DNA from: Archangium primigenium
Lineage (GTDB): Bacteria > Myxococcota > Myxococcia > Myxococcales > Myxococcaceae
Length of the DNA: 64,000 nt
Direction: 5' to 3'
NCBI RefSeq assembly: GCF_016904885.1
Contig: NZ_JADWYI010000001.1
Span: 3,100,001-3,164,000, forward strand
Shown piece after piece: positions 1 to 64,000 of the stretch (its first letter is position 1; each line of letters starts with the position of its first letter). The notes under the pieces are model-generated. The model saw only the letters and a list, made by a program, of their open reading frames with translations, was not told where the DNA came from and searched no databases. Made by a program: the position numbers and the translations under genes.

Positions 1-1066
1 CGCACATGGCCAGGGCCAGCAGCGCGTAGAGCCCCTTGAGCAGCAGGCCCCCGAAGTGGGCGTAGTGCAGGTCGAACAGCACGCGCTCGAGGGTGAAGAG
101 CGGCCGGCGGTCCCCCTGGCTCGTGGACAGGGGCCGACCCTCCACGGCGTCCATCATGGCGTAGTGGTCCGCGCCCAGCGGCGCGAGCTGGAAGTAGACG
201 CCCACCCAGGCGTTCGCATCGCCCCAGAGCTGCACGTCCACGTAGCGGGGCGTGCCCTCCGCGCCCGGCACGGCCTCGCGGGCGCGCGCGATGAGGGTGT
301 CCAGCGGCAACATGACGGCGTCGCGCTTCGTCTCCGCGCGCACGAACTGCGCATAGCCCCGCAGCGCGGCCACCCGGTCCGCGTCACCCCGGTACACCGT
401 GGCCGTGACGCCCTGGGCCAGCAGGCCGGAGAGGCACAGGATGGCGCCCGTCCAGCCCATCATCGCGGTGAAGGGCAGGCCGAACACGCCCAGCACCTTG
501 TGGGCGTCCGACGAGGAGAAGCGCGCCTTGAGCGCGGGCCGGAAGGACCACCACTGCCGGCGCAGGTCCTTGAGGTGGATGACGAGCCCGCTCACCAGCG
601 TGGCGAGCAGCGCCACCGCCAGCAGGCCCGACAGCTCCATGCCCCAGGGCACCCGGTAGAAGAAGTGCATCCAGTACAGCTCGCTCGCGAGCCGGCTGCG
701 CGCGGGGCTCGCGCTGCCCGTGGCGGGATCCAGCCACAGCTCCCGCAGGCCCGTGGGCTCGAAGAGATAGGCCGTGACGAGCCGCGTCTCCTCGTGGCTG
801 AGCAGGCCCACGTGCGCGCCGCGCGGGAAGGGGCCCAGGGCGGACACCTGGCGCAGCAGCGCATCGAAGGAGGGCGGCGCCGGGGCCGGCGGGGCCGTGT
901 GGAAGGCGGGCTCCTGCCAGAGCTCGAGCTCCTCGCGGAAGAGCGAGAAGACGCCACAGAAGAAGACGACGAAGAGGAACAGGCTCGCGAGGACCCCGGC
1001 CCAGGCGTGCAGGTCCCACTGGATGCGGAACGTCCGAGGGGTGAACTTCAACCCGTGCTCCTCCAC
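1..1066 (-). CDS. PepSY-associated membrane protein (partial, runs off left edge)
   Basis: Inner-membrane protein of the PepSY-associated TM-helix family, usually found beside TonB-dependent siderophore receptors and thought to help reduce or release iron in the periplasm. At least 355 residues are visible. The N-terminus starts VEEHGLKFTP, followed by a strong hydrophobic helix (about residues 24-44), a periplasmic region, a second helix near residue 180 (ELSGLLAVALLATLVSGLVI) and a third after KVLGVFGLPF. The start is a GTG at 1066 that overlaps the end of the upstream DUF3649 gene by 19 bases, so the two are translationally coupled. No ATG gives a better fit. The 3' end lies outside the window. 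Family assignment is from the helix pattern and the neighbouring genes; the exact function is inferred. Confidence 0.8.
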   Translation of the reverse strand, partial: MEEHGLKFTPRTFRIQWDLHAWAGVLASLFLFVVFFCGVFSLFREELELWQEPAFHTAPPAPAPPSFDALLRQVSALGPFPRGAHVGLLSHEETRLVTAYLFEPTGLRELWLDPATGSASPARSRLASELYWMHFFYRVPWGMELSGLLAVALLATLVSGLVIHLKDLRRQWWSFRPALKARFSSSDAHKVLGVFGLPFTAMMGWTGAILCLSGLLAQGVTATVYRGDADRVAALRGYAQFVRAETKRDAVMLPLDTLIARAREAVPGAEGTPRYVDVQLWGDANAWVGVYFQLAPLGADHYAMMDAVEGRPLSTSQGDRRPLFTLERVLFDLHYAHFGGLLLKGLYALLALAMC

Positions 1067-1335
1067 CAGAGCGCGGCCGCCACCGGTACCAGCACGGCGA
1101 GGCACACCCCCCAGGCCACCCGGCCATCGCGCAAGAGCGGGAGGAGGCACGCGAGCGCCACCCACAGGGGGATGATCACGTGGAAGCCCACGGCGAAGGA
1201 CACGCCCCCGGCCTCGGGCAGCCAGGCCATCAGGCCCGCGCCCACCGCGAAGGCGACCAGCGGCGCGCCCACCACGGCGGCCAGGGTGCGCGCCGCGCTG
1301 TGGTTCACCGCCTTGTCCAGCACGGAGCCGCTCAC
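1048..1335 (-). CDS. DUF3649-like small membrane protein
   Basis: A 95-residue membrane protein with three hydrophobic helices (about residues 17-38, 46-64 and 72-88). It begins with GTG at 1335, which overlaps the stop of the preceding DUF3325 gene (GTGA), and its own end overlaps the PepSY gene. Small proteins of this type (DUF3649) sit between DUF3325 and PepSY genes in siderophore-uptake operons of many proteobacteria; their biochemical role is unknown. The call rests on size, topology and this gene order rather than on a diagnostic motif. Confidence 0.65.
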   Translation of the reverse strand: MSGSVLDKAVNHSAARTLAAVVGAPLVAFAVGAGLMAWLPEAGGVSFAVGFHVIIPLWVALACLLPLLRDGRVAWGVCLAVLVPVAAALWWRSTG

Positions 1336-1625
1336 GGGGGCACCCCCGCGAGCAGCACGGGCAGGAGGCCCAGCACGCCGCTCACGAGCGCCACCGGCCG
1401 CGCGCGCTCCGGATGCGGCGCCAGCACCAGCACCAGCACCGAGGCCGCCGTCATGGCGAGCACCGCCGTCACCAGCAGGCCCTGCACCGCGCCGTGCGCC
1501 GCCACGCCACACCCGGCCGAGGCGAGGGCCGCGCCCAGGGCCACCCAGCGCGTCCGCTTCTGGGCTCCCTGGCTGAGCCACGCCACGGCGGACAGGGCGA
1601 AGGCGAGCGCCGCGAGGCTCAGCAT
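1332..1625 (-). CDS. DUF3325-like small membrane protein
   Basis: A 97-residue protein with three predicted membrane helices and short polar loops, starting MLSLAALAFALSAVAW. It resembles DUF3325 proteins, which head the DUF3325-DUF3649-PepSY accessory set of TonB-dependent siderophore transport. It is the first gene of this leftward operon, about 77 bases downstream of a palindrome resembling a Fur box. No separate function is known; a role in ferric-siderophore handling at the inner membrane is inferred from context only. Confidence 0.65.
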   Translation of the reverse strand: MLSLAALAFALSAVAWLSQGAQKRTRWVALGAALASAGCGVAAHGAVQGLLVTAVLAMTAASVLVLVLAPHPERARPVALVSGVLGLLPVLLAGVPP

Positions 1626-1701
1626 CGCCAGGCCTTTGTCGGGACACCGCGCGGAGGGAAGGAAGAAGGGGCGTGGGGCATCTCGGGGCTCGCGTGAATC
1701 C

Positions 1702-1716
1702 TGCGAATGATTCGCG
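1702..1716. promoter_or_regulatory. putative Fur box upstream of siderophore accessory operon
   Basis: TGCGAATGATTCGCG contains a perfect 6-1-6 inverted repeat (GCGAAT-G-ATTCGC) and matches 10 of 14 defined positions of the 7-1-7 Fur consensus TGATAAT-N-ATTATCA. It lies in the only intergenic region (1626-1897) able to hold the operon promoter, 77 bases from the DUF3325 start. Iron repression is an inference from this match and the gene content. Confidence 0.5.
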
Positions 1717-1897
1717 TTTTCATCTGGGCCCGCTCGCCTGTCAAGCCAGGAGGTGGGACTTCCGGGGACGCTCCTACCGGGCGAGCAGGCGGGGACTCGG
1801 CGGGTGCGCGGGGCTTCCCTGTCCCCGGGTCCGAGGCGTGCCCAGTGTCATCGCGGAAGGCCGGTGCCTCGCGCGCGGCCCATGAGGGGAGCTACCC

Positions 1898-2479
1898 ATG
1901 GTGAAGGCACTGTCGGAGCGCACGCTCTTCGCGGGATACGACAACAAGGACGACATGCCCCTGGGCTCCTACGCCGTGCTGATGGGCGTGTATGGCGGCG
2001 CGCTGACGGGCTACTTCGCCTGGCGGGGTGGGGGAGGCCGACGGGCCTTTCCCCGGATGGACCTGGGCGACGTGCTGCTGTTCGGGCTGGCCACCCACAA
2101 GATCACCCGCATCATCGCCAAGGACTTCGTCACCGCGCCGGTGCGCGCGCCCTTCGTGCGCTTCGAGCAGAAGGAGCGCGCGAGCGAGGTGAGCGAGTCC
2201 TCCCGGGGCGAGGGGCTGCAGCGCGCGGTGGGGGATTTGATCTCCTGCACGTTCTGCCTCGGCCCGTGGGTCGCCGGGGCGCTCGCCGCGGTGCACGCCC
2301 TCCGACCCCGGGAGACGCGGCTCGTGGCGTCCATCTTCGCGCTCACCACCTTGTCGGACTTCCTCCACCGCTCCTACGAGTGGGTGGGGCAGGGGCTCAA
2401 GCGGACCCGCGAGCGCGCCAAGGCCGTGGAGCTGTCCGAGGGCACTTCGCAGGAGCGCGACAGCGCCCAGGCCCACTGA
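1898..2479 (+). CDS. DUF1360 family protein
   Basis: A 193-residue protein matching the DUF1360 family, known in sporulating and other bacteria but without a defined activity. It has a hydrophobic segment near residues 24-42, then the stretch DVLLFGLATHKITRIIAKD typical of the family, and the conserved CTFCLGPW cysteine motif near residues 115-122 inside or beside a second membrane segment. A GGGGAG ribosome-binding site lies 6 bases before the ATG. It stands alone, divergent from the iron operon. The paired cysteines could bind metal or form a disulfide; that is speculation. Confidence 0.75.
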   Translation: MVKALSERTLFAGYDNKDDMPLGSYAVLMGVYGGALTGYFAWRGGGGRRAFPRMDLGDVLLFGLATHKITRIIAKDFVTAPVRAPFVRFEQKERASEVSESSRGEGLQRAVGDLISCTFCLGPWVAGALAAVHALRPRETRLVASIFALTTLSDFLHRSYEWVGQGLKRTRERAKAVELSEGTSQERDSAQAH

Positions 2480-2625
2480 CACCGGGCCGGGATGTGCGTC
2501 CCAGACGGCCGCTGTAACCCGTGTGCCAGCGTACGTTGGCCCGCGGCGCGGCTTGTGGTTGTCCTCGTGCGTGCGGAGCTTGCGCCCCCGTGAAGCTGGC
2601 GCTGTGGACACGAGGACACGGGACG

Positions 2626-4116
2626 ATGCCGGAACTCCAGGACGGGTGGGGCTTCAAGAGCGCGTGGGGTCTGTTCACTTGTCTGCTGCTGGCCGCGTGC
2701 GCGCCAGAGCCCGGCGTGGAGGAGGCCCAGCTCGTCGACCTCGAGCCTCCGGGGCTCCAGCCGCCCGTGACCACGCCCGAGGGGACCCCCGCGCCCGCTC
2801 CGGCGCCCGAGGGGGGCCTGCCCTCGCCGGAGCCCACTGGCGCCACCTGGTTCGTGAGCACCCAGGGCAAGGACACCGCCCCCGGGACGAGCGCGGCGCC
2901 GCTGCGGACCGTCCGCCGGGCCGTGGCGCTCGCCCAGCCGGGAGACCTCATCCGGGTGCGCTCGGGCGTGTACGCCGAGGACTTCGTCTTCGATGACCGG
3001 GGCGCGACCGCGGCCGCCATCACCGTGCGCGGGGAGGGCTCGCCCCTGCCCACGCTGGTGCCGGGGGGCGGCTCCACGACGGTCGTCCGCGTCCAGGGCC
3101 GCTGGCGCCTGGAGAGCCTGCGCGTGGACGTGGGGGGCGCGCCGATGCTCGCCGTGCTCTTCGAGAAGAGCTCGCGCGGCGCCGTGCTCGCCGGCAGCGA
3201 GCTGCGCAGCGGCGCCGCGGGGGCGGGGGTGCTCGTGGAGGGCGCCCAGGACGTGCTCTTGCGCGACAACCACATCCACCACTTCATCCGCGAGGATCGC
3301 GACTCGCACGGCGTGCTGGTGGTGGGGCCCTCGCGCGGCGTCACCGTGCGCGGCAACGACATCCACCACAACTCGGGGGACTCCATCCAGTGCCAGGCGG
3401 GCAGCGCGCCCGCGCAGGTGCTGCTCATCGAGGACAACACCCTGCACGACGAGGGCGAGAACGGCGTGGACATCAAGCGCTGCCTCGACGTCACCGTGCG
3501 CGGCAACGTCATGCGGGGCTTTCCCAACACGGCCATCCGCGCGCTGGGCTCCTCCGCGGGCGAGGCCGTGGTCATCCACGAGTCCGCCCAGCGCGTGCTC
3601 GTCCAGGACAACATCCTCTCGCGCGCGGGCCGGGGCGTCTCCATCCTCGCGGATGCCGCGCCGCCCGAGGACATCCGCGTGGAGAACAACCTCTTCCAGG
3701 AGATCCGCGACGTGCCCGAGGGCAACGGGCAGGGGGTGCGCGTGGCGGGCGCCCGGAACGTGACGGTGGTGGGCAACACCTTCGAGCGCACCGCGAGCTG
3801 GGCGATGATGCTGGCCGCCGATGGCGTGGAAGTCCCGGGCCTGGAGGTGCGCGACAACACGCTCCCGGGCACGTCCGCGAGCCTGCTGGTGCGGCTGGGC
3901 GAGGCGCGCTACCGGCCCGGCATGGTGCTGCGCGACAACCACTACGCGCGCCAGGGCATCCTCAAGGCGGACCACGTGACGGACGCGCTCACCGGCGCCA
4001 ACGCGCGTTTCCTGCCGGATTTCCCCGGCGACCGGCTCACCCTCTCCTCGGACGCGAAGCTCCAGGTGTGGCGTCAGGTGCTCGGCCTGGACTCCGGGAC
4101 GACGCTCCTGGAATGA
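2626..4116 (+). CDS. lipoprotein with right-handed parallel beta-helix
   Basis: A 496-residue lipoprotein. The signal peptide ends in a lipobox (LLLAAC, Cys about residue 21), followed by a Pro/Ala/Gly-rich linker to about residue 75. Next comes a DUF1565-type entry (WFVSTQGKDTAPGTSAAPLRTV), where a repeat of tandem surface genes begins, and then many beta-helix rungs with recurrent N-asparagine-ladder patterns such as RDNHIHHF, RGNDIHHNS, EDNTLHDEG and RGNVMRGF. Such folds occur in polysaccharide lyases, epimerases and surface adhesins; no catalytic set can be singled out, so substrate is unknown. The ATG at 2626 is chosen because it places the lipobox correctly; an upstream in-frame ATG at 2521 would give an implausible leader. 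Confidence 0.8.
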   Translation: MPELQDGWGFKSAWGLFTCLLLAACAPEPGVEEAQLVDLEPPGLQPPVTTPEGTPAPAPAPEGGLPSPEPTGATWFVSTQGKDTAPGTSAAPLRTVRRAVALAQPGDLIRVRSGVYAEDFVFDDRGATAAAITVRGEGSPLPTLVPGGGSTTVVRVQGRWRLESLRVDVGGAPMLAVLFEKSSRGAVLAGSELRSGAAGAGVLVEGAQDVLLRDNHIHHFIREDRDSHGVLVVGPSRGVTVRGNDIHHNSGDSIQCQAGSAPAQVLLIEDNTLHDEGENGVDIKRCLDVTVRGNVMRGFPNTAIRALGSSAGEAVVIHESAQRVLVQDNILSRAGRGVSILADAAPPEDIRVENNLFQEIRDVPEGNGQGVRVAGARNVTVVGNTFERTASWAMMLAADGVEVPGLEVRDNTLPGTSASLLVRLGEARYRPGMVLRDNHYARQGILKADHVTDALTGANARFLPDFPGDRLTLSSDAKLQVWRQVLGLDSGTTLLE

Positions 4117-4218
4117 CCGCCGGGGGATGACGCGGCGCGTCCGAGCGCGCGGAAGGGTTGACCGCGAGGGGACCCGGGGGGAGGGTTGGCGGCGAATCCG
4201 AGTCCTCGCGGAGCGTGC

Positions 4219-6282
4219 ATGCGTGGTGTGTTGAGCAAGCTGGGTTGGGCCCTGCTCGCCGTGGTGGGAGCGGCCTGTCTGGGTGTGGTGGCACTGCGGC
4301 GGGGCGAGACGCTCAACGCCACGTGGCTGGTGGTGGCCTCGGTGTGCGTCTACCTCCTGGGCTACCGGTTCTACGGGCGGTTCATCGCCGAGCGGGCGCT
4401 GCGGTTGGACGAGACGCGGGCCACGCCGGCCCAGGTGCGCAACGACGGCCTGGACTACGTGCCCACGGACAAGTGGGTGGTGTTCGGCCACCACTTCGCC
4501 GCCATCGCGGGCGCGGGTCCCCTGGTGGGCCCGGTGCTCGCCTCGCAGATGGGCTACCTGCCCGGCACCATGTGGATCCTCTTCGGCGTGGTGCTGGCCG
4601 GCGCGGTGCAGGACTTCATCGTCCTGTTCCTGTCCAGCCGCCGTGACGGCAAGTCGCTCGGCGACATCGTGCGTCTGGAGATGGGGCAGGCCTCCGGGGT
4701 GGTGGCCATGGTGGGCGTGCTGATGATCATGATGATCATCCTCGCGGTGCTCGCGCTGGTGGTGGTCAAGGCGCTGGCGGAGAGCCCCTGGGGCACCTTC
4801 ACCGTGGCGATGACCATTCCCATCGCGCTGGTGATGGGGCTCTACCTGCGCGTGTTCCGGCCGGGCCGGGTGCTGGAGGTCTCCGTCCTCGGCTTCGTGC
4901 TGCTGATGCTGTCCATCTTCCTGGGCGGCCAGGTGTCCGAGTCCCCCACGCTGGCGCCCCTGTTCACCTTCGACGCGCGCGCGCTCGCGTGGATGCTCAT
5001 CGCGTACGGCTTCTGCGCCGCGGTGCTGCCGGTGTGGCTGTTGCTCGCGCCGCGCGACTACCTGTCCACGTTCCTCAAGATTGGCACCATCCTCGTGCTG
5101 GCGCTGGGCATCGTCCTGGCGGCGCCCGACCTGAAGATGCCCGCCGTCACGCGCTTCGTGGATGGCTCGGGGCCGGTGTTCTCCGGCAACCTCTTTCCCT
5201 TCCTCTTCATCACCATCGCGTGCGGCGCGGTGTCCGGCTGGCACTCGCTCATCGCCTCGGGCACCACGCCCAAGATGCTGGCCAACGAGCGCGAGGCGCT
5301 CTTGGTGGGCTACGGCGCCATGTTGATGGAGTCCTTCGTGGCCATCATGGCGCTCATCGCCGCGTCGGTGCTGGACCCGGGCGTGTACTTCGCCATGAAC
5401 GCGCCGCCGGCCGTCATCGGCACCACCGTGGAGCAGGCGGCGCGCACGGTGAGCGAGTGGGGCTTCGTCATCACCCCCGAGGTGCTCAGCCAGACGGCGC
5501 GCGACATCGGCGAGTCCTCCATCCTGTCGCGCACGGGCGGCGCGCCCACGCTCGCGGTGGGCATGGCGCAGATCCTCCACTCGCTCATGGGCGGCGAGGG
5601 CCTGATGGCCTTCTGGTACCACTACGCCATCCTGTTCGAGGCGCTCTTCATCCTCACCACCGTGGACGCCGGCACGCGCGTGGGCCGCTTCATGATTCAA
5701 GAGCTGGCGGGGCTCGTGTACGCGCCCCTGCGGCGCACCGAGTCCTGGGGCGCCAACCTGGCGGCCACGGCGGTGTGCGTGGCGGGCTGGGGCTACTTCC
5801 TCTACCAGGGCGTGGTGGACCCGCTGGGCGGCATCAACACGCTCTGGCCCCTGTTCGGCATCGCCAACCAGATGCTCGCGGCCATCGCCCTCACCCTGTC
5901 GTGTGTGGTGCTGGTGAAGATGAAGCGCGAGCGCTACCTGTGGATCCCCGCCCTGCCCACCGTGTGGCTCGTGGCCTGCACGCTCACCGCGGGCTCGCAG
6001 AAGGTGTTCGGCGCGGACCCCCGGGTGAGCTTCGTGGCCCACGCGCGCAAGTTCGCCGCCGCCGCCGCCGAGGGCAAGGTGCTCGCCCCGGCCAAGAGCG
6101 TGGCGGACATGAACCAGGTCATCTTCAACGACTACCTGGACGCCGGGCTCACCGTGCTCTTCATGCTGGTGGTGGTGGCCACCCTGGGCTTCGGCATCCG
6201 CTCGGCGCTCAAGGCCCGGGCCTCCGCCGAGCCCACCGCCCACGAGTCCCCGCGTGTCCCGCTCTCCTCCGTGGGCTCCTGA
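4219..6282 (+). CDS. cstA: carbon starvation protein CstA (peptide/pyruvate transporter family)
   Basis: A 687-residue polytopic inner-membrane protein of the CstA family, which in E. coli takes up peptides and pyruvate under carbon limitation. Family hallmarks include YRFYGRFIAERAL near the N-terminus, the block VPTDKWVVFGHHFAAIAGAGPLVGP split over residues 85-110, VSGWHSLIASGTTPKML, and a late GGINTLWPLFGIANQMLA segment. Length is normal for the family. The start at 4219 is preferred because GGAG lies 5-6 bases upstream; an in-frame ATG at 4186 is possible. The downstream ybdD-like gene starts 1 base after its stop, so the two form an operon, as in enterobacteria. Confidence 0.93.
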   Translation: MRGVLSKLGWALLAVVGAACLGVVALRRGETLNATWLVVASVCVYLLGYRFYGRFIAERALRLDETRATPAQVRNDGLDYVPTDKWVVFGHHFAAIAGAGPLVGPVLASQMGYLPGTMWILFGVVLAGAVQDFIVLFLSSRRDGKSLGDIVRLEMGQASGVVAMVGVLMIMMIILAVLALVVVKALAESPWGTFTVAMTIPIALVMGLYLRVFRPGRVLEVSVLGFVLLMLSIFLGGQVSESPTLAPLFTFDARALAWMLIAYGFCAAVLPVWLLLAPRDYLSTFLKIGTILVLALGIVLAAPDLKMPAVTRFVDGSGPVFSGNLFPFLFITIACGAVSGWHSLIASGTTPKMLANEREALLVGYGAMLMESFVAIMALIAASVLDPGVYFAMNAPPAVIGTTVEQAARTVSEWGFVITPEVLSQTARDIGESSILSRTGGAPTLAVGMAQILHSLMGGEGLMAFWYHYAILFEALFILTTVDAGTRVGRFMIQELAGLVYAPLRRTESWGANLAATAVCVAGWGYFLYQGVVDPLGGINTLWPLFGIANQMLAAIALTLSCVVLVKMKRERYLWIPALPTVWLVACTLTAGSQKVFGADPRVSFVAHARKFAAAAAEGKVLAPAKSVADMNQVIFNDYLDAGLTVLFMLVVVATLGFGIRSALKARASAEPTAHESPRVPLSSVGS

Positions 6283-6283
6283 C

Positions 6284-6487
6284 ATGCCCGCCCTCCGAGA
6301 GCTGCTGCGCGCCGCCTGGCGCCGGGCGGTGCAGATGGCCCGCCTGAGCATCGGCGTGCCGGACTACGACACCTACGTGGCCCACATGCGCCGGCACCAC
6401 CCCGAGCGCGAGGTGATGAGCTACGCGCGCTTCTTCGACGAGCGCATGCAGGCCCGCTACCGCGCCGGCGGCGGACGCTGCTGTTGA
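6284..6487 (+). CDS. YbdD/YjiX family protein (CstA-associated)
   Basis: A 67-residue soluble protein carrying the YbdD/YjiX signature: MIG-like MARLSIGVPDYDTYVAHM, HPEREVMSYARFF, ERMQARY and a glycine-rich tail ending in Cys-Cys. It begins one base after the cstA stop and is surely co-transcribed with it. Homologues end either in Cys-Cys or, in selenoprotein versions, in Cys-Sec followed at once by a stop. Here the sequence is TGC TGT TGA with no stop immediately after the TGA, so this is the all-cysteine form. In E. coli the paired protein is required with its CstA-type transporter for uptake. Confidence 0.9.
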   Translation: MPALRELLRAAWRRAVQMARLSIGVPDYDTYVAHMRRHHPEREVMSYARFFDERMQARYRAGGGRCC

Positions 6488-6623
6488 AGGGCCGGCCCTG
6501 GGCGGGTGAGCGGGCTCCCGGTCGTCCGGGGGCCCGGTCCCACCGAGGGCCCGTGCGCTCCGCTGGGGGAAAAGAATTCCATCGAGCGGGGTTTCACTCC
6601 GGGTTTCGCCTGGAGATGTGCGC

Positions 6624-7985
6624 ATGGAGCAGCACCGTCGGTTCCTTCTCGCGCCGTTCATCGTGCTGGTGCTGGTGGTGGGCTGCTTCGGCGCCTCCGT
6701 GGCGTACGTGGAGCATGTGCGCAGGGAATTGGCGGAGACGGCGCTGTCGTACGGGCGGGTGACGGGGCCGCTGCTCTCGCCGCTCACCGACATGCGCTTG
6801 CAGGTCCACCGCATCGTGAGCCTGGGCCGCAGCGAGCCGGGCCTGCACTCGCGCGCGCAGCGCATGGAGATCGTGCGCGAGGCCCTGCGCGAGTTCAACG
6901 TGTCCTACCAGCGCTACCTGACCATGGCCCGCGGGCTCCAGGGGGCGCCCTTTGGCGGGGAGCTGTCCGTGGCGGTCGATCGGCTCGACGCCACGTGCGC
7001 GCAGGTGATGGAGCACGAGGCGAACGAGGCCGAGGCGGGGGCTCCCGAGCCGCCGTCCCTGGAGCACCAGCGGCTCATCGATGCCTCCGAGTCCGTCACC
7101 CGGCTGTTGATGAAGGAGATGGCCGTGGGGGCGCGCGACTCGAACCTGTCGCTCGCCGCCTTGGAGGCCGCGAACACGCAGGCCCTGCGGCTCGGGCGCA
7201 CCCTGTATGGGGTCTGCGGGCTCACGGCGCTCGTCGGGGGCCTGCTCGCCGCGTATGTCGTCCGCAAGCACCTGCGCCTGAGCGAGCTGTACACCCGGCT
7301 CCAGGCGGAGCGGGCGCGGGAGCTCGAGCAGTTCTCCGGCCGGGTGGCCCACGACATCCTCGGGCCCCTGCAGCCCGTGTCCCTGGGGCTGGAGCTGCTG
7401 GGGCGCAAGCGGGCGGGGGATGCCGAGGTGATGGGGCTCTTGGCCCGGAGCCAGCGGGGGCTGGCGCGGGTGCGGCTCATCGTGGAGGGGCTGCTGCGCT
7501 TCGCCCGCGCGGGGGCCCAGCCCGAGCCGGGCCAGAGCGTCTTCCTGCCCGGGGTGGTGGACGGGCTGCGCGAGGACCTGGGCCCTCCGGCGGAGCTGGC
7601 GGGGGTGGGGTTGAAAATCGATCCCCTGCCCGAGGTGAAGGTGGCGTGCTCGGAGGCCGCGCTCGTGGTCGTGCTGCAGAACCTCATCCGCAACGCGGTG
7701 AAGTACATCGGCGAGGGGCCCCTCAAGCAGGTGGAGGCGCGCGCCACGGTGGCGGCGCGCACGGTGCACCTGGTGGTGCGCGACTCCGGCCCCGGACTGC
7801 CGCCGGGCATGGAGCGCTCCATCTTCGAGCCCTACGTGCGGGCCACGCGCGGCTCCCAGCCGGGCATCGGCCTGGGCCTGGCCACCGTCAAGCGGATCGT
7901 CGAGGCCCATGGCGGGCAGGTGGGGGTGCACTCCACGCCCGGCGCCGGGTGCGCGTTCTGGGTCGAGCTGCCGCTCGCGGTCTGA
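6624..7985 (+). CDS. membrane sensor histidine kinase
   Basis: A 453-residue transmembrane histidine kinase. TM1 covers about residues 7-27, a periplasmic sensor of roughly 165 residues follows, TM2 is near 193-215, then a short coiled linker. The HisKA-like phospho-acceptor is the His in RVAHDILGPLQ, the N box is QNLIRNAVKY, the G1 box is DSGPGLPPG and the G2 box is GIGLGLATVKRIVEAHGG. The ATG at 6624 is favoured over a GTG at 6618 because GGAG sits 8 bases before it. No response regulator is adjacent, so it is an orphan kinase; the signal it senses is unknown. Confidence 0.88.
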   Translation: MEQHRRFLLAPFIVLVLVVGCFGASVAYVEHVRRELAETALSYGRVTGPLLSPLTDMRLQVHRIVSLGRSEPGLHSRAQRMEIVREALREFNVSYQRYLTMARGLQGAPFGGELSVAVDRLDATCAQVMEHEANEAEAGAPEPPSLEHQRLIDASESVTRLLMKEMAVGARDSNLSLAALEAANTQALRLGRTLYGVCGLTALVGGLLAAYVVRKHLRLSELYTRLQAERARELEQFSGRVAHDILGPLQPVSLGLELLGRKRAGDAEVMGLLARSQRGLARVRLIVEGLLRFARAGAQPEPGQSVFLPGVVDGLREDLGPPAELAGVGLKIDPLPEVKVACSEAALVVVLQNLIRNAVKYIGEGPLKQVEARATVAARTVHLVVRDSGPGLPPGMERSIFEPYVRATRGSQPGIGLGLATVKRIVEAHGGQVGVHSTPGAGCAFWVELPLAV

Positions 7986-8036
7986 CGAGCCCTCGGGCGC
8001 GTCTTGGGGCAGACTCCCCGGCACGAGGAGGCGCGC

Positions 8037-8822
8037 ATGGCGGAGCTCGAATCGGAGATGGGGGATGGCTCCACGCCGGACATCACCCCGCTGACCGCGG
8101 AGGACGGGCGTCGGCTGCCCCTCTCCGCCTTCACGGTGCTGGCGGGCGGGGACGTGTTCGAGTCCGGTCGGGGGCAGCCGCCCGCGGACGGCCCGCGCCG
8201 GGCCCGGGCCTGGTTCCAGGCCAAGGTGGAGCTCAAGGCGCACGGGGCGCCCGCCGCGCTGCTCCAGCGCGTGGAGGGGGACATGGTGCGGCAGCTCGCC
8301 GGCAACCTCCCGCTCATCGGCCGCATGGAGGCGGCGCGGCCCCTCGAGGTGGACCTGATTCCCCCGGGGCAGCCCCTGGCGCGCTACGGCTATCCGCGCT
8401 CCGTGTCGCCGCGCGCCGCGGGCCTGTTCTGGGTGCAGCCGGAGTGGGCGCGGGCGCGCATCGCCCTGCGGCAGGACCTGCTCGAGCGCGAGCCCCATCT
8501 GGTGTTCCACGAGCTGGCGCACGCCATCCAGGGCCTGGCCTTCACCGAGGAGGAGAACGCGCTCATCTACCGCACGCTCCAGCGCACGTACCGGGTGCGC
8601 TCGCGCATGGACGAGGTGTTCGCCCTCTACAGCGAGCGCGAGTTCGTCCCCAGCGTCACCGCGCACGATCTCCGGGCCCCGGGGGTGTACGGCATGGCGC
8701 GCCAGCGCTGGAACGAAGAGCACGTCTTCACGCGCTTCGTGCGCCTGCTCTACTTCCCCTACAAACCCCTGGCGGGCCCGGGCGTGTCGCGCGCGGGGCA
8801 GGGGGCCTCCTTCTTCGGATAG
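8037..8822 (+). CDS. uncharacterised protein with HELAH zincin-type motif
   Basis: A 261-residue soluble protein with no recognised family name. A central segment LVFHELAHAIQGLAF carries an HExxH zinc-protease motif (HELAH, about residues 156-160), followed by EEENALIYRTLQ and then DEVFALYSEREFVPS, where a downstream Glu or Asp could be a third metal ligand. The N-terminal 60 residues are acidic and lack a signal peptide, so the protein is probably cytoplasmic. GAGGAG lies 6 bases before the ATG at 8037. It stands between two histidine kinase genes but is spaced as its own unit. Metalloprotease activity is inferred from the motif only. Confidence 0.65.
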   Translation: MAELESEMGDGSTPDITPLTAEDGRRLPLSAFTVLAGGDVFESGRGQPPADGPRRARAWFQAKVELKAHGAPAALLQRVEGDMVRQLAGNLPLIGRMEAARPLEVDLIPPGQPLARYGYPRSVSPRAAGLFWVQPEWARARIALRQDLLEREPHLVFHELAHAIQGLAFTEEENALIYRTLQRTYRVRSRMDEVFALYSEREFVPSVTAHDLRAPGVYGMARQRWNEEHVFTRFVRLLYFPYKPLAGPGVSRAGQGASFFG

Positions 8823-8931
8823 GGCGGACAGCCAGACGGGCGTCCGCTGGAGAGGCACCCGCCGCCAGGGCGGTGCTTCCCCGCGCTCATTCCTAGTGTG
8901 TATGAGGGTGAGCGACGCGCGGGGAGGCGGC

Positions 8932-10524
8932 ATGTCGTGGCTGTTCAGGTGGGGCGCTCCGCTGAGTGCCGCCCTGGTGTCGGTCTTGGGAAGCCTGGTG
9001 CTGATGGGCTGGTCGTTCGGCCTCACGCCTCTGACGCGGGTGCATCCCTCCCTGCCGTCCATGGTGCCGCTCTCGGCGGTGTCCCTGGTGGTACTGGCCG
9101 GTGGGCTGGCGGGCCTGTGGTCGGGGGGCCGCTGGATGTGGGCCGCGCGTCTGGCCGCCGGGAGTGTGTCTGGCTGGAGCCTCCTGCTGCTCGCCCTCTA
9201 CGCCTGGATCGCGTGGGGGTCGCCCCTGCGGGTCCCCGCCGCCTGCTCCATGTCCACGCCGACGACGGTGTCCTTCGTGCTGCTCGCCGGGGCGATGGGC
9301 AGCGCGAGCGGACGCGGGCACCGCTTGGGGCGGCCCGCGCCCTGGCTGACCCTGGCCGCGATGTTGCCTCCGCTCGTCGCCCTGGCGGGCTACGTCTTCC
9401 AGGACCATCGCCTCTATGCGCCGGGCCCCCACGGGGGCATGGCCGTGCACACCGCCACGGGCCTGCTGCTGTTGAGCGCCGGCACGCTCGCGCTCGACGC
9501 GACCTGGGGCTTCATGGGCGCCCTCACCACCCGGGCCGCGGGGGGCGTGCTGGCGCGCCGGATGCTTCCCGCCGCGCTGTTGCCCCTGCTGCTGGGTGGA
9601 CTGCTGACCCGGGCGAGCCGCGCGGGACTGCTCGATCCAATCCTCGCCCAGGCCCTCTTCGGCGTGCTGATGATGCTGGCCTTCGCGGTCCTCACCTGGC
9701 TCAACGCGCTCCGGCTCAACCGCGGCCACGCCGAGCAGGTGAAGGCCGAGCAGCGCGCCCTGTCCGAGGCCGAGCGCCAGCGCGTGCTGGCGGCCGACAA
9801 CGCCCGGCTCCTGGCCTCCGCCGAGAAGGCCGCGCGTGACCGGGAGCAGGTACTGGCCGTGGTGTCGCACGATCTCAAGAACCCCCTGTCCGTCATCCGC
9901 TTGAGCACCACCCTGCTGGCCACGCGGCTCGCGGGCACGCCTGTGGAGGCGGGGCTGGGTCGGCAGGTGGCGGCCATCGATCGCGCGGCGGCGCACATGC
10001 TCACCCTCATCCACCAGCTCCTGGACGCGGCGCGGCTCGACGCGGGCCAGGCGCTCGCCGTGGAGCCCCGGTCGCAGCCCCTCGCGCCCGTGGTGGAGGA
10101 GGCCCTGGCGCTCGTGGAGCCCCAGGCCTCGCAGAAGGCGCTGGCCCTGGAGCGGCGGCTGGAGCCGGGCCTGGAGGCCGCGTTCGACCGCGACCGCATC
10201 CTCCAGGTGCTGGCCAATCTCCTGGGCAACGCGGTGAAGTTCACCCCCCTGGGCGGCCGCATCACCGTGGAGGCCTGGCGCGAGGGCGACGACGTGCGCG
10301 TGCGCGTGCACGACACCGGCCCCGGCATTCCCGAGCTGCTGCGCGACCGGCTCTTCGAGCGGCACTGGCAGGCGCGGGAGACGGCGAGCCAGGGCAGCGG
10401 CCTGGGGCTCTACATCGCCCGGGGCATCATCGACGCCCACGGCGGCCGCATCTGGGTGGAGGAGGGCAGGCCCCTGGGGGCGGCGTTCGTCTTCTGCCTG
10501 CCCCCGCGGGCGCGCGAGGCGTGA
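8932..10524 (+). CDS. multi-pass membrane sensor histidine kinase
   Basis: A 530-residue kinase whose first 270 residues form about eight hydrophobic helices with short loops, resembling MASE-type integral-membrane sensor domains. A coiled coil (about 275-310) leads to the HisKA domain with the phospho-acceptor His in VVSHDLKNPLSVIRLS, the N box ANLLGNAVKF, G1 box DTGPGIPE and G2 GSGLGLYIARGIIDAHGG. GGGGAGGCGGC precedes the ATG at 8932, an ideal ribosome-binding site; an in-frame upstream ATG at 8902 lacks one. No receiver gene is adjacent. Signal and partner are unknown. Confidence 0.9.
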   Translation: MSWLFRWGAPLSAALVSVLGSLVLMGWSFGLTPLTRVHPSLPSMVPLSAVSLVVLAGGLAGLWSGGRWMWAARLAAGSVSGWSLLLLALYAWIAWGSPLRVPAACSMSTPTTVSFVLLAGAMGSASGRGHRLGRPAPWLTLAAMLPPLVALAGYVFQDHRLYAPGPHGGMAVHTATGLLLLSAGTLALDATWGFMGALTTRAAGGVLARRMLPAALLPLLLGGLLTRASRAGLLDPILAQALFGVLMMLAFAVLTWLNALRLNRGHAEQVKAEQRALSEAERQRVLAADNARLLASAEKAARDREQVLAVVSHDLKNPLSVIRLSTTLLATRLAGTPVEAGLGRQVAAIDRAAAHMLTLIHQLLDAARLDAGQALAVEPRSQPLAPVVEEALALVEPQASQKALALERRLEPGLEAAFDRDRILQVLANLLGNAVKFTPLGGRITVEAWREGDDVRVRVHDTGPGIPELLRDRLFERHWQARETASQGSGLGLYIARGIIDAHGGRIWVEEGRPLGAAFVFCLPPRAREA

Positions 10525-10534
10525 GCCCGGGCGC

Positions 10535-11251
10535 TCAGCGCTTGCGGCGCGAGCGGGGCGCGGCGGCGGGGGGCGGCTCGGTGCCCAGGGCCGCCACGCG
10601 CATGCCCAGCGACTCGGCCACGCCCACCGCCGTGGCGAGCGGCACCTGGGTGTCCTTGAGCCGGTTGCGCGCCGGATCCAACGCCAGCCCCACCGCCCGC
10701 GAGAAGTCCGTGCGCGTGAGCACGCAGCCGCGGAAGTTGCTGCCCGTGAGCTCCGTGCCCGCGAAGTCCGCGTCCGTCAGATCCAGGTCGAAGAAGTTGG
10801 CCTCCTGGGCCGTGCAGCGCAGGAAGGCCGTCTTGCGCAGGCTCAGCCCCACGAACGAGGCGTAGCGCAGCTGGCAGTCCGTGTAGGACACCTCGGGGTT
10901 GGCCGACACGCCCGACCAGTCGATGCCCATGAGCTTCGAGCCCTCGAAGCGCACGCCCCTGAGGGCCGCCTGCTCGAAGCGGGCCCGGGTGAGATCGCAC
11001 CCGGTGAAGACGCAGTCCTCGAACTTGCACCCGCGCCACTGGCTCTCCTGGAGCTGGCCGCGCTGGAACGTGCACCGGTAGAACTCCTTGTGGTGCAGCG
11101 CGCGCCCGGACAGCTCCAGATCACTGAAGGTCTCGTGCTCGAAGGTGTCCTCGCGCTCCAGCCGCCGTGCCTGCCCGGCCGCCTGCCCGGCCGCCTGCCC
11201 GGCCGCCTGCTCAATGTCCTGGGGGGACGCATCCTTGGGGGAAGTGCTCAC
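10535..11251 (-). CDS. pentapeptide-repeat protein
   Basis: A 238-residue protein. After a short N-terminal segment there is a low-complexity AAGQ repeat, then about 150 residues of pentapeptide repeats of the A(D/N)LXX type, for example CKFEDCVFTGCDLTRARFEQ, ANFFDLDLTDADFAGTELTG and SNFRGCVLTRTDFSRA. Such repeats fold into a right-handed quadrilateral beta-helix; some mimic DNA and protect gyrase, most have no known role. A basic tail (RSRRKR) ends the protein. The GTG at 11251 is the likely start since the upstream in-frame extension is proline/arginine-rich and unlike the family. It converges with the kinase gene 10 bases away. Confidence 0.85.
   Translation of the reverse strand: MSTSPKDASPQDIEQAAGQAAGQAAGQARRLEREDTFEHETFSDLELSGRALHHKEFYRCTFQRGQLQESQWRGCKFEDCVFTGCDLTRARFEQAALRGVRFEGSKLMGIDWSGVSANPEVSYTDCQLRYASFVGLSLRKTAFLRCTAQEANFFDLDLTDADFAGTELTGSNFRGCVLTRTDFSRAVGLALDPARNRLKDTQVPLATAVGVAESLGMRVAALGTEPPPAAAPRSRRKR
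11171..11210 (-). repeat. 12-bp direct repeats encoding (AAGQ)n linker
   Basis: Three perfect copies of CTGCCCGGCCGC plus a partial fourth, in frame inside the pentapeptide-repeat gene, encode an AAGQ linker before the beta-helix. The tract is likely to vary in copy number by slippage. Confidence 0.85.
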
Positions 11252-11446
11252 CCGGCCTGCTTCGCACGGGGCTCCGGCGCCGGGAAGCGCCAACCCCCTG
11301 TCCGGCGGAAGTAGGACCCCCGACCACTGAAATCTCGGGAGAAACCTCCCCCGGGGCCCCCGTAAAAACTTCCGGACTTCAGGCATAAGCATGCGGGCCC
11401 AGGGGTGCAAGCCCTTGTATTCACTCGGAACCGTGCAGGGCGGACC

Positions 11447-11463
11447 TTGGCACTCCGCTTGCT
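11447..11463 (+). promoter_or_regulatory. sigma-54 (-24/-12) promoter of the sigma-32-like gene
   Basis: TTGGCACTCCGCTTGCT matches the sigma-54 consensus TGGCAC-N5-TTGC(A/T) with exact spacing: GG at 11449-11450 and GC at 11461-11462. The predicted start of transcription is near 11474, giving a leader of about 50 bases to the ATG at 11524. Expression would then require RpoN and an enhancer-binding protein; no enhancer site could be identified by eye. Confidence 0.7.
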
Positions 11464-11523
11464 AAAAGCAAGGGCACGCAGTCTTCGCGGTCCTACCCCA
11501 CGCGCCTTCCCCGAGAGACCACC

Positions 11524-12411
11524 ATGACCCAGGCTTCCGCCTTCTCCTCCGCTGACTCCCTCTCCACCTACCTGTCGGAGATCAGCCACTACCCGCTGCT
11601 GACGGTGCAGGAGGAGCAGGCCCTGGCGCGTCGTTTCCGGGAGGGCGACCTGGCCGCGGGCCACCGCCTGGTGACGAGCAACCTGCGCTTCGCGGTGAAG
11701 GTGTCCTACGAGTACCGCTCCTACGGCCTGAAGATGTCCGACCTCATCCAGGAGGCGAACATCGGCCTGATGAAGGCGGTGCAGAAGTTCGACGCGGACA
11801 AGGGCATCCGCCTCATCTCCTACGCGGTGTGGTGGATCCGCGCCTACATCCAGAACTACGTGCTCAAGAACTGGAGCCTGGTGAAGCTGGGCACCACCCA
11901 GGCCCAGCGCCGGCTGTTCTTCGCGCTGGCCCGCACGCGCCGGGAGCTGGAGAAGCTGGGCTCGGGTGAGGGCGTGGCCGTGGACGCCGAGGAGATCGCC
12001 CGCAAGCTCAACGTGAAGGCCACCGAGGTGCGCGAGATGGAGCAGCGCATGGGCGGGCGGGACCTGTCGCTGGACGCGCCGGTGGGCGAGGAGGGCGACG
12101 CGACGCACATGGACTTCGTGGAGAGCGAGTCGGCCTCGCAGGTGGACGAGGTGGCCGACCGCCAGGAGGCCAACCTCACGCGCACCCGCATCCAGCAGGC
12201 GCTCACGCGGCTCGATCCCCGCGAGCGCTTCATCATCGAGCACCGGGTGATGGGTGACTCGGAGATGACGCTCAGCGAGCTGGGCGAGCACTTCGGCTTC
12301 TCGCGCGAGCGCGCGCGCCAGCTGGAGATCCGCGCCAAGGACAAGCTCAAGGCCGAGCTGCTGTCGCTCATGGCCGAGCGCGAGCAGCACGAGGCGGGCT
12401 TCGGCGGCTAG
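11524..12411 (+). CDS. alternative RNA polymerase sigma factor, sigma-32 (RpoH) type
   Basis: A 295-residue group 3 sigma factor. Region 1.2 is near residues 10-40, region 2 includes [32 protein letters not shown] and [20 protein letters not shown] (the -10 recognition helix), and the RpoH-box-like [15 protein letters not shown] lies after it. Region 4 contains [27 protein letters not shown], the -35 helix-turn-helix. Length is normal for the RpoH group, which in Myxococcus includes developmental factors such as SigB and SigC; I cannot tell which paralogue this is. A sigma-54 promoter lies upstream and a clear intrinsic terminator 34 bases downstream, so it is monocistronic. Confidence 0.93.
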
Positions 12412-12444
12412 TCGTCTCGCCGCGAGGCGCGGTGCCAGCACCCC

Positions 12445-12480
12445 GGGGGACCGCTCACCGCGGTCCCCCTTCGCGTTTTC
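12445..12480 (+). terminator. intrinsic terminator of the sigma-32-like gene
   Basis: A perfect 9-bp stem (GGGGGACCG at 12445-12453 with CGGTCCCCC at 12461-12469) encloses a 7-base loop and is followed by TTCGCGTTTT. It starts 34 bases after the stop codon. Confidence 0.8.
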
Positions 12481-12516
12481 AGTGCCACGTTTTCAGTGCC
12501 CTCTTTTCAGTGCCAC
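12475..12516. repeat. three tandem 14-bp repeats at the 3' end of the CBS gene
   Basis: Three head-to-tail copies of (G/C)TTTTCAGTGCC(A/C)(C/T) lie at 12475-12488, 12489-12502 and 12503-12516. On the minus strand each reads GTGGCACTGAAAAC, and the third copy supplies the last codons (Trp-His) and stop of the CBS gene, so the array looks like duplications of that gene's end into the intergenic space. Confidence 0.85.
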
Positions 12517-12854
12517 CAGGAGTCCGGCGCCACCCGGTAGAAGTCCACGAGCGAGGCGAACTCCCGCACCTCGGCGGGCGCGACCGGGGGCCGCGAGGCG
12601 TGAAGGTTTTCCGCCATGCCCGAGGGGGTGCCTGTAAGGATTTCCGCCATGCTGCTCAGGGGCGCGACCTTCCACAGGCGGCGCAGCTGCTCCTCGGTGA
12701 CCTCGCCCAGCCACTCGCCCCGCTCCTCGTCCACCACGGGCAGCCGCCGCACGCCGTGCTCCTGCATGACCCGAAGCGCCGCCATGATGGTGTCCTTGGC
12801 GAACAGCATCACCGCCTGCGCCACGTCTTCCGGCCCCTGCTCCTGCGCATCCAT
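12507..12854 (-). CDS. CBS-domain protein
   Basis: A 115-residue protein made mostly of one CBS motif region: DTIMAALRVMQEHGVRRLPVVDEERG followed by WLGEVTEEQLRRL, the typical sheet-helix arrangement that binds adenine nucleotides in pairs. The N-terminus MDAQEQGPEDVAQAVMLFAK fits the first half of a CBS pair only in reduced form, so it may act as a dimer or as a small regulatory subunit. The start at 12854 has GGGGAGGACACG upstream. An in-frame extension to 13082 exists but is compositionally poor. No fused enzyme is present and its partner is unknown. Confidence 0.78.
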   Translation of the reverse strand: MDAQEQGPEDVAQAVMLFAKDTIMAALRVMQEHGVRRLPVVDEERGEWLGEVTEEQLRRLWKVAPLSSMAEILTGTPSGMAENLHASRPPVAPAEVREFASLVDFYRVAPDSWWH

Positions 12855-13005
12855 CGTCGTGTCCTCCCCGTCGCCCTGCCTGTCCTGAGGTACTAGCAAG
12901 GCGCTTGCCAGCGAAGTCCGGGCCTGGCGGGGAATGCGAGACCGCCTCGGGTCTGGGCTAGCATGCGAGGGCTTCCTCTCAGGAGGCGGAGCACCAGGAG
13001 GTGCC

Positions 13006-13650
13006 GTGGCGCGGGTGATGGCGAGTTTGTTGCGGCTCAACGCACATTTCGGAGGGCGGTTGCTGACCACGGGCGTGGCCATCGCGGGGACCTTCCAGCC
13101 CTACTTCTGGCTCAACGATCACCTGCCGCCGCGCTTCGACTTCCTCACGCCCCTGGACACGGCCATTCCCTTCCTGCCGTGGACCTACGCCCTCTACTCC
13201 AGCTTCTTCGCGCTGCTGCTGGGCGCGGCGTGGCTGCTGGATGGGCACGAGTACCTGCGGATGCTCGGCGCGGTGCTGCTGGCCAACGCCGTGTGCTACC
13301 TGGGCTTCTTCCTCTTCACGGCGCACTACCCGCGGCCTCCCCTGGACAGCATTCCCCCGGGCTTCTGGCGCGAGCAGTTCCGGCAGATGCGCGCCTCGGA
13401 CAACGCGGGCAACACCTTTCCGAGCATCCACGTGGCCACCACGCTGCTCGGCGCGCTGCGGCTGCGCCACCAGCGGGGCGGAGCGCTGTGGGTGCTGTGG
13501 GCGGTGCTCATCTGCCTGTCCACGTTGACGGTGAAGCAGCACTACGTCGTGGACGTGCTCGGGGGCATCGGGGTGGCCTGGGGCGTTCATGCCCTGCTGT
13601 TCCGCCGCCCGGTGCCCGCGCTCGCGGCCCCCGTGGAGGCCCGGTCATGA
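13006..13650 (+). CDS. PAP2-superfamily membrane phosphatase/lipid phosphotransferase
   Basis: About 214 residues with five or six membrane helices. The PAP2 motifs C2 (FPSIHVATTL) and C3 (KQHYVVDVLGGIGVAWG) are clear, giving the two catalytic histidines; the C1 motif is weak, as in the inositol-phosphoceramide-synthase-like branch of the family. It probably dephosphorylates or transfers a lipid head group at the outer face of the inner membrane. Start is uncertain: AGGAGG at 12998 is 4 bases before the GTG at 13006, whereas the ATG at 13018 is 14 bases away. Its stop overlaps the next desaturase gene by four bases (ATGA). Confidence 0.82.
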   Translation: MARVMASLLRLNAHFGGRLLTTGVAIAGTFQPYFWLNDHLPPRFDFLTPLDTAIPFLPWTYALYSSFFALLLGAAWLLDGHEYLRMLGAVLLANAVCYLGFFLFTAHYPRPPLDSIPPGFWREQFRQMRASDNAGNTFPSIHVATTLLGALRLRHQRGGALWVLWAVLICLSTLTVKQHYVVDVLGGIGVAWGVHALLFRRPVPALAAPVEARS

Positions 13651-14690
13651 GCGGCCCGTCCGTGAGTGGCGCGGGCGTACCGCCCCGGCCCCCGGGGACC
13701 CTCAACGTGTGCCTCGCGCTGGGGATCGTGGCGGGGGGCGTGGGCCTGCAATGGCTCGCCTCCCGGGCGGAGGGCACGGCGACGCTGCTCGGGCTCGGCG
13801 TGGCCTTCTCCTTCCTCTTCCTGCCGCTGTACTCGCTGCTGCACGAGGCCGAGCACCGCGTCTTCCACGTGAATCCCCGCGTGAACGAGGGCTTTGGCCT
13901 GCTGCTGGCCGCCTTCTTCCCCGGGCCCTTCACCTTCCTGCGCGCGTGCCACCTGGGCCACCACCGGCGCAACCGCAGCGACGCGGAGATGTTCGACCTG
14001 TACTACCCCTCGGACAACCGCACCTGGAAGCGGGTGTACTTCTACTTCCTCTACACGGGGGGCTTCTGGCTGGCGGTGCCCCTGGCCGTGGGGTCGATGC
14101 TGGTGTGGCCGGGCTTCCTGCGCGGCCAGGTGATCAAGGATCCCTCCACGGTGGCCATGCTCCACGGCATCCCCGAGGGCTTCTTCCGCCGCATCCGCCT
14201 GGAGTGCGCGGGCGTGGTGCTGCTGCACGCGGCGCTCATCGGGGGCCTGGGCTTGTCGCCGGGGCGCTACCTGCTGCTCTACGCGCTCTACGGCGTGAAC
14301 TGGTCGGCCCAGCAGTACATCACCCACGCGGCGAGCCCCCGCCACGTGCTGGACGGAGCGCACAACCTGCGCGCCTGGCGCGGGTACGAGGTGTTGCTCC
14401 TGCACTTCAACTGGCACCTGGCGCACCACCAGCACCCGCGGGTGCCGTGGCTGTACCTGCCGCGCTACGACGATGCCTCGCGCACGCGGCCCGGCTACCT
14501 GACGTCCTTCCTGCGCTTCTGGCGGGGACCGCGGCTCACGGAGCCGCTGGCCCAGGCGCCGGGACTGGCGGGGACTCTAGAGGAGGCGTCGGCGGGGGAC
14601 GCTTCTTCTGGGGAACGAAGCCGCGAGGACTGGGCAGCAACAGGAACTCCAGCGTCTCCGAATAGCCCCGGTAGCCGGAGAGCTTGCTGA
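13647..14690 (+). CDS. membrane fatty acid desaturase/hydroxylase
   Basis: A 347-residue integral-membrane di-iron enzyme of the FA_desaturase family. The three histidine boxes are HEAEH (about residue 72), HLGHHRRN (about 103) and HLAHHQHP (about 260), separated by paired hydrophobic helices. It is translationally coupled to the PAP2 gene, suggesting a joint role in making or remodelling a membrane lipid, perhaps a sphingolipid or other acyl lipid. The last 50 or so residues, after about LAQAPGL, are low-complexity and are antisense to the 3' end of the converging thioredoxin gene; they may not be conserved. Confidence 0.88.
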   Translation: MSGPSVSGAGVPPRPPGTLNVCLALGIVAGGVGLQWLASRAEGTATLLGLGVAFSFLFLPLYSLLHEAEHRVFHVNPRVNEGFGLLLAAFFPGPFTFLRACHLGHHRRNRSDAEMFDLYYPSDNRTWKRVYFYFLYTGGFWLAVPLAVGSMLVWPGFLRGQVIKDPSTVAMLHGIPEGFFRRIRLECAGVVLLHAALIGGLGLSPGRYLLLYALYGVNWSAQQYITHAASPRHVLDGAHNLRAWRGYEVLLLHFNWHLAHHQHPRVPWLYLPRYDDASRTRPGYLTSFLRFWRGPRLTEPLAQAPGLAGTLEEASAGDASSGERSREDWAATGTPASPNSPGSRRAC

Positions 14691-15111
14691 CCTTGCCGCC
14701 GTCGGGCGCGACGTAGACGAGCGTGGGGAAGTTGAGGACCTCGAACCGCTTCTGGAGCGCCTTCACCTCGGGCGGGTTCTCGCCCTCCTCGTTCATGCGA
14801 TCCGTCACGCGCACCGGCAGGTAGGCGGCGTTGATCTTCTGGGCCGCGTCCAGGTCGTTGAACACCTGGCGCTCGAGCAGGTGGCACGGCTCGCACCAGT
14901 CCGCGGTGAAGTCGTAGAGGATGGGCAGGTTGCGCTCGCGCGACAGCTCGCGGGCCTCGTCCAGGGACAGCCACCGCACCTGGCTGTGGGGCTGGGACGG
15001 GTGGTGCTTCTCGTAGACGGTGCTGGCCACGCGGGCGCCGAGCAGCACGGGCAGGGCCACGAGCAGCCAGCGGGGCTGCGAGCGCGTGGTCCGGGGACTA
15101 GCGGGAGGCAT
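14536..15111 (-). CDS. membrane-anchored thioredoxin-fold protein
   Basis: A 191-residue protein with an N-terminal membrane anchor (WLLVALPVLLGARVAST), a short periplasmic linker, and a thioredoxin domain with the active site WCEPC (about residues 72-76) and the cis-proline region NFPTLVYVAPDGG. Overall it resembles the C-terminal domain of DsbD and related DUF255/thioredoxin_7 proteins, so it probably reduces or isomerises periplasmic disulfides. The C-terminal tail is proline-rich. Its start overlaps the end of the permease gene by 14 bases; it is the last gene of a leftward operon. Its 3' end overlaps the converging desaturase by 155 bases. Confidence 0.85.
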   Translation of the reverse strand: MPPASPRTTRSQPRWLLVALPVLLGARVASTVYEKHHPSQPHSQVRWLSLDEARELSRERNLPILYDFTADWCEPCHLLERQVFNDLDAAQKINAAYLPVRVTDRMNEEGENPPEVKALQKRFEVLNFPTLVYVAPDGGKVSKLSGYRGYSETLEFLLLPSPRGFVPQKKRPPPTPPLESPPVPAPGPAAP

Positions 15112-15853
15112 AGGACACCTCGCGGCGGTTGAAGACGTGGATGCCCAACCACAGCCACAGGGCGATGTTGGACAGGTAGGTGAAGAGCCGGGCCCAGGAG
15201 ATGGGCGTGGCGTCGAAGGTGGGGCGCAACTCGAGCATGGGCATCAGCAGCCCCGAGAGGAACTGGCGCAGCGTGAACACGATCTTGAAGGGGTCGTCCC
15301 GTCCGTAGCCGGGCAGCACCAGCTCCACCAGGTAGAACAGGGCGCCCCACATGACGATGTTGCCGAAGGCGGGCAGCCGCGTGGAGAAGGCGACCAGGGG
15401 CGCGGCCATGCCGAAGCACAGGGTGACGCGCTCCAGGCCGTTGATGAGGAAGTCCCAGCCGCTCGTGTAGAAGATGGACTCGTGGGGGAGCGCCGAGGCC
15501 ATCAGGATGAGGCCGCCTTGCGCCAGCAGGTGGAGCAGCGCCCAGAAGGAGGCCACGGTGCCCAGCGCCGCCCAGGACGTGAGCACGTAGCTCGAGCGGG
15601 GCACGGCCCGGGTGAGCAGCACGGGCAAGAGGCCCGTGGAGGCATCCCGGCCGATGCTCCCCAGCGCCAGGACGAGCGGCAGGAAGAGCATCTCGCTGGG
15701 GGACTCCAGCCGGGGGCTGACGTCGAAGTTCGTCGACAGCAGCAAGGCGATGTCCTGCGCGGAGAAGATCAGCAGGAGCACGAGCGGCAGGGCAAGCGTG
15801 GGCAGCCAGTGGAAGGAGCGCCAGACCCGCGAGCGGTAGAGGACCCAGTTCAT
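15098..15853 (-). CDS. ABC-2-type transporter permease
   Basis: A 251-residue protein with six predicted membrane helices and the usual ABC-2 layout: first helix near residues 17-35, a periplasmic loop, a cluster of helices from residue 55, and a conserved stretch SIGRDASTGLLPVLLTRAVPRSSYV between helices 2 and 3. It starts with ATG at 15853, overlapping the ATPase stop by four bases. Together with the ATPase it forms an exporter or membrane-remodelling complex. What it moves is not evident. Confidence 0.85.
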   Translation of the reverse strand: MNWVLYRSRVWRSFHWLPTLALPLVLLLIFSAQDIALLLSTNFDVSPRLESPSEMLFLPLVLALGSIGRDASTGLLPVLLTRAVPRSSYVLTSWAALGTVASFWALLHLLAQGGLILMASALPHESIFYTSGWDFLINGLERVTLCFGMAAPLVAFSTRLPAFGNIVMWGALFYLVELVLPGYGRDDPFKIVFTLRQFLSGLLMPMLELRPTFDATPISWARLFTYLSNIALWLWLGIHVFNRREVSYASR

Positions 15854-16803
15854 GGCGCGCGGCCTCCCGAGCCCTGGAAGAAGCGCTCCAGGCGGCCCTC
15901 TTCCCGCGTGGCGCTGGCCACGGGCAGGCCCGCGTCCAACAGCGCCCGCAGCAGCCGCGAGGCGGCCCAGTCATCCTCCACGGAGAAGCACAACGAGTCC
16001 TCGGCGGTGTCCATGGGGGTGGCGCCTTGCTCCTGGAGCAGCCGCGCGAGCCGCTCGGGGGAGAGGGGGTTGGTGCCCGCCCAGCGCACCCGCAGGGCAT
16101 GCCGGCCGCGCTGGGTGGCCGAGGCCCGGAGGTCCTCGATGGCCTCCACCCGGCCCGCGCGGAAGAACGCCACCCGGTCGCACACGCGCTCGAGCTGCGC
16201 CAGGTCATGCGAGTTGATGAGCACCGTGACGCCCTGGGCCTTGAACTCGCCCAGCAGCGCGCGCAGGTGCAGCAGTCCCTCGGGATCGATGCCGAGCGTG
16301 GGCTCGTCGAGGAAGAGCATGCGCGGCTGGCCGATGAGCGCCTGGGCCAGCCCCAGCCGCTGGAGCATGCCGCGCGAGAAGCTGCGGGGCGTCTTGTCCC
16401 AGACGGCCCGGTCCAGTCCCACGCGCGTGAGCAGCGCCTCCACGGCGCCCGCGCGCTCCGTCCGGGGTCGCCCGGCGAGGTCATGGTGCAGGGTGAGCAC
16501 CCCCCGCGCGGTCAACTCCGGCTCGAAGGCGATGCGCTCGGGGAGGTAGCCCGTGACGCGGCGAACCTCCAGGTCGTCCGGCGCCCGTCCCGCCACGAGG
16601 ATGCGGCCCGTGTCCGGCCACATCAGCCCGAGCATGCACCCGAACAGGGTCGTCTTCCCGGCGCCGTTGGGGCCGATGATGCCGAAGGTCTCTCCCGCGT
16701 GGACATGGAGGTTCACATCCGAGAGGACCCGGAGGCCTCGACGGTAGGACTTGCTGACGCCCTCGACTTGGACGTCGGGGACGGGGAGCGCGGAGGCGGA
16801 CAT
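15850..16803 (-). CDS. ABC transporter ATP-binding protein
   Basis: A 317-residue ATPase. Motifs in order are Walker A GPNGAGKTT (about residues 43-51), the signature FSRGMLQRLGLAQAL (a degenerate LSGGQ), Walker B MLFLDEPTLGID and the switch His in INSHDL. About 100 extra C-terminal residues after the nucleotide domain match the regulatory tails of NatA/CcmA-type ATPases. It partners the permease immediately downstream (ATGA overlap) and lies 5 bases after the BMP lipoprotein stop. Confidence 0.92.
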   Translation of the reverse strand: MSASALPVPDVQVEGVSKSYRRGLRVLSDVNLHVHAGETFGIIGPNGAGKTTLFGCMLGLMWPDTGRILVAGRAPDDLEVRRVTGYLPERIAFEPELTARGVLTLHHDLAGRPRTERAGAVEALLTRVGLDRAVWDKTPRSFSRGMLQRLGLAQALIGQPRMLFLDEPTLGIDPEGLLHLRALLGEFKAQGVTVLINSHDLAQLERVCDRVAFFRAGRVEAIEDLRASATQRGRHALRVRWAGTNPLSPERLARLLQEQGATPMDTAEDSLCFSVEDDWAASRLLRALLDAGLPVASATREEGRLERFFQGSGGRAP

Positions 16804-16808
16804 GGGGC

Positions 16809-17945
16809 TCAGGGGCTGCTCGGGGGGAGTTGATCCGGGTGGGTGGGCACGCGGATGTCCCCGGCGATGATCTTCGCCTGGAAGTCCGCGAGGGCGCCGA
16901 GCGCCTCGGCCTTGCCGGGGAAGTCTAGCCGCACGGGGGCGAGGGTGATGCCGCCCTCCTTGAGGCCCAGGTTCTGGGTGCCCCCCTGGAACGTGCCGGC
17001 GCGCTCGTCCTTCACGGCCTCGTACACCACGCGGTCCACGCGCTTGACCACCGCGGACAGCACCGCCTGGGGCGCCAGGTGCGAGGGATCCGAGTCCACG
17101 CCGATGACATAGACGGGCTTGCCCGCGTCGCGGGCCTCCTTCACCGCCTGGATGGCACCCAGTCCGTCCACGCCCGCGGCCGCGAAGATCACGTCCGCGT
17201 CCTTGACGAGCAGGTCCTGTCCCACCTGCTTGCCCAGGGCGAAATTCGTGAAGCCACCGGTGTAGTTGACGAGCACCCGGGCCTGGGGTCGGGTGGCGGC
17301 CACGCCCGCGCGAAAGCCCGCCTCGAAGCGCTTGACGAGGGGAATCTCCATGCCGCCCACGAAGCCCACCGTGCCCGTCTTCGTCACGAGCCCCGCGAGC
17401 GCGCCCACCAGGAAGCATCCCTCCTCCTCGCGGAAGACGACGGTGCGCACGTTGGGCAGGGTGAAGGGCTCGCCCTGGGCGGACAACAGCGGGCTGTCCA
17501 CCAGCAGGTAGTGCATGGAGGGGTTGCGCCGCGCGGCCGTCTCCACGGCGTTCTCCATCGGGAAGCCCACCGCGATCGACAGGGGCACGCCCTGGTCCGC
17601 GAGCAACTGCAGGTTGGGCTCGTAGTCCTCGGCCACGCGGCTCTGCACCACCAGGGGCGTGACCCCGAGCGCGGGCAGGGGCGTGTCCAGGCCCTCGAGC
17701 GAGGCCCGGCGCTCCTCGGCGCTCAGCGGCTGGTAGCCCTCTCCCGCGGACTTCACGCCCGCGGACCACTGCTCCAGTCCCCGCAGGGCGGAGTCATTGA
17801 AGGACTGATCGCCCCGTCCGCCGAGGCTCAGCACCAGCCCCACCCGGGACACCTTCGGGGCGGGCGGTGCGGGCTCCTCCTTGCGGCTCTTGCAGGCGGA
17901 CACGGCGGACAGGGCGAGAACGAGACCCAGGACGGACACGCGCAT
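16809..17945 (-). CDS. BMP-family (Med/PnrA-like) substrate-binding lipoprotein
   Basis: A 378-residue lipoprotein with signal peptide and lipobox (LSAVSAC, Cys about residue 18). The mature part matches the basic membrane protein family: RVGLVLSLGGRGDQSFNDSALRG at the start (the conserved DKSFN-type motif), GFVGGMEIPLVKRFEAGFRAG, VNYTGGFTNFALGKQ and VIGVDSDPSHLAP. Members bind nucleosides or related small molecules for ABC importers. Unusually, the adjacent ABC genes are of an ABC-2 type rather than the sugar/nucleoside importer type. It lies 18 bases downstream of the oxygenase gene and 5 bases before the ATPase gene. Confidence 0.88.
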   Translation of the reverse strand: MRVSVLGLVLALSAVSACKSRKEEPAPPAPKVSRVGLVLSLGGRGDQSFNDSALRGLEQWSAGVKSAGEGYQPLSAEERRASLEGLDTPLPALGVTPLVVQSRVAEDYEPNLQLLADQGVPLSIAVGFPMENAVETAARRNPSMHYLLVDSPLLSAQGEPFTLPNVRTVVFREEEGCFLVGALAGLVTKTGTVGFVGGMEIPLVKRFEAGFRAGVAATRPQARVLVNYTGGFTNFALGKQVGQDLLVKDADVIFAAAGVDGLGAIQAVKEARDAGKPVYVIGVDSDPSHLAPQAVLSAVVKRVDRVVYEAVKDERAGTFQGGTQNLGLKEGGITLAPVRLDFPGKAEALGALADFQAKIIAGDIRVPTHPDQLPPSSP

Positions 17946-17963
17946 GGGCCCGTCCTAGCACGT

Positions 17964-19076
17964 CTAGGCGCCCGTTCCGTCGGTGCGCATGCGGTTGAGC
18001 CGGTCGTAGTGGCGGTAGCCGAGTTGATCCAGCGCGCCCGCCGGCGCCAGGCCGATGTCCACCAGGGTCTTGATGTCGTAGGTGCCCGCGAGCACCGGCG
18101 GGGCATAGGCCTCGACGACCTCGGGGGTGCGGAACTTCGGCAGCGGGAAGAGCACGGTGCTCGTGTGCACGTGCATGAAGTGCGCGGCGGACTGCCGCTG
18201 CCAGCCCGGCACGCCCGGCGCGGTGATGACGTGCGGCGTGGCGAGGAACGTGCCGCCGGTGAGGATCTCCAACTGCTGGCCCACCTGCGCCACGATGCAC
18301 CCGGCGGGAGCCGTGCCCCGCACGAGCCGCCCCTTGGGCTCCTCGGGGGTGGCGCGGGTGCGCAGGTACAGGCCGCTCTGCTCGTCCGGCTTGCCGGCCG
18401 GTCGGGCCTGGGGGTCCAGGAAGCGGCCCCCGGGCAGCAGCGTGAGCAGGTTGAAGTCGGTGTGCTCCTCGCCCCAGAGGATGCCCGTGTTCACCTGGTC
18501 GGGCTTGAGCGGCAGGTACTGCAGGGCCCGCGTGACGTGGGGGCCGCGCGCGCAGGGATCCGTGAAGGCGGTGGTCGGCAGGCCCAAGGCCTGGGCCGCG
18601 CCCCGCAGCAGCGCGAGCCCCGCCTCGTGCAACGCCCGACCCAGCGTCAGCAGCCCGTCCTGGAAGTACGCGGGCGCATCGGGCGGCCAGAGGTTGTCCG
18701 GGTAGAGGCGCGGGAACTCCAGCGCCGAACTCTCGTCGGGCGGGTAGGGCGCGGCGAAGTAGCACTCCTTGAAGTCGGGCTGTCCGTTGCCCGCGACCGC
18801 CACCTCGGTGTTGGGCGGCGTCCAGCCGCGCTGGTACCAGAGGTCGGCGCGCCCGTAGGGCTTCTTGGCCTCGGTGGACCAGCCGATGAACGCCCCGAAG
18901 GCGTCGTAGTAGCGCTCGAGCGCCGCGGCATCCACGCCGTGGTTCTTCACGTAGACGAGCCCGAAGACGCCGAACGCCTCGCGGATCGCCGCCGCGCCCC
19001 GCTCGACGCGCGCGGGGTCGTCCGACGAGAGATCATGGAGATCGACAGTGGGGATGTTCATCGAGGTCTCGGCCAT
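17964..19076 (-). CDS. 2-oxoglutarate/Fe(II)-dependent oxygenase, isopenicillin N synthase-like
   Basis: A 370-residue enzyme of the IPNS-like non-haem iron family. The N-terminal DIOX_N region (IPTVDLHDLSSDDPAR, then FGLVYVKNHGVDAAALERYYDAF) is followed by the catalytic jelly roll with the HxD motif in EEHTDFNLLTLLPGG, the distal His in LATPHVITAP and the co-substrate-binding RxS in GWQRQSAAHF. All iron ligands are present, so it should be active. Substrate is unknown. The start at 19076 is preferred; ATG 19061 is an alternative. It heads a tight leftward operon with BMP, ABC and thioredoxin genes. Confidence 0.88.
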   Translation of the reverse strand: MAETSMNIPTVDLHDLSSDDPARVERGAAAIREAFGVFGLVYVKNHGVDAAALERYYDAFGAFIGWSTEAKKPYGRADLWYQRGWTPPNTEVAVAGNGQPDFKECYFAAPYPPDESSALEFPRLYPDNLWPPDAPAYFQDGLLTLGRALHEAGLALLRGAAQALGLPTTAFTDPCARGPHVTRALQYLPLKPDQVNTGILWGEEHTDFNLLTLLPGGRFLDPQARPAGKPDEQSGLYLRTRATPEEPKGRLVRGTAPAGCIVAQVGQQLEILTGGTFLATPHVITAPGVPGWQRQSAAHFMHVHTSTVLFPLPKFRTPEVVEAYAPPVLAGTYDIKTLVDIGLAPAGALDQLGYRHYDRLNRMRTDGTGA

Positions 19077-19169
19077 GGAGACCCCAGGTGTACCTCGCCT
19101 CACCCCCTGAGCGGAATACGCTCGCAGTGGAGGGCTCCGCCTCGGCGGGCGGCGCCCCCCCTCCCGGGC

Positions 19170-19655
19170 CTACCGGGTCCCCGGCGAGATGGGCTGGACG
19201 CCCATGGGCGTGGTCGAGGTGTTGTTGCCCGGCAGCTGCGACTGGGTTCCCGGCACGCCGAGGGACGGGTTGGAGGTCGAGTCGAAGGCGGAGGACCCGG
19301 GCGGCGTGAGAGGCGAGGTCGTGGTGGTGCTGTTGAGCCCCGAGCCCAGGGGCGTCTGGAGGCCGTAGTTGTTGCTCAGGGGCTGCTGGAGACCATAACT
19401 GCCCGTCATGGGCTGGTTGAGCTGGGTGCTCCCCGTCATGGGCTGGCTGAGCTGATAGCTCCCCGTCATGGGTTGCTGGAGCTGGGTGCTTCCGGTCATG
19501 GGCTGCTGGAGTTGGGTGCTCCCCGTCATGGGCTGCTGCAGGGGGATGGTGCCCAGACCGGGCTGGAGCTGGGTGCCGTCCGTCACGGACTGCTGGGCGC
19601 CCGCCACGCTCGCGGAGGCCGCCACGATCGCGATTGCCAGGATGCTCGTGCGCAT
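19170..19655 (-). CDS. secreted ten-residue-repeat protein
   Basis: A 161-residue exported protein. A signal peptide (cleavage after AGA near residue 20) is followed by six to eight ten-residue repeats with the core QQPMTGSTQL, varying at positions 8-10 (STQL, SYQL, SYGL), and then a Ser/Thr/Pro/Gly-rich tail. The repeats are rich in Gln, Thr, Ser and Pro, have almost no charge and no cysteine, so the protein is likely an extended or fibrous secreted or surface polypeptide. AAGGAAAGG lies about 7 bases before the ATG at 19655. I do not recognise a family. Confidence 0.75.
   Translation of the reverse strand: MRTSILAIAIVAASASVAGAQQSVTDGTQLQPGLGTIPLQQPMTGSTQLQQPMTGSTQLQQPMTGSYQLSQPMTGSTQLNQPMTGSYGLQQPLSNNYGLQTPLGSGLNSTTTTSPLTPPGSSAFDSTSNPSLGVPGTQSQLPGNNTSTTPMGVQPISPGTR
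19321..19560 (-). repeat. 30-bp tandem repeats in the secreted repeat gene
   Basis: About eight 30-bp units in register, the central five (19381-19530) highly similar and each ending in (C/G)(C/G)(C/G)GTCATG on the plus strand. They encode the ten-residue repeats and have no unique spacers, so they are not a CRISPR array. Confidence 0.9.
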
Positions 19656-19762
19656 GGGATTGCCTTTCCTTGGGATGACAAAGAGATAGCCACGGGCGGG
19701 CGAGCGGAGAAGCTTCCCAGGGGGTCGCTGGAACCTGGCGGGTGGCTGCCTGGTGGCTCTCC

Positions 19763-20815
19763 CTACGGGGGCCAGAACGTGACGGCCCGGGCCGTCTCCG
19801 AGCGCCAGACGGGCCGGGTGCCCCGGTACAGCCGGGGATGGCCTCCGGAGTCCGCGAGGGACAGGAGCAGGAACGCGCCCTGGGTCCGCGCCCGGGTCAG
19901 GTCGTTCGCTCCGTAATCGAAGCCCGGCAGGGCCAGGGCCCGGCCCCGTTCCACCTTGCGCAGCAGGCCCGTGGCGAGCGCCCGCTCCCCATAGGGGACG
20001 CCCCATACGGCCAGGGTGGCGATACCCTCGCGCAGCAGCGCCCACTCCCCGTCGGGCTGCTCCGGCGTGAGCGGATGGAGCTGATCGAGCAGCGCGTCGC
20101 TCTCGATCTCCTCGGGGGTGAAGCGGGGATCCAGCGTGACGTTCGAGCGCTCTCCGAGCGAGGCGCGCGGGCCCAGCTCCGCGGTGCCCACGGCGTCGGT
20201 GGTGAGCTTCACCTCGCGGCGCACCCAGGCGCCATCCCGCCAGGCGAAGGCATGGGCGAGCAGCGGACGGCCGCGCCCCTCCAGGTGGAAGGACAGGCGG
20301 GTGCCATCGATCTCCACGCCGCCCGCCCGCTCCTGCTCGGGGGTGAGGCGCTGGAGCGTCAGGCCGAGCAACTGGCCCGAGGCGTCGAAGCCGAACTCGA
20401 TGAGCTCGCCCGAGCCGGGCAGGGGCAGCTCTCGCGCCGTGGCCGTGTCCACCTCCACGAGGAACAGGCGATCCCGGAACGCGGCGGAGGGGAAGGGCTC
20501 GGGGAAGGTGGGGCGGCCCTGGACGGGAGCGCTGACGCCGCCGCGCCAGAAGCGGATGGCGCCCCACCGGCCATCGCGGCTCACGGCGGTGGTGCCGCCC
20601 TGACAGCCCGCCGCGAGCCGGGCGAGCACCTCGCGCGTCTGCCGGACGGGCTGGAAGCGGACCCACTCACAGCCGTCCGCCGAGGGCTCCAGCAGGGACA
20701 ACACGGGGCCGCTCGCCGGGGCCGCCGGAGCGCGGGGAGGACCCGGCTCCGCGGCCAGCACGGCGAGTGGAAGGCACGACAGGAGAAGGAGCCGCGTGGG
20801 CTTCGTGGGCTTCAT
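19763..20815 (-). CDS. exported protein of unknown function
   Basis: A 350-residue protein with a short signal peptide (RLLLLSCLPLAVLA) and a mature part beginning EPGPPRAPAAP. It has no family that I recognise. Visible elements are a two-cysteine N-terminal part (DGCEWVRF, AAGCQGG), repeated beta-strand-like segments such as LFLVEVDTATARELPLPGSGEL and GRWGAIRFWRGG that recall WD40/beta-propeller or TolB-like strands, and a C-terminal GAFLLLSLADSGGHPRLYRG. Start is uncertain between 20815 and an in-frame ATG at 20836. It is followed upstream by the outer-membrane protein gene 31 bases away in the same direction. Confidence 0.6.
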   Translation of the reverse strand: MKPTKPTRLLLLSCLPLAVLAAEPGPPRAPAAPASGPVLSLLEPSADGCEWVRFQPVRQTREVLARLAAGCQGGTTAVSRDGRWGAIRFWRGGVSAPVQGRPTFPEPFPSAAFRDRLFLVEVDTATARELPLPGSGELIEFGFDASGQLLGLTLQRLTPEQERAGGVEIDGTRLSFHLEGRGRPLLAHAFAWRDGAWVRREVKLTTDAVGTAELGPRASLGERSNVTLDPRFTPEEIESDALLDQLHPLTPEQPDGEWALLREGIATLAVWGVPYGERALATGLLRKVERGRALALPGFDYGANDLTRARTQGAFLLLSLADSGGHPRLYRGTRPVWRSETARAVTFWPP

Positions 20816-20846
20816 GGGACGGCGACAGTGTCCCATGAATGGGGCG

Positions 20847-21701
20847 TCAGATGTTCCAGCGCACCATGCCCTGGAGCACGTTCTCGATCTTCCCGGGGAT
20901 GAGGTAGCGGTTGAAGGCGAACTGGTACTCGGCTCCCAGGTAGATCTTCCCGGGCGTGAAGCGGATGAGCTTGCCGAAGTCCCACAGCAGCTCCGGCTGG
21001 GCGAGGAAGAAGCGGTTGCCGCGGAACCCCTCGAGCGAGCCGATGCCCTCGCCCTCGCCGAACAGGCCCGTCTGGAAGAAGCCGAGGAAGAGGAAGTCCT
21101 GCTCGGCGATGGAGAAGGACTTCTGCCAGGCGGCGCCCACCTGCAGGTCCACGCCCCGGTAGCCCCAGTCATCGCGGATGACCGTGGTCACCGTCACGAA
21201 GTCCATGGTCGGCACGCGCAGGTCCCACTGCAGGCCGTAGTAGTGGAGCATGCCGAACTTGCTCACGTGCTCCGCCTCGTACTTGAGCGACACGTTGAGC
21301 AGCGGCCCCCAGTCGAACTTCCGGTTGAGTGCCGCCTCGGCGATCGTCTTGGGCGACACCGCGACGGTGATGCCACCGAAGAAGCCGCCCTTCTCGTTGG
21401 GGCTGGCCGTGGGGGCGTTGGCCGCGTTGAAGGGACCGGTGATGTCGTAATAGAGGAAGACCGATCCGTACTCCCACTGCTGGAAGGCCTTGATGGTCAG
21501 CGTGGTGCGGGCCCCGGCGCCATTGAAGTCCTGGTTGAAGCAATCCACGGCGCCCACGTAGCGGCCCGTGTTGTTGATCTTCGCCTTGTCTCCCGTGAGG
21601 CAGGGCGCCCTCAGGAGTTCGAACCAGACGCCCGCGAAGGCACTGGAAGAGGTCAGCAGGGCAGCGAGCACCGCGAAGGCGTACAGCGGACGACGGGTCA
21701 T
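20847..21701 (-). CDS. Tsx/OmpK-like outer-membrane channel protein
   Basis: A 284-residue beta-barrel protein. The signal peptide (cleavage after AFA near residue 23) leads into alternating strands: YGSVFLYYDITGPF, FFGGITVAVSPKTIAEA, LLNVSLKYEAEHV, then late strands WDFGKLIRFTPGKIYLGAEYQFAFNRY and a C-terminal GMVRWNI ending in an aromatic/hydrophobic pattern typical for outer-membrane assembly. The pattern matches the Tsx/OmpK nucleoside-channel family, including the EYQ..FNRY motif before the last strand. Length is normal. The assignment is by motif and should be treated as moderately sure; the transported molecule may differ from nucleosides. Confidence 0.65.
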   Translation of the reverse strand: MTRRPLYAFAVLAALLTSSSAFAGVWFELLRAPCLTGDKAKINNTGRYVGAVDCFNQDFNGAGARTTLTIKAFQQWEYGSVFLYYDITGPFNAANAPTASPNEKGGFFGGITVAVSPKTIAEAALNRKFDWGPLLNVSLKYEAEHVSKFGMLHYYGLQWDLRVPTMDFVTVTTVIRDDWGYRGVDLQVGAAWQKSFSIAEQDFLFLGFFQTGLFGEGEGIGSLEGFRGNRFFLAQPELLWDFGKLIRFTPGKIYLGAEYQFAFNRYLIPGKIENVLQGMVRWNI

Positions 21702-21917
21702 GGCGTTTTCCTCGGAATGACCCCGCCTTCTTGAGGAGAGAAACCCGCGGGCGTCAAATTTTGGGTGCGCCGGTCACCCATGCTCCCCACGGGGCTCCTC
21801 ACTCGCGCAGCGGACGAGCCCCCGGATAGTTCATGCATTGACAGTTGGCCAGGGAATTGCAAAGCTTCCCGTCGGTTTGAATCCATACATCTCCGACCAA
21901 GATCGGCCCCGCGCCTC

Positions 21918-23042
21918 ATGACGAATCCCACCATTCGTTTCGCCAACAAGAACGCCGCGTTGTTCGTCGATGACGTCAAGGCGCGTGTGGCGGCCTACTT
22001 CGAGCAGGAGGGCCGCTCCCGCAGCGCCAACGGTCAGATGAAGCTCAAGACGGTGATTCTGTTGGGGGGATCGGTGGGGGCGTACGCGGCCATCCTCAGT
22101 GGCGCGTTCGGCCCCTGGGGGATGTTGGCGCTCGCGGTGCTGCTGGGCGTGGGCATGGCGGGCATCGGCTTCTCCGTGGCGCACGATGCCCTGCACGGGG
22201 CGTATTCCGGCGATGCCCGCGTCAACCGGTGGCTCGGCTACACGTTCGATCTGGTGGGCGCCAATGGCTACATGTGGCGGATCACCCACAACGTGATCCA
22301 CCACACGTATACGAACATCCCCGGCGTCGATGAGGATTTGACGGTCTCGCCCCTCTTGCGGCTGAGCCCGGGCGCGGAGCGGACGGCCCTGCACCGCTGG
22401 CAGCATGTCTATTGTTGGTTCGCCTATAGCCTGTCCACGCTCAACTGGGTCTTCGTCAAGGACTACCAGCAATTCCTGAAGCGAGACATCGGGCCGTACA
22501 AGGACAAGCGTCACAGCGCGCGCGAGTGGGCGGTGCTGGTGGTCGCCAAGCTGTTCGCCTATGTCTGGATGATCGTCCTGCCGCTCGTGCTGCTGCCCAT
22601 CACCTGGTGGCAATTCGCGCTGGGCTTCCTCGCCATGCACCTCACGGCGGGCATCATCCTCGGGGTCATCTTCCAGCTCGCCCACGTGGTGGAGGGCATC
22701 GCCTACCCGGAGCCGGACGCGAGCGGCCAGATGGAGCACGCCTGGCTCGTGCACGAGCTGTACACCACGTCCAACTTCGCCCCCGGCAACACGCTGCTGT
22801 CTTGGTACATCGGGGGGTTGAACTACCAGATCGAGCACCACCTGTTCCCCCAGGTGTGCAGCGTCCACTACCCGGCGCTCTCGCGCCTCGTGCGCGCCGC
22901 GGCCGAGGCCCATGGCATCCCCTACCACTCCCAGCCCACGCTGCTCTCGGCGATGGGCTCGCACTTCACGATGCTCAAGCGGCTCGGGCGGGCGCCTGTC
23001 GCCGCGCCCGTCGTGCCCGTGATCGAGCGCGCGCTGTCCTGA
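21918..23042 (+). CDS. acyl-lipid/acyl-CoA desaturase
   Basis: A 374-residue membrane di-iron desaturase. The three histidine boxes are HDALHG (about residue 91), HNVIHHTYTN (about 127) and QIEHHLFPQ (about 305), the last with the Q/H-x-x-HH form of front-end and linoleoyl-CoA-type desaturases. Paired helices lie at about 38-80 and 205-255. It therefore probably introduces a double bond into a fatty acyl chain of membrane lipid. The ATG at 21918 is chosen because the upstream frame is not protein-like. A consensus -35 hexamer (TTGACA at 21838-21843) lies upstream, but no clear -10 is seen. Confidence 0.9.
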   Translation: MTNPTIRFANKNAALFVDDVKARVAAYFEQEGRSRSANGQMKLKTVILLGGSVGAYAAILSGAFGPWGMLALAVLLGVGMAGIGFSVAHDALHGAYSGDARVNRWLGYTFDLVGANGYMWRITHNVIHHTYTNIPGVDEDLTVSPLLRLSPGAERTALHRWQHVYCWFAYSLSTLNWVFVKDYQQFLKRDIGPYKDKRHSAREWAVLVVAKLFAYVWMIVLPLVLLPITWWQFALGFLAMHLTAGIILGVIFQLAHVVEGIAYPEPDASGQMEHAWLVHELYTTSNFAPGNTLLSWYIGGLNYQIEHHLFPQVCSVHYPALSRLVRAAAEAHGIPYHSQPTLLSAMGSHFTMLKRLGRAPVAAPVVPVIERALS

Positions 23043-23142
23043 GCCCCCGCGGGCGGCTCCCGTGCGCGCCCCTCGTGCGCGGGAGCCAAACTGGCTACCA
23101 TCCGGCGCGCCGTCTTCCCGCCGTTGGTGTCGCCAGGATTCC

Positions 23143-24078
23143 ATGCGTCCCGAGCCCCGACTCGCCGTCGTCTACGAACATCCCGAGTGGTTCAATCCGC
23201 TGTTCGCCGTCCTCGAGCGGCGCGGCATCCCCTACCTGCCGCTGCGCATCGACGAGCACCACTTCGACCTGAGTGAGCGCGAGCCCCCGGCGCCCGTCAT
23301 CTTCAGCCGCGTGGCGATGAGCTCCTTCCTGCGCCAGGGCCAGCACGCCATCTTCTACGCCCAGTCGCTCTATGCCCACTGGGCGCAGGCGGGCGCGCGC
23401 ATCATCAATGGCAATCCGGCCCTGGCGGTGGACACCTCCAAGGCGCGGCAGATGTCGCTCATCAACGCCCTGGGCTACGCCACGCCCGCCACGCGCGTGG
23501 TGCACCGCCGGGAGGACCTGCCGCGCGCCGCCCAGGGGCTGCGCTTTCCGCTCGTGGTGAAGGTCAACATCGGCGGCTCGGGCGCGGGCGTCGTCCGCTA
23601 CGACAGCCTGGAGCAGCTCACCCAGGCCGTCGCCGAGGGCACCACCCCGGAGAGCATCGACAGCGTGCTGCTCGTGCAGGAGTTCATCCCCACGCGCGAC
23701 CGGCGCGTCGTGCGTGCGGAGACCCTGGACGGCCGCTTCCTCTACGCCATCTCGCTGACGACGGACGGGGGCTCGTTCGATCTGTGCCCCGCGGATGCGT
23801 GCAGGGTCGGCAAACCCGCCATCACCATCACCCGGACCGACCTGGACGCGGACACCGTCCGGGCGGTGGAGGCCATCTCGCGCGCGGCCCACATGGAGCT
23901 GTGCGGCATCGAGTTCATGATCGACGAGCGCGACGGCTCCCGCCGCTTCTACGACATCAACGGCCTGTCCAACTTCGTGGCCAGACCCCTCGAGGTGCTC
24001 GGGTGGGATCCGCACGAGCAGCTGGTGGACTACCTGGAGAAGGTCCTCGCCACGGCGCGGCACGGGGAGGCGGCATGA
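23143..24078 (+). CDS. ATP-grasp ligase, RimK-like
   Basis: A 311-residue ATP-grasp enzyme resembling RimK/glutathione-synthetase-type ligases, which join a carboxylate to an amine through an acyl phosphate. An N-terminal Rossmann-like part (LAVVYEHPEWFNPL, IINGNPALAVDTSKARQMSL) precedes the ATP-grasp domain with LVVKVNIGGSGAGVVRYD (glycine loop), VLLVQEFIP, the RAETLDGRFLYAIS strand and the metal-binding CGIEFMIDE...FYDINGLSNF, where E, D and N side chains bind Mg. Its stop overlaps the next gene (ATGA), which encodes a flavin monooxygenase, so the two likely act in the same pathway. Substrate is unknown. Confidence 0.85.
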   Translation: MRPEPRLAVVYEHPEWFNPLFAVLERRGIPYLPLRIDEHHFDLSEREPPAPVIFSRVAMSSFLRQGQHAIFYAQSLYAHWAQAGARIINGNPALAVDTSKARQMSLINALGYATPATRVVHRREDLPRAAQGLRFPLVVKVNIGGSGAGVVRYDSLEQLTQAVAEGTTPESIDSVLLVQEFIPTRDRRVVRAETLDGRFLYAISLTTDGGSFDLCPADACRVGKPAITITRTDLDADTVRAVEAISRAAHMELCGIEFMIDERDGSRRFYDINGLSNFVARPLEVLGWDPHEQLVDYLEKVLATARHGEAA

Positions 24079-25100
24079 GGTACGGCTTCTGGGCCCCCGT
24101 CTTCGGCGGCTGGCTGCGCAACGTGCGCGACGAGAACATGTCCGCCACGTGGGAGTACATGAGCCGGCTGTGCCGGCGCGCGGAGGAGATCGGCTACGAC
24201 CTGACGCTCATCGCCGAGCTCAACCTCAACGACATCAAGGGCGTGCGCGAGCCGGCCCTGGACGCCTGGTCCACCGCCGCGGCGCTCGCGGCCGTGACGC
24301 GCACGCTCGAGCTCATGGTGGCGGTGCGGCCCAACTTCCACCACCCCGCGCTGTTCGCCAAGCAGGCGGCCAACATCGACCGCATCGCGGGGGGCCGGCT
24401 GTCGCTCAACGTGGTGTCCTCCTGGTGGGCGGACGAGGCCCGGCAGTACGGCCTGCCCTTCGACGAGCACGATGACCGCTATGGCCGCACCACCGAGTGG
24501 CTGCGCGTGGTGGACGGGCTGTGGTCCCAGACGCCTTTCAGCTTCGAGGGCCAGCGCTACCGGCTCCAGGACGCCATCTGCGAGCCCAAGCCCCTGGCCT
24601 CGCCCCGGCCCACGGTCTACGCGGGCGGGGAGTCCGAGACGGCCAAGCAGATGATCGCGCGGCAGTGTGACGCCTACGTGATGCACGGGGATGCGCCGGA
24701 CGTCATCGCCGCCAAGGTCCAGGACATGCGCGCGCGCCGGGAGCGCGAGGGCCTGCCGCCCATGCGCTTCGGCATGGCCGCCTACGCCATCGTGCGCGAC
24801 AGCCAGGCCGAGGCCGAGGCCGAGGTGGAGCGCATCACCACGCTGGACCCCGCGGCGCCGGGCTTCGCGAACTTCGAGCAGTGGCTGTCCGGCACCCAGC
24901 TGGAGCGCGAGCTGAAAATCAAGGAGTACTCGGTGTCCAACCGGGGGCTGCGGCCGGGCCTCGTCGGCACGCCCGCGCGCGTGCGCGAGCGCGTCGCCGA
25001 GTTCGAGGCCGCGGGCGTGGACCTGTTGCTGCTGCAGATGAGCCCCCAACTGGAGGAGATGGAGCGCTTCGCCGCGCACGTCATCTCCCCGAGGTCCTGA
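24075..25100 (+). CDS. LLM-class FMN-dependent monooxygenase (SfnG/SsuD-like)
   Basis: A 341-residue luciferase-like flavin monooxygenase. Family hallmarks are YGFWAPVFGGWLRN at the N-terminus, AEEIGYDLTLIAEL, TRTLELMVAVRPNFHHPALFAKQ, RIAGGRLSLNVVSSWW, EHDDRYGRTTEWLRVVDGLW and TVYAGGESETAKQM, in the usual order. These match dimethylsulfone/alkanesulfonate monooxygenases more than bacterial luciferase, so it probably needs FMNH2 from a separate reductase. It is translationally coupled to the ATP-grasp gene, which argues for a shared biosynthetic or degradative pathway rather than simple sulfur scavenging. Confidence 0.88.
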   Translation: MRYGFWAPVFGGWLRNVRDENMSATWEYMSRLCRRAEEIGYDLTLIAELNLNDIKGVREPALDAWSTAAALAAVTRTLELMVAVRPNFHHPALFAKQAANIDRIAGGRLSLNVVSSWWADEARQYGLPFDEHDDRYGRTTEWLRVVDGLWSQTPFSFEGQRYRLQDAICEPKPLASPRPTVYAGGESETAKQMIARQCDAYVMHGDAPDVIAAKVQDMRARREREGLPPMRFGMAAYAIVRDSQAEAEAEVERITTLDPAAPGFANFEQWLSGTQLERELKIKEYSVSNRGLRPGLVGTPARVRERVAEFEAAGVDLLLLQMSPQLEEMERFAAHVISPRS

Positions 25101-25102
25101 TC

Positions 25103-25630
25103 ATGCGTCGTGTTCACACCGGAGCCGTGGGCGTGGGGTGTCTGCTGGGTCTGCTCTGCGCGCCCCCGGCCGAGGCCGGGCTTCTGTCGGATGGGGTCCT
25201 GCGCGATGAGACCTACTTCAACCCCGGCGTCCTGTTGGGCTTCGCGAGGCGGGACGGGCAGACGGTCGGCGCGTTCGGGGCGGAGCTGAGCGTGCACCAC
25301 TTCCTGCCCAATCGCCTGGGCGTGGGCGGCTTCGTCCAGGCGCAGTGGATGAGCCGCGGGTCCGGGCGCTTCTGTGGGGGCGTGCAGTTCACCGCGCCCG
25401 AGTTCCAGAGCATGGGGTTGGAGCTGGGGGGAACCTACGATACCCGCGACGCGCGCTTCGCCGGGACCACGAGCCTCCACCTGGCGCCGTTCCTCACCGT
25501 GGGAGCGGTGGGGTTGGGCCTGCGCTTCGGCATTCCCCTCCACGCCGCGGCCTCGCCCCTGCCAGGCCGCGGCTTCGAGTGGGGCCTGAACATGACGCTC
25601 AAGATTCCCCGCCCCATCGGGCAAAAATAG
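25103..25630 (+). CDS. exported beta-barrel-like protein of unknown function
   Basis: A 175-residue protein with a signal peptide (cleavage after AEA near residue 25) and then a run of short amphipathic strands separated by glycine-rich turns, such as YFNPGVLLGFARRDGQTVGAFGAELSVHHF split over residues 36-66, LGVGGFVQAQWM, LGLRFGIPLHA and a C-terminal FEWGLNMTLKI. This pattern suggests a small outer-membrane barrel. It starts 2 bases after the monooxygenase stop with GAGG upstream, so it is the last gene of that operon. I do not recognise a family. Confidence 0.6.
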   Translation: MRRVHTGAVGVGCLLGLLCAPPAEAGLLSDGVLRDETYFNPGVLLGFARRDGQTVGAFGAELSVHHFLPNRLGVGGFVQAQWMSRGSGRFCGGVQFTAPEFQSMGLELGGTYDTRDARFAGTTSLHLAPFLTVGAVGLGLRFGIPLHAAASPLPGRGFEWGLNMTLKIPRPIGQK

Positions 25631-25651
25631 GAGGCGCGCGGCTCGCGCGCC
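25622..25651 (-). terminator. intrinsic terminator of the inorganic-carbon operon
   Basis: A perfect 8-bp stem (GGCGCGCG at 25633-25640, CGCGCGCC at 25644-25651) with a 3-base loop sits in the 24-base gap between converging genes. On the minus strand it is followed by TCCTATTTTT, so it best serves the leftward operon. Confidence 0.75.
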
Positions 25652-25654
25652 CGT

Positions 25655-27148
25655 TCAGTCGGCCCGGGGCGCCTCGGCCACGTGCCCGACGAGCGTCTCC
25701 ACGTGCGTGGCGCGCAGGCGCAGGAGCGGGCCCGGCATCAGCCCGCCGAGCAGCACCAGGGCCAGCAGGGAGAACACCGCCCAGCGCTCGCGCGGCATCA
25801 TGTCCTCCACCGTCTCCACCACGGGCGCGTGCCCGTGGGCGGGCGTGCCCAGGAACGTGCGCTGGAAGGAGCGCAGCAGGGTGACGCCGTTGATGGCGGT
25901 GGTGAGCAGCAGCGGGAGCGCCACCAGCGGGTGGGCGTCCAGGATGCCGTGCAGGAGCAGATCCTCGCCCACGAAGCTCAGCGTCCCGGGGAAGCCCAGG
26001 GTCGCGAAGCCCATGAGGAAGAAGAAGGCCGCCAGCCGCGGCGCGCGGCGCACGAGCCCGCCCAGCCGGTTCATGTCCGTGGTGCCCGTGCGCGACTCGA
26101 TGGCCCGCACCACGAGGATGAGCCCCGTGAGCGCGATGCCCGCCGCCACGCTCTGCACCAGCGCGCCCGCGATGCCCTGGGTGTTGCCGAGCGCCAGGCC
26201 CGTGAGCAGCAGGCCCGACTGGCTCACCATGAGGAAGCCCACCACGCGGCGCAGGTCCGTCTGCGACAGCGCCAGCACCGAGCCATAGAGCGCGCAGCAC
26301 AGCCCCAGGGCGCCCATGGCCGGGCCCACGCGCGCCCACTGCTCGGGAAACAGCGGGATGACCACCCGCACGAGCAGGTACAACCCCGCGTGGGCGTTGA
26401 TCAGCAGCACGCTCGCGCCGAAGGGGCCGCGCGACACGAGCACCGGCAGCCACGAGTGGAAGGGCACCACCGCCATGCGCACGCAGACCGCCAGCATCAG
26501 CAGGGTGAAGAGCGGCAGGCGCCAGGCCTCCGGCAGCCCGCGCGCCGTGAGCGCCTGGAGGCCGAAGGGCCCGGCGGTGCCCGCGTCCCGGCCCGCCACG
26601 CCCACCAGGATCGTGGCCAGCAGCAGGGGCAGCGTGCCCGCCACCATGTAGGCGCGGAAGGTGCGCAGCGTGCGCGCCTCGGCGCGCGCCCGGGCGCTGC
26701 GCCAGATGAGCCGACCCACCGGCATCAGGATGGCCACGAAGAAGAGCACCATGAGCGCCAGATCCTCGGCGCAGAAGAAGCCCAGCGTCATGCTCTCGGT
26801 GAGCAGCAGCGCGCCGAGCGTGTCCCGGTCCAGGGCCTGGCGCGGGCCGGCCGCCACGAGCCCCAGGGTGAGCAGGGCGATGAGCGGCAGGGCGAGCACG
26901 CTCATGCCATCCACGCCCAGGCGGTACTCCAGGCCGAGGCCGGGCACCCGGAACCAGGACTCCTCGAGCTGGGGGCCCACCGTCGTGAGGTGGAAGAGGC
27001 CCAGCACCCCGGCCGTCAGGGCCAGGGTGAGCGCCGCCACGCCCACGGTCATCTGGCGCATGCGCTCGGGCCGCCGCGCCTGGCGCAAGAGGAGCGCGCC
27101 CAGGGCCGGGACCACCACCACCAGGGAGAGAAGGGGAAAGGACCGCAT
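25655..27148 (-). CDS. NuoM-like proton-translocating subunit (third Dab-type membrane subunit)
   Basis: A 497-residue protein with about fourteen membrane helices of the complex I NuoL/M/N antiporter family. The segment VCVRMAVVPFHSWLP corresponds to the conserved TM7 K-x-P-xx-PFH-WLP motif, with Lys replaced by Arg. The TM5 position that carries the essential Glu in NuoM reads FFVAILMPVGRLI, with Val instead of Glu. Later helices keep the LRRVVGFLMVSQSGLLL and AAFFFLMGFATLGFPGTLSFVGEDLL patterns. Its start overlaps the dabB stop (ATGA). It is probably a structural or modified subunit of the carbon-uptake complex rather than a normal proton pump; that is an inference. Confidence 0.85.
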   Translation of the reverse strand: MRSFPLLSLVVVVPALGALLLRQARRPERMRQMTVGVAALTLALTAGVLGLFHLTTVGPQLEESWFRVPGLGLEYRLGVDGMSVLALPLIALLTLGLVAAGPRQALDRDTLGALLLTESMTLGFFCAEDLALMVLFFVAILMPVGRLIWRSARARAEARTLRTFRAYMVAGTLPLLLATILVGVAGRDAGTAGPFGLQALTARGLPEAWRLPLFTLLMLAVCVRMAVVPFHSWLPVLVSRGPFGASVLLINAHAGLYLLVRVVIPLFPEQWARVGPAMGALGLCCALYGSVLALSQTDLRRVVGFLMVSQSGLLLTGLALGNTQGIAGALVQSVAAGIALTGLILVVRAIESRTGTTDMNRLGGLVRRAPRLAAFFFLMGFATLGFPGTLSFVGEDLLLHGILDAHPLVALPLLLTTAINGVTLLRSFQRTFLGTPAHGHAPVVETVEDMMPRERWAVFSLLALVLLGGLMPGPLLRLRATHVETLVGHVAEAPRAD

Positions 27149-28575
27149 CACACCGCTCCTGTCGAGGGACCGCCCGGGGTGCTCTCGGGCGTCGTCACTA
27201 AGTCGGACCGCTCGGGGGACTTCGTCCGCGCGTCGGCCGGGGACGTCCAGCCGCTCAGCGCGCTCATCCACCGCTGCTCCATCCCATCCAGCCACTGGCC
27301 CGCCCGGAACAGCGGCGCGAGTGCCCAGCGCTCGTGCATCACCTCCAGCGAGAAGCGCTCGAGGGCCAAGCGGTAGAGCCGCCGCAGCAGCCCCTCGGGG
27401 AGCACCCGGTGGGCCACGGCGACCGCGGGCGGCGGCGCCAGGCGCAGCGCCGCGCGCTGGCCCAGCACCTCGCGCAGGGCCGAGGGCGCCCGGAGCAACT
27501 GCAGGCAGCGCAGGCACGCGTGCGCCACCAGGTGCGCGAGCGCCAGCCGGTACAGCCCCAGGCCCACCTCGGCGAACATGAGGCCCACCTGGGTGAGCAC
27601 GCCATAGGCCAGCGCGCTCTTCACGTCCGTCTGCACGCGCCACACCAGCGTGGCGTGCACCGCGGTGAGCAGTCCCACCCCCACGAGCAGCCCGCTCACC
27701 AGGGGCGCGCGCTCCAGCAGGGGCGCCACGCGCAGGAGCAGGTAGACGCCCGCGTGCACCGACAGCGCGCCGTAGAAGAGGGCGCTGGAGGGCGTGGGGC
27801 CCTCCATGGCGCGCGGCAGCCAGCTGCTGAAGGGCAGCTGCGCCGACTTGCCCATGGCCGCGAGCATCAGGCACAGCGCCATCACCGTGGCGGGCACCAC
27901 GCCCAGCGCCGCGGCCGGCCCCGGCCAGGGCCAGGAGCCCAGGGCCTCGGACCACTCGGCCGTGCCCGCGAAGTGGTGCAAGAGCACCGCGCCCACCAGG
28001 AGGCCCGTGTCGCACAGCCGGTAGATGGTGAAGGCGCGCAGGCCCGAGCGCACCGGCGTCGAGCGCTCGTGGAAGAAGCCGATGAGCAGGGCGGACGTGA
28101 GGCCCACCAGCTCCCAGCCCACGAAGAGCAGGTCGATGCTGCCGCTCTCCACCAGCACCAGCATGCCCGTGGCGAAGACGCACAAGAGCAGGAAGAAGCG
28201 CGCGAAGCCCGGCTCGCGGTGCAGGTAGTTCACCGAGAAGCGGCCGATGAGCAGGGTGATGGCGCTGGAGAGCACCATCATCGTCACCGAGAGCAGGTCC
28301 GCCCGGAGCGTCAGGTCGAAGGCGTAGTGGCCCGTGCTGAACCACTGGCCCACGTCCAGCTCCACCACGTCCTGGTGCATCCACAGCATGCTCGCCGCCG
28401 TCAGCACCGAGCAGCCCAGCGACAGCCACAGCGCGCCCAGCACCCAGCGCACCACGGCGCGCTCGCCCGGGGCGCGGTGCATGAGCATCACCCCACCCAG
28501 GCCCACGAAGGCCAGCAGCGGCCAGAGCGGCGCCAGGGCCGCGACCCAACCCATCTGCATGTTACTGACGTGCAT
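27148..28575 (-). CDS. dabB: DabB, NuoL-like cation-translocating subunit of the DAC inorganic-carbon transporter
   Basis: A 475-residue NuoL-family membrane protein with about twelve helices. The conserved TM5 Glu is present (LLFVGWELVGLTSALLIGFF), as are the TM7 Lys and WLP motif (AAMGKSAQLPFSSWLPRAMEGPTPSSALFYGA split across residues 238-269). In Dab complexes this subunit is thought to couple a cation gradient to CO2 hydration by DabA. The start at 28575 overlaps the end of dabA by 14 bases. The C-terminal 60 residues are polar and poorly conserved. The NuoL-like character is clear; naming it DabB rests on the adjacent dabA. Confidence 0.88.
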   Translation of the reverse strand: MHVSNMQMGWVAALAPLWPLLAFVGLGGVMLMHRAPGERAVVRWVLGALWLSLGCSVLTAASMLWMHQDVVELDVGQWFSTGHYAFDLTLRADLLSVTMMVLSSAITLLIGRFSVNYLHREPGFARFFLLLCVFATGMLVLVESGSIDLLFVGWELVGLTSALLIGFFHERSTPVRSGLRAFTIYRLCDTGLLVGAVLLHHFAGTAEWSEALGSWPWPGPAAALGVVPATVMALCLMLAAMGKSAQLPFSSWLPRAMEGPTPSSALFYGALSVHAGVYLLLRVAPLLERAPLVSGLLVGVGLLTAVHATLVWRVQTDVKSALAYGVLTQVGLMFAEVGLGLYRLALAHLVAHACLRCLQLLRAPSALREVLGQRAALRLAPPPAVAVAHRVLPEGLLRRLYRLALERFSLEVMHERWALAPLFRAGQWLDGMEQRWMSALSGWTSPADARTKSPERSDLVTTPESTPGGPSTGAV

Positions 28576-31500
28576 GAACGGTCTCTCCGGAGGAGGCGGG
28601 GCGCTGGGGACTGTCGATCAGCGCCGGCGGCAGGAAGTCGCGCTGCCCGCGGTACCACTCGGGCGAGGAGGCCACCACGGGCAGCGGGCCCGCGGGGGGG
28701 ATGACGGGCTCGAAGCCCCGGGGCGTGAAGCGCTGCTGCGCCCCCGTCGTGGGATCCACGCTCACCAGCTGCACCCACTGGTTGCCGATGAGCTCGCGCA
28801 GCAGCGGCTGGCGCTCGTAGATGCCGCCGAGCACCTGGGTGGAGGCCTCCACGATGATGAGCAGGCGGATGGGCTCGTGGATCTCGATCATCTGCCGGGG
28901 CAGGCCCGTGCGCAGGTCGCTCTCCACGCCGTCCATCACCCCGAGCATGCCGGTGAGGTTGTGGGGCAGCTTGGTGCCGCAGCCGTAGCGGTCATTGTCG
29001 ATGCAGGAGAAGTAGTACTCCAGGTTGATGCCCGCGCCCACGGGGCCCGCGGCGGCGAGGATCCGCTCGGCGATGGCGCCCGAGGCGTCGATCGTGGGGT
29101 CGTACGAGATGAGGAAGGCGCGCCGATCCAGGAACAGGCCCCGGCTGAGCGCGCGCCGGCCCACGATGCAGGTGGCGTTGGTGACGTGGCCCAGCTCCGG
29201 CCGCGCCTGGCTCAGGTCCGCCGAGCGCTCCTCCACGTGCCGCAGCGCCGCGGCCGGGGTCAGGCCCAGGGGCGCCGACTCGAAGCGCCGGCAGCGCTCG
29301 TGCGCGGACAGGGTGCGCGCGGCGTCCAGCGCCTCGCGCAGCGCGGCGTACTCCTCGCGCAGGCCCGCGGGGAGGGCGTCGGTCTCGTAGAGGTCGATCT
29401 CGTCCGTGGTGGTGTTGTGCTCGCCGCCCAGGAACCACGTGGTGTCGGGGATGGGGATGCCCCGCTCGCGCAGCACCGCGCGCACCTCGGGGCGGTTGGC
29501 CATCTCCGCGAACAGCCGCGCGTTGGGGCCGCCATGCCGGCCGCCGCAGGCGCCGCAGTCATAGGCGGACTGGTGGGGGTTGTTCATGCTGATGGCGCCG
29601 TGGCCCAGCACCACCACCAGCGGCGCGAAGTCCTTCACCAGGCCCATGTTCTCCAACGAGTTGGCCACGCGCGCGGCCTTCTCGGCCACGGTGAAGCCCA
29701 GGGGCTTGCCCAGGGGACTCACGGCGCCGACGGGCGCGTTCGCCTGGAGCGCCTCGGCCTGCGCGCGCAGGCTCACCAACTGGGTGCGGGGCGTGGGCAG
29801 GAGTCGGCGGGAGATCGCCTTGCGCCACTGGCCCGCCGTGCGGGGCGCGAGCACTTGCAAGGGCAGGAGCAGCACGGACACGAGGCCGAGCAACGGCGTG
29901 AGCAACCAGCTCAGCTCCAGCGCGTGGGAGCCCCCCTGCAGCCAGTGCTCGACCCGGGCCCCCAGGGCGCGCAGGCGCGCGCGGGCCTCGGCCAGATGGC
30001 CGTGCTCCGGGTGGGGCCGCTCCTCCACCACGTGTCCCGGCGTCACCACCACCGGGCACAGGGCGGCATGCCCCGGATCATCCAGCCCCAGGTAGTCCAT
30101 GGCCACGCCGAAGAAGCCCGCGATGCCGAAGGTGTCGTGCCGGGGATCGAGCTCCTCGAAGTGCCGGCGGATGGCCTCCTCGCGATCGTCCATGCAGAAG
30201 ATGACCTGGAAGCGCGGCGCCGCCACCGTGCGCGCCGACTCCGGACGGAGCCGGTTCTGCGCGAGCCCCTGGAGCACGTCCATGCGGTAGTGGTGCTCGT
30301 AGGCCTCCTGCCACACGCGGCGGCGTGCCTGCCCGTCGAACGCCTCCAGCCAGGCGAGCAGCGCCTCGCGCCGGGCCACCGGGAAGACCGCCACGTCCTG
30401 GGCGGAGAGCCCCGCGAGCTGCAGCAACTGGAACAGGCGCCAGCTGCCCTCGTCCGCCGGGCGCTCCAGGGCGCGGGGGCGGTGGGTGGCCGCGTGGTCC
30501 GCGTGCGCGAGCAGCCCCCCGAGCGGGCCCCGGTAGTCGAGCCGCCGCCGGGCGACGCTGGCCAGGGCATGGCGCTCCAGGGTGAGCCGCACGGCGAGGA
30601 AGTCCATGAGCCGCGCGGGCGGCGCGCCGGCGGGGCGGTCCGCGGGGTTGTGCTCCAGGCGGTACACCATGCCCGCCCACCCGGGCAGCGCGAGCAGCAC
30701 CCGCGTGAGATAGGGCTCCCAGTGCGTCTCGGGCACCCCGAGCTCCTCGAGCGCGGCGAGCACCACGTCCCGCGAGGACAGGTGCTCCGCGGCCGACCGG
30801 GCCAGCTCCGTGTCGAGCCCGTCGAGCCAGTCGGGCAGCAGGCCGCCGCCGAGCGTCAGCGCCCGCCACGCGGCGTACAGGCCCTGGTCACGCTCGGGCA
30901 GGTTCCAGTGGGAGACGCCCTCGTCGAGGAACGCCGAGCAGATGCGGATGAGCGGGGGGTTGACCCACTCGTTGATGTCCTCCCCCGTCGCGGCGCGCAA
31001 GGCCTCGCGGTGGCTGCGCACCGCCGCCACGGGGGCGGGACGGGCGCGGGTGGCCGTGAGCGCCGGCGTGCGGCACGCGGCCCACAGGGCGCTCACCGCG
31101 AAGCGCTCGGGGGCGCGCTCCAGCCGCTCCGTCAGCGAGCGCAGGCCGCCGTCCCCTCCGAACGCGGCGGCCAGGGCCGCGCGCGCGAGGGACACCTCGG
31201 CGCCCAGCCACCCCTCCAGGGTGAGGCGCGTGGGCGCCTGCTCCAGCCGGGACTGGACCTGGGCCACGTAGGCCTCGGCCAGCGCGTCCGGGATGCCCAG
31301 CGCGCGCAGCGCGGCGGCGCGCGGCTGGGCCCGACGGGGCTCCGCGGCGGCCGCGCGCACGGTGTGCAGCAGGTCGGGTTCCACCAGCGCGGCGGCCAGG
31401 TCCGTCACCGTCCAGTCCCGACCCACCCGGGTGAGCCAGGCCCGTACGCCCTCGGTGGAGCGGCGCAGCAGGCGCTGGCGCGCCGCGTCCGACACGTCCG

Positions 31501-31933
31501 GCCGCAGGCTCTGGGAGGCGGCGAGCTCGCTCATGCGCCAGCGCAGCGAGGCGGCCGTCTCCTCCGGAACCGGGTGCAGGAGCGCCAGGCGCTCCAACTC
31601 CAGGCGCGAGAGCGTGGGGGGCGTGAAGTCCTCGGCGGCGTTCGCGACCGCGTCCCGCTCGGCCAGGGCCGCCGCGAGGTCCGTGTCGGTGATGCGCCCG
31701 CGCCGGTACAGCTCGCGGTAGCGCGACTCGGGCAGGTACGTCTCGGTCTCGAACGTGCCGCTCGCCGCCGCCAGCGCCTCGTGGAAGGGCAGGTGCTGGA
31801 AGGCGTGCAGCGTGTTGTGGTGCACGAACACGCCGATGGGGCCCTGGGCGGGCAGCAGGTGGCCCACATGCGCCAGCACGTCATCCAGCCGCTGGCCGCG
31901 GTCCGTGGAGGAGGAGGGGGGGGAGGAGGTCAT
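28562..31933 (-). CDS. dabA: DabA, DUF2309 beta-carbonic-anhydrase-like subunit of the DAC inorganic-carbon transporter
   Basis: A large soluble or peripheral protein of about 1123 residues belonging to DUF2309 (UPF0753). It converts CO2 to bicarbonate in the cytoplasm as part of an energy-coupled carbon-accumulating complex. The four residues identified in Halothiobacillus DabA are present by position and spacing: Cys580 and Asp582 in IFCMDDREE, His778 in VLGHGAISM and Cys793 in YDCGACGGRHGG (His to Cys distance of 15, as in the studied protein). An N-terminal HHNTLHAFQHLPFHEAL block is also characteristic. Start uncertain: GTG at 31975 lies 3 bases after the SulP stop, while ATG at 31933 gives a shorter leader; neither has a clear ribosome-binding site. 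Confidence 0.93.
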   Translation of the reverse strand: MTSSPPSSSTDRGQRLDDVLAHVGHLLPAQGPIGVFVHHNTLHAFQHLPFHEALAAASGTFETETYLPESRYRELYRRGRITDTDLAAALAERDAVANAAEDFTPPTLSRLELERLALLHPVPEETAASLRWRMSELAASQSLRPDVSDAARQRLLRRSTEGVRAWLTRVGRDWTVTDLAAALVEPDLLHTVRAAAAEPRRAQPRAAALRALGIPDALAEAYVAQVQSRLEQAPTRLTLEGWLGAEVSLARAALAAAFGGDGGLRSLTERLERAPERFAVSALWAACRTPALTATRARPAPVAAVRSHREALRAATGEDINEWVNPPLIRICSAFLDEGVSHWNLPERDQGLYAAWRALTLGGGLLPDWLDGLDTELARSAAEHLSSRDVVLAALEELGVPETHWEPYLTRVLLALPGWAGMVYRLEHNPADRPAGAPPARLMDFLAVRLTLERHALASVARRRLDYRGPLGGLLAHADHAATHRPRALERPADEGSWRLFQLLQLAGLSAQDVAVFPVARREALLAWLEAFDGQARRRVWQEAYEHHYRMDVLQGLAQNRLRPESARTVAAPRFQVIFCMDDREEAIRRHFEELDPRHDTFGIAGFFGVAMDYLGLDDPGHAALCPVVVTPGHVVEERPHPEHGHLAEARARLRALGARVEHWLQGGSHALELSWLLTPLLGLVSVLLLPLQVLAPRTAGQWRKAISRRLLPTPRTQLVSLRAQAEALQANAPVGAVSPLGKPLGFTVAEKAARVANSLENMGLVKDFAPLVVVLGHGAISMNNPHQSAYDCGACGGRHGGPNARLFAEMANRPEVRAVLRERGIPIPDTTWFLGGEHNTTTDEIDLYETDALPAGLREEYAALREALDAARTLSAHERCRRFESAPLGLTPAAALRHVEERSADLSQARPELGHVTNATCIVGRRALSRGLFLDRRAFLISYDPTIDASGAIAERILAAAGPVGAGINLEYYFSCIDNDRYGCGTKLPHNLTGMLGVMDGVESDLRTGLPRQMIEIHEPIRLLIIVEASTQVLGGIYERQPLLRELIGNQWVQLVSVDPTTGAQQRFTPRGFEPVIPPAGPLPVVASSPEWYRGQRDFLPPALIDSPQRPASSGETVHARQ

Positions 31934-31978
31934 GGGGGATGTCCGAAAAGGAGGGATGTACCCAAAAACGGTCACGGC

Positions 31979-33622
31979 TCAGGACGTCAGCCCGACCGAG
32001 CCCTTGGGCGACTTCTTGCGCGCGGAGAGGGGATGCGCGGACAGGCCCTTGTGTTGCTCGAGCCCGCGCACGTGCAGCTGACGGCCCTGGCGGGAGAACT
32101 CGCCCTCCAGCTCGTGCAGCCGCTCCATCACCGTGTGGTCCACGAGCCGGGTGTCCGTCAGGTCCACCTCGACGTGCTGGGCGTCGGCGTGGCGCGCCAG
32201 CTGCTTCTTGATCTTGAGGAAGTTGGTGAACACGGCGGCGTGGCGCACGCGCAGCACCACGTGGCCCCCCTGCTTGCTCTCCTCGATGTTCGGCTGGAAC
32301 AGGCCCGTGAGCGTGGCGCCGTTGAAGAGGTGCACGAGCGCCTTGAGCACGATGCCCGCGGCCACGCCCATCAAGAGGTCCGTGGCGAGCGTCACGCCCA
32401 CCGTGAAGCTGAAGATGGCGAACTGCTCGGCGCCGATGCGGAACGTCTTGACGAACTCCTTGGGCGAGGCGAGCCGCACGCCCGCGAAGATGAGCATGGC
32501 GGCCAGGGCGGCGAGCGGGATGCGGTGGATGAGCATCGGCACGAACGCCACGAACAGCAGCAGGAAGGTGCCGTGGAAGAAGTTGGAGAGGCGGCTCTTG
32601 GCCCCGTAGTTGATGTTGGCCGAGCTGCGCACCACCTCGGAGATCATCGGCAGGCCACCGAGCAGGCCCGCGATGAGGTTGCCCACGCCCGTGGCGAACA
32701 GGTCCTTGTCCAGGTCCGAGCGGCGCTTGAGCGGATCCATCATGTCCATGGCCTTGGCCGTCAGCAGCGACTCGATGCTGCCCACCAGGGCGAACATGAC
32801 GATGTACTTGAGGGAGGCGGCGGTGAAGACGGCCGAGAAGTCCGGGAAGGTGATGGCCGACAGGAGGTTGCTCGGCAGGTTCACCAGGAACTTGGGGCCC
32901 ACCGAGAACTGCTCGTGGGAGAAGGTGAAGGTGTGCTCGTGATCCAGGTCGAAGTAGAGCCCCATGGGCACGGCGAACAGCAGGGCGAGCAGGGGGCCGG
33001 GCACGCGCTTGAGCACGGTCACCCGCTGCGCGAGCGCCTGGTGGCCAAAGAGCAGCACGAGGCTCATCACGCCGATGAAGGCGATCTCCGGGTTGAGCTT
33101 CATCAGGCTGTGGGGGATTTCCGCGATGAGGTGCAGCGGCTCCTTGGCCGCGGGCACCACGCCCAGCAGCACGTGGATCTGCTTGGAGCAGATGATGATG
33201 CCGATGGCGGCGAGCATGCCGTGCACCACCGAGGACGGGAAGAAATCACCGAGCGTGCCGGTGCGCAGCAGCGCGAAGACGATCTGCACGACGGCGCCCA
33301 CCACGATGGTGGCCAGGGCGCGGCGGTAGCCCGTCTGCGCATCCCCGTTGCCCAACTCCGTCACCGCGCCGAGCGCGATGACGATGAGCCCCGCGGCCGG
33401 CCCCTTGATGGTCAAGCGGGCGCTGCCCAGCCAGGAGGAGACGACGCCGCCCACCACCGCGGTGAGGATGCCGGCCACGGGCGGAAACCCGCTCGCCATG
33501 GCGATGCCCAGGCACAGCGGCAGGGCGATCAGGAAGACGAGGAAACCGGAGACGATGTCGCTCTTCCACGTCGACGGACCGGGGGCGGTGTCCGGCGTGG
33601 AGGGCAGGGGGTGAGACTGCAT
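31979..33622 (-). CDS. SulP-family anion (bicarbonate/sulfate) transporter with STAS domain
   Basis: A 547-residue transporter with about twelve to fourteen membrane helices and a C-terminal STAS domain (about residues 425-530, including VEVDLTDTRLVDHTVMERLHEL). Transport-core motifs include GFLVFLIALPLCLGIAMASGFPPVAG at the first helices and GVGNLIAGLLGGLPMISEVVRSSANI in the middle. Members of this group occur beside or fused to carbonic anhydrases and import bicarbonate with sodium or protons. It is the first gene of the dab operon, which suggests bicarbonate rather than sulfate. The ATG at 33622 is favoured; the upstream extension to 33694 is not conserved-looking. Confidence 0.88.
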   Translation of the reverse strand: MQSHPLPSTPDTAPGPSTWKSDIVSGFLVFLIALPLCLGIAMASGFPPVAGILTAVVGGVVSSWLGSARLTIKGPAAGLIVIALGAVTELGNGDAQTGYRRALATIVVGAVVQIVFALLRTGTLGDFFPSSVVHGMLAAIGIIICSKQIHVLLGVVPAAKEPLHLIAEIPHSLMKLNPEIAFIGVMSLVLLFGHQALAQRVTVLKRVPGPLLALLFAVPMGLYFDLDHEHTFTFSHEQFSVGPKFLVNLPSNLLSAITFPDFSAVFTAASLKYIVMFALVGSIESLLTAKAMDMMDPLKRRSDLDKDLFATGVGNLIAGLLGGLPMISEVVRSSANINYGAKSRLSNFFHGTFLLLFVAFVPMLIHRIPLAALAAMLIFAGVRLASPKEFVKTFRIGAEQFAIFSFTVGVTLATDLLMGVAAGIVLKALVHLFNGATLTGLFQPNIEESKQGGHVVLRVRHAAVFTNFLKIKKQLARHADAQHVEVDLTDTRLVDHTVMERLHELEGEFSRQGRQLHVRGLEQHKGLSAHPLSARKKSPKGSVGLTS

Positions 33623-33839
33623 GGGGTTCCATCCTTCTGTGAGGCCCGCGATGACGCCGACGCGGCGCGCGCTGACGAAGGACAGGGATGGCACGAGTCA
33701 GGTTCTGGTTCCGCGGCGCACTCATTTCCCCGGCGTGTCCCGGACGCGCTGTCGTTGCGCGTCCAATCAAGGGGAACGGAGGCGCTGCTCGCCCGGTCGC
33801 CCGTTCCCGTTGGAGGAGAAGAAATAAAGCGACAGTGGA

Positions 33840-33868
33840 TTGACGTCTTTCGGGAACCCACGTGTAGA
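33840..33868 (+). promoter_or_regulatory. putative promoter of the ECF sigma factor gene
   Basis: TTGACG (33840-33845) and TGTAGA (33863-33868) are separated by 17 bases in an unusually AT-rich part of the 299-base divergent region 33623-33921. This is a reasonable housekeeping-type promoter 54 bases upstream of the ATG at 33922. A GGGAAC element (33852-33857) resembling an ECF -35 box lies inside it, so autoregulation is also possible. Confidence 0.4.
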
Positions 33869-33921
33869 TCATTCCATCCCATGGACAGCGTCGTGATGGC
33901 CAACAGCAGGATGGGGCGGAG

Positions 33922-34530
33922 ATGAGCGAGCCCCGGGACGCGGAGCAGGAGCGCCGACGTCAGGCGCGTGCTCATTTCGAGGAGCGGGTGCAGCCGCTGC
34001 TGCCGCGACTGCATCGGCTGTGTCTGACGTTGTGCCGGGACAAACAGGAGGCGGAGGACCTGTTGCAGGACGCGCTGGTGCGCGCCTTCCTCCATCAGGA
34101 CAGCTTCGCGCAGCGAGGGTCTTTCTTTGGGTGGCTGTGTGGCATCGTTCGCAATCAGTTCATCGAGACGCGACGCTCGGTGGCCCGCCGCCGGTCGTTG
34201 TTCGACTCCGTCCTGGAAGGGGCCTCGTCCGTCCTGGGCTCGCTGTTCACCGGGGGCACGGACGTGAAGGATCCCGAGGCCCAGGTGTGCGTGTCCCAGG
34301 AGGCGGAGTTGATGATGCGCTGCCTGCATGCGCTGCCCGAGAAGTTCCGCCTGGTGGTGCTGTTGTGTGACGTCGAGGAGCTTGGGTACGAGGAGGTGTC
34401 GGCCTCGCTCGGGATTCCCGTGGGCACGGTGAAGAGCCGCCACTTCCGGGGGCGCGCCCAGCTCGGCGCGGCCTTCAAGCAGTTCCAGTCCCAGCCAGCG
34501 CCAGCCGTGAGCGCGGGAGGCCGTTCATGA
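33922..34530 (+). CDS. ECF-type RNA polymerase sigma factor
   Basis: A 202-residue ECF sigma factor. Region 2 is clear (LLPRLHRLCLTLCRDKQEAEDLLQDALVRAFLH, spread over residues 26-58, and FFGWLCGIVRNQFIETRRS), as is region 4 (LPEKFRLVVLLCDVEELGYEEVSASLGIPVGTVKSR over about 138-175), whose helix-turn-helix reads the -35 element. GGGGCGGAG precedes the ATG. The stop overlaps the next gene by four bases; that gene encodes a single-pass membrane protein, the usual place of an anti-sigma factor. It diverges from the carbon-uptake operon and may control it, but this is only positional inference. Confidence 0.92.
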   Translation: MSEPRDAEQERRRQARAHFEERVQPLLPRLHRLCLTLCRDKQEAEDLLQDALVRAFLHQDSFAQRGSFFGWLCGIVRNQFIETRRSVARRRSLFDSVLEGASSVLGSLFTGGTDVKDPEAQVCVSQEAELMMRCLHALPEKFRLVVLLCDVEELGYEEVSASLGIPVGTVKSRHFRGRAQLGAAFKQFQSQPAPAVSAGGRS

Positions 34531-35174
34531 GCACGAACAAGGATGCGGGTCTTCCCCCCCTGTCACCGGAGGCGTCCGCCGCCCTGGCCGCCTTGCGCAA
34601 CGAGCGTCCCAGTGCCCACCTGGAGTACCGGCTGCACAAGGCGCTGCAGGAGGCGGAGCTCCCGGGCGCGCCGCCGGAGCGGCGTCCCGACCCGTCCCCC
34701 CGGGAGCGGGTGCGCGGCGTGGCGCGGCACCCGGCCCACCGGGGCCTGCTGAGCGTGGCGCTCGTCAGCATGCTGGTGCTGCTGGTGGTGCACGTGGACG
34801 GGTGGGAGGAGGACCTGGCGGTCCAGAGCGAGACCATGCCCCTGCGCCACGTGTCCTTGCGGCTGCCGGGCGAGGGCGCGGGCTGGCTGGAGCTGCCCTG
34901 GACCCACGGCGTCCATTCCGGGGAGCCGGCCACGGTGCGCCTGGACGCGCCCGCGGAGCTCGACTTCCACCGGCACGCGGAGAGCCTGCCGTCGCTGCAA
35001 CTGCTGAGCTGTGACGCGGGGCGGTGCATCCACCAGTTCACCGCCGTCACGGGCGACACCGCCACGCCCCTGCGGGTGCGCATCGACAAGCCCGGGCGCT
35101 ACGAGTTCAGCCTCTCGCACGCGTCGGACTCGCGCCAGGTGCAGGAGCGCTTCGTCGTGCACGTGGACCACTGA
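34527..35174 (+). CDS. single-pass membrane protein, probable anti-sigma factor
   Basis: A 215-residue protein with a cytoplasmic N-terminal part of about 73 residues, one transmembrane helix (residues 74-90, LLSVALVSMLVLLVVHV) and an extracytoplasmic domain of about 120 residues with two cysteines (SCDAGRC) and beta-strand character (TPLRVRIDKPGRYEFSL). This topology and the four-base overlap with the sigma gene fit an anti-sigma factor. It lacks the zinc-binding HxxxCxxC motif, so it would belong to a non-ZAS class. I cannot identify a family for the outer domain. The extracytoplasmic CDAGRC could act as a redox or metal sensor; that is speculative. Confidence 0.6.
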   Translation: MSTNKDAGLPPLSPEASAALAALRNERPSAHLEYRLHKALQEAELPGAPPERRPDPSPRERVRGVARHPAHRGLLSVALVSMLVLLVVHVDGWEEDLAVQSETMPLRHVSLRLPGEGAGWLELPWTHGVHSGEPATVRLDAPAELDFHRHAESLPSLQLLSCDAGRCIHQFTAVTGDTATPLRVRIDKPGRYEFSLSHASDSRQVQERFVVHVDH

Positions 35175-35182
35175 GCCGGGCG

Positions 35183-36037
35183 TCAGGGCCCGGAGCGCGC
35201 GCGCAGGAAGTCGTCCACTTCCTGGAAGACGTGCTCGTTGCCGGGGTCGTTGTGGGGCTCGTGGTAGCCGCCCGGCACCAGGTGCATCCGCTTGTCCGGC
35301 CGGGGCACGTCCGCGAAGAAGCGGCGCGCGCCGGCCGCGGTGTTGATGCGGTCCTCCTCCCCGTGCACGAGCAGGAGCGGCAGGCGCAAGTCGGCCGCGT
35401 GGGCCTTCACCCAGACGTTGGCCTCCAGGGACTCCACGGCCCAGCGCGCCGAGCACTCGCGGTGCACGAGCGGATCGGCCAGGTAGTCGGCGACGTGGGC
35501 GGGCTCGCGGCTGAGCGCCGCGGCTTCCAGGGGCACCTGGAGCGAGAACCGGGGCCAGAGGCGCGAGAGGATGCGCGCCAGGGTGACCAAGAGCGGGGTG
35601 GCCACGCCCACCGACTCGAAGGGGGCCGCGCTGATGACGGTGCCGCGCAGGCCCTCGGGGTGGTGCAGCACGTAGTCGAGCACGATGAGCCCGCCCATGC
35701 TGTGGCCGTAGGTGAAGAGGGGCCGCCCGGGCTCGCGCGCGGCCACGGCCGAGACGAAGGCCCTCACGTCCTCGCGGTACTCCGTCCACGCCATCAGGTG
35801 GCCGCGTTGGCCCGGCGAGCGGCCGTGGCCCCTCAGGTCGAGCGCGTACACCGCGTGGCCTCGTGACACGAGGGCCTGCACCAGGCGGCGGAAGCGTCCG
35901 CTGTGCTCGCCAATGCCGTGGATGAGGACCACGACGGCCTGGGGGCCCGACTCCGGCCACCAGTGCTGGAAGTACAGCCGCGCGCCGTCCGGGGCCTCCC
36001 ACGTCTCTTCCGCATGCTCCATCCGCATCCGGGTCAT
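35183..36037 (-). CDS. alpha/beta hydrolase, monoacylglycerol lipase-like
   Basis: A 284-residue serine hydrolase of the Hydrolase_4 (lysophospholipase/monoglyceride lipase) family. The oxyanion region is LIHGIGEHSGRF, the nucleophile elbow is GHSMGG (Ser near residue 113), the acid is Asp in VHGEEDRIN and the base is His in PGGYHEPHND. The motif LDLRGHGRSPGQRGH is typical of monoglyceride lipases. No signal peptide is present, so it acts in the cytoplasm. Start could be ATG 36037 or ATG 36022. It ends 9 bases from the converging anti-sigma gene. Confidence 0.88.
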   Translation of the reverse strand: MTRMRMEHAEETWEAPDGARLYFQHWWPESGPQAVVVLIHGIGEHSGRFRRLVQALVSRGHAVYALDLRGHGRSPGQRGHLMAWTEYREDVRAFVSAVAAREPGRPLFTYGHSMGGLIVLDYVLHHPEGLRGTVISAAPFESVGVATPLLVTLARILSRLWPRFSLQVPLEAAALSREPAHVADYLADPLVHRECSARWAVESLEANVWVKAHAADLRLPLLLVHGEEDRINTAAGARRFFADVPRPDKRMHLVPGGYHEPHNDPGNEHVFQEVDDFLRARSGP

Positions 36038-36097
36038 CCTAGGCGAGGTCGTACGGCGTCTGGCGTCACGCGGACGGCGGGTCCACCCCGCCCGTGC

Positions 36098-36919
36098 TCA
36101 GGGTCCGGGTTTGATGCCGCGCACCACCATGCCGCTCATCGAGCCATAGAAGCTGCCCTCGCGCTGGGCGTCCTTGAGGAAGCGCACCCAGGCGTCCGCC
36201 TGGGCCTGGCTCACCACGCCTTGGGCGATGGCCTTGTCCAGCACGGCGTGGAAGCCGAACGTCTCCAGCATGCCCAGCACCCAGGTGCCCACCACCGGCA
36301 CGGCCGACACCTGTTTGACGCCCAGGGACATGAAGAGCGCGGGGAGCTGCCGGGCGATCCACGGGTTGCGCAGCTGGTCCGCCCAGAAGTGCACGAGCGC
36401 GCGCACCACGCCCCGGTCCGGTCCATCCAGCACCCAGCTGTCCAGCTCGGGCTCGAAGAGGACCACGGGGCCGCCGGGGCGGGTGAGCCGCAGGAGCTCC
36501 GAGAGCGCCTGGCGGGGATCCTCCAGGTAGATGAAGACGCGCGAGGCCCGGCAGGCATCGAAGCCGTGGGTGGGCAGGCCCAGGGCGTGGACGTCTCCCT
36601 GCTGGAAGTCCACGGGCAGCCCGAGGCCGCGCGTGCGGTGGGCCGCCTCGTGCACCATGGCCTCGCTCAGGTCCACGCCCGTCACGTGGCCGGTGGGCCC
36701 CACCAGCGCGGCGAGCTCGCGCGCCACGTCGCCCACGCCACAGCCCGCGTCGAGCACCCGTGCCCCGGGCTTGAGCTCCAACATGCGGTGGGCCAGGGCC
36801 TGCATCTGCTGCACCTGCTGGCTGGCGTTCAACGTGTCCAGGAAGCGGAAGGCATGGGAGGATGTCGCGGAGCCATCGAGGTTGTGGAAGTCTTGGACGA
36901 CGTTGGACGTGTCTCCCAT
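36098..36919 (-). CDS. SAM-dependent methyltransferase (class I)
   Basis: A 273-residue class I methyltransferase. Motif I is VLDAGCGVGD (about residues 55-64), followed by the acidic post-I strand GVDLSEAMV and motif-IV-like FDACRASRVFIYLED, with LLRLTRPGGPVVLFEPELDSW for motif V/VI. The N-terminus (FHNLDGSATSSHAFRFLDTL) resembles ubiquinone/menaquinone and small-molecule methyltransferases. AAGGAGACACGCCC precedes the ATG at 36919. Substrate is unknown; it lies 60 bases from, and in the same direction as, the hydrolase gene, with no obvious pathway link. Confidence 0.88.
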   Translation of the reverse strand: MGDTSNVVQDFHNLDGSATSSHAFRFLDTLNASQQVQQMQALAHRMLELKPGARVLDAGCGVGDVARELAALVGPTGHVTGVDLSEAMVHEAAHRTRGLGLPVDFQQGDVHALGLPTHGFDACRASRVFIYLEDPRQALSELLRLTRPGGPVVLFEPELDSWVLDGPDRGVVRALVHFWADQLRNPWIARQLPALFMSLGVKQVSAVPVVGTWVLGMLETFGFHAVLDKAIAQGVVSQAQADAWVRFLKDAQREGSFYGSMSGMVVRGIKPGP

Positions 36920-37075
36920 GGGCGTGTCTCCTTGGCTTGGGGGTGCTCCGGAAGGCCTCGTCTCCCCCCCGACGTCCCGGCGCGCCGCTCATGTTACAGG
37001 CAGGGCGGGGTCCCCGTCCGTGCGCGCCCCGGGGCGGATCGGATTTTCTCTCATCGGCTGTGGTAGTGGGGCGCC

Positions 37076-37948
37076 ATGGCTCCTCCCCCTCGTCATGGCC
37101 GCTCGCTGGCGCTCAAGGCCCGCCAGCGCACGCCGGGCCATCACTACAACGCCAGCTTCCTGCCCACCGCGGAGCGCGCCGCCATCCTCGCGTGGCTGGG
37201 GACCCTCCATCCGCTCTGGGAACAACGGTATTCCCAGCATTTCCCTCCGCCCCCGGGCCAATCCCAGCGGCGTCTCCTGCGGCCCGTGTACTGGCTCGGA
37301 AACTGGCAATTCGCGTGTCTCGACTACTACCGGCCGCCCAAGGGGGTGAAGGACCGGTGTGTGAAGGCCGAGCCGTTTCCCGCGGTGCTCCAGCGGCAGG
37401 TGGACAAGGTGGAGGCGCTCGCGCGGCGCATGTTCCGGGGGCCGGACATGCCTCCGGGCTGGCACCTCAACACGTGCCTGGTGAACTTCTACGGGAGTCG
37501 ACTGGAAGACGATCACTGGGTGGACACGGCGCGGGTGGGCGAGCACAAGGACTTCGAGCCGGGGCCGGTGGCCTCGCTGTCGCTCGGCGAGCGCGCGCTC
37601 CTGCAGTTCGTCACCTCCAGCCGGCCCGGGGAGCGGGACGAGGTGGTGCTCGAGCAGTGGCTGGACGACGGGGCGCTGCAGCTCTTTGGCGGCGCGCGCT
37701 GGAAGGAGCAGACGTTCCACCGGGTGCAGCGCGTGGACACGCGCGCGGGGCTGCTCCTGCCGCCGGAGATGCCGGACTTCAGGACCCGGCGCATCAACCT
37801 CACCTTCCGCTACGTGCCCGACGCGCACGTGACGCCCTTCGCGCAGCTGTCCCTCGAGGCCCGCGAGGACGTGCGCGGCTACATGGAGACGCTCGCGGGC
37901 CACAGCGCCTTCTTCCGCGCGGAGCTCGCGCGCGAGCGGCGCGACTGA
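37076..37948 (+). CDS. AlkB-like 2-oxoglutarate/Fe(II) dioxygenase
   Basis: A 290-residue dioxygenase of the AlkB type. The iron-binding HxD lies in GEHKDFEPG, the distal His in TFHRVQRVD, and the 2-oxoglutarate-binding RxxxxR in RTRRINLTFR. The CLVNFYGSRLEDDHWVDT segment corresponds to the NxYxxGxxxxxxH region of AlkB proteins, slightly altered. It probably repairs alkylated nucleic acid or hydroxylates a related substrate. It stands alone between a methyltransferase and the converging AAA ATPase gene. Length is greater than E. coli AlkB because of an N-terminal extension. Confidence 0.8.
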   Translation: MAPPPRHGRSLALKARQRTPGHHYNASFLPTAERAAILAWLGTLHPLWEQRYSQHFPPPPGQSQRRLLRPVYWLGNWQFACLDYYRPPKGVKDRCVKAEPFPAVLQRQVDKVEALARRMFRGPDMPPGWHLNTCLVNFYGSRLEDDHWVDTARVGEHKDFEPGPVASLSLGERALLQFVTSSRPGERDEVVLEQWLDDGALQLFGGARWKEQTFHRVQRVDTRAGLLLPPEMPDFRTRRINLTFRYVPDAHVTPFAQLSLEAREDVRGYMETLAGHSAFFRAELARERRD

Positions 37949-37967
37949 GCGCGGCTCACGCCAGCGC

Positions 37968-39248
37968 TCACCACAGGCCGTGCATGCGCAAGAGCGTGCC
38001 CAGGGGCGTGCCGCCCCGCGCGTAGTCGGCGAAGAGCCGCGCGGTCACGTCCGTGGGGGGGTTGCTCCAGGCCTTGCGCTCGTGGCCCTCGTGCACCACG
38101 CGGCCGCAGTGGATGAGCGCCCCGTGCAGCTCCTCGGCGGCGCCGAAGGACACGTAGTCGAAGAGCAGCGGGTTCTGATCGGTGAGGAAGCACTGGCGCC
38201 CGCCCAGCTCGCGCATGCAGGCCTCCACCCAGCGCGGGTGCAGGCCGTGGGCGAACTCGTCGGCGATGACGAAGTCCTCGTTCACGTCCAGGTAGTAGAG
38301 CAGGGACAGGAGCCGCTTCTGGCCGTGGCCCAGGTGCTCGCCCGACAGCAGCGAGCCGTCGCGCCGGGTGAACGCGAAGCCGAACCGGCCGAACTCCAGC
38401 CGACCGCCGCCCTCGTAGCGCTGCCGGTCCAGCAGCTCCACCCGGAAGCGGCCCGCCGCCAGGCCCGCCAGCGCCACGAAGCGCGCGAGGAAGCCGTTGT
38501 CCACCTCGTCGTGGCGCACGTCGATGTGGCCCGTGGTGGTGGCCTGGTCCGCGCGCTCGCGCAAGAGGCCCGGCAGCCACGTGGGCAGGGACATGAGGCC
38601 CAGGGGGAACACCTCCCCGCCCCGCGTCTCCATGGCGTAGTGCGTCTGGCCAATGCGCTCGAAGCAGCCCAGGGCCTCGTCGAAGCGCGCGGGCGCCAGG
38701 AGGAAGGTGTCGCGCAGGAGCGCCTTGAGCCGCTCCTTCTGCTCGGGCGCGAGCCGCTGGGACGCCAGGAAGAGCACCACCCAGAGCGTGCGATCCAGGA
38801 GCGACCAGTACATGGTCTGGGGCGCCAGGGGCTGGCCGTCCAGCTCCCAGCGCATGCCCTCGGTGTTGGCGCGCATCACCCACCGGGCGGCGGGCGCGTG
38901 CAACTGGAGGGTGAGCTCCATGAAGGGCTCGAGCGGCACGTCGGGCGCGGGCTCGGCGCTGCGCACGAGCGCCTGGGCTCCGGATGGGGCGGGCGCCACC
39001 GGGGCGGGCTCGTTGCGCACGCGCGCGTGCAGATCCATGCCCGGAAAGGCGAGGGTGTACTCCAGGGAGAACGCCTCGTGGATGAGGCCGGAGAAGTCCG
39101 AGGCGAGCACGCGCGCCAGCAGCTCCAGCAGGGTCGTGCGGCCCGTGCCGTTCTCGCCGAGCACCAGGTTGAGCGTGGGGCTGAAGACGAGCGTGGAGCC
39201 CGGCGCGACGTCGCGGTAGCGGTGGATGCGCAGGTGCGTGAGCTTCAT
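37968..39248 (-). CDS. AAA/ABC-type ATPase with arginine-substituted Walker A
   Basis: A 426-residue protein of the SMC/RecF-like AAA ATPase group (AAA_21-type). It opens with MKLTHLRIHRYRDVAPGSTL and a P-loop GENGTGRTT at residues 31-39, where the invariant Lys is Arg. A middle region of about 240 residues precedes an ABC-signature-like HLGHGQKRLLSLLYYLD, Walker B DFVIADEFAHGLHP and a switch region FLTDQNPLLFDYVSF in which the usual His is absent. So both the P-loop Lys and the switch His are altered, and hydrolysis may be slow or lost. Its start overlaps the UPF0489 gene (ATGA), suggesting a common function. It is the third gene of a three-gene operon. Confidence 0.75.
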   Translation of the reverse strand: MKLTHLRIHRYRDVAPGSTLVFSPTLNLVLGENGTGRTTLLELLARVLASDFSGLIHEAFSLEYTLAFPGMDLHARVRNEPAPVAPAPSGAQALVRSAEPAPDVPLEPFMELTLQLHAPAARWVMRANTEGMRWELDGQPLAPQTMYWSLLDRTLWVVLFLASQRLAPEQKERLKALLRDTFLLAPARFDEALGCFERIGQTHYAMETRGGEVFPLGLMSLPTWLPGLLRERADQATTTGHIDVRHDEVDNGFLARFVALAGLAAGRFRVELLDRQRYEGGGRLEFGRFGFAFTRRDGSLLSGEHLGHGQKRLLSLLYYLDVNEDFVIADEFAHGLHPRWVEACMRELGGRQCFLTDQNPLLFDYVSFGAAEELHGALIHCGRVVHEGHERKAWSNPPTDVTARLFADYARGGTPLGTLLRMHGLW

Positions 39249-40234
39249 GTCCCTCGTCTTGCCACGTCCTCGTCCCCGGCGGCCACAATCCGCACGCCCC
39301 GGGGCAGCCGCCGCAGCAGATTCAACACACGCAGCGACGAGGCGCGGCTGCCCTGGATGACCCAGGGGTCGATCTTGTCCCCGCCCCGGGTGAACTGGGG
39401 CGAGAGCACGAACACCCGCACGCGCGCGCCCGCCATCATCCGGTGGAAGCGCGGGTCGCGCAGCAGCCCGCCGCACACGCGCAGCTGGGGGGCGGGCTGG
39501 AAGCAGTCGAGGTCCAGGGAGAGCCAGTCCGCGTCGGCCGCCTCGGGCCGGGCCAGCACCTGGCGCCAGTGCACCTGGGTGGTGTCCACGAACCAGGGCA
39601 CGAGCGTGGAGAAGCCCACGTCCCGGCCCGTCATGCGGGCGGTGGGCGCGGCCTTGCCCGTGGTGAAGAGGACGTCCTCCTCGGTGAGCACCGGCGCGCC
39701 GTCCCCGGGCCGCTTGAGCCCCTCGAGCAGCTTCCACCAGGTGGCGGCCTGCTGGGGCACCCGCGCCTCCAGGAAGCTGTCCTTGCACCAGTCCGAGTGG
39801 CGATCCGCGTGGAAGAGCCGCCGGGGCAGGCCACCCGTCGTGCGGTAGTGGTAGAGCACCACGTCGAGCATGTGGTGGTCGCGCAGCACGTAGTCCGTCG
39901 GGCCGTCCGGCGCGCGCATCACCCGCACGGTGCCCCGCAGCACGGCCTCGAGCGCCGCGGCGTCGAGCCGGTCCGTCCACGGCGCCTCCTCGAACAGGAC
40001 CTGGGTGCCGGCGTAGGGGCGCTCGCCCGGGGCCGTCTCGTCCTCGGGGCCGCCCCAGCGCCGCACCCGCTGCTCGAAGCGCTCGGCGTCGTCCGCCTCG
40101 AGCACCTCGGGAGCGAGCACGCGGATGTCCCGAGGCTCGCCGGGCGGGGGCACGGCCGGCGAGGGCACGGGCCTGAGCCGGAAGGCATAGGCCGCGTCGG
40201 TGGGCTTCTTCCAATCGGAATAACGGATGAGCAC
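39245..40234 (-). CDS. UPF0489 family protein (arginase/ureohydrolase-fold, putative peptide arginase)
   Basis: A 329-residue protein with the two metal-binding motifs of the ureohydrolase fold: HADRHSDW (about residues 141-148) and LSLDLDCFQPAPQ (about 238-250), which align with the HxDxHxD and SxDxDxxDP motifs of arginases. This points to UPF0489, a family related to C5orf22, and members of which (OspR) act as peptide arginases in RiPP biosynthesis, converting arginine to ornithine. Here no precursor peptide or radical enzyme is adjacent; it overlaps the AAA ATPase gene and lies 36 bases after the thioesterase gene. Function in this context is unknown. Confidence 0.6.
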   Translation of the reverse strand: MLIRYSDWKKPTDAAYAFRLRPVPSPAVPPPGEPRDIRVLAPEVLEADDAERFEQRVRRWGGPEDETAPGERPYAGTQVLFEEAPWTDRLDAAALEAVLRGTVRVMRAPDGPTDYVLRDHHMLDVVLYHYRTTGGLPRRLFHADRHSDWCKDSFLEARVPQQAATWWKLLEGLKRPGDGAPVLTEEDVLFTTGKAAPTARMTGRDVGFSTLVPWFVDTTQVHWRQVLARPEAADADWLSLDLDCFQPAPQLRVCGGLLRDPRFHRMMAGARVRVFVLSPQFTRGGDKIDPWVIQGSRASSLRVLNLLRRLPRGVRIVAAGDEDVARRGT

Positions 40235-40270
40235 GGGGTCTCCGGTAGATGGCCGGAAACACCGGCGGCG

Positions 40271-41047
40271 TCACGGAAATTGCGGGAGGTCCCCGGCCAG
40301 GTCCTCCAGGATGGCCTGGTGCAGGCGCGCGCGTTGGGCCGAGAGGAAGAAGTGGTTGCCCGGCAGGAAGCGCGCGCGGAAGTCCGCCGTGGTCTGCTGG
40401 CGCCACACCTCCACCTCGCGCGGGCCGACCTCGGGGTCCTCCGTCCCACCGAAGGCCGACACGGGCACGGGCAGGGGCGGCTCGGGCACGAACTGGTAGC
40501 TCTCCGACACGCCCACGTCCGCCCGGAGCGCGGGCAGCACCGTGTCCCGCAGGTCCCCGTGGGCCAGCACCTCCAGGGGAATGCCGAAGCGGGTGGAGAT
40601 CTGCTCCAGGAAGGGCTCGTCGGGCAGGTGGTTGATGCGCGCGTGCAGCTGGGTGCGGGACTGGAGCGCCGGCGTGGCCGACAGGAAGAGGCGCACGGGC
40701 AGGGGGGCGCGCTCGCGGCGCAGCCAGCGCGTCAGCTCGAAGGCGAGGTTGCCGCCGAAGCTGTGGCCGAAGAAGGCGAAGGGCCGCTCGGTGAGGAAGG
40801 GCTGGACCCGGCGCGCCAGCGTGTCCAGCAGCACGGGGAAGTGCGTGAGGGCCGGCTCGGCCCGGCGGGTGGCGCGGCCCGGCAACTCGATGGGGCACAC
40901 CTCGATGGAGGGCGGCAGTTGGGTGGTCCACAGCCGGAAGATGGACGCATCGCCTCCCGCGAAATGGAAGCAGAACAGGCGCAGGCGCGCCTGGGGTCGC
41001 GGCTCGGGGCAGGTGACCCAGCGGCGGTAGACGGGGGGCACGGACAT
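40271..41047 (-). CDS. type II thioesterase (alpha/beta hydrolase)
   Basis: A 258-residue type II thioesterase, the kind that removes wrongly loaded acyl groups from PKS/NRPS carrier proteins. Family motifs are LFCFHFAGGDASIFRLW near the start, the nucleophile FFGHSFGG (Ser about residue 92), the acid Asp in AFGGTEDPEV and the base His in LPGNHFFL. No PKS or NRPS genes are in the window, so this may serve an unlinked cluster or act on another thioester. It is the first gene of a three-gene leftward operon with the UPF0489 protein and the AAA ATPase. The ATG at 41047 is preferred; 41062 is possible. Confidence 0.88.
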   Translation of the reverse strand: MSVPPVYRRWVTCPEPRPQARLRLFCFHFAGGDASIFRLWTTQLPPSIEVCPIELPGRATRRAEPALTHFPVLLDTLARRVQPFLTERPFAFFGHSFGGNLAFELTRWLRRERAPLPVRLFLSATPALQSRTQLHARINHLPDEPFLEQISTRFGIPLEVLAHGDLRDTVLPALRADVGVSESYQFVPEPPLPVPVSAFGGTEDPEVGPREVEVWRQQTTADFRARFLPGNHFFLSAQRARLHQAILEDLAGDLPQFP

Positions 41048-41136
41048 GGCGGTGGGGCCCATGCTGCGAAGGAGGCGGGGGGGCCGTCAATCCCCACCCC
41101 CTCCCGGTGCGTCCGGGACTCCTCTTCAGCCCCTCT

Positions 41137-41565
41137 TCAGGGCGCGCAGCCGCAGCCGCACTCGTCGAAGAAGTGCCGCTGGTCCTGCGGGCAGAGGTAG
41201 AGCAGGGCGGTGCAGACGAGGGGGTTGCGCTCGACGTAGCTGCGCCGCGACTCCAGGGCGTTGCAGTCGACGGGCACGGGCTCGCGCAGGGGCTGGAGCA
41301 CGCAGACCCCCGCGCAGTCGGCCCCGCCTCCCGGCTCGCACACGTCGCTGGGATCATCCTCGCAGGCGAGCCCTTCCGGGCACGAGACGGCCAGGAGGCC
41401 CCCGCACGCCAGTCCGGCCCCGGGTTGCACCTCGATGAGCTCGGGGCGCCCCTGGACCTGGAGCCGGGCCGTGGGGAGCGCCTCCGGGCCCCCGCCACAC
41501 GCCGCCAGGGCGAGGAGGAGGCCGGACAGACAGCGGACGGGAGCGGCGGGGGAGCGCGGAGCCAT
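41137..41565 (-). CDS. cysteine-rich lipoprotein
   Basis: A 142-residue lipoprotein with signal peptide and lipobox LALAAC (Cys about residue 23). The mature part carries about 12 cysteines in groups: LACGGLLAVSCPEGLACEDDPSDVC, GGADCAGVC, and a C-terminal DECGCGC. The pattern CPEGLxCxDDPxDxC...GGADCxGVC is common in myxobacterial surface lipoproteins, sometimes related to Kazal-like modules, but no function is known. AAGGA lies 6 bases before the ATG. It stands alone, with its promoter region shared with a divergent sensor kinase. Confidence 0.75.
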   Translation of the reverse strand: MAPRSPAAPVRCLSGLLLALAACGGGPEALPTARLQVQGRPELIEVQPGAGLACGGLLAVSCPEGLACEDDPSDVCEPGGGADCAGVCVLQPLREPVPVDCNALESRRSYVERNPLVCTALLYLCPQDQRHFFDECGCGCAP

Positions 41566-41844
41566 GTGGGAATCCTTCGTGGGGGAGGCGGGGGACCGTG
41601 GGGTCCGCGCCGGAGGATTCACACGCGGGGCGCGAATGGCTCGGCCGCGCATTCCCGGGACCGCCCCGACGCGGGCCGAGGTGTCCAGTGGCGGAGGCCG
41701 CGCGGCGCGAATGCCGGGTGACCCACGTGCGACCTGCCCTCCGGGGCGATTCCGGACGCCGGGGTGGGGAGAGATGGGATGGGGCTGCCTGTTCGAGGGC
41801 GCACGGTGTACCTTGGAGGGAAGGCCTTCCGCCCCCACGCCCGC

Positions 41845-43545
41845 ATGATGCCGCCCCCGCCCAAGCGCCCCGGTGACGCCCCGCCGCCGCCGTCCTCGTC
41901 CCAGGACGAGGAACCCCCTCCCTCGCCCCGGGAATGGGCCGCGCTGCGTCAGAGCCACGAGCGCCTGCTGGCGTTGTTGGGTTATTCCCACCCACTGCTC
42001 TGGTCGAGCGCGGGACGGGACCCGGCGTGGCGGCACCTGAGCCATTGGACGGACTTCACGGGCCAGTCGCCGGACGACACGTTGCCCCAGGACTGGATGG
42101 ACGCCGTCCATCCCGAGGACCACGCCCACCTGCGGCGCGTGCTGGAGAAGGCCCACGCCGAGCGGGTGCCCTTCGAGTGCCAGTACCGCCTGCGCCGCGA
42201 GGACGGGCGCTACTTCTGGATGCTCGGCCGGGGGGTGCCCCTGCTCGACGCGGACGGCTCCATCCGGGAATGGGTGGCGTCCAGCACGGACATCCACGCC
42301 TGGCGCCAGGCCGAGGAGCGCGCGCGCTTCCTCATGCGCGCGGGCGAGGTGCTCTCCAGCAGCCTGGACTACGACGTCACGCTCGCCGCGCTCGCCCGGC
42401 TGGCGGTGCCCATGCACGGGGACTGGTGCATCGTGGACGTGCTGGACGCGGAGGGCCGCTTCTCGCGGGCCCAGGTGGTGGCCGAGCCGTCCGTGCCGGA
42501 GGCGCTCGTCGCCGAGGTGCGGGCCCTGTCGCCCGTGCCGAGCCCCCAGCCCGTCTACCCCCCCGCGGTGGCGCTCGTGGAGGGGCGCGCCTCGCTGGTG
42601 CCCGTCGTGTCCGAGGCGGTGATGCTGCAGGTGGCGAGCAGCCCCGAGCACCTCTCCGCCCTGCGCCGGGTGGGCATCCGCTCGCTCATCACCGTGCCCA
42701 TGATCACCCATGGCCGCATCCTCGGCGCGCTCACCTTCCTGGTGACCCGGCCGGGGCGCGGCTATGACGAGGAGGACTTGCGCTTCGCCCAGGAGTTGGC
42801 CTCGCGCGCGGCGCTGTCGGTGGAGAACGCGCGGCTGTACCGCGAGGCCCAGGAGGCCATCCGCCTGCGCGACGAGTTCCTCTCCATCGCCAGCCACGAG
42901 TTGCGCACGCCCCTGACGCCCCTGAGCCTCAAGCTCCAGGCCCTGGGGCGCGCCGCGGAGGCCCAGCCGGAGGCGCCCCTGGCCGCGCAGGTGCGCTCCC
43001 ACGTGGACGTGGGCCTGCGCCAGGTGCGCCACCTCACCGAGCTGATGCGCGACCTGCTGGACGTGTCGAGCATCGTCGGGGGCACCTTCCACCTGCGGCG
43101 CGAGCGCGTGGACCTGGTGGCGGTGGTGCGCGAGGTGGCCGGGCGGCTCGGGTCCGAGGCCGTGCGCACCCAGACCCCCCTGCTCATCGACGCCGAGGGG
43201 GCGGCGGTGGGCCATTGGGATCGCTCCCGGCTGGAGCAGGTGGTGACCAACCTGGTGGACAACGCCCTGAAGTACGGCGCGGGGGCGCCCGTGTACGTGG
43301 GCCTCCAGGTGGAAGCGGGCCTCGTGCGCCTCACCGTGCGGGACCAGGGCATCGGCATCGCGCCGGAGCTGCTGGGTCGCATCTTCGACCGCTACGTGCG
43401 CGCCGTCTCCGAGCGCCACTACGGCGGCCTGGGCCTGGGGCTGTACATCACCCGGACCATCGTGGAGGCGGAAGGGGGCTGGGTGCGCGTGGACAGCACG
43501 CCGGGCCAGGGGGCGACCTTCACGGTGGAGCTGCCGCTTCCCTGA
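41845..43545 (+). CDS. PAS-GAF sensor histidine kinase (soluble)
   Basis: A 566-residue kinase with no membrane helix. A proline-rich N-terminus is followed by a PAS domain (about residues 35-155, with DWMDAVHPEDHAHLRRVLEKA and YRLRREDGRYFWMLGRGVPLLDADGSI), a GAF domain (about 170-335), then HisKA with the phospho-acceptor in SIASHELRTPLTPL (His about 359), the N box VTNLVDNALKY, the G1 box DQGIGIAPE and GGLGLGLYITRTIVEAEGG. All catalytic motifs are intact. The double ATG at 41845/41848 is the likely start. It has no adjacent receiver and its ligand is unknown. Confidence 0.9.
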   Translation: MMPPPPKRPGDAPPPPSSSQDEEPPPSPREWAALRQSHERLLALLGYSHPLLWSSAGRDPAWRHLSHWTDFTGQSPDDTLPQDWMDAVHPEDHAHLRRVLEKAHAERVPFECQYRLRREDGRYFWMLGRGVPLLDADGSIREWVASSTDIHAWRQAEERARFLMRAGEVLSSSLDYDVTLAALARLAVPMHGDWCIVDVLDAEGRFSRAQVVAEPSVPEALVAEVRALSPVPSPQPVYPPAVALVEGRASLVPVVSEAVMLQVASSPEHLSALRRVGIRSLITVPMITHGRILGALTFLVTRPGRGYDEEDLRFAQELASRAALSVENARLYREAQEAIRLRDEFLSIASHELRTPLTPLSLKLQALGRAAEAQPEAPLAAQVRSHVDVGLRQVRHLTELMRDLLDVSSIVGGTFHLRRERVDLVAVVREVAGRLGSEAVRTQTPLLIDAEGAAVGHWDRSRLEQVVTNLVDNALKYGAGAPVYVGLQVEAGLVRLTVRDQGIGIAPELLGRIFDRYVRAVSERHYGGLGLGLYITRTIVEAEGGWVRVDSTPGQGATFTVELPLP

Positions 43546-43626
43546 GGAGCGGCCGTCCAGGCGGGGGATGGGCCCGCTCCCGGGACGCGGATTCCATGCC
43601 CACCCTTGGGTCCAGGGAGGGTGTGC

Positions 43627-44298
43627 GTGCCCAAGGCCATTGTCTTCGAGGTGAATGGAACGCTGGTGGACACCAACGTGCTGCGGGCGCGGGCCTGGCA
43701 GGAAGCGCTCGCGCGCCATGGCTTCCAGGTCCGCCTGCCGCGGGTGATGGCGCACCTGGCGCGGCTGGGGGACGGGTTCCTCTCGGCCCTGCTGTCCGAG
43801 GACGACTTCCTGCGCCACGCGGACGAGCTCACGAGCTTCCACCGGGCGCTCTTCCACGAGGAGTACCGCGCGCGCGCGCGGCCCTTCCTGGGCGTCACCG
43901 AGCTCTTGCAGCGGCTGCGCGACGAGGGGTGGCGCGTGGCGCTGGCCTCCACCGCGGAGCCCGACGAGCTGGAGCACTACATCGATCTGCTCGGGGTGGG
44001 TGATCTCATCGACGCGCGCACCACGGACGCGGACGTGGACGGGGCGCGGCTCAACGAGGAGATTCCCGCCGAGGCCCTGCGGCTGCTCGGGCTGGATGGC
44101 ACCGACGAGGCGCTGATGATCGCCGCGCTGCCCTACGATCTGGAGGGCGCCTCGCGGCTGGGCCTGCGCGGCATGGGGCTGGTGTGCGGGGGCTACTCGG
44201 AGGAGGACCTGCGCGGCGCGGGGGCCATCGACGTCTTCGGCACGCCGCAGGATCTGCTCACCCGGTACGCGGAGTCGCCGCTCGCCTCGGAGCCCTGA
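43627..44298 (+). CDS. HAD-superfamily protein with substituted catalytic motif I (likely pseudophosphatase)
   Basis: A 223-residue HAD-fold protein of the phosphoglycolate-phosphatase type. It retains the overall layout (KAIVFEVNGTLVDTNVLRARAW, a cap domain, WRVALASTAEPDE for motif II, and late GLRGMGLVCGGYSE), but motif I, normally DxDGT, reads E-V-N-G-T: the nucleophile Asp is Glu8 and the acid/base Asp is Asn10. Motif IV is also weak (AALPYDLEGA instead of GDs..D). Ordinary phosphatase chemistry is therefore unlikely; a binding or regulatory role is possible. The GTG at 43627 has GGAGG about 6 bases upstream. It lies 21 bases before the patatin gene in the same direction. Confidence 0.8.
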   Translation: MPKAIVFEVNGTLVDTNVLRARAWQEALARHGFQVRLPRVMAHLARLGDGFLSALLSEDDFLRHADELTSFHRALFHEEYRARARPFLGVTELLQRLRDEGWRVALASTAEPDELEHYIDLLGVGDLIDARTTDADVDGARLNEEIPAEALRLLGLDGTDEALMIAALPYDLEGASRLGLRGMGLVCGGYSEEDLRGAGAIDVFGTPQDLLTRYAESPLASEP

Positions 44299-44319
44299 GC
44301 GTGGCAAGACCTGGGACCC

Positions 44320-45375
44320 ATGAGCCCTCACCTCACGCTCCGGGCGGGCCCGGACGCACTGCGCCTCATCCGCGAGCGGGGCTTGCGCGCGCGGGATGTC
44401 GACATCGTTCCCGGGGCCTCTGGCGGCCCCAAGTGGCTGGTGCTGGCGGGCCTGGACCGGATGCTCTTCGGGGAGTTCTTCCAGGCACGTGACCGGCCCC
44501 TGCACCTCATCGGCTCGTCCATTGGCAGCTGGCGCCTGGCGTGCCTCGCCCTGGACGCGCCGGTCGCCGCCGTGGACCGCTTCGTCGAGGCCTACCTCGC
44601 GCAGCGCTTTCCGCCCAAGCCGTCCCCGGCGCTCGTGAGCCAGAGCAGCCAGGGCATCCTGGACGCCCTGCTCGGCGAGGACGGGGAGGCGCAGATCCTC
44701 GGCCACCCCTGGGCCCGGCTGCACGTGATGACCAACCGCTGCCGGGGCCCCACCGCCAGCGAGCAGCGCCACGTCCAGACGCTGGGGCTCGCCCTGGGCG
44801 CGCTGGGCAACCTCGTGAGCCGCCGCACCCTGGGGCTCCACCTGGAGCGGGTCATCTTCCACGCCGCCGGGGACACCAGCCCCTTCCGGGGGCTCGTGGA
44901 TTTGCCCTCCGTCCACGTGCCGCTCACCCGGACGAACCTGCGCCCGGCGCTCCTGGCCTCGGGCTCCATCCCCCTGGTGCTCAGCGGGGTGCGCATCCCC
45001 GAGCGGGCCGGCATGTACCGGGATGGCGGCCTGCTCGACTACCACCTGGACCTCGATTACGGCGCGGGCGAGGGGTGGGTGCTCTACCCGCACTTCTATC
45101 CGCACGTGGTGCCGGGCTGGTTCGACAAGGCCCTGCGCTGGCGCCGGGCGGGGCCCGCCAACTTCCGGCGGGTGCTCCTGGTGTCCCCCTCCGCCGAGTT
45201 CGTGGCGCGGCTGCCCTTCGGGAAGATTCCGGACCGCGAGGACTTCGTGCGGTTGACGGACGCGGAGCGCCTGCGCGCCTGGCGCCAGGTGGTGGACGAG
45301 AGCGCGCGGCTGGGCGACGAGTTCCGCGAGGGGCTGGCCACGGGTCGGCTCGTGGAGCGCATCCAGCCACTCTGA
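44320..45375 (+). CDS. patatin-like phospholipase
   Basis: A 351-residue patatin-family acyl hydrolase. The oxyanion loop is PGASGGPKW (about residues 30-38), the nucleophile elbow is GSSIGSW (about 66-72; Ser-68 in the GxSxG motif) and the catalytic Asp is in YRDGGLLDYHLD (about 230). These give the Ser-Asp dyad of the family, so the protein should cleave phospholipids or other acyl esters. No signal peptide is seen. It follows the HAD pseudophosphatase gene by 21 bases and is probably in the same operon. Substrate unknown. Confidence 0.88.
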   Translation: MSPHLTLRAGPDALRLIRERGLRARDVDIVPGASGGPKWLVLAGLDRMLFGEFFQARDRPLHLIGSSIGSWRLACLALDAPVAAVDRFVEAYLAQRFPPKPSPALVSQSSQGILDALLGEDGEAQILGHPWARLHVMTNRCRGPTASEQRHVQTLGLALGALGNLVSRRTLGLHLERVIFHAAGDTSPFRGLVDLPSVHVPLTRTNLRPALLASGSIPLVLSGVRIPERAGMYRDGGLLDYHLDLDYGAGEGWVLYPHFYPHVVPGWFDKALRWRRAGPANFRRVLLVSPSAEFVARLPFGKIPDREDFVRLTDAERLRAWRQVVDESARLGDEFREGLATGRLVERIQPL

Positions 45376-45499
45376 GGCCGCGCGGCCACGCGAGGTGCGT
45401 CCGGGTGACCACGCGCGACGGGGCTCTCGCGAGGGCCCGCGTGCTCGGTTGGCTGGGCATCGGTCCTGCAATGCCCTCCCGCCGCGAGGGAGCACGACC

Positions 45500-46786
45500 A
45501 TGGCCGACGAGAAGCGAAGCGAGCAGGAGCAGGGACGCGACGACGCGGGGGCGCCGGGGCGCGGCGCGGCGGCGCGGCGGGTGTGGGGGGCGATGGGGAG
45601 CGCGGCGCGGGGGGTGGTGAGCCGGGTGCGCTGGCTCGTCTACGCGCCCCGGGGTCGGCGGTTGCTGGCGGGGGGGGTGGTGGTGGGCCTGATGGCCGGC
45701 GGGGTGGCGGCCCGTCCCTTCTGCGCCATCGAGCCGGGCGAGGTGGGCGTGCGGGTCAACCGGCTCACCGGCTCGGTCTCGGAGCTGCCCGAGGGCTGGT
45801 CGCTGCTGGTGCCCCACGTGCACCGGCTGAGCCGCTACAGCCTGCGGGATCAGACGTACCGGCCCGAGCGCAGCACCCGCGCCACCGGCCCCGCGCCCTT
45901 CCAGTCCATGGAGGGGCTGTCCATCGGCATCGAGGTCAACATCCGCTACGTGCTGGACGCCGGGAAGATCCGCGCCCTGTCCGCCCGGCTCCCCGAGGAC
46001 GTGGGCCGCGACATCGTGGAGCCCGCCATCGACGGGGTGCTGCGCCGCCACTTCGCCCAGCACTCGGTGCGGGAGATCTTCTCCACCCACCGCGTGCAGA
46101 TCCAGAAGGACCTGGCCGCGGAGCTCGCGCCCCTGCTCGCCGAGGACGGGGTGCGCCTGCGCTCGGTGACGCTCGGCAACGTGGACCTGCCGGCCCAGTA
46201 CCGCGCGGGCATGGAGTCCTTGCTGGCCGAGGAGCTCAACACCGAGCGCATGCGCTACACGCTCGAGCTCAAGGACAAGCAGGTCAAGCAGAGCGCGCTG
46301 GAGGCCCAGGCGGACAAGGTCCGGCGCGAGACGGCCGCCGAGGCCGCCGGCAGCGAGGAGATCATCGCCGCCAAGGCCAAGGCCGAGGCCATGCGCCACA
46401 TCCTGCCCTTCAAGGAGAAGGAGATCGAGCAGCGGCGGCTGGAGGCGGAGGCCACCAAGGTGTCGCGCCTGACGCTCGCCACCGCCGACGCCGACGCGCA
46501 CCGCATCCAGGCCGCGGGCGAGGCCGATGCCCGGCGGAAGATCGCCGAGTCGGAAGCGTACCGGCTGGAGGTCACCGGCAAGGCGTCCTCCGAGCAGCTC
46601 GCCCGGGACGCGGCGCTCATCAGCCGCAACCCCCTGCTCATCCAGAAGACGCTCGCGGACAAGCTGTCGGACAAGATCCAGGTCATCATCGCGCCGCCCC
46701 AGTCTGGGGGCTTCATCGCGGGCAACCTCCTGGGCCCCACGCCGCCGCCCGCGCCGTCGTCCGCGCCGTCGTCCGAGGAGGAGTAG
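45500..46786 (+). CDS. SPFH/band 7 (prohibitin-like) membrane protein
   Basis: A 428-residue protein with a short cytoplasmic N-terminus, one transmembrane helix near residues 53-71 (RLLAGGVVVGLMAGGVAA) and an SPFH domain with PFCAIEPGEVGVRVNRLTG, GLSIGIEVNIRYVLD, and a long alpha-helical coiled coil (about residues 245-390) rich in Glu, Ala, Lys and Arg. Such proteins form large ring-like membrane assemblies and scaffold other proteins. An acidic tail ends in SSEEE. GAGGGAGCACGACC precedes the ATG at 45500. The next gene starts 4 bases after its stop, so they are an operon pair. Confidence 0.88.
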   Translation: MADEKRSEQEQGRDDAGAPGRGAAARRVWGAMGSAARGVVSRVRWLVYAPRGRRLLAGGVVVGLMAGGVAARPFCAIEPGEVGVRVNRLTGSVSELPEGWSLLVPHVHRLSRYSLRDQTYRPERSTRATGPAPFQSMEGLSIGIEVNIRYVLDAGKIRALSARLPEDVGRDIVEPAIDGVLRRHFAQHSVREIFSTHRVQIQKDLAAELAPLLAEDGVRLRSVTLGNVDLPAQYRAGMESLLAEELNTERMRYTLELKDKQVKQSALEAQADKVRRETAAEAAGSEEIIAAKAKAEAMRHILPFKEKEIEQRRLEAEATKVSRLTLATADADAHRIQAAGEADARRKIAESEAYRLEVTGKASSEQLARDAALISRNPLLIQKTLADKLSDKIQVIIAPPQSGGFIAGNLLGPTPPPAPSSAPSSEEE

Positions 46787-46790
46787 CCCC

Positions 46791-48194
46791 ATGCTCGCCA
46801 CGCTCGTCGCCATCGCCCTCGTGGTGCAGGACCCCACGCCCCTGCGCGCCGCGCCCCAGGACTCCTCCACCCGCCAGGCCACGCTCTGGCAGGGGGAGTG
46901 GCTGGAGGTGCGCGGCGAGAAGCAGGGCTTCCTCCAGGTGTATGACCACCGCCGCGAGCGTCCCGGGTACGTGCGCGCCAGCCACGTGCGCGTCTACGCC
47001 CTGGACGAGGCGAGCGTGCCCCGGCTCCAGGCGGTGATGGAGTTCGTGAAGGAGACGCCGGGCGCGGAGGCGCTGGGCATCGGTCACGCGGCGGCGCTCC
47101 TGCGCGCGGCCAAGGCCTCGCAGGTGGGCCCCGACTTCTTCGACGCCCTGGGGACCATGGCCGAGCGGCTTGCCCGGCGCGCCACGTCCAACCGGAGCCA
47201 GGACACCGCGCTGGCCGCGCACCTGGACGTGGCGGCCCTCTATGGGGTGAAGCTCGTGAGCTTCGAGCGCGAGGGCCGCACCCGGGTCTGCTACGACGGC
47301 GAGGCCTTCCGCCGCGTGCTGGCGCTCGGGGGCTCGCCCCAGGCCCGGCTCCAGGCGGCGCTCGCGCTCACCCGCGCCGAGTGCATCGATCCGGCCCTGG
47401 GCCCCGTGGAACTGCACGCCCTGCATCTGTGGCGGCGCTCGGTGCTGGCCCAGGTGGACGCCGGCGCGCTGCCGCCCTTCCTGGCCAACCGCCTCCACCT
47501 GCGCCGGGCCGAGGTGGAGGCCACCCTGGCCTACCAGTTCGTCCGCCGGGGCGAGCCGGCCCTGGGCGCCGAGGCCAGCACCCGCTCCGTGGAGGCGCTG
47601 GCCCGGGTGTCCCGCGTGGAACTGGCCGAGGAGGACCGCGTCGCCTACGCGCTCGCGGCGGTGCGGGTGGGGGCCTCACGCGCCGCGTCAGAGGCGGTGG
47701 GACCGGCGCCCACCGCGGGGGCGCGGCTGTCCGCGGTGCCCGGCGCGCCCGGCGAGACGTGCCTGCGCCTGGACGAGGCCGGGGAGGGGGCCCCGCGGGG
47801 GGTGGAGCGCTGCACCTATGGCCTGCCCTGGCTCGCCTCCGAGCGCCGCTCGGCGCAGGGCGCGGTGGTGACGGTGGCGGTGCAGATGTTGGAGGGGTGG
47901 ACCGAGCTGTGGGTCTTCCAGCGCGAGGGCGACGCGTGGCGACTGGACACGCTGGCCCCCGCCACGGTGGAGCCCTCGCTGGGCTACGTGGAGCTGGCGG
48001 GGTTTTCCCCCGATGGCTCCCGGCTGCTCGTGGCGCGTGAGGTCCTGATTGACGGACGGGTCAAGTCCTCCTTCCAGGTGCTCAAGCGCGACACCCTGAC
48101 CGTGGAGCGCAGCGCGGAGCGTCCCGAGGACAGTGGGACCTTCCACCGGTGGAGTTCCGCCGATTGGCGGGGGCGGACGGTGAGCCTGCGCTAG
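46791..48194 (+). CDS. exported SH3-like-domain protein of unknown function
   Basis: A 467-residue protein that begins with a short signal sequence (MLATLVAIALVVQDPTPLRA) and an SH3-like segment (ATLWQGEWLEVRGEKQGFLQVYDHR then GYVRASHVRVY, over residues 29-65), followed by a long mostly helical part (about 75-300) and a beta-rich C-terminal domain (about 320-467, with TELWVFQREGDAWRLDTL and LGYVELAGFSPDGSRLLVAREV). I do not recognise a family for the latter. It follows the SPFH gene by 4 bases, so it may be an envelope partner of that scaffold; the SH3-like module suggests peptidoglycan contact. Confidence 0.65.
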   Translation: MLATLVAIALVVQDPTPLRAAPQDSSTRQATLWQGEWLEVRGEKQGFLQVYDHRRERPGYVRASHVRVYALDEASVPRLQAVMEFVKETPGAEALGIGHAAALLRAAKASQVGPDFFDALGTMAERLARRATSNRSQDTALAAHLDVAALYGVKLVSFEREGRTRVCYDGEAFRRVLALGGSPQARLQAALALTRAECIDPALGPVELHALHLWRRSVLAQVDAGALPPFLANRLHLRRAEVEATLAYQFVRRGEPALGAEASTRSVEALARVSRVELAEEDRVAYALAAVRVGASRAASEAVGPAPTAGARLSAVPGAPGETCLRLDEAGEGAPRGVERCTYGLPWLASERRSAQGAVVTVAVQMLEGWTELWVFQREGDAWRLDTLAPATVEPSLGYVELAGFSPDGSRLLVAREVLIDGRVKSSFQVLKRDTLTVERSAERPEDSGTFHRWSSADWRGRTVSLR

Positions 48195-48225
48195 GGTGGG
48201 GCGGGGGGTTCCACGGCCCCCATCT

Positions 48226-48253
48226 TTGCGGCGCGGTCCATTCAGGCCATACT
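48226..48253 (+). promoter_or_regulatory. possible promoter of the pilin gene
   Basis: TTGCGG (48226-48231) and CATACT (48248-48253) are spaced by 16 bases, giving weak matches to -35 and -10 elements upstream of the pilin start. No sigma-54 promoter of the kind used by Myxococcus pilA is visible in this interval. Confidence 0.3.
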
Positions 48254-48280
48254 TATCCGCACGGGGCGTTTGTCCCGGCA

Positions 48281-48304
48281 GGTGGCGCCCGCCACCGCTC
48301 TTTT
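48281..48304 (+). terminator. hairpin with T-run upstream of the pilin gene
   Basis: GGTGGCG-CC-CGCCACC forms a 7-bp stem with a two-base loop at 48281-48296, followed by GCTCTTTT. It lies 86 bases after the previous gene's stop and 17 bases before the pilin ATG. It could terminate the SPFH operon or attenuate the pilin mRNA. Confidence 0.45.
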
Positions 48305-48320
48305 CGGGGTCCTCCCATCC

Positions 48321-48962
48321 ATGCGTCCTCTGGTTGCCCAGCGAAGCCGTGGTTTCACGCTCATCGAGCTCATGATCGTCGTGGCGATCATTGGTGTCCT
48401 GGCGGCGATCGCCATTCCGAACTTCGTCAAGTTCCAGGCGCGCACCAAACAGGCCGAGGCCAAGTCCAACCTGCGCATGTGGTTCACCGCGCAGCGCGCC
48501 TTGTTGAACGAGAAGGGCATCTACTCGGAGAACCTGTCGTCGGTGGGCATCCGGCCGGAGCGCGGCAACCGCTACGCCTACTACTTCTCGTCGAAGACCC
48601 AGGACTGTGAGCAGCGCTCGGCGGACGGCAGCGTCACCGCTCCGGACAGCCCCAACTGCGTGACGGTGGACGAGGGCAAGTTCAAGGTGCCCACCGCCAC
48701 GCCCACCGCGCGGGTCGCCGAGTTCGTGTGGAACTCGCGGGAGGGGGACGATCCGACGAACCCGGGGATTTCCGGCTCCTGCCCCAGCTGCAACATCAAT
48801 GGCTACGCGGCGGCGAACATCGACAACGAGTCGGCGGGCATCGACAGCTGGACCATCGCCACGAAGGACGGTCGGCTGAGCACTCCGTCCTGTGGCAACG
48901 ACGAGGTCGCCCTGGTGGCGGGCTCGCCCTTCAACACCTTCAACGACGTCGACTGCGACTGA
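48321..48962 (+). CDS. type IV pilin, PilA-like
   Basis: A 213-residue prepilin. The leader ends at Gly11, followed by the conserved FTLIELMIVVAIIGVLAAIAIPNF helix (mature Phe1 and Glu5 present), typical of type IV pilins and pseudopilins. The globular part strongly recalls Myxococcus xanthus PilA: PERGNRYAYYF, a DC..R disulfide region, DDPTNPG..., CPSCNINGYAAANIDNE, and an end NTFNDVDCD. PilA is the motor-driven fibre of social (S) motility. No other pil genes are nearby, so this may be a second, stand-alone pilin copy. A hairpin lies 17 bases upstream of its start. Confidence 0.9.
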   Translation: MRPLVAQRSRGFTLIELMIVVAIIGVLAAIAIPNFVKFQARTKQAEAKSNLRMWFTAQRALLNEKGIYSENLSSVGIRPERGNRYAYYFSSKTQDCEQRSADGSVTAPDSPNCVTVDEGKFKVPTATPTARVAEFVWNSREGDDPTNPGISGSCPSCNINGYAAANIDNESAGIDSWTIATKDGRLSTPSCGNDEVALVAGSPFNTFNDVDCD

Positions 48963-49031
48963 GTCCGCCCGGACGCGCTCCCCTTTGATGGAGGTGCGCT
49001 CCCGGTGCGGTGCGCTCCCGGGGCGGGCCGC

Positions 49032-49835
49032 TCACGGTCCGGGACGGTAGAGCGTGGCCGTGTGCTGGGCGAGCACGCCGCGCGGCAGCAGCCTCGCTGC
49101 CAGCGCCAGCGCCTGGTTGAGCCAGCCGGGCACGGACAAGGTCCGGCGCCGGGTGAAGGCGCGCAGCGCGTGGGTGGCGCACTCGGGCGCCGTCATCATG
49201 CCCAGGTCTCCCGCCTTGAAGCGCTGGGACAGGCCCGAGTGCTCCAGCAGCTCGGTGGCGATGCCGCCCGGGGCGAAGACGGTGACGGACACCCCGGTGG
49301 GCCGCAGCTCCTGCGCCAGGGCCTGTCCGTAGCTGAGCACGAAGGCCTTGGTCCCGCTGTAGGCCGCCTGGTAGGGCACGGGGATGAGGCCGGCCACGCT
49401 GGACACGAGCATCAGCCCGCCGCGCGTGCCGTGGGCCGCCAGATGCGGGGCGAGCAGGGCCGACAGGCGCACCACGCTCGTGACATTGGTGTCCAGCAGG
49501 GTCTGGAAGGCGCCGGGGGCGAGCTTCACGGCGTCACCCCAGTAGGTGACGCCCGCGTTGAGCACGGCGCCGTGCAACTGCCGCTCCCGTGTGGCCTCGG
49601 TGAAGACGCGCTCCACGTCCTCGGGCCTCGACAGGTCGGCCACCACGCACTCCGCCTGGACGCCGTGGCGCGTGCGCAGCTCCTCGCACAGCGCCTCGAG
49701 CCGGTCGCGCCGCCGCGCCACGACCAGCACGTGGCCTCCGTGATCCCGGGCGATGGCGCGGGCCATCTCCAGGCCCAGGCCGGAGGACGCCCCGGTGACG
49801 AGCGTCCAGCGGCCGCGCAACTCGAGCGTTGTCAT
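49032..49835 (-). CDS. short-chain dehydrogenase/reductase
   Basis: A 267-residue classical SDR. The cofactor motif is TGASSGLGLEMARAIA, followed by VVARRRDRL where Arg residues favour NADP(H). The NAG motif is LNAGVTYWG, the catalytic Ser is in MLVSSVAG and the active-site YxxxK is in AYSGTKAFVL. The C-terminal part (FAPGGIATELLEHSG) resembles the acyl-lipid and steroid reductases such as DHRS7-like proteins. The ATG at 49835 is chosen; a GTG at 49844 would add three residues. Substrate is unknown. It stands alone. Confidence 0.9.
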   Translation of the reverse strand: MTTLELRGRWTLVTGASSGLGLEMARAIARDHGGHVLVVARRRDRLEALCEELRTRHGVQAECVVADLSRPEDVERVFTEATRERQLHGAVLNAGVTYWGDAVKLAPGAFQTLLDTNVTSVVRLSALLAPHLAAHGTRGGLMLVSSVAGLIPVPYQAAYSGTKAFVLSYGQALAQELRPTGVSVTVFAPGGIATELLEHSGLSQRFKAGDLGMMTAPECATHALRAFTRRRTLSVPGWLNQALALAARLLPRGVLAQHTATLYRPGP

Positions 49836-49901
49836 GCGCCGCACCCTAGCCGCTCCCGTCCCCCGGGGGGAGGACGATGCGCGGCCAGGGCGCGGGGTGC
49901 C

Positions 49902-50993
49902 TCAGGGCGTGGCGGGGTCCAGCGTGGAGAGGATCCAGCCCATGCGCTCGTGGCCCCACTGGTTCCACTGGGCGTTCTGGCCGTTGGTGTGCGAGGCGTC
50001 GGTGAAGTCCGGGGCGCTCGTGCCCGAGCCCGTGCCACCGAACGTGCCCACCGACACGCTGGCGCCGGTGAAGGTGGGGTGGGTGTCGTCCGACTGGAGG
50101 TAGTCGTAGCTGGTGCTGCCGTTGACGAAGTGCGTGTTGGAGTCGCGCAGGGTGGCGCTCAGCGTGCCGGTGATGCGGGCCACGTAGGCGGCCTCGGTCT
50201 CGCCGTCGCGGTAGCGCAGCGCCGCGCTGTCGACCTGACCGTCGCCGTTGCTGTCGTAGTCGGCGCCCATGTACTCGGCGAAGGCGTCCGCGCACTTGAA
50301 GCCATACTTGGCCGCCAGGCTGCAGGTGCGCCAGTTGCTCTTGGCCAGGTAGGGCAGGAACTTCTGCCGCTTGTTCACCGAGGCGCCCGTGGCCGAGTCG
50401 CGGCACGCCGTCTGGACGTTGTCCGCGTTGTAGCCGGGGTAGTAGATGGTCATGACGACCTTCGTCTTGGCCGTGGTCGCGTACTGGTTGATGGCCTGCA
50501 TGGCCTTCTCCGTGTACGAGGTGCAGGCGGCCAGCGCCGAGTCCAGGCCGCTGTAGCTGCAGGTGCCCGTCTGCTCCGAGAACGCCGAGCGCGCCTGGAG
50601 ATAGTCGTTGCCGCACATCTCGAACATCACCACGCGGGTGTTGCTCGTCTGCATGTACGAGCGCTCACCGACGATCTTGTTGTTGTAGATGTCGTCCGCC
50701 TTGGCGCCGGACTTGGTGCGCCGCATGACCTCCATGTTGGCGTTGAACTTGCGGGCCAGGTACTCGCCCTCCACCTGGGGACCCGCGCGCTTGGCCACGC
50801 TGCTCAGCGAGCCCTTGTAGCCCGCGAAGATGGAGTCGCCGTACGCCACGACCCGGTACGTCGTGCTGGCGCCGCGGTTGATGGTCCACGAGGTGTTCTG
50901 GTTGATGGTGCTCGCCAGCGCGGCGCCCGAGCAGAGGGCGGTGGTGAGCACGAGGGCGGCGCGGACCTTCTGCCCATGGGGACGGAGGGACAT
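49902..50993 (-). CDS. secreted SGNH/GDSL hydrolase
   Basis: A 363-residue exported hydrolase. The signal peptide is cleaved after ALA (about residue 28). Block I is AYGDSIFAGY with the nucleophile Ser54, block III is MCGNDY (Asn as oxyanion donor), and block V is SDDTHPTF with the Asp-His pair, so the catalytic triad is complete. Four or more cysteines (CGND, GTCSYSG, ACTSY, ACRDS) suggest disulfides suited to an extracellular enzyme. Substrate is likely an ester of a polysaccharide or lipid. AGGAGTCCCTC precedes the ATG. The 247-base region upstream of its start is AT-rich and contains the promoters of both divergent genes. Confidence 0.85.
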   Translation of the reverse strand: MSLRPHGQKVRAALVLTTALCSGAALASTINQNTSWTINRGASTTYRVVAYGDSIFAGYKGSLSSVAKRAGPQVEGEYLARKFNANMEVMRRTKSGAKADDIYNNKIVGERSYMQTSNTRVVMFEMCGNDYLQARSAFSEQTGTCSYSGLDSALAACTSYTEKAMQAINQYATTAKTKVVMTIYYPGYNADNVQTACRDSATGASVNKRQKFLPYLAKSNWRTCSLAAKYGFKCADAFAEYMGADYDSNGDGQVDSAALRYRDGETEAAYVARITGTLSATLRDSNTHFVNGSTSYDYLQSDDTHPTFTGASVSVGTFGGTGSGTSAPDFTDASHTNGQNAQWNQWGHERMGWILSTLDPATP

Positions 50994-51240
50994 GAGGGAC
51001 TCCTGGGGTTGAGGGGATGGGGGGTAAGGCGGGGCTCGACAGCTTCGTCGGCTGCTCCGCTATAACACAAAATCCCGGAATCTGATAAGATTGGAGGTTG
51101 ACAGGAATTGACGCGGCGAGACATGTCGCGGGGTTGTCGTTTGTGCACCGCGCCATCCAGGCGGGCGAGGGTCCGCTCGTGACGCGCGCTCCCGACGGAC
51201 ACGCGGCGAGCGGGCCGTGGGGGCGTTAGACGAGCCCCGC

Positions 51241-52104
51241 ATGACTCTTCCCGTGGAAACGCTGTCCGTGTGTGCCGACGCCAGGGACGTGGAGGCGCTG
51301 GTGGGCCTGTTCCGGGGGCGCCGGGTCGCGGTGCTCACGGGCGCCGGGTGCAGCACCGAGTCGGGCATTCCGGACTACCGGGGCCCGGGCACGCGCGCCC
51401 GCGCCCGTAATCCCATCCAGCACCGCGAGTTCCTCCACCGCCCCGAGGTCCGCGCGCGCTACTGGGCCCGGAGCCTCCTGGGCTGGCCGCGCTTTCGCGC
51501 CGCGCGGCCCAACGCCGCGCACCAGGCGCTCGCGGCCCTGGAGGGCTCGGGCCATGTGCTGGGGCTCATCACCCAGAACGTGGATCGGCTGCACCACGCG
51601 GCGGGCAGTCAGCGGGTGATCGAACTGCACGGGGCGCTGGCCCGGGTGCGGTGTCTGGGCTGTGGCGAACTCGAGCCCCGCGAGGCCTTGCAGGAGCGGC
51701 TGCGGGCGCTCAATCCGGACTTCTCGGTCCGGGCCGCCGAGGCGCGGCCCGACGGCGACGCGGAGGTGTCCGACGAGGCCGTGCGCGCCTTCCAGGTGGC
51801 CGCGTGCCTGCGGTGCGAGGGCACGCTCAAGCCGGACGTGGTGTTCTTCGGCGACAACGTGCCCGGGCCCACGGTGGAGGCGGCGTTCGCGCTCGTGGAG
51901 GAGGCCGACGCCTTCCTCGTGGTGGGCTCGTCCCTGGCCATCCACTCGGGGTTCCGCTTCCTGCAGCGCGCGGTGGCGCGCGGCGTGCCCCGCGGCCTGC
52001 TCAACCTGGGCGAGTGCCGGGGCGAGGAGCTGGTGGAGGTGCGGGTGGACGCGCGCGCGGGAGAGGTGTTGCCGCGGGTCGCGGCGGCGCTCGGCGCCGG
52101 GTAG
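51241..52104 (+). CDS. sirtuin (NAD-dependent protein deacylase)
   Basis: A 287-residue Sir2-family enzyme. The NAD-binding motif is TGAGCSTESGIPDYRG (about residues 33-48), then TQNVDRLH, the catalytic His in ELHGAL, a zinc site formed by CLGCGE and CLRCEG, and the NAD-binding GSSLAIHSG. All active residues are present. It removes acyl groups from protein lysines. Placement of GCS after the first Gly-Ala resembles the SIRT4/class II group. The ATG at 51241 is favoured; it lies 247 bases from the divergent GDSL gene and 36 bases before the acetyltransferase gene, which may be co-transcribed. Confidence 0.92.
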   Translation: MTLPVETLSVCADARDVEALVGLFRGRRVAVLTGAGCSTESGIPDYRGPGTRARARNPIQHREFLHRPEVRARYWARSLLGWPRFRAARPNAAHQALAALEGSGHVLGLITQNVDRLHHAAGSQRVIELHGALARVRCLGCGELEPREALQERLRALNPDFSVRAAEARPDGDAEVSDEAVRAFQVAACLRCEGTLKPDVVFFGDNVPGPTVEAAFALVEEADAFLVVGSSLAIHSGFRFLQRAVARGVPRGLLNLGECRGEELVEVRVDARAGEVLPRVAAALGAG

Positions 52105-52140
52105 GCTGCCCGGGCCCCGCGTCCGGGAGACCCCATCCCC

Positions 52141-52617
52141 ATGTCCGTCGTCATCCGTCCCGCCACCCTCGCGGATCTCCCCTCGCTGGCCACCGTCCTG
52201 GCCCCGCTGCCGCTCTTTCGGGCCTATGGGCTGGACGCGAGCGCCCTGGAGGCGCGCTTCCGGGGCGCGCTCGAGCGGGGCGAGGGCCTGCTGGTCGCCG
52301 TCGGCGAGGACGCCGGGGGGCCCCTGGGGGTCTGCTGGTTCCTCACCCGCGGCACGTTCGGCACCGGGGCCTACCTGCGCACGCTCGCGCTCGGCGAGGG
52401 GCACCAGGGCTCGGGGCTGGGCACGCGGCTGCTCGCCGCCTACGAGGCCGGGTGTGGCGCGCCGCCCGGGGGCTACTTCCTGCTCACCTCGGACTTCAAC
52501 ACGGCCGCGCAGCGCTTCTACCAGCGCCACGGCTACCGGCAGGTGGGCGCGCTGCCGGACTTCGCCACGCCGGGGGTCGCCGAGCTCGTCTTCTGGAAGC
52601 CCCGCGCCGCCGTCTAG
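52141..52617 (+). CDS. GNAT family N-acetyltransferase
   Basis: A 158-residue GNAT protein. The fold's key CoA-binding motif A is LRTLALGEGHQGSGLGTRLLAAYE, with the Q/R-x-x-G-x-G/A loop (QGSGLG). The C-terminal part FYQRHGYRQVGALPDF matches motif B. It follows the sirtuin gene by 36 bases and ends overlapping the converging deacetylase gene by four bases. Pairing of an acetyltransferase with a deacylase could indicate reversible protein or small-molecule acylation, but no target is visible. Confidence 0.85.
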   Translation: MSVVIRPATLADLPSLATVLAPLPLFRAYGLDASALEARFRGALERGEGLLVAVGEDAGGPLGVCWFLTRGTFGTGAYLRTLALGEGHQGSGLGTRLLAAYEAGCGAPPGGYFLLTSDFNTAAQRFYQRHGYRQVGALPDFATPGVAELVFWKPRAAV

Positions 52618-53462
52618 GGAAGGGCCTCCGCCACGAGCAGGGGCGCGTCGGCCGGCGGGGCGGCGCGCGAGGGCACCGTGCACAGGGGCGGGGTCGTGTC
52701 CCCGAGCAGCGTGGCCACCGTGACGAACTCGAAGCCCCGCTTGCGCAGGCCCTGGATGATCTCCGGCAGCGCCTGGGCGGTGGGGAAGTTCTTGTGGTTC
52801 ATGTGCATCACCACGATGCCCCCGGGCGCCGCCTTCTTGAGCACCCAGTCCACCACGCGTTTGGGCGTGGTGGTGGCGTCGGGATCTCCCGAGGGCAGGT
52901 CGAAGTTGAGCGTGACCAGGTCCGCCTGGGAGGCGATCCACGCCACGCGGTTGTCCACCTCGCCAAAGGGCGGACGGAAGTAGCGGGGGATGTGGCCCGT
53001 CAGGTCGTACACGGCGCGCTGGGTGCGCCGCAGCTCCTCCAGCATGCGCGCGTCGTCCTTCACCCGCGGCATGTGCACGTGCGTGAAGGTGTGGTTGCCG
53101 AACTCGAACTCCGGGTGGCGCGCCAGCTCGCGCAGGCGCTCGGCGTTGGCCTCGGCCCAGCCGCCGCCGATGAAGAGCGTGGCGGGCGTCGCGGTGTCCA
53201 GTAGCGTGCGGATGACGCGCTCGTCGTACTCGTTCTTGTGCGTGGTGCAGGCGTCGAAGGTGAGCGCGATGCGCATGCGCCCCCGACTGCCGTGGTTCAC
53301 GATGGGCGCCGTGCGGCTGGCGAGCACGGGCGGCGGCTCGGCGGGGGGCGCCTCCTCGCGCGCGGGCGGCGACGCGGGCTCCTCCGGGGGCGTCCATGCG
53401 CAGCCCCCCAGGACGAACACCCCCAACGACAGCACTGAACTCAGCACGAAGCGACGCGCCAT
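52614..53462 (-). CDS. polysaccharide deacetylase lipoprotein
   Basis: A 282-residue NodB-homology deacetylase with signal peptide and lipobox (VLGGC, Cys about residue 21) followed by a proline/glutamate-rich linker. Motif 1 reads TFDAC rather than the usual TFDDG, so the catalytic Asp is kept but the second, metal-binding Asp is Ala. Motif 2 is HTFTH and motif 3 RPPFGE; the late HMNHKN supplies the His of motif 5. It probably de-N-acetylates peptidoglycan or another envelope polysaccharide. The stop overlaps the GNAT gene by four bases, and it lies 16 bases downstream of the alcohol dehydrogenase gene in the same direction. Confidence 0.82.
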   Translation of the reverse strand: MARRFVLSSVLSLGVFVLGGCAWTPPEEPASPPAREEAPPAEPPPVLASRTAPIVNHGSRGRMRIALTFDACTTHKNEYDERVIRTLLDTATPATLFIGGGWAEANAERLRELARHPEFEFGNHTFTHVHMPRVKDDARMLEELRRTQRAVYDLTGHIPRYFRPPFGEVDNRVAWIASQADLVTLNFDLPSGDPDATTTPKRVVDWVLKKAAPGGIVVMHMNHKNFPTAQALPEIIQGLRKRGFEFVTVATLLGDTTPPLCTVPSRAAPPADAPLLVAEALP

Positions 53463-53478
53463 GGCGCGACAGCCTAGC

Positions 53479-54645
53479 TCAGCACGAGCGCCGGACGATC
53501 TCCGTCAGTTCCTCGTCCGTGAGGGGCAGCGGATTGGCCTTCATGCTGCTCGCGGCGCGGGCCTTGAGCACCAGTCGGGGCACGTCCGTCTCGGTGAGAC
53601 CGTAATGTTTCAGTCCGGGTACGCGCAGGGCCGCGCACAGCTCGCGCACCCAGGTGATGCCGTCCTCCGCGGAGGCCTCGGCGCGGCCCGTGAGCAGGCC
53701 CGCCAGCTCCCCGAAGCGGGCGAGCGAGGGGTGGTCGGGTGCCCTGCTTCTCAAGGCCCGCAGGTTCACCTCCAGGCACGCGGGCAGGAGCGCCGCGCAC
53801 ACCGCCCCATGGGGCGCCTCGAACATGCCGCCCAGGGGCGCCGCGAAGCCGTGCACCGCGCCCAGCCCCGCGTTGGCCAGGCACAGGCCCCCGAGGAGGC
53901 TCGCGAGCGCCAGGTCCTCGCGCGCCGCCGCGTCCGGCGTCTCCAGCACCGCGCGGCGCAGCGAGCGCACCGAGCGGCGGATGCCCTCGCGCGCGAGCGC
54001 GTCCGTGAGCGGGTTGGCGCGCGCGGACAGCCAGGGCTCGATGAGCTGGGAGAGCGCGTCCAGGCCGCTCGAGGCGAGCACCGCCGGGGGCGCGCCCTCG
54101 AGCAGCGCGGGGTCCACGATCGCCAGCCGGGGCAGCAACTGCGGCCCGCGCAGGCTCGCCTTCACCTGGGACTCGGGCACGCCGAGCACCGCGTTGCGTG
54201 TCACCTCGGAGCCCGTGCCCGCGGTGGTGGGAATGGCCACGAAGGGCAGGGCGGGGTGCGTGAGGGCCTGGCCTCGGCCCACCACCTCCAGGAAGTCGAG
54301 GGGCTCGCCGCCGTGGGGCACCAGCGCCGCGATGGCCTTGCCCGCGTCCAGGGCACTGCCGCCGCCGAGCGCCACCACGGCGTCACAGCGCTCGGCGCGA
54401 GCGAGGGCACACCCCTCGCGCACGAGCGCCACGGTGGGCTCGCCCGCCACCGCGAAGGCGCGGGTCTCCAGCCCGAGCCGCCCGAGCCCCTCGCGCAGGG
54501 GCGCCGCGCGGCGGGCGTCGCGGCCGGTGACGAGCAGCACCCGGTGGGCGCCCAGGGCCTTCACGGCCTCGGGGGCCTCGGCGAGCCGGCCCGCGCCGTA
54601 GACGATGCGGGTGGCGGTGGCGAACTCGAAGCCCGTCACGCCCAT
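53479..54645 (-). CDS. iron-containing (group III) alcohol dehydrogenase
   Basis: A 388-residue group III metal-dependent dehydrogenase. The nucleotide-binding region has VVALGGGSALDAGKAIA, and the metal region has the Asp in SSGLDALSQLIEP, His in GAVHGFAAPLGG and His in EAPHGAVCA. At the place where many members have His four residues after the Asp, this one has Gln (DALSQ), as in a known subgroup; the other ligands are present. It likely reduces or oxidises a small alcohol/aldehyde with NAD(P). It lies 1 base after the monooxygenase stop and 16 bases before the deacetylase gene. Confidence 0.87.
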   Translation of the reverse strand: MGVTGFEFATATRIVYGAGRLAEAPEAVKALGAHRVLLVTGRDARRAAPLREGLGRLGLETRAFAVAGEPTVALVREGCALARAERCDAVVALGGGSALDAGKAIAALVPHGGEPLDFLEVVGRGQALTHPALPFVAIPTTAGTGSEVTRNAVLGVPESQVKASLRGPQLLPRLAIVDPALLEGAPPAVLASSGLDALSQLIEPWLSARANPLTDALAREGIRRSVRSLRRAVLETPDAAAREDLALASLLGGLCLANAGLGAVHGFAAPLGGMFEAPHGAVCAALLPACLEVNLRALRSRAPDHPSLARFGELAGLLTGRAEASAEDGITWVRELCAALRVPGLKHYGLTETDVPRLVLKARAASSMKANPLPLTDEELTEIVRRSC

Positions 54646-54646
54646 G

Positions 54647-54964
54647 TCACCAGTCCCCGTCGGCGGGAAAGCAGTTGGTGTACTTCCGCGACGTGCGCGG
54701 CCCGGCCATCATCGGCGCCACCGTGTCCCGCCACGCCAGGTAGTGCGCCGTCTCCTTGTGGGCCGCGGGCGCCTCGGCCGTCCGGTAGGCCTCGACGAGC
54801 ACGAAGCGGGTGGGGTCCTCCGTGTCCTGCACGACGTCGAAGCGGGCGATGCCGGGCTCCTTCACGCTCTGGCTCGCGTTGGCCAGGGTGGCCTCCCGGA
54901 AGGCCTCCACCGACTCGGGCTTGACGTGGACATGCACGTGGACGACCAGCAGGCTGTTGGGCAT
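54647..54964 (-). CDS. antibiotic biosynthesis monooxygenase (ABM) domain protein
   Basis: A 105-residue protein of the ABM/LsrG type, which forms small ferredoxin-like dimers acting on quinols or aldehydes without cofactor. Family features are [45 protein letters not shown] and the [18 protein letters not shown] segment, where the conserved His lies. Its stop is 1 base before the alcohol dehydrogenase start, so the two are coupled and probably act on related small molecules. Confidence 0.85.
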
Positions 54965-55065
54965 GGCGCGAGACTAGCCCGCGCGCCCGGGCCTCGCGCC
55001 GCGATCCTTCCGGTCCGGGTTCTTCGGTCGGCAAGGCAACGCCCGCTTTGTTATGCACGGGCGTC

Positions 55066-56259
55066 ATGGGTCGACTCTTCTTCCTCCTTCTCATCAATGC
55101 GGGGGCCTACCTCGTCCTGCGCCGGCTGTGGCCGGAGGTCCGCACGGGCTGGCGGCACCGGGCCCTGATCGCCGCGGCGCTCCTGGCGGCCGGGGGCTTC
55201 GCCCTGTCGTGGCTGCTCGGGCGGGGCGAGCACGGTCAGGTGGCGGGCGTGGGGTTGCCCCTCAAGCTCTTCGGCGCCTGGTGGCTCTTGACCGCCTTCG
55301 TGCTGCTCGTGGTGGGCGGTTTGCTGCTGCCTCTCGTGCGTCCGCGGCCCCGTCCGGCTCCGGCGGGAGCGGGGCCCGAGGCGCCAGCGCCGGTGGACCT
55401 CGAGCGGCGGGGCCTGCTCACCGGGGTGGGGCGCTCACTGCCGCTCCTGGCGGCGGGCACGTCCGCGGGCGGGCTCGTGGCGGGCTCGTCGGGCTTCGAG
55501 GTGCGGGAGATCGAGGTCCGGCTCAAGGGCCTGCCCGCGGCGCTCGACGGCTTTCGCATCGGGCAGATCACGGACGTGCACGTGGGCACGTTCATCGACA
55601 CCGCCTATGTGCGCGCGGCGGTGGCGGCGATGAACGCGGCGCGGGTGGACCTGCAGGTGATGACGGGAGATCTCATCGACGACCTGGGTCAACTCGACGA
55701 GACGATGGCCGCGCTGGAGACGTGCGAGGCCCGGCACGGGATGCTCTCCATCCTCGGCAACCACGAGCACTGGCGTGGCCTCAAGCCCATCCGCGAGGCC
55801 TATGCCCGGAGCGAGCGCCAGGGCAGCCCCGTGCGGCTGCTGGTGGATGAGTCGCGGGTGCTCGAGCACGCGGGCCAGCGGCTGCGGGTGGTGGGCGTGG
55901 ACTACCCCATGAGCGGGCGCTCCATGCGGGCCCGGCCGGAGCTCATGCGCCAGTCGGCCGAGGTGTCCTTCCAAGGCGTGGCGCCGGACGAGGTGGTGCT
56001 CTGCCTGACCCACCACCCGGACTTCTTCCCCTTCGCGCTGGAGCGGGGCGCCCGGCTCACGCTCGCGGGGCACACGCACGGCGGCCAGGTGGCCTTCTTC
56101 GGACTGCCCCTGTTCCGCTTCGCCTTCGACTACATGCTCGGCCGCTACCGCAAGGGCAACGGGCAGCTCTATGTGTCGGGCGGAACGGGGCACTGGCTGC
56201 CCTTCCGCGTGGGCGTGCCCGCCGAGGTCTCCATCTTCACACTTCGCGCGGAGGCGTGA
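55066..56259 (+). CDS. membrane-anchored metallophosphoesterase
   Basis: A 397-residue protein with three hydrophobic segments near the N-terminus (about residues 2-17, 37-53 and 68-88), a twin-arginine-like stretch (LERRGLLTGVGRSLPLLAAG, about 112-131) and a calcineurin-type phosphoesterase domain. Metal motifs are QITDVHVG, TGDLIDD, LGNHEHW, LTHHPDF and LAGHTHGG, so all ligands are present. This matches the YkuE/Icc-like group acting on phosphodiesters or lipid phosphates. The ATG at 55066 is preferred over an ATG at 55048. Confidence 0.88.
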   Translation: MGRLFFLLLINAGAYLVLRRLWPEVRTGWRHRALIAAALLAAGGFALSWLLGRGEHGQVAGVGLPLKLFGAWWLLTAFVLLVVGGLLLPLVRPRPRPAPAGAGPEAPAPVDLERRGLLTGVGRSLPLLAAGTSAGGLVAGSSGFEVREIEVRLKGLPAALDGFRIGQITDVHVGTFIDTAYVRAAVAAMNAARVDLQVMTGDLIDDLGQLDETMAALETCEARHGMLSILGNHEHWRGLKPIREAYARSERQGSPVRLLVDESRVLEHAGQRLRVVGVDYPMSGRSMRARPELMRQSAEVSFQGVAPDEVVLCLTHHPDFFPFALERGARLTLAGHTHGGQVAFFGLPLFRFAFDYMLGRYRKGNGQLYVSGGTGHWLPFRVGVPAEVSIFTLRAEA

Positions 56260-56327
56260 GCCGAGGGCGCGCGCGCGTTGCTACCGTGCCGGCGCTCGGG
56301 ATGTCCGGGCCCGGCAGGGGGAGCGTG

Positions 56328-57851
56328 ATGCGGAGAGTGGCGAGGCTCGCCGAGTTAGAGGAGACGCGGGGCACGCGGGTGGACGTGGGCGAGGAGAAGA
56401 TCCTCCTGGTGCGCGTGGGCGACACGGTGCACGCCTACCAGGCCACGTGTCCGCACGCGGGCGGGCCCCTGGAAGCGGGGGCCATCCTGGGCGGTCGCAT
56501 CCTCTGTCCCTGGCACAAGGGCAACTTCCGGGTGAGCGATGGCGCGCTGTGCGAGCCGCCCGCGCTGGACTCCCTGGCGCGCTACCCCGTGCGTGTGGAG
56601 GACGGCGAGGTGTATGTCTCGCCGGAGAAGCAGCCCACGCCCGTGTCCCGGAAGGCGGCGGACGCACGCACCTTCGTGATCGTCGGCGCGGGCGCGGCGG
56701 GCGCGGCGGCGGCCTCGGCCCTGCGGGAGTTCGGCTTCGGGGGCCGGGTCGTGCTGGTGGGCCACGAGCCCCGCGCGCCCTATGACCGCACGTCCCTGAG
56801 CAAGTTCGTCCTGTCCGGGGAGATGCCGCCCGAGGAGGTGCCACCCCTCCGGCCACCGGGCTTCTACACCGCGCACGGCATCGAGCGCCTGAAGGCCCGG
56901 GTGAAGCGGTTGGACGTGAAGGCCCGGAGTGTCGAGCTGGAGGATGGCCGACGCCTCACGTACGACGCCGCGCTGGTGGCGCCCGGGGGCGAGCCGAAGC
57001 GGTTGAAGGTGCCCGGCGAGGAGCTGGAGGGCGTGTCCGTGCTGCGCACGCTGGAGGACGCCGAGCGACTGCTCGCCCAGGCGCCGCCGGGGGCGCGGGC
57101 CGTCATCCTCGGCAACAGCTTCATCGGGATGGAGGCGGCCTCGGCGCTGCGGGGCCGCAAGGTGGACGTGACGGTGGTGGCGCCGAACGCCATCCCCTTC
57201 GCGAAGCAGTTCGGCGAGGAGGTGGGGCGCCTGTTCAAGACGCTGCACGAGCGCAATGGCGTGGTCTTCCGCTCGGGCACGAAGGCGGCGCGCCTGGAGG
57301 GGCGGGGCCGGGTGGAGGCGGTGGTGTTGGAGTCGGGCGAGCGGCTCGCGGCGGACGTCGTCCTGGTGGGCACGGGCGTGCGACCGGCGACGGGGTTCAT
57401 CGAGGGCCTGGCCTTGCGCGAGGACGGGGGCCTGCCGGTGGACGCGCACCTGCGCGCCGCGGAGGGTCTGTACGCGGCGGGGGACGTGGCGGCCTTTCCG
57501 CTACGGGGCGACCCGGTACGCATCGAGCACTGGCGGGTGGCCCAGGAGCACGCGCGGCTGGCGGCGCGCAACATGCTCGGGGGGCAGGAGCGCTACGCGG
57601 GCGTGCCCTTCTTCTGGACGTACCATTATTCCAAGCGCTTCGAGTACCTCGGCCACGCCACCCAGTGGGACGCGGTGCGCGTGGTGGGCGACCTGGAGGG
57701 GCTGACGTTCGTGGTGCTGCTCGTGAAGGAGGGCCACGTCGCCGCGGCGATCGCCTGTGACCGGGAGCGCGCCACGGCGGGGCTGCTCGAGCGCATGCGC
57801 TCGCCCGTGCCCGTCGACGAGGCGCTGCACCTGCTCCAGTCCTTGGGGTGA
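56328..57851 (+). CDS. Rieske-type ferredoxin-FAD/NAD(P) oxidoreductase (AIF/AIFM3-like)
   Basis: A 507-residue fusion protein. The N-terminal Rieske domain has ATCPHAGGPLEAG and CPWHKGNF, supplying Cys41, His43, Cys60 and His63 for a [2Fe-2S] cluster. It is followed by a two-dinucleotide-fold reductase with VGAGAAGAAAAS (FAD, about residues 120-130), ILGNSFIGMEAAS (NAD(P)) and YAAGDVAAFP, and a C-terminal Reductase_C-like domain. The whole resembles AIFM3/AIFL and assimilatory NirD-type ferredoxin-linked reductases. GGGGGAG lies 5 bases before the ATG. It probably passes electrons from NAD(P)H to an unknown acceptor. Confidence 0.9.
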   Translation: MRRVARLAELEETRGTRVDVGEEKILLVRVGDTVHAYQATCPHAGGPLEAGAILGGRILCPWHKGNFRVSDGALCEPPALDSLARYPVRVEDGEVYVSPEKQPTPVSRKAADARTFVIVGAGAAGAAAASALREFGFGGRVVLVGHEPRAPYDRTSLSKFVLSGEMPPEEVPPLRPPGFYTAHGIERLKARVKRLDVKARSVELEDGRRLTYDAALVAPGGEPKRLKVPGEELEGVSVLRTLEDAERLLAQAPPGARAVILGNSFIGMEAASALRGRKVDVTVVAPNAIPFAKQFGEEVGRLFKTLHERNGVVFRSGTKAARLEGRGRVEAVVLESGERLAADVVLVGTGVRPATGFIEGLALREDGGLPVDAHLRAAEGLYAAGDVAAFPLRGDPVRIEHWRVAQEHARLAARNMLGGQERYAGVPFFWTYHYSKRFEYLGHATQWDAVRVVGDLEGLTFVVLLVKEGHVAAAIACDRERATAGLLERMRSPVPVDEALHLLQSLG

Positions 57852-57873
57852 GGCAACGGGAAGCCGTTGCCTC
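57850..57873 (+). terminator. hairpin after the Rieske reductase gene
   Basis: GAGGCAACGG at 57850-57859 pairs perfectly with CCGTTGCCTC at 57864-57873 around a GAAG loop, and begins within the stop codon. A further copy of CCGTTGCCTCA is at 57888-57898. There is no T-run, so this may be a weak terminator or a processing site. Confidence 0.45.
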
Positions 57874-57915
57874 AGCAAAGCTGCTCGCCGTTGCCTCACC
57901 TGTTATGGTCACCGC

Positions 57916-59095
57916 ATGTGGCTGCGCGTGGCACTGCGGAACTACCGGAGCATTGAAAGCGCGGAGGTGGAGCTCGCGCCGTTCTCGGTCCTGGTGGGAC
58001 CCAACAGCAGCGGCAAGAGCAACTTCGTGGATGCGCTCGTGCTCGCGAGCGAGCTGGGCTTCGACGCCGCGTCCGCCATCCAGCGCCGGGGGGGGTCTCC
58101 AGGCCCTCCGTCGTTGGGGAATCTCGGACGAGGAAGCGCTTGAGGTGCGCGTCCGACGCAGTCGGAGCAGGCTGTTGCTCGACTCTGTTTACAGTGAGCA
58201 GTTGTTTTCCCTGGAGCAGGAGGGCACGCGCTGGCGGTTCCGTGACGACAGCTTTCATGTCGCTGTTGACGAGAACAGCGGTGTTGAGTTCACACGCTCG
58301 GGTCTGATCGGCGTTCCATCGGAACGCGTGTGGCAGCCAGAGGTCGCTATTCCCGCCACCACGAGCACCATGCTCCACGCCCGGCAGATCATGCCCTGGG
58401 AAGTCCTGCGGGTGCGCCGCTTGGGTTTCGAACTGACGAAGATGCGTGTTCCCCAGCCGTCCGGAGACACCGAAGCCCTTCGGGAGGATGGCGGCAATAT
58501 CGCGAGCGTGCTCGGGCGGCTGAAGAGTCAGGACGAGCGAGGCTTTGCCTTCGTTTTGGCCGCCATGAAGCGTCTGGTGCCAGGGCTGGAAGACCTCTTC
58601 GTCGAAGAACTGGGGGGATTTTTGGTCCTGCGCTTCAGCCAGCGGCAGGGCGCCCGGAGCGCACGGTTCTCAGCGCTCAACATGTCGGACGGGACCCTTC
58701 GGGCCCTGGGCATCATCCTCGCGGCGCAGACGCTCGCGCCACCTTCATCGTCCCCGGCCACCTCTTCGCCCGAGCTGCTGATCGTCGAGGAGCCCGAGGT
58801 CGCCATCCATCCGGGCGCGGCGGCCCTGCTCTTCGAGGTGCTCAAGCACGCCTCCCAGCGGGGCATGGTGCTGGTGACCACGCACAGTCCCGAACTCCTC
58901 GACGCCGCCCAGGACGAGGAGATCCTGGTGTGCGGCTACCGCGAAGGAACCACGCGGGTGGGGCCCCTATCGACGGCGCAGCGCGAGGTCGTCCGCGAAG
59001 GGCTCTTCAGCTTGTCGGAGCTCGCGCGCAGCGAGCCCTTGCGCATCGAGGGCGAGGAGCCGGCCTCGTTGGACCCGAGCGACTTCGACGCATGA
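57916..59095 (+). pseudogene. AAA_21-type ATPase of an ATPase/DUF4276 pair, frameshifted
   Basis: The gene starts with MWLRVALRNYRSIESAEVEL and a P-loop VGPNSSGKSN (intact Lys). The reading frame is broken at a G8 run (58088-58095) after SAIQRR; the first frame then stops at 58143, while the matching protein continues in the next frame: LQALRRWGISDEEALEV, LNMSDGTLRALGIILAAQTLA (signature), LLIVEEPEVAIHPGAAALLFEVL (Walker B) and VTTHSPELLDA (switch His). A seven-G run would restore one 392-residue protein. Several parts, about 58150-58560, have more A/T than the surroundings, suggesting transfer. This is the ATPase half of a two-gene module with the DUF4276 gene, comparable to PARIS or OLD-type defence ATPases. 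Confidence 0.8.
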
Positions 59096-59624
59096 AGCGG
59101 CGTCTGGTCTGCATCGTCGAGGGGCAGGGGGAAACTGGGTGGTGGGCAAGGAGCCCATCCGCTGCAAGCGCTCGGCGCTCGTGGACGCGCGTCTTCCCCG
59201 TCCCCGGAGGCCCTGTCGGGAGGACGAGGTGCTCAAGCTCATGCATCTGGCGTTGCGCAAGCCGCACGCGGCCGATGCCGTGGTGCTGCTCTGCGATGAG
59301 GACGAGGACTGCGCCGCCACCTGGGGACCCGATGCCTCGCGGGTGATGGGGAAGCGAGGCGTGGGCGCGGCCATCATGGCCGTCCATGAGTACGAGACGT
59401 GGTTGCTGCTCAACCGCCCGGATGAGGAACTGCGCGCCGCCGGGGTGCCCGTGCCCGTCGTGGGCCGGGGCGCCAAGAATGCCTTGCGCAAGCTGGTGCC
59501 GGACTACTCGCCCACCCTCCATCAGCTCCAGGAGACGCAGCGCATCCGGGACATCGCCACGTTGCGCACGCGCTCGCCGTCCTTCGACAAGCTCGTGCGG
59601 TCCATCGCCCGCCTGTGCCGCTGA
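59092..59624 (+). pseudogene. DUF4276 (Toprim-like) protein, disrupted
   Basis: The gene starts with ATG overlapping the ATPase stop (ATGA). The first residues MKRRLVCIVEGQGE match the start of DUF4276 with the VEG..E Toprim-like motif, but the frame then becomes non-protein-like; the matching sequence resumes in another frame as WVVGKEPIRCKRSALVDAR and continues through VVLLCDEDEDC (second acidic motif), VHEYETWLL and SPSFDKLVRSIARL to a stop at 59624. From memory of the family, about 20 residues between the two parts are missing, so an out-of-frame deletion of roughly 60-70 bases is likely near 59130. The nuclease-like half of the pair therefore seems dead. Confidence 0.65.
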
Positions 59625-59636
59625 CGCACCGAGGGC

Positions 59637-61523
59637 TCACTCCTCCGAGGTCACGGCCTCCGAGCGTCGGGGACAGGCGAAGACGAGCCGCTCGGCGAGG
59701 GCCTGCTGGTACTGGTCCTGGTCGAGCGCCCCGTCCACGAGGAGCTTGAGCAGGAGCGTGTCCACGTTGCGTGCCCACTGCTCGGACAGGGCGCCCTGGG
59801 TGCAGTAGCCGTGGTAGCGCACGGGGTTGGGGATGATGGTGGCGAGGAAGGCCGCCTGCCGCACGCTCAGCGAGGACGCGCGCGTGTCGAAGTAGTGCTC
59901 GGCCGCCGCGCCAATCCCGTACAGGCTCGGGCCCCACTCGATGATGTTGAAGTACAGCTCCAGGAGCCGCGGCTTGGGCAGGGCGGACTCCAGCGCCAGG
60001 GTGAGCAGCGCCTCCTTCACCTTGCGCGCGTACGTCTTCTCCCGCGACAGGAAGAGGTTCTTGGCGAGCTGCTGGGTGAGGGTGGAGCCGCCGCGCACCT
60101 TGCCGTCGCGCGGCGCCAGCACGAGCGTGCGCAGCGAGTCGAAGTCGAAGCCCTCGTGCGTCCAGAAGCCGCCGTCCTCGCTGCGCAGCACGGCGCGGAC
60201 CAGGGGCTCGGGCAGCAGCTCGAAGGGCACGAAGGTGGTGCTGCTCGCGCCGATGCGCATCGTCCGCCCCCGGCCCTCGGCCGTCAGCGGCTGGTAGTCG
60301 AAGGGCCCGCGCAGCCACGCCAGGGGCCCCTGTTGCTGGAAGCCCTGCTTGCGTGGCAGCTCCAGCTTCGCCTTCACCTGCCAGTCCGACCGCTCGCGCA
60401 CGGGGCCGGACACCGCGAGCGACGCCTGGAGCGCCCCCTCCTGCTGGGTGAGGTCCACCTCCTCGGGCACGAGCGCCGTGGGCAGCGCCGCCACCACCTG
60501 GGCGAAGGTGACGGGCAAGAGGCTCGCCCGCAGCTCGAACCGGGGCTCGGCGCTCCAGGTCGCCTCGCCCGAGGCCTCCACCTGGACGTCGCGGTGCGCG
60601 CCCACGGTCACCTTCAGGGCCTCGAGCGCCACGTGCCGGCGTGCCCACTGCCACCGCAGGCGGCCCTCGGCGGAGAAGGCCCAGGGGCCCACGGGCCCGG
60701 GCGCGAGCCGCTCGTGGTTCACGTTCAGGTCCTTCACCGCCACGGAGAAGGTGGCCCCCGTGTCCTCCACGTGCAGCGAGCCCTCCAGGGTGCCCCCGTC
60801 CAGGCCCACGGGCGGCTCCCCGAGCGCCAGCAGCGCTCCCGCCGCCAGTCCCTGGCCGTCCAGGGTTCCCGTCACGCCGGTGTCCGAGGACGTGAGGCGC
60901 AGCGTGGCCGTCCCTCCGCCGGGCGGGGTGGCCGTCGCCGTGAGCTGGCGCCCGCCCTCCGCCTCCTCCACCTCGACCCGTGCCGACAGGGGGCCCCACT
61001 CCACGCGGCCCTCGCGCTCGAAGGCCAGGCGCACGTCCTCCAGGCGCACCTCGGGCCACACCCGGGGCGTCCGGGACGCGGAGGTTGGCGCCGCGCCCGA
61101 GCCCTCGCGGGGGGCGCGCAGCCGCTCGACGAGCGCCCGCAGCTCCTGGCCCGAGGGGCCCGCCTCTACCTGGACGCCCGAGAGCACCACCCGGTGGACC
61201 TCGACCCGTCCCGACAGGAGGGCGCGCAGGCGGGGCTGGACGGTGACCCGGTCGATCCGCACCACCGGGGGGGCGTCGGGGGCCTCGCCGGGCAGCTCCA
61301 CGGGGCCCAGCGTCACCGTCCCCCGCCAGCCCACCGCGAAGGTGGACCCCAGGCGCACTGGGCCCAGGCGGGCCTCCAGGGCGGGTTGAACCCGGGCGAC
61401 CACCCGAGCGCGAGCCCCGTCCCCCTGGAGCCAGGCATGGGTGGCCAGCACCCCGGCGGCGAGGGCCAGCAAGAGGCACAGCCCCACGAGGAGGGCCTTG
61501 GGCGGCGGACGGCGCGAGGGCAT
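59637..61523 (-). CDS. GT51 peptidoglycan transglycosylase with N-terminal AsmA-like region
   Basis: A 628-residue membrane protein. A TM helix (about residues 8-28) is followed by a long N-terminal region (about 30-420) of beta-rich AsmA/DUF748-like repeats (VRIDRVTVQPRL, VHRVVLSGVQVE, EVRLEDVRLAFE), then a GT51 domain: RSEDGGFWTHEGFD (catalytic Glu), RGGSTLTQQLAKNLFLS, YARKVKEALLTLALE and IIEWGPSLYGIGAAAEHYF. No transpeptidase domain follows, so it is a monofunctional glycosyltransferase fused to an AsmA-like arm. The start at 61523 has AGGGAGGG 5 bases upstream. It converges with the DUF4276 gene 12 bases away. Confidence 0.88.
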   Translation of the reverse strand: MPSRRPPPKALLVGLCLLLALAAGVLATHAWLQGDGARARVVARVQPALEARLGPVRLGSTFAVGWRGTVTLGPVELPGEAPDAPPVVRIDRVTVQPRLRALLSGRVEVHRVVLSGVQVEAGPSGQELRALVERLRAPREGSGAAPTSASRTPRVWPEVRLEDVRLAFEREGRVEWGPLSARVEVEEAEGGRQLTATATPPGGGTATLRLTSSDTGVTGTLDGQGLAAGALLALGEPPVGLDGGTLEGSLHVEDTGATFSVAVKDLNVNHERLAPGPVGPWAFSAEGRLRWQWARRHVALEALKVTVGAHRDVQVEASGEATWSAEPRFELRASLLPVTFAQVVAALPTALVPEEVDLTQQEGALQASLAVSGPVRERSDWQVKAKLELPRKQGFQQQGPLAWLRGPFDYQPLTAEGRGRTMRIGASSTTFVPFELLPEPLVRAVLRSEDGGFWTHEGFDFDSLRTLVLAPRDGKVRGGSTLTQQLAKNLFLSREKTYARKVKEALLTLALESALPKPRLLELYFNIIEWGPSLYGIGAAAEHYFDTRASSLSVRQAAFLATIIPNPVRYHGYCTQGALSEQWARNVDTLLLKLLVDGALDQDQYQQALAERLVFACPRRSEAVTSEE

Positions 61524-61636
61524 GGCGGCCCTCCCTAGCATGCCGCCGAGCATCACGTGGACGTGGCCGGTCCTCGCCTTGACAGGCCTGAACAGTGCAT
61601 GCTTTGCGTGAAGTTCGAACCCAAAAGGGGAGTGTC

Positions 61637-62116
61637 ATGCCCACTCAGGGCGCTCGCTGCTTCCTCATGGTGAGGGCGCGGGCTTGGATGTGCGCGCTGC
61701 CGCTCGAGGAAGTCGAGGAGACGATGCGGCCGTTGCCGGTGAGGCCGGTGGCGTCGGCGCCGGTCTTCGTGCGCGGGGTGAGCGTGGTGCGCGGCCAGTC
61801 GGCGCCCGTGGTGAGCCTCGCGGCGCTGCTGGATGGCGAGGGGGCGGTCGGCTCCGGGGACACCGCGCGCTTCGTCTCGCTCAAGGCGACCGGGGGGCGG
61901 GTGGCGCTCGAGGTGGACGCCGTGCTGGGCCTGCGCTGGCTGGACGAGGCCACGCTCGGGGACGTGCCGCCCTTGCTGCGCGCCTCGGCCCATGGCCACC
62001 TGGACTACCTGGGCGCGCTGGACGGCCAGTTGATGGCGGTGCTGGACGCGGCCCACCTGGTGCCCCCGGACGTGTGGGCGCGGCTGGAGCAGCCCTCCGG
62101 GAAGGCGAGCGCGTGA
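61637..62116 (+). CDS. CheW-like chemotaxis coupling protein
   Basis: A 159-residue CheW-fold protein, which links chemoreceptors to a CheA kinase. Characteristic strands are CFLMVRARAWMCALPLEEVEETMRP, FVRGVSVVRGQSAPVVSLAALL, and VALEVDAVLGLRWLDE with LGALDGQLMAVLDAAHLV. AAGGGGAG lies a few bases before the ATG at 61637. Its stop overlaps the next gene (GTGA), the CheR methyltransferase. It is the first gene of a chemosensory operon that continues past the window's end. Confidence 0.88.
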   Translation: MPTQGARCFLMVRARAWMCALPLEEVEETMRPLPVRPVASAPVFVRGVSVVRGQSAPVVSLAALLDGEGAVGSGDTARFVSLKATGGRVALEVDAVLGLRWLDEATLGDVPPLLRASAHGHLDYLGALDGQLMAVLDAAHLVPPDVWARLEQPSGKASA

Positions 62117-63513
62117 CCCCGCCGATGACCCCCCTGGCCCGCTTCTCCGCCCTGGTGGAGCAGCGGCTGGGGCTGCACTTCGAGAAGGGGCAGTGGCGGG
62201 AGCTGGAGCCGCTGCTCACCGAGCGCTCCGCGCGCAGCGGGGTGGAGGGCTACCTGGCCCTGCTGGACACCCCCGGGGCCCAGGCCGAGTGGAAGACGCT
62301 CGCCGAGCGCCTCACGGTGAACGAGACGTACTTCCTGCGCCACCCGGCCCAGCTGGAGGCGCTGGTGTCGCAGGTGCTGCCCTCCTTCTCGCGCCAGACG
62401 CCGCACCTGCGCGTCTTGTGCGCGGGGTGCTCCACGGGCGAGGAGCCCTACTCCGTGGCCCTGATGTCGCGCGAGCGGGGGCTGGTGGACCCCGCGCGCC
62501 TGCGGGTGCTCGGCATCGACGTCAACCCGCGCGTGCTGTTGCATGCCCGGCGCGCCTGCTACTCGCCGTGGTCGCTGCGCTCGGTGCCGGAGCCCTCGCG
62601 CGAGCGGTGGTTCCAGCGCTCCAAGGAGGGCTTCACCCTCAAGGAGCACCTGCGCGAGCAGGTGACGTTCGAGGAGCGCAACCTCCTGCAGGACGCTCCC
62701 TCCTTCTGGGCGCCGGGCTCCTTCCACGCCATCCTCTGCCGCAACGTCATCATCTACTTCCCGCCCGAGGTGTCGCGGAAGATCATCGCCCGCATGGCGC
62801 GGGCGCTCGTGCCCGGGGGCTACCTCTTCCTGGGGCCCAGCGAGACGATGCGGGGCCTGTCCGACGAGTTCGAGCTCCTGCGCTCGGGGGACGCGTTCTA
62901 CTACCGGCTCAAGACGCCGGGCGCGGCCGCGGTGCCCGCTCCCATCGGCATGCCGGTGACGCCCTCGCAGGTGACGCTGCCGAGCCTGTCGGCGCCGCCC
63001 CCGCCCCCCGTCCCGGTGGACGGCCTGGAGGAGGTGCTGATGGCGCTGGAGGCCGAGCGCTACGAGGAGGCGTGGACGCGGCTCAACGCGCTGCCCGAGG
63101 GCTCGCGGCCCCAGGGGGAGCTGCTGCGCGCGGTGCTGCACCTGAACGCGGGGCGCTTCGCGGAGGCCGAGCGCGCGGGCCGGCAGCTCTTGTCGGTGGG
63201 CTCCACGGAGGCCTCGGCGCACTTCCTGCTGGGCGTGTGCCTGGAGCAGTCCGGAGACGATGCCGGGGCCCGGAGCCGGTACGCGGCGGCGGCACGCGTG
63301 GACCCCACCTTCGCCCTGGGCCACCTGCGTCAGGGCACCCTGGCGCGCCGGGCGGGGGACGTGGCCGAGGCGCGCGTGGCGCTGCGCATGGCGGTGTCGC
63401 TCCTGCCGCACGAGAAGCCCCTGATGTTGACGCTCTTTGGCGGCGGCTTCGGCCGGCACGGCCTGATGCAGCTGGGCCTGCGTGAGCTGCAGGCGTGTAT
63501 GGAGGTCCGATGA
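62113..63513 (+). CDS. CheR chemoreceptor methyltransferase with C-terminal TPR
   Basis: A 466-residue protein. The CheR N-terminal helical part (about 10-70) leads to the methyltransferase domain with LTVNETYFLRHPAQL, LRVLCAGCSTGEEPYSVAL (SAM motif I), LGIDVNPRVL, FHAILCRNVIIYFPPEVSRKII and GYLFLGPSETM. After a proline-rich linker (about 270-300), the C-terminal 160 residues carry TPR-like helices (ERYEEAWTRLNAL, AHFLLGVCLEQSGDDAGARSRY). It methylates glutamates of chemoreceptors. A GTG at 62113 overlaps the cheW stop; an ATG at 62125 is also possible. Its stop overlaps the next cheW-like gene. Confidence 0.92.
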   Translation: MTPPMTPLARFSALVEQRLGLHFEKGQWRELEPLLTERSARSGVEGYLALLDTPGAQAEWKTLAERLTVNETYFLRHPAQLEALVSQVLPSFSRQTPHLRVLCAGCSTGEEPYSVALMSRERGLVDPARLRVLGIDVNPRVLLHARRACYSPWSLRSVPEPSRERWFQRSKEGFTLKEHLREQVTFEERNLLQDAPSFWAPGSFHAILCRNVIIYFPPEVSRKIIARMARALVPGGYLFLGPSETMRGLSDEFELLRSGDAFYYRLKTPGAAAVPAPIGMPVTPSQVTLPSLSAPPPPPVPVDGLEEVLMALEAERYEEAWTRLNALPEGSRPQGELLRAVLHLNAGRFAEAERAGRQLLSVGSTEASAHFLLGVCLEQSGDDAGARSRYAAAARVDPTFALGHLRQGTLARRAGDVAEARVALRMAVSLLPHEKPLMLTLFGGGFGRHGLMQLGLRELQACMEVR

Positions 63514-64000
63514 GCCCCCGGGTGCCCATGCGTTTGGATGAGCTGCGCGACAGCTTCGACTCGTCGTTTTCCCGGCCACCGCCCCTGCAGAAGGAGCCGG
63601 GCGAGGCCCTGTTGCGCCTGCGGGTGGGCGGCGCGCCGCTGGCGGTGCGGCTGGGCGACCTGTCCGGCCTGCACCTGATGCCCCGCGTGGTGCGGCTGCC
63701 CGGAGCGCCCGCGTCGCTGCTCGGACTCACGGGCCTGAGGGGCCAGCTGTTCGCGGTGCATGACCTGGCGGCGGCGCTGGGGCTGCGCTCGGAGGAGGCG
63801 CCGGGCTGGCTGCTGCTCGCGGGGGGCTTGCGGCGCGTGGGGCTGGCGGCCGCCGGCTTCGAGGGCCAATTGCGCGCCACGTCAGATCAATTGAGTACGG
63901 ATGGAGCGTCCGCGCCGCATCCCCTGCTCGCCACCCGGGTCCGGCTGCCGGACGGGGCGCTCCTGCCCCTCCTGGACGTGGAGTCCCTGGTGAGAACCCT
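63510..64000 (+). CDS. second CheW-like protein (truncated by window end)
   Basis: At least 163 residues, starting with ATG at 63510 (ATGA overlap with cheR). After a short N-terminal extension (MRLDELRDSFDSSFSRPPPL) the CheW-like strands appear: ALLRLRVGGAPLAVRLGDLSGLHLMPRV, SLLGLTGLRGQLFAVHDLAAALGL and a late TRVRLPDGALLPLLDVESLV. The presence of two CheW genes around one CheR is common in myxobacterial chemosensory operons. The C-terminus lies outside the window. Confidence 0.85.
   Translation, partial: MSPRVPMRLDELRDSFDSSFSRPPPLQKEPGEALLRLRVGGAPLAVRLGDLSGLHLMPRVVRLPGAPASLLGLTGLRGQLFAVHDLAAALGLRSEEAPGWLLLAGGLRRVGLAAAGFEGQLRATSDQLSTDGASAPHPLLATRVRLPDGALLPLLDVESLVRT

Follow-up and report, generated by a model that had tools for sequence, protein, structure and literature searches.

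The window analysed here is a stretch of 64,000 nucleotides from Archangium primigenium (contig NZ_JADWYI010000001.1, positions 3,100,001 to 3,164,000). Between positions 25655 and 33622 it carries four genes on the minus strand, which encode a SulP-family transporter, the Dab subunits DabA and DabB, and a NuoM-like protein (Table 1). The genes lie very close together. The gap between sulP and dabA is 3 or 45 nt, given the two possible dabA starts, while dabA and dabB overlap by 14 nt and dabB and the NuoM-like gene by 1 nt (TGATG). The tight linkage reported in the first-pass annotation, which was made from the letters of the window, is confirmed by the coordinates, by the touching or overlapping ends and by the Pfam matches, and the terminator that it placed after the last gene was found as a GC-rich stem and T-run. 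The order sulP-dabA-dabB-NuoM-like is repeated in the 12 Myxococcaceae relatives examined in full. Since the same four genes recur in the same order, the gene set is not due to chance, and the four genes may be treated as one putative operon. A plus-strand ORF of 1863 aa (28334-33925) was rejected as a shadow ORF because the domain matches sit in the minus-strand frames. The ECF sigma factor gene on the other side of the intergenic region and the gene that follows it overlap by 4 nt and are conserved together.

Table 1. Features of the dab locus, in window coordinates.
Feature	Coordinates	Strand	Description
sulP	31979..33622	minus	547 aa; SulP-family anion transporter; C-terminal STAS-like domain
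dabA	28562..31933	minus	1123 aa from ATG; alternative GTG at 31975; beta-carbonic-anhydrase-like catalytic subunit
dabB	27148..28575	minus	475 aa; NuoL-like membrane subunit
NuoM-like gene "dabC"	25655..27148	minus	497 aa; name dabC proposed in the present work
Intrinsic terminator	25632..25652	minus	9-bp stem (8 GC) then CCTATTTTTG; 3' of last stop
ECF sigma factor gene	33922..34530	plus	202 aa; Pfam Sigma70_r2/r4_2; divergent from sulP
Probable anti-sigma gene	34527..35174	plus	215 aa; no Pfam match; anti-sigma role inferred from position
ECF-type promoter motif GGAACC-N10-TCRTKCCRTC	33687..33712	minus	upstream of sulP
ECF-type promoter motif, second copy	33853..33878	plus	facing sigma gene; possible autoregulation site

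DabA matches Pfam PF10070 over its full length (8e-251; profile positions 2-747 of 747) and the DabA2 chain 9rd0_A at 1e-69 (phmmer). The key residues listed at first pass, Cys580, Asp582, His778 and Cys793, are correct with numbering from the ATG. The equivalents of DabA2 Cys351, Asp353, Arg355, His524 and Cys539 make up the zinc ligands and the Asp-Arg dyad, and none of them varies among the 154 DabA proteins compared. DabB matches Proton_antipo_M (1e-38) and Proton_antipo_N in Pfam, and its Glu in TM5 (E155) and Lys in TM7 (K243), both of which had been noted, do not vary among 28 aligned DabB. The further NuoM-like subunit is likewise borne out by TIGR01972 (1e-86) and Pfam Proton_antipo_M (3e-38). 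With a PF10070 protein and a linked NuoL-like PF00361 protein, the locus belongs by sequence to the Dab/DAC systems. The claim of a complete Dab-type locus therefore stands, but the claimed link to a "bicarbonate-type" transporter does not. SulP matches PF00916 (Sulfate_transp, 4e-63), with a weak STAS match, and scores 126.7 bits against the BicA family NF050096 of NCBIfam, for which the cut-off is 880. Because it lies so far under this cut-off, SulP is not recognised as a bicarbonate transporter and the designation is unproven.

The only structural mechanism of a Dab system found in the open-licence literature is that of DAB2 (DabA2-DabB2) from Halothiobacillus neapolitanus, given by a 2026 cryo-EM study (PDB 9rd0; PMC13144422). 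In complex I the TM5 Glu gate of NuoL lies near the interface with the neighbour subunit. DabB2 lacks this Glu and has Ile151 instead, and the I151E substitution halves growth yield (PMC13144422). In the periplasmic half-channel, a finger residue of DabA2, Glu444, replaces Lys399/Asp400 of NuoL, and E444A/Q abolishes activity (PMC13144422). Moreover, DabA2 has Leu658 in place of the Gln or His of ordinary beta-carbonic anhydrases; this residue was reported as strictly conserved in 150 homologues, and its replacement leaves activity in vivo unimpaired (PMC13144422). The proteins of the window differ at all three positions. DabA has His916 at the position of Leu658, a correspondence that a direct pairwise alignment with the DabA2 chain also shows, and Pro680 at the position of Glu444, a column taken from the multiple alignment. 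DabB has Glu155 where DabB2 has Ile151. The TM5 Glu had been read at first pass as confirmation of DabB. However, the Ile of the characterised DabB2 and the effect of I151E indicate that this residue marks a different type. The first-pass annotation registered neither this difference from DabB2 nor the changed proton-path residues of the NuoM-like protein, nor the divergent ECF sigma/anti-sigma pair with its promoter motif.

The same contrast is found in a sample of 154 DabA and 142 DabB from 148 loci plus the window, drawn from genome contigs, Myxococcales genomes, gammaproteobacterial and Bacteroidota genomes, and plasmids. DAB2-type loci, in which dabB precedes dabA, have Leu at 658 in 37 of 37 DabA and the finger Glu444 in 35 of these (Ser in two), and TM5 Glu in 0 of 37 DabB. 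Window-type loci, in which dabA precedes dabB, have His at 658 in 108 of 110 DabA (Asn in two), the finger Glu in none of the 110, and TM5 Glu in 97 of the 98 DabB that are readable there (Lys in one). A third, Mrp-linked set of seven DabA combines Leu at 658 with a finger Asp and TM5 Glu. The 107 window-type rows of the DabA tree are split from the rest with an SH-aLRT of 100. As this is a single deep split, the residue contrast should not be read as a series of independent events. The window type was found in myxobacteria, planctomycetes, acidobacteria, methanotrophs, nitrifiers and Bacteroidota. Within the Myxococcales, DabA is present in 37 of 145 genomes, 22 of which have the long window type beside a closely related sulP.

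The two membrane subunits of the window also depart from their complex I counterparts. An AlphaFold2 model of DabB (pLDDT 85, pTM 0.84) aligns through residues 8-443 to residues 1-574 of E. coli NuoL over 420 residues (Z 43.5, 3.9 A), so that some 150 residues of NuoL have no partner in the alignment. Judged by the helices listed for this model, DabB is predicted to consist of NuoL TM1-11 plus the lateral helix, with TM12-14 absent. DabB2 (9rd0_B) was found by sequence and is absent among the best 50 structure matches listed, which has no bearing on a difference in fold. Proton pumping by NuoM involves Glu in TM5, Lys in TM7, Lys in TM8 and Glu in TM12, and in the columns aligned to Paracoccus NuoM these are Val, Arg224, His and Glu in the window DabC, where the Glu395-Asp396 pair of TM12 is retained (FVGEDLL). 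Similarly, there is usually one extra PF00361 gene after dabB in Myxococcota, Planctomycetota and Acidobacteriota, and in its product the TM5 Glu is replaced, the TM7 Lys is nearly always Arg, the TM8 Lys is lost and the acidic TM12 residue is retained in GED, GAE, ADD and closely related forms. Conservation of DabC peaks at residues 301-400, up to and including TM12.

Window-type loci have extra PF00361 genes wherever the contig extends far enough. The one clear exception seen, L233, yielded no DabB either. In three loci (L045, L047 and L048) the NuoM-like protein is only 354-368 aa long, and in 14 loci from Methylococcales, Bacteroidota and one Nitrosomonas only its TM12-13 are left, fused to the C-terminus of a DabB that is about 620-640 aa long. 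This fused segment matches residues 351-440 of the window DabC, which cover TM12-13 (hhalign E 2e-15). A model of the fused DabB from L125 (pLDDT 74, pTM 0.76) has the same core as the window DabB, and one helix is broken at 564/571, just before the GED motif, as in TM12 of NuoL. The short and fused forms cluster within the window-type clade of the DabA tree. Presence of the TM5 Glu was at first taken to follow simply from how many separate PF00361 genes a locus has. This idea was refined when the Glu was also seen in DabB proteins of about 625 aa that have no second gene beside them and that proved to bear the fused NuoM-like TM12-13. DabA and DabB are linked to a NuoM-like gene, or to what is left of it in fused form, in Myxococcota, Planctomycetota, Acidobacteriota, Pseudomonadota and Bacteroidota.

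Based on these features, ion flow through the membrane subunits would drive hydration in one direction, so that CO2 entering the cell would be hydrated to bicarbonate by DabA. DabB would contribute NuoL TM1-11 with an intact TM5-Glu/TM7-Lys gate and no TM12-14, while DabC, its own gate lost, would contribute an acidic TM12-13 half-channel and so do the job of finger Glu444 in DAB2. Since the finger Glu is missing, DabB lacks TM12-14 and the NuoM-like protein offers an acidic TM12-13, we infer that the NuoM-like subunit completes the channel, and the simplest reading is that its TM12-13 would do so either in trans or fused to DabB. DabB would have retained the TM5 gate where a neighbour subunit exists, the neighbourless DabB of the DAB2 type would have lost it, and DabC, which has no further neighbour, would have lost its own. 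This mechanism presumes, from sequence comparison, that the subunits assemble into one complex, that DabC acts as a half-channel, that CO2 is hydrated and that an ECF sigma factor regulates the genes. A conventional DabAB pump with exactly the mechanism of DAB2, in which the NuoM-like protein and SulP are accessory or hitchhiking components, would agree with the full conservation of the zinc site and dyad, with the alignment of DabA to DabA2 and with the tolerance of DAB2 for replacement of Leu658. It nevertheless appears unlikely, given that the finger Glu essential in DAB2 is missing from every window-type DabA, that DabB is without TM12-14, and that the NuoM-like gene or its TM12-13 remnant has been kept across several phyla.

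Some relatives of the window type are larger. The arrangement M-dabA-dabB-M-M, or a close variant, occurs in Methylococcales, Nitrosomonas, Magnetococcales, Thiothrix and Polyangium, and in these loci two of the modules have the full set of four NuoM residues and another is degenerate. The NuoM-like proteins of two-module and four-module systems form no single clade, so loss of the gate may have occurred more than once. The tree does not support the idea, also considered, that the window DabC is orthologous to the degenerate module of the four-module operons. An alternative is that the system serves mainly pH or cation homeostasis, as an antiporter coupled to bicarbonate chemistry for which supply of dissolved inorganic carbon (DIC) is secondary. 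In Nitrospirota, Nitrospina and Arenicellaceae, the gene for DabA shares an operon with a whole Mrp/MBH-type antiporter. In addition, MpsA has been linked to membrane potential, MpsAB has been proposed as a Na+/HCO3- symporter, and the A. primigenium genome has a beta-CA-family gene of its own. However, DAB2 needed no sodium and failed to rescue a strain deficient in Na+ transporters (PMC13144422), the window NuoM-like subunit is without the residues needed by an antiporter module, and the window genes adjoining the operon gave no match to an Mrp subunit. Together these points make homeostasis as the main role quite improbable.

Regulation of the operon probably depends on the divergent ECF sigma factor, judging from its position and co-occurrence. 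The sigma gene is kept at the same place in 11 of the 12 Myxococcaceae window-type loci (tblastn, L031-L042) and was absent at L034 of genome G083 and at the other Dab loci tested. The promoter motif or a near form faces sulP in 12 of 12 aligned intergenic regions and faces the sigma gene in several. The 9.49-Mb genome contains four exact copies and no one-mismatch copies (reversed control, 0): two at the locus, one before an OprO/P-type porin gene and one before a TetR gene. Two congeners (G075 and G073) share the porin-linked site, and the TetR gene was set aside as a third target, being seen only in this genome and possibly due to chance. Across the family, an exact copy occurs in 21 of 22 window-type genomes and is missing from G083, where the sigma gene is absent too. 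Among the remaining 74 genomes, one copy is present in only 4. The adjacent sigma factor would turn on the operon together with the outer-membrane porin.

The nature of this porin bears on the role of SulP. If SulP and the porin handled an anion other than bicarbonate, such as sulfate or phosphate, the regulon would answer to that anion. SulP falls below the NCBIfam cut-off for DauA as well as that for BicA, and the porin matches Pfam Porin_O_P ("Phosphate-selective porin O and P", 1e-20). A plasmid search for SulP and a literature search gave nothing that fixes its substrate. A SulP of this subfamily accompanies the dab genes in 37 of the 69 window-type loci whose flanks are long enough, and hence is no obligatory component; it does so in 4 of 6 Mrp-type and 0 of 30 DAB2-type loci. 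This distribution ties SulP to certain DabA types and argues against a different anion as the signal, an explanation that we regard as very unlikely.

The presumption that the host, a soil myxobacterium, is a heterotroph is supported, as no RuBisCO large subunit was found in the genome and PEP carboxylase is present. A complete Dab-type locus in a heterotrophic-looking host makes supply of bicarbonate to carboxylases a reasonable role to predict for the locus, and the bicarbonate formed could feed enzymes such as PEP carboxylase. The genome also has one beta-CA-family match, so Dab is probably not the sole source of bicarbonate. Substitution of Dab for carbonic anhydrase, as proposed for Staphylococcus aureus, was rejected for this family because 132 of the order's 145 genomes have a PF00484 match, Dab-positive genomes among them. 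The presence of Dab in a heterotroph, which the first-pass annotation had found surprising, is not so: such systems are well documented in S. aureus (MpsAB) and, as homologues, in Bacillus, Vibrio and haloarchaea, and the arrangement with SulP and NuoM was described in 2017.

In conclusion, the balance of the evidence tips towards a "dabA-first" vectorial carbonic anhydrase driven by an ion gradient, with DabB and DabC as its membrane part, SulP as a companion, and a putative ECF switch shared with a porin. A broader proposal is more tentative and falls somewhat short of an even chance. It holds that such systems form a second class of vectorial carbonic anhydrases, in which a de-gated NuoM-like subunit or fused TM12-13 would supply the half-channel in place of a DabA finger, the active site would have the His of ordinary beta-carbonic anhydrases, and methanotrophs, nitrifiers and magnetococci would have added two intact antiporter modules. 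If this is true, the enlarged systems could spend more ions per CO2. In DAB2 the finger Glu444, Leu658 and the missing TM5 Glu have been presented as conserved, and since all three features differ in the large window type, it offers a natural test of the coupling between ion flow and CO2 hydration, as well as of whether added antiporter modules raise the energy spent per CO2. No experiments on any window-type member were found in the open-licence literature; the conserved ECF sigma gene and the co-regulated porin provide a route to the physiological trigger in a heterotroph.

Several known systems resemble that of the window. Cyanobacterial NDH-1MS/MS' also combine NuoL-like and NuoM-like subunits with a carbonic-anhydrase-like hydration subunit, but they are part of a complete ferredoxin-driven complex I, and the hydration subunit is CupA/B rather than DabA. 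To our knowledge, MpsAB has been described as MpsAB(C), without a SulP or NuoM-like gene. Like the window, it consists of DabA and DabB homologues, and it supplies DIC in a heterotroph; it differs in its proposed Na+/HCO3- symport (PMC6689103). DAB2 and the window have in common the zinc and Asp-Arg site of DabA and a NuoL-like DabB with TM1-11, the TM7 Lys and the TM6 Asp/Arg. In contrast to DAB2, the window has the reverse gene order, a His rather than Leu658, no finger Glu444, a DabB that retains the TM5 Glu and lacks TM12-14, an additional NuoM-like subunit and SulP, and a divergent ECF sigma gene where most DAB2-type plasmid loci have an adjoining LysR gene. The closest match in gene arrangement is "clade C" of the 2017 COGNAT study, in which COG3002/YbcC (dabA) lies upstream of nuoL with SulP (COG0659) and NuoM (COG1008), as in the window (PMC5700660). 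That paper proposes an ion-translocating complex in which extra membrane subunits could move more ions, and the main-text passages compared here do not report residue changes, subunit degeneration, fusion or regulation (PMC5700660). Beneath the gene order already described, what appears to be new is the split at the level of residues and the degeneration and fusion of the NuoM-like subunit.

DabA was found in operons whose antiporter content extends beyond that of the sulP-dabA-dabB-NuoM-like set. In methanotrophs, nitrifiers, Magnetococcales and Polyangium, the gene order M-dabA-dabB-M-M, where M is a PF00361 antiporter-like gene, brings together four antiporter modules: DabB, two intact NuoM-like modules that keep the four NuoM proton-path residues, and one degenerate module (loci L054, L056, L064, L065, L072, L087, L091, L094, L098, L100, L101, L107, L108, L110, L119, L120, L128, L214, L234 and L238). 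Thiothrix (L076, L102) carries a tandem pair of dabA-dabB sets inside one operon of the four-module type.

Genes downstream of the operon or behind copies of its promoter motif in Archangium primigenium are placed in the table below, together with a DabB fusion from a MAG. The luciferase-like (LLM) monooxygenase most closely matches SfnG-type models, with scores below their cut-offs. The motif shared by sulP and the divergent ECF sigma gene (GGAACC-N10-TCRTKCCRTC) has another exact copy upstream of an OprO/P-type porin gene. The porin ortholog in a congener (G075) likewise has the motif, and that in a second congener (G073) is apparently truncated. The fourth exact genomic copy precedes a TetR-family gene, an arrangement seen in none of the relatives' genomes searched. 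The whole A. primigenium genome has one match to the beta-carbonic-anhydrase family PF00484, versus two in each of three congeners.

Positions of the genes and motif copy discussed
Feature	Location	Strand	Remark
LLM monooxygenase	window 23784-25100	+	opposite strand, downstream of operon
OprO/P-type porin gene	L243 1583-2992	+	exact motif copy upstream
Fourth exact motif copy	L246 1501-1526	+	
TetR-family gene	L246 1691-2314	+	165 bp downstream of fourth motif copy
DabB-NuoM-like fusion	L081 6958-9780	+	940 aa

The natural fusion of DabB to a NuoM-like module, from a MAG labelled Synechococcaceae, is helpful for modelling the interface. In Nitrospirota, Nitrospina and Arenicellaceae, a whole Mrp/MBH-type antiporter shares a single operon with dabA (L115, L117, L121, L122, L123, L124, L209). 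Its genes comprise mnhE, mnhG, MbhD/E-like, mnhB, mnhC and two PF00361 modules, which flank a NuoL-like protein of 674-737 aa, and sulP is frequently present too. By residue columns, DabA of these operons has Asp at the finger position (the DabA2 Glu444 column) and Leu at 658 (the DabA2 Leu658 column).
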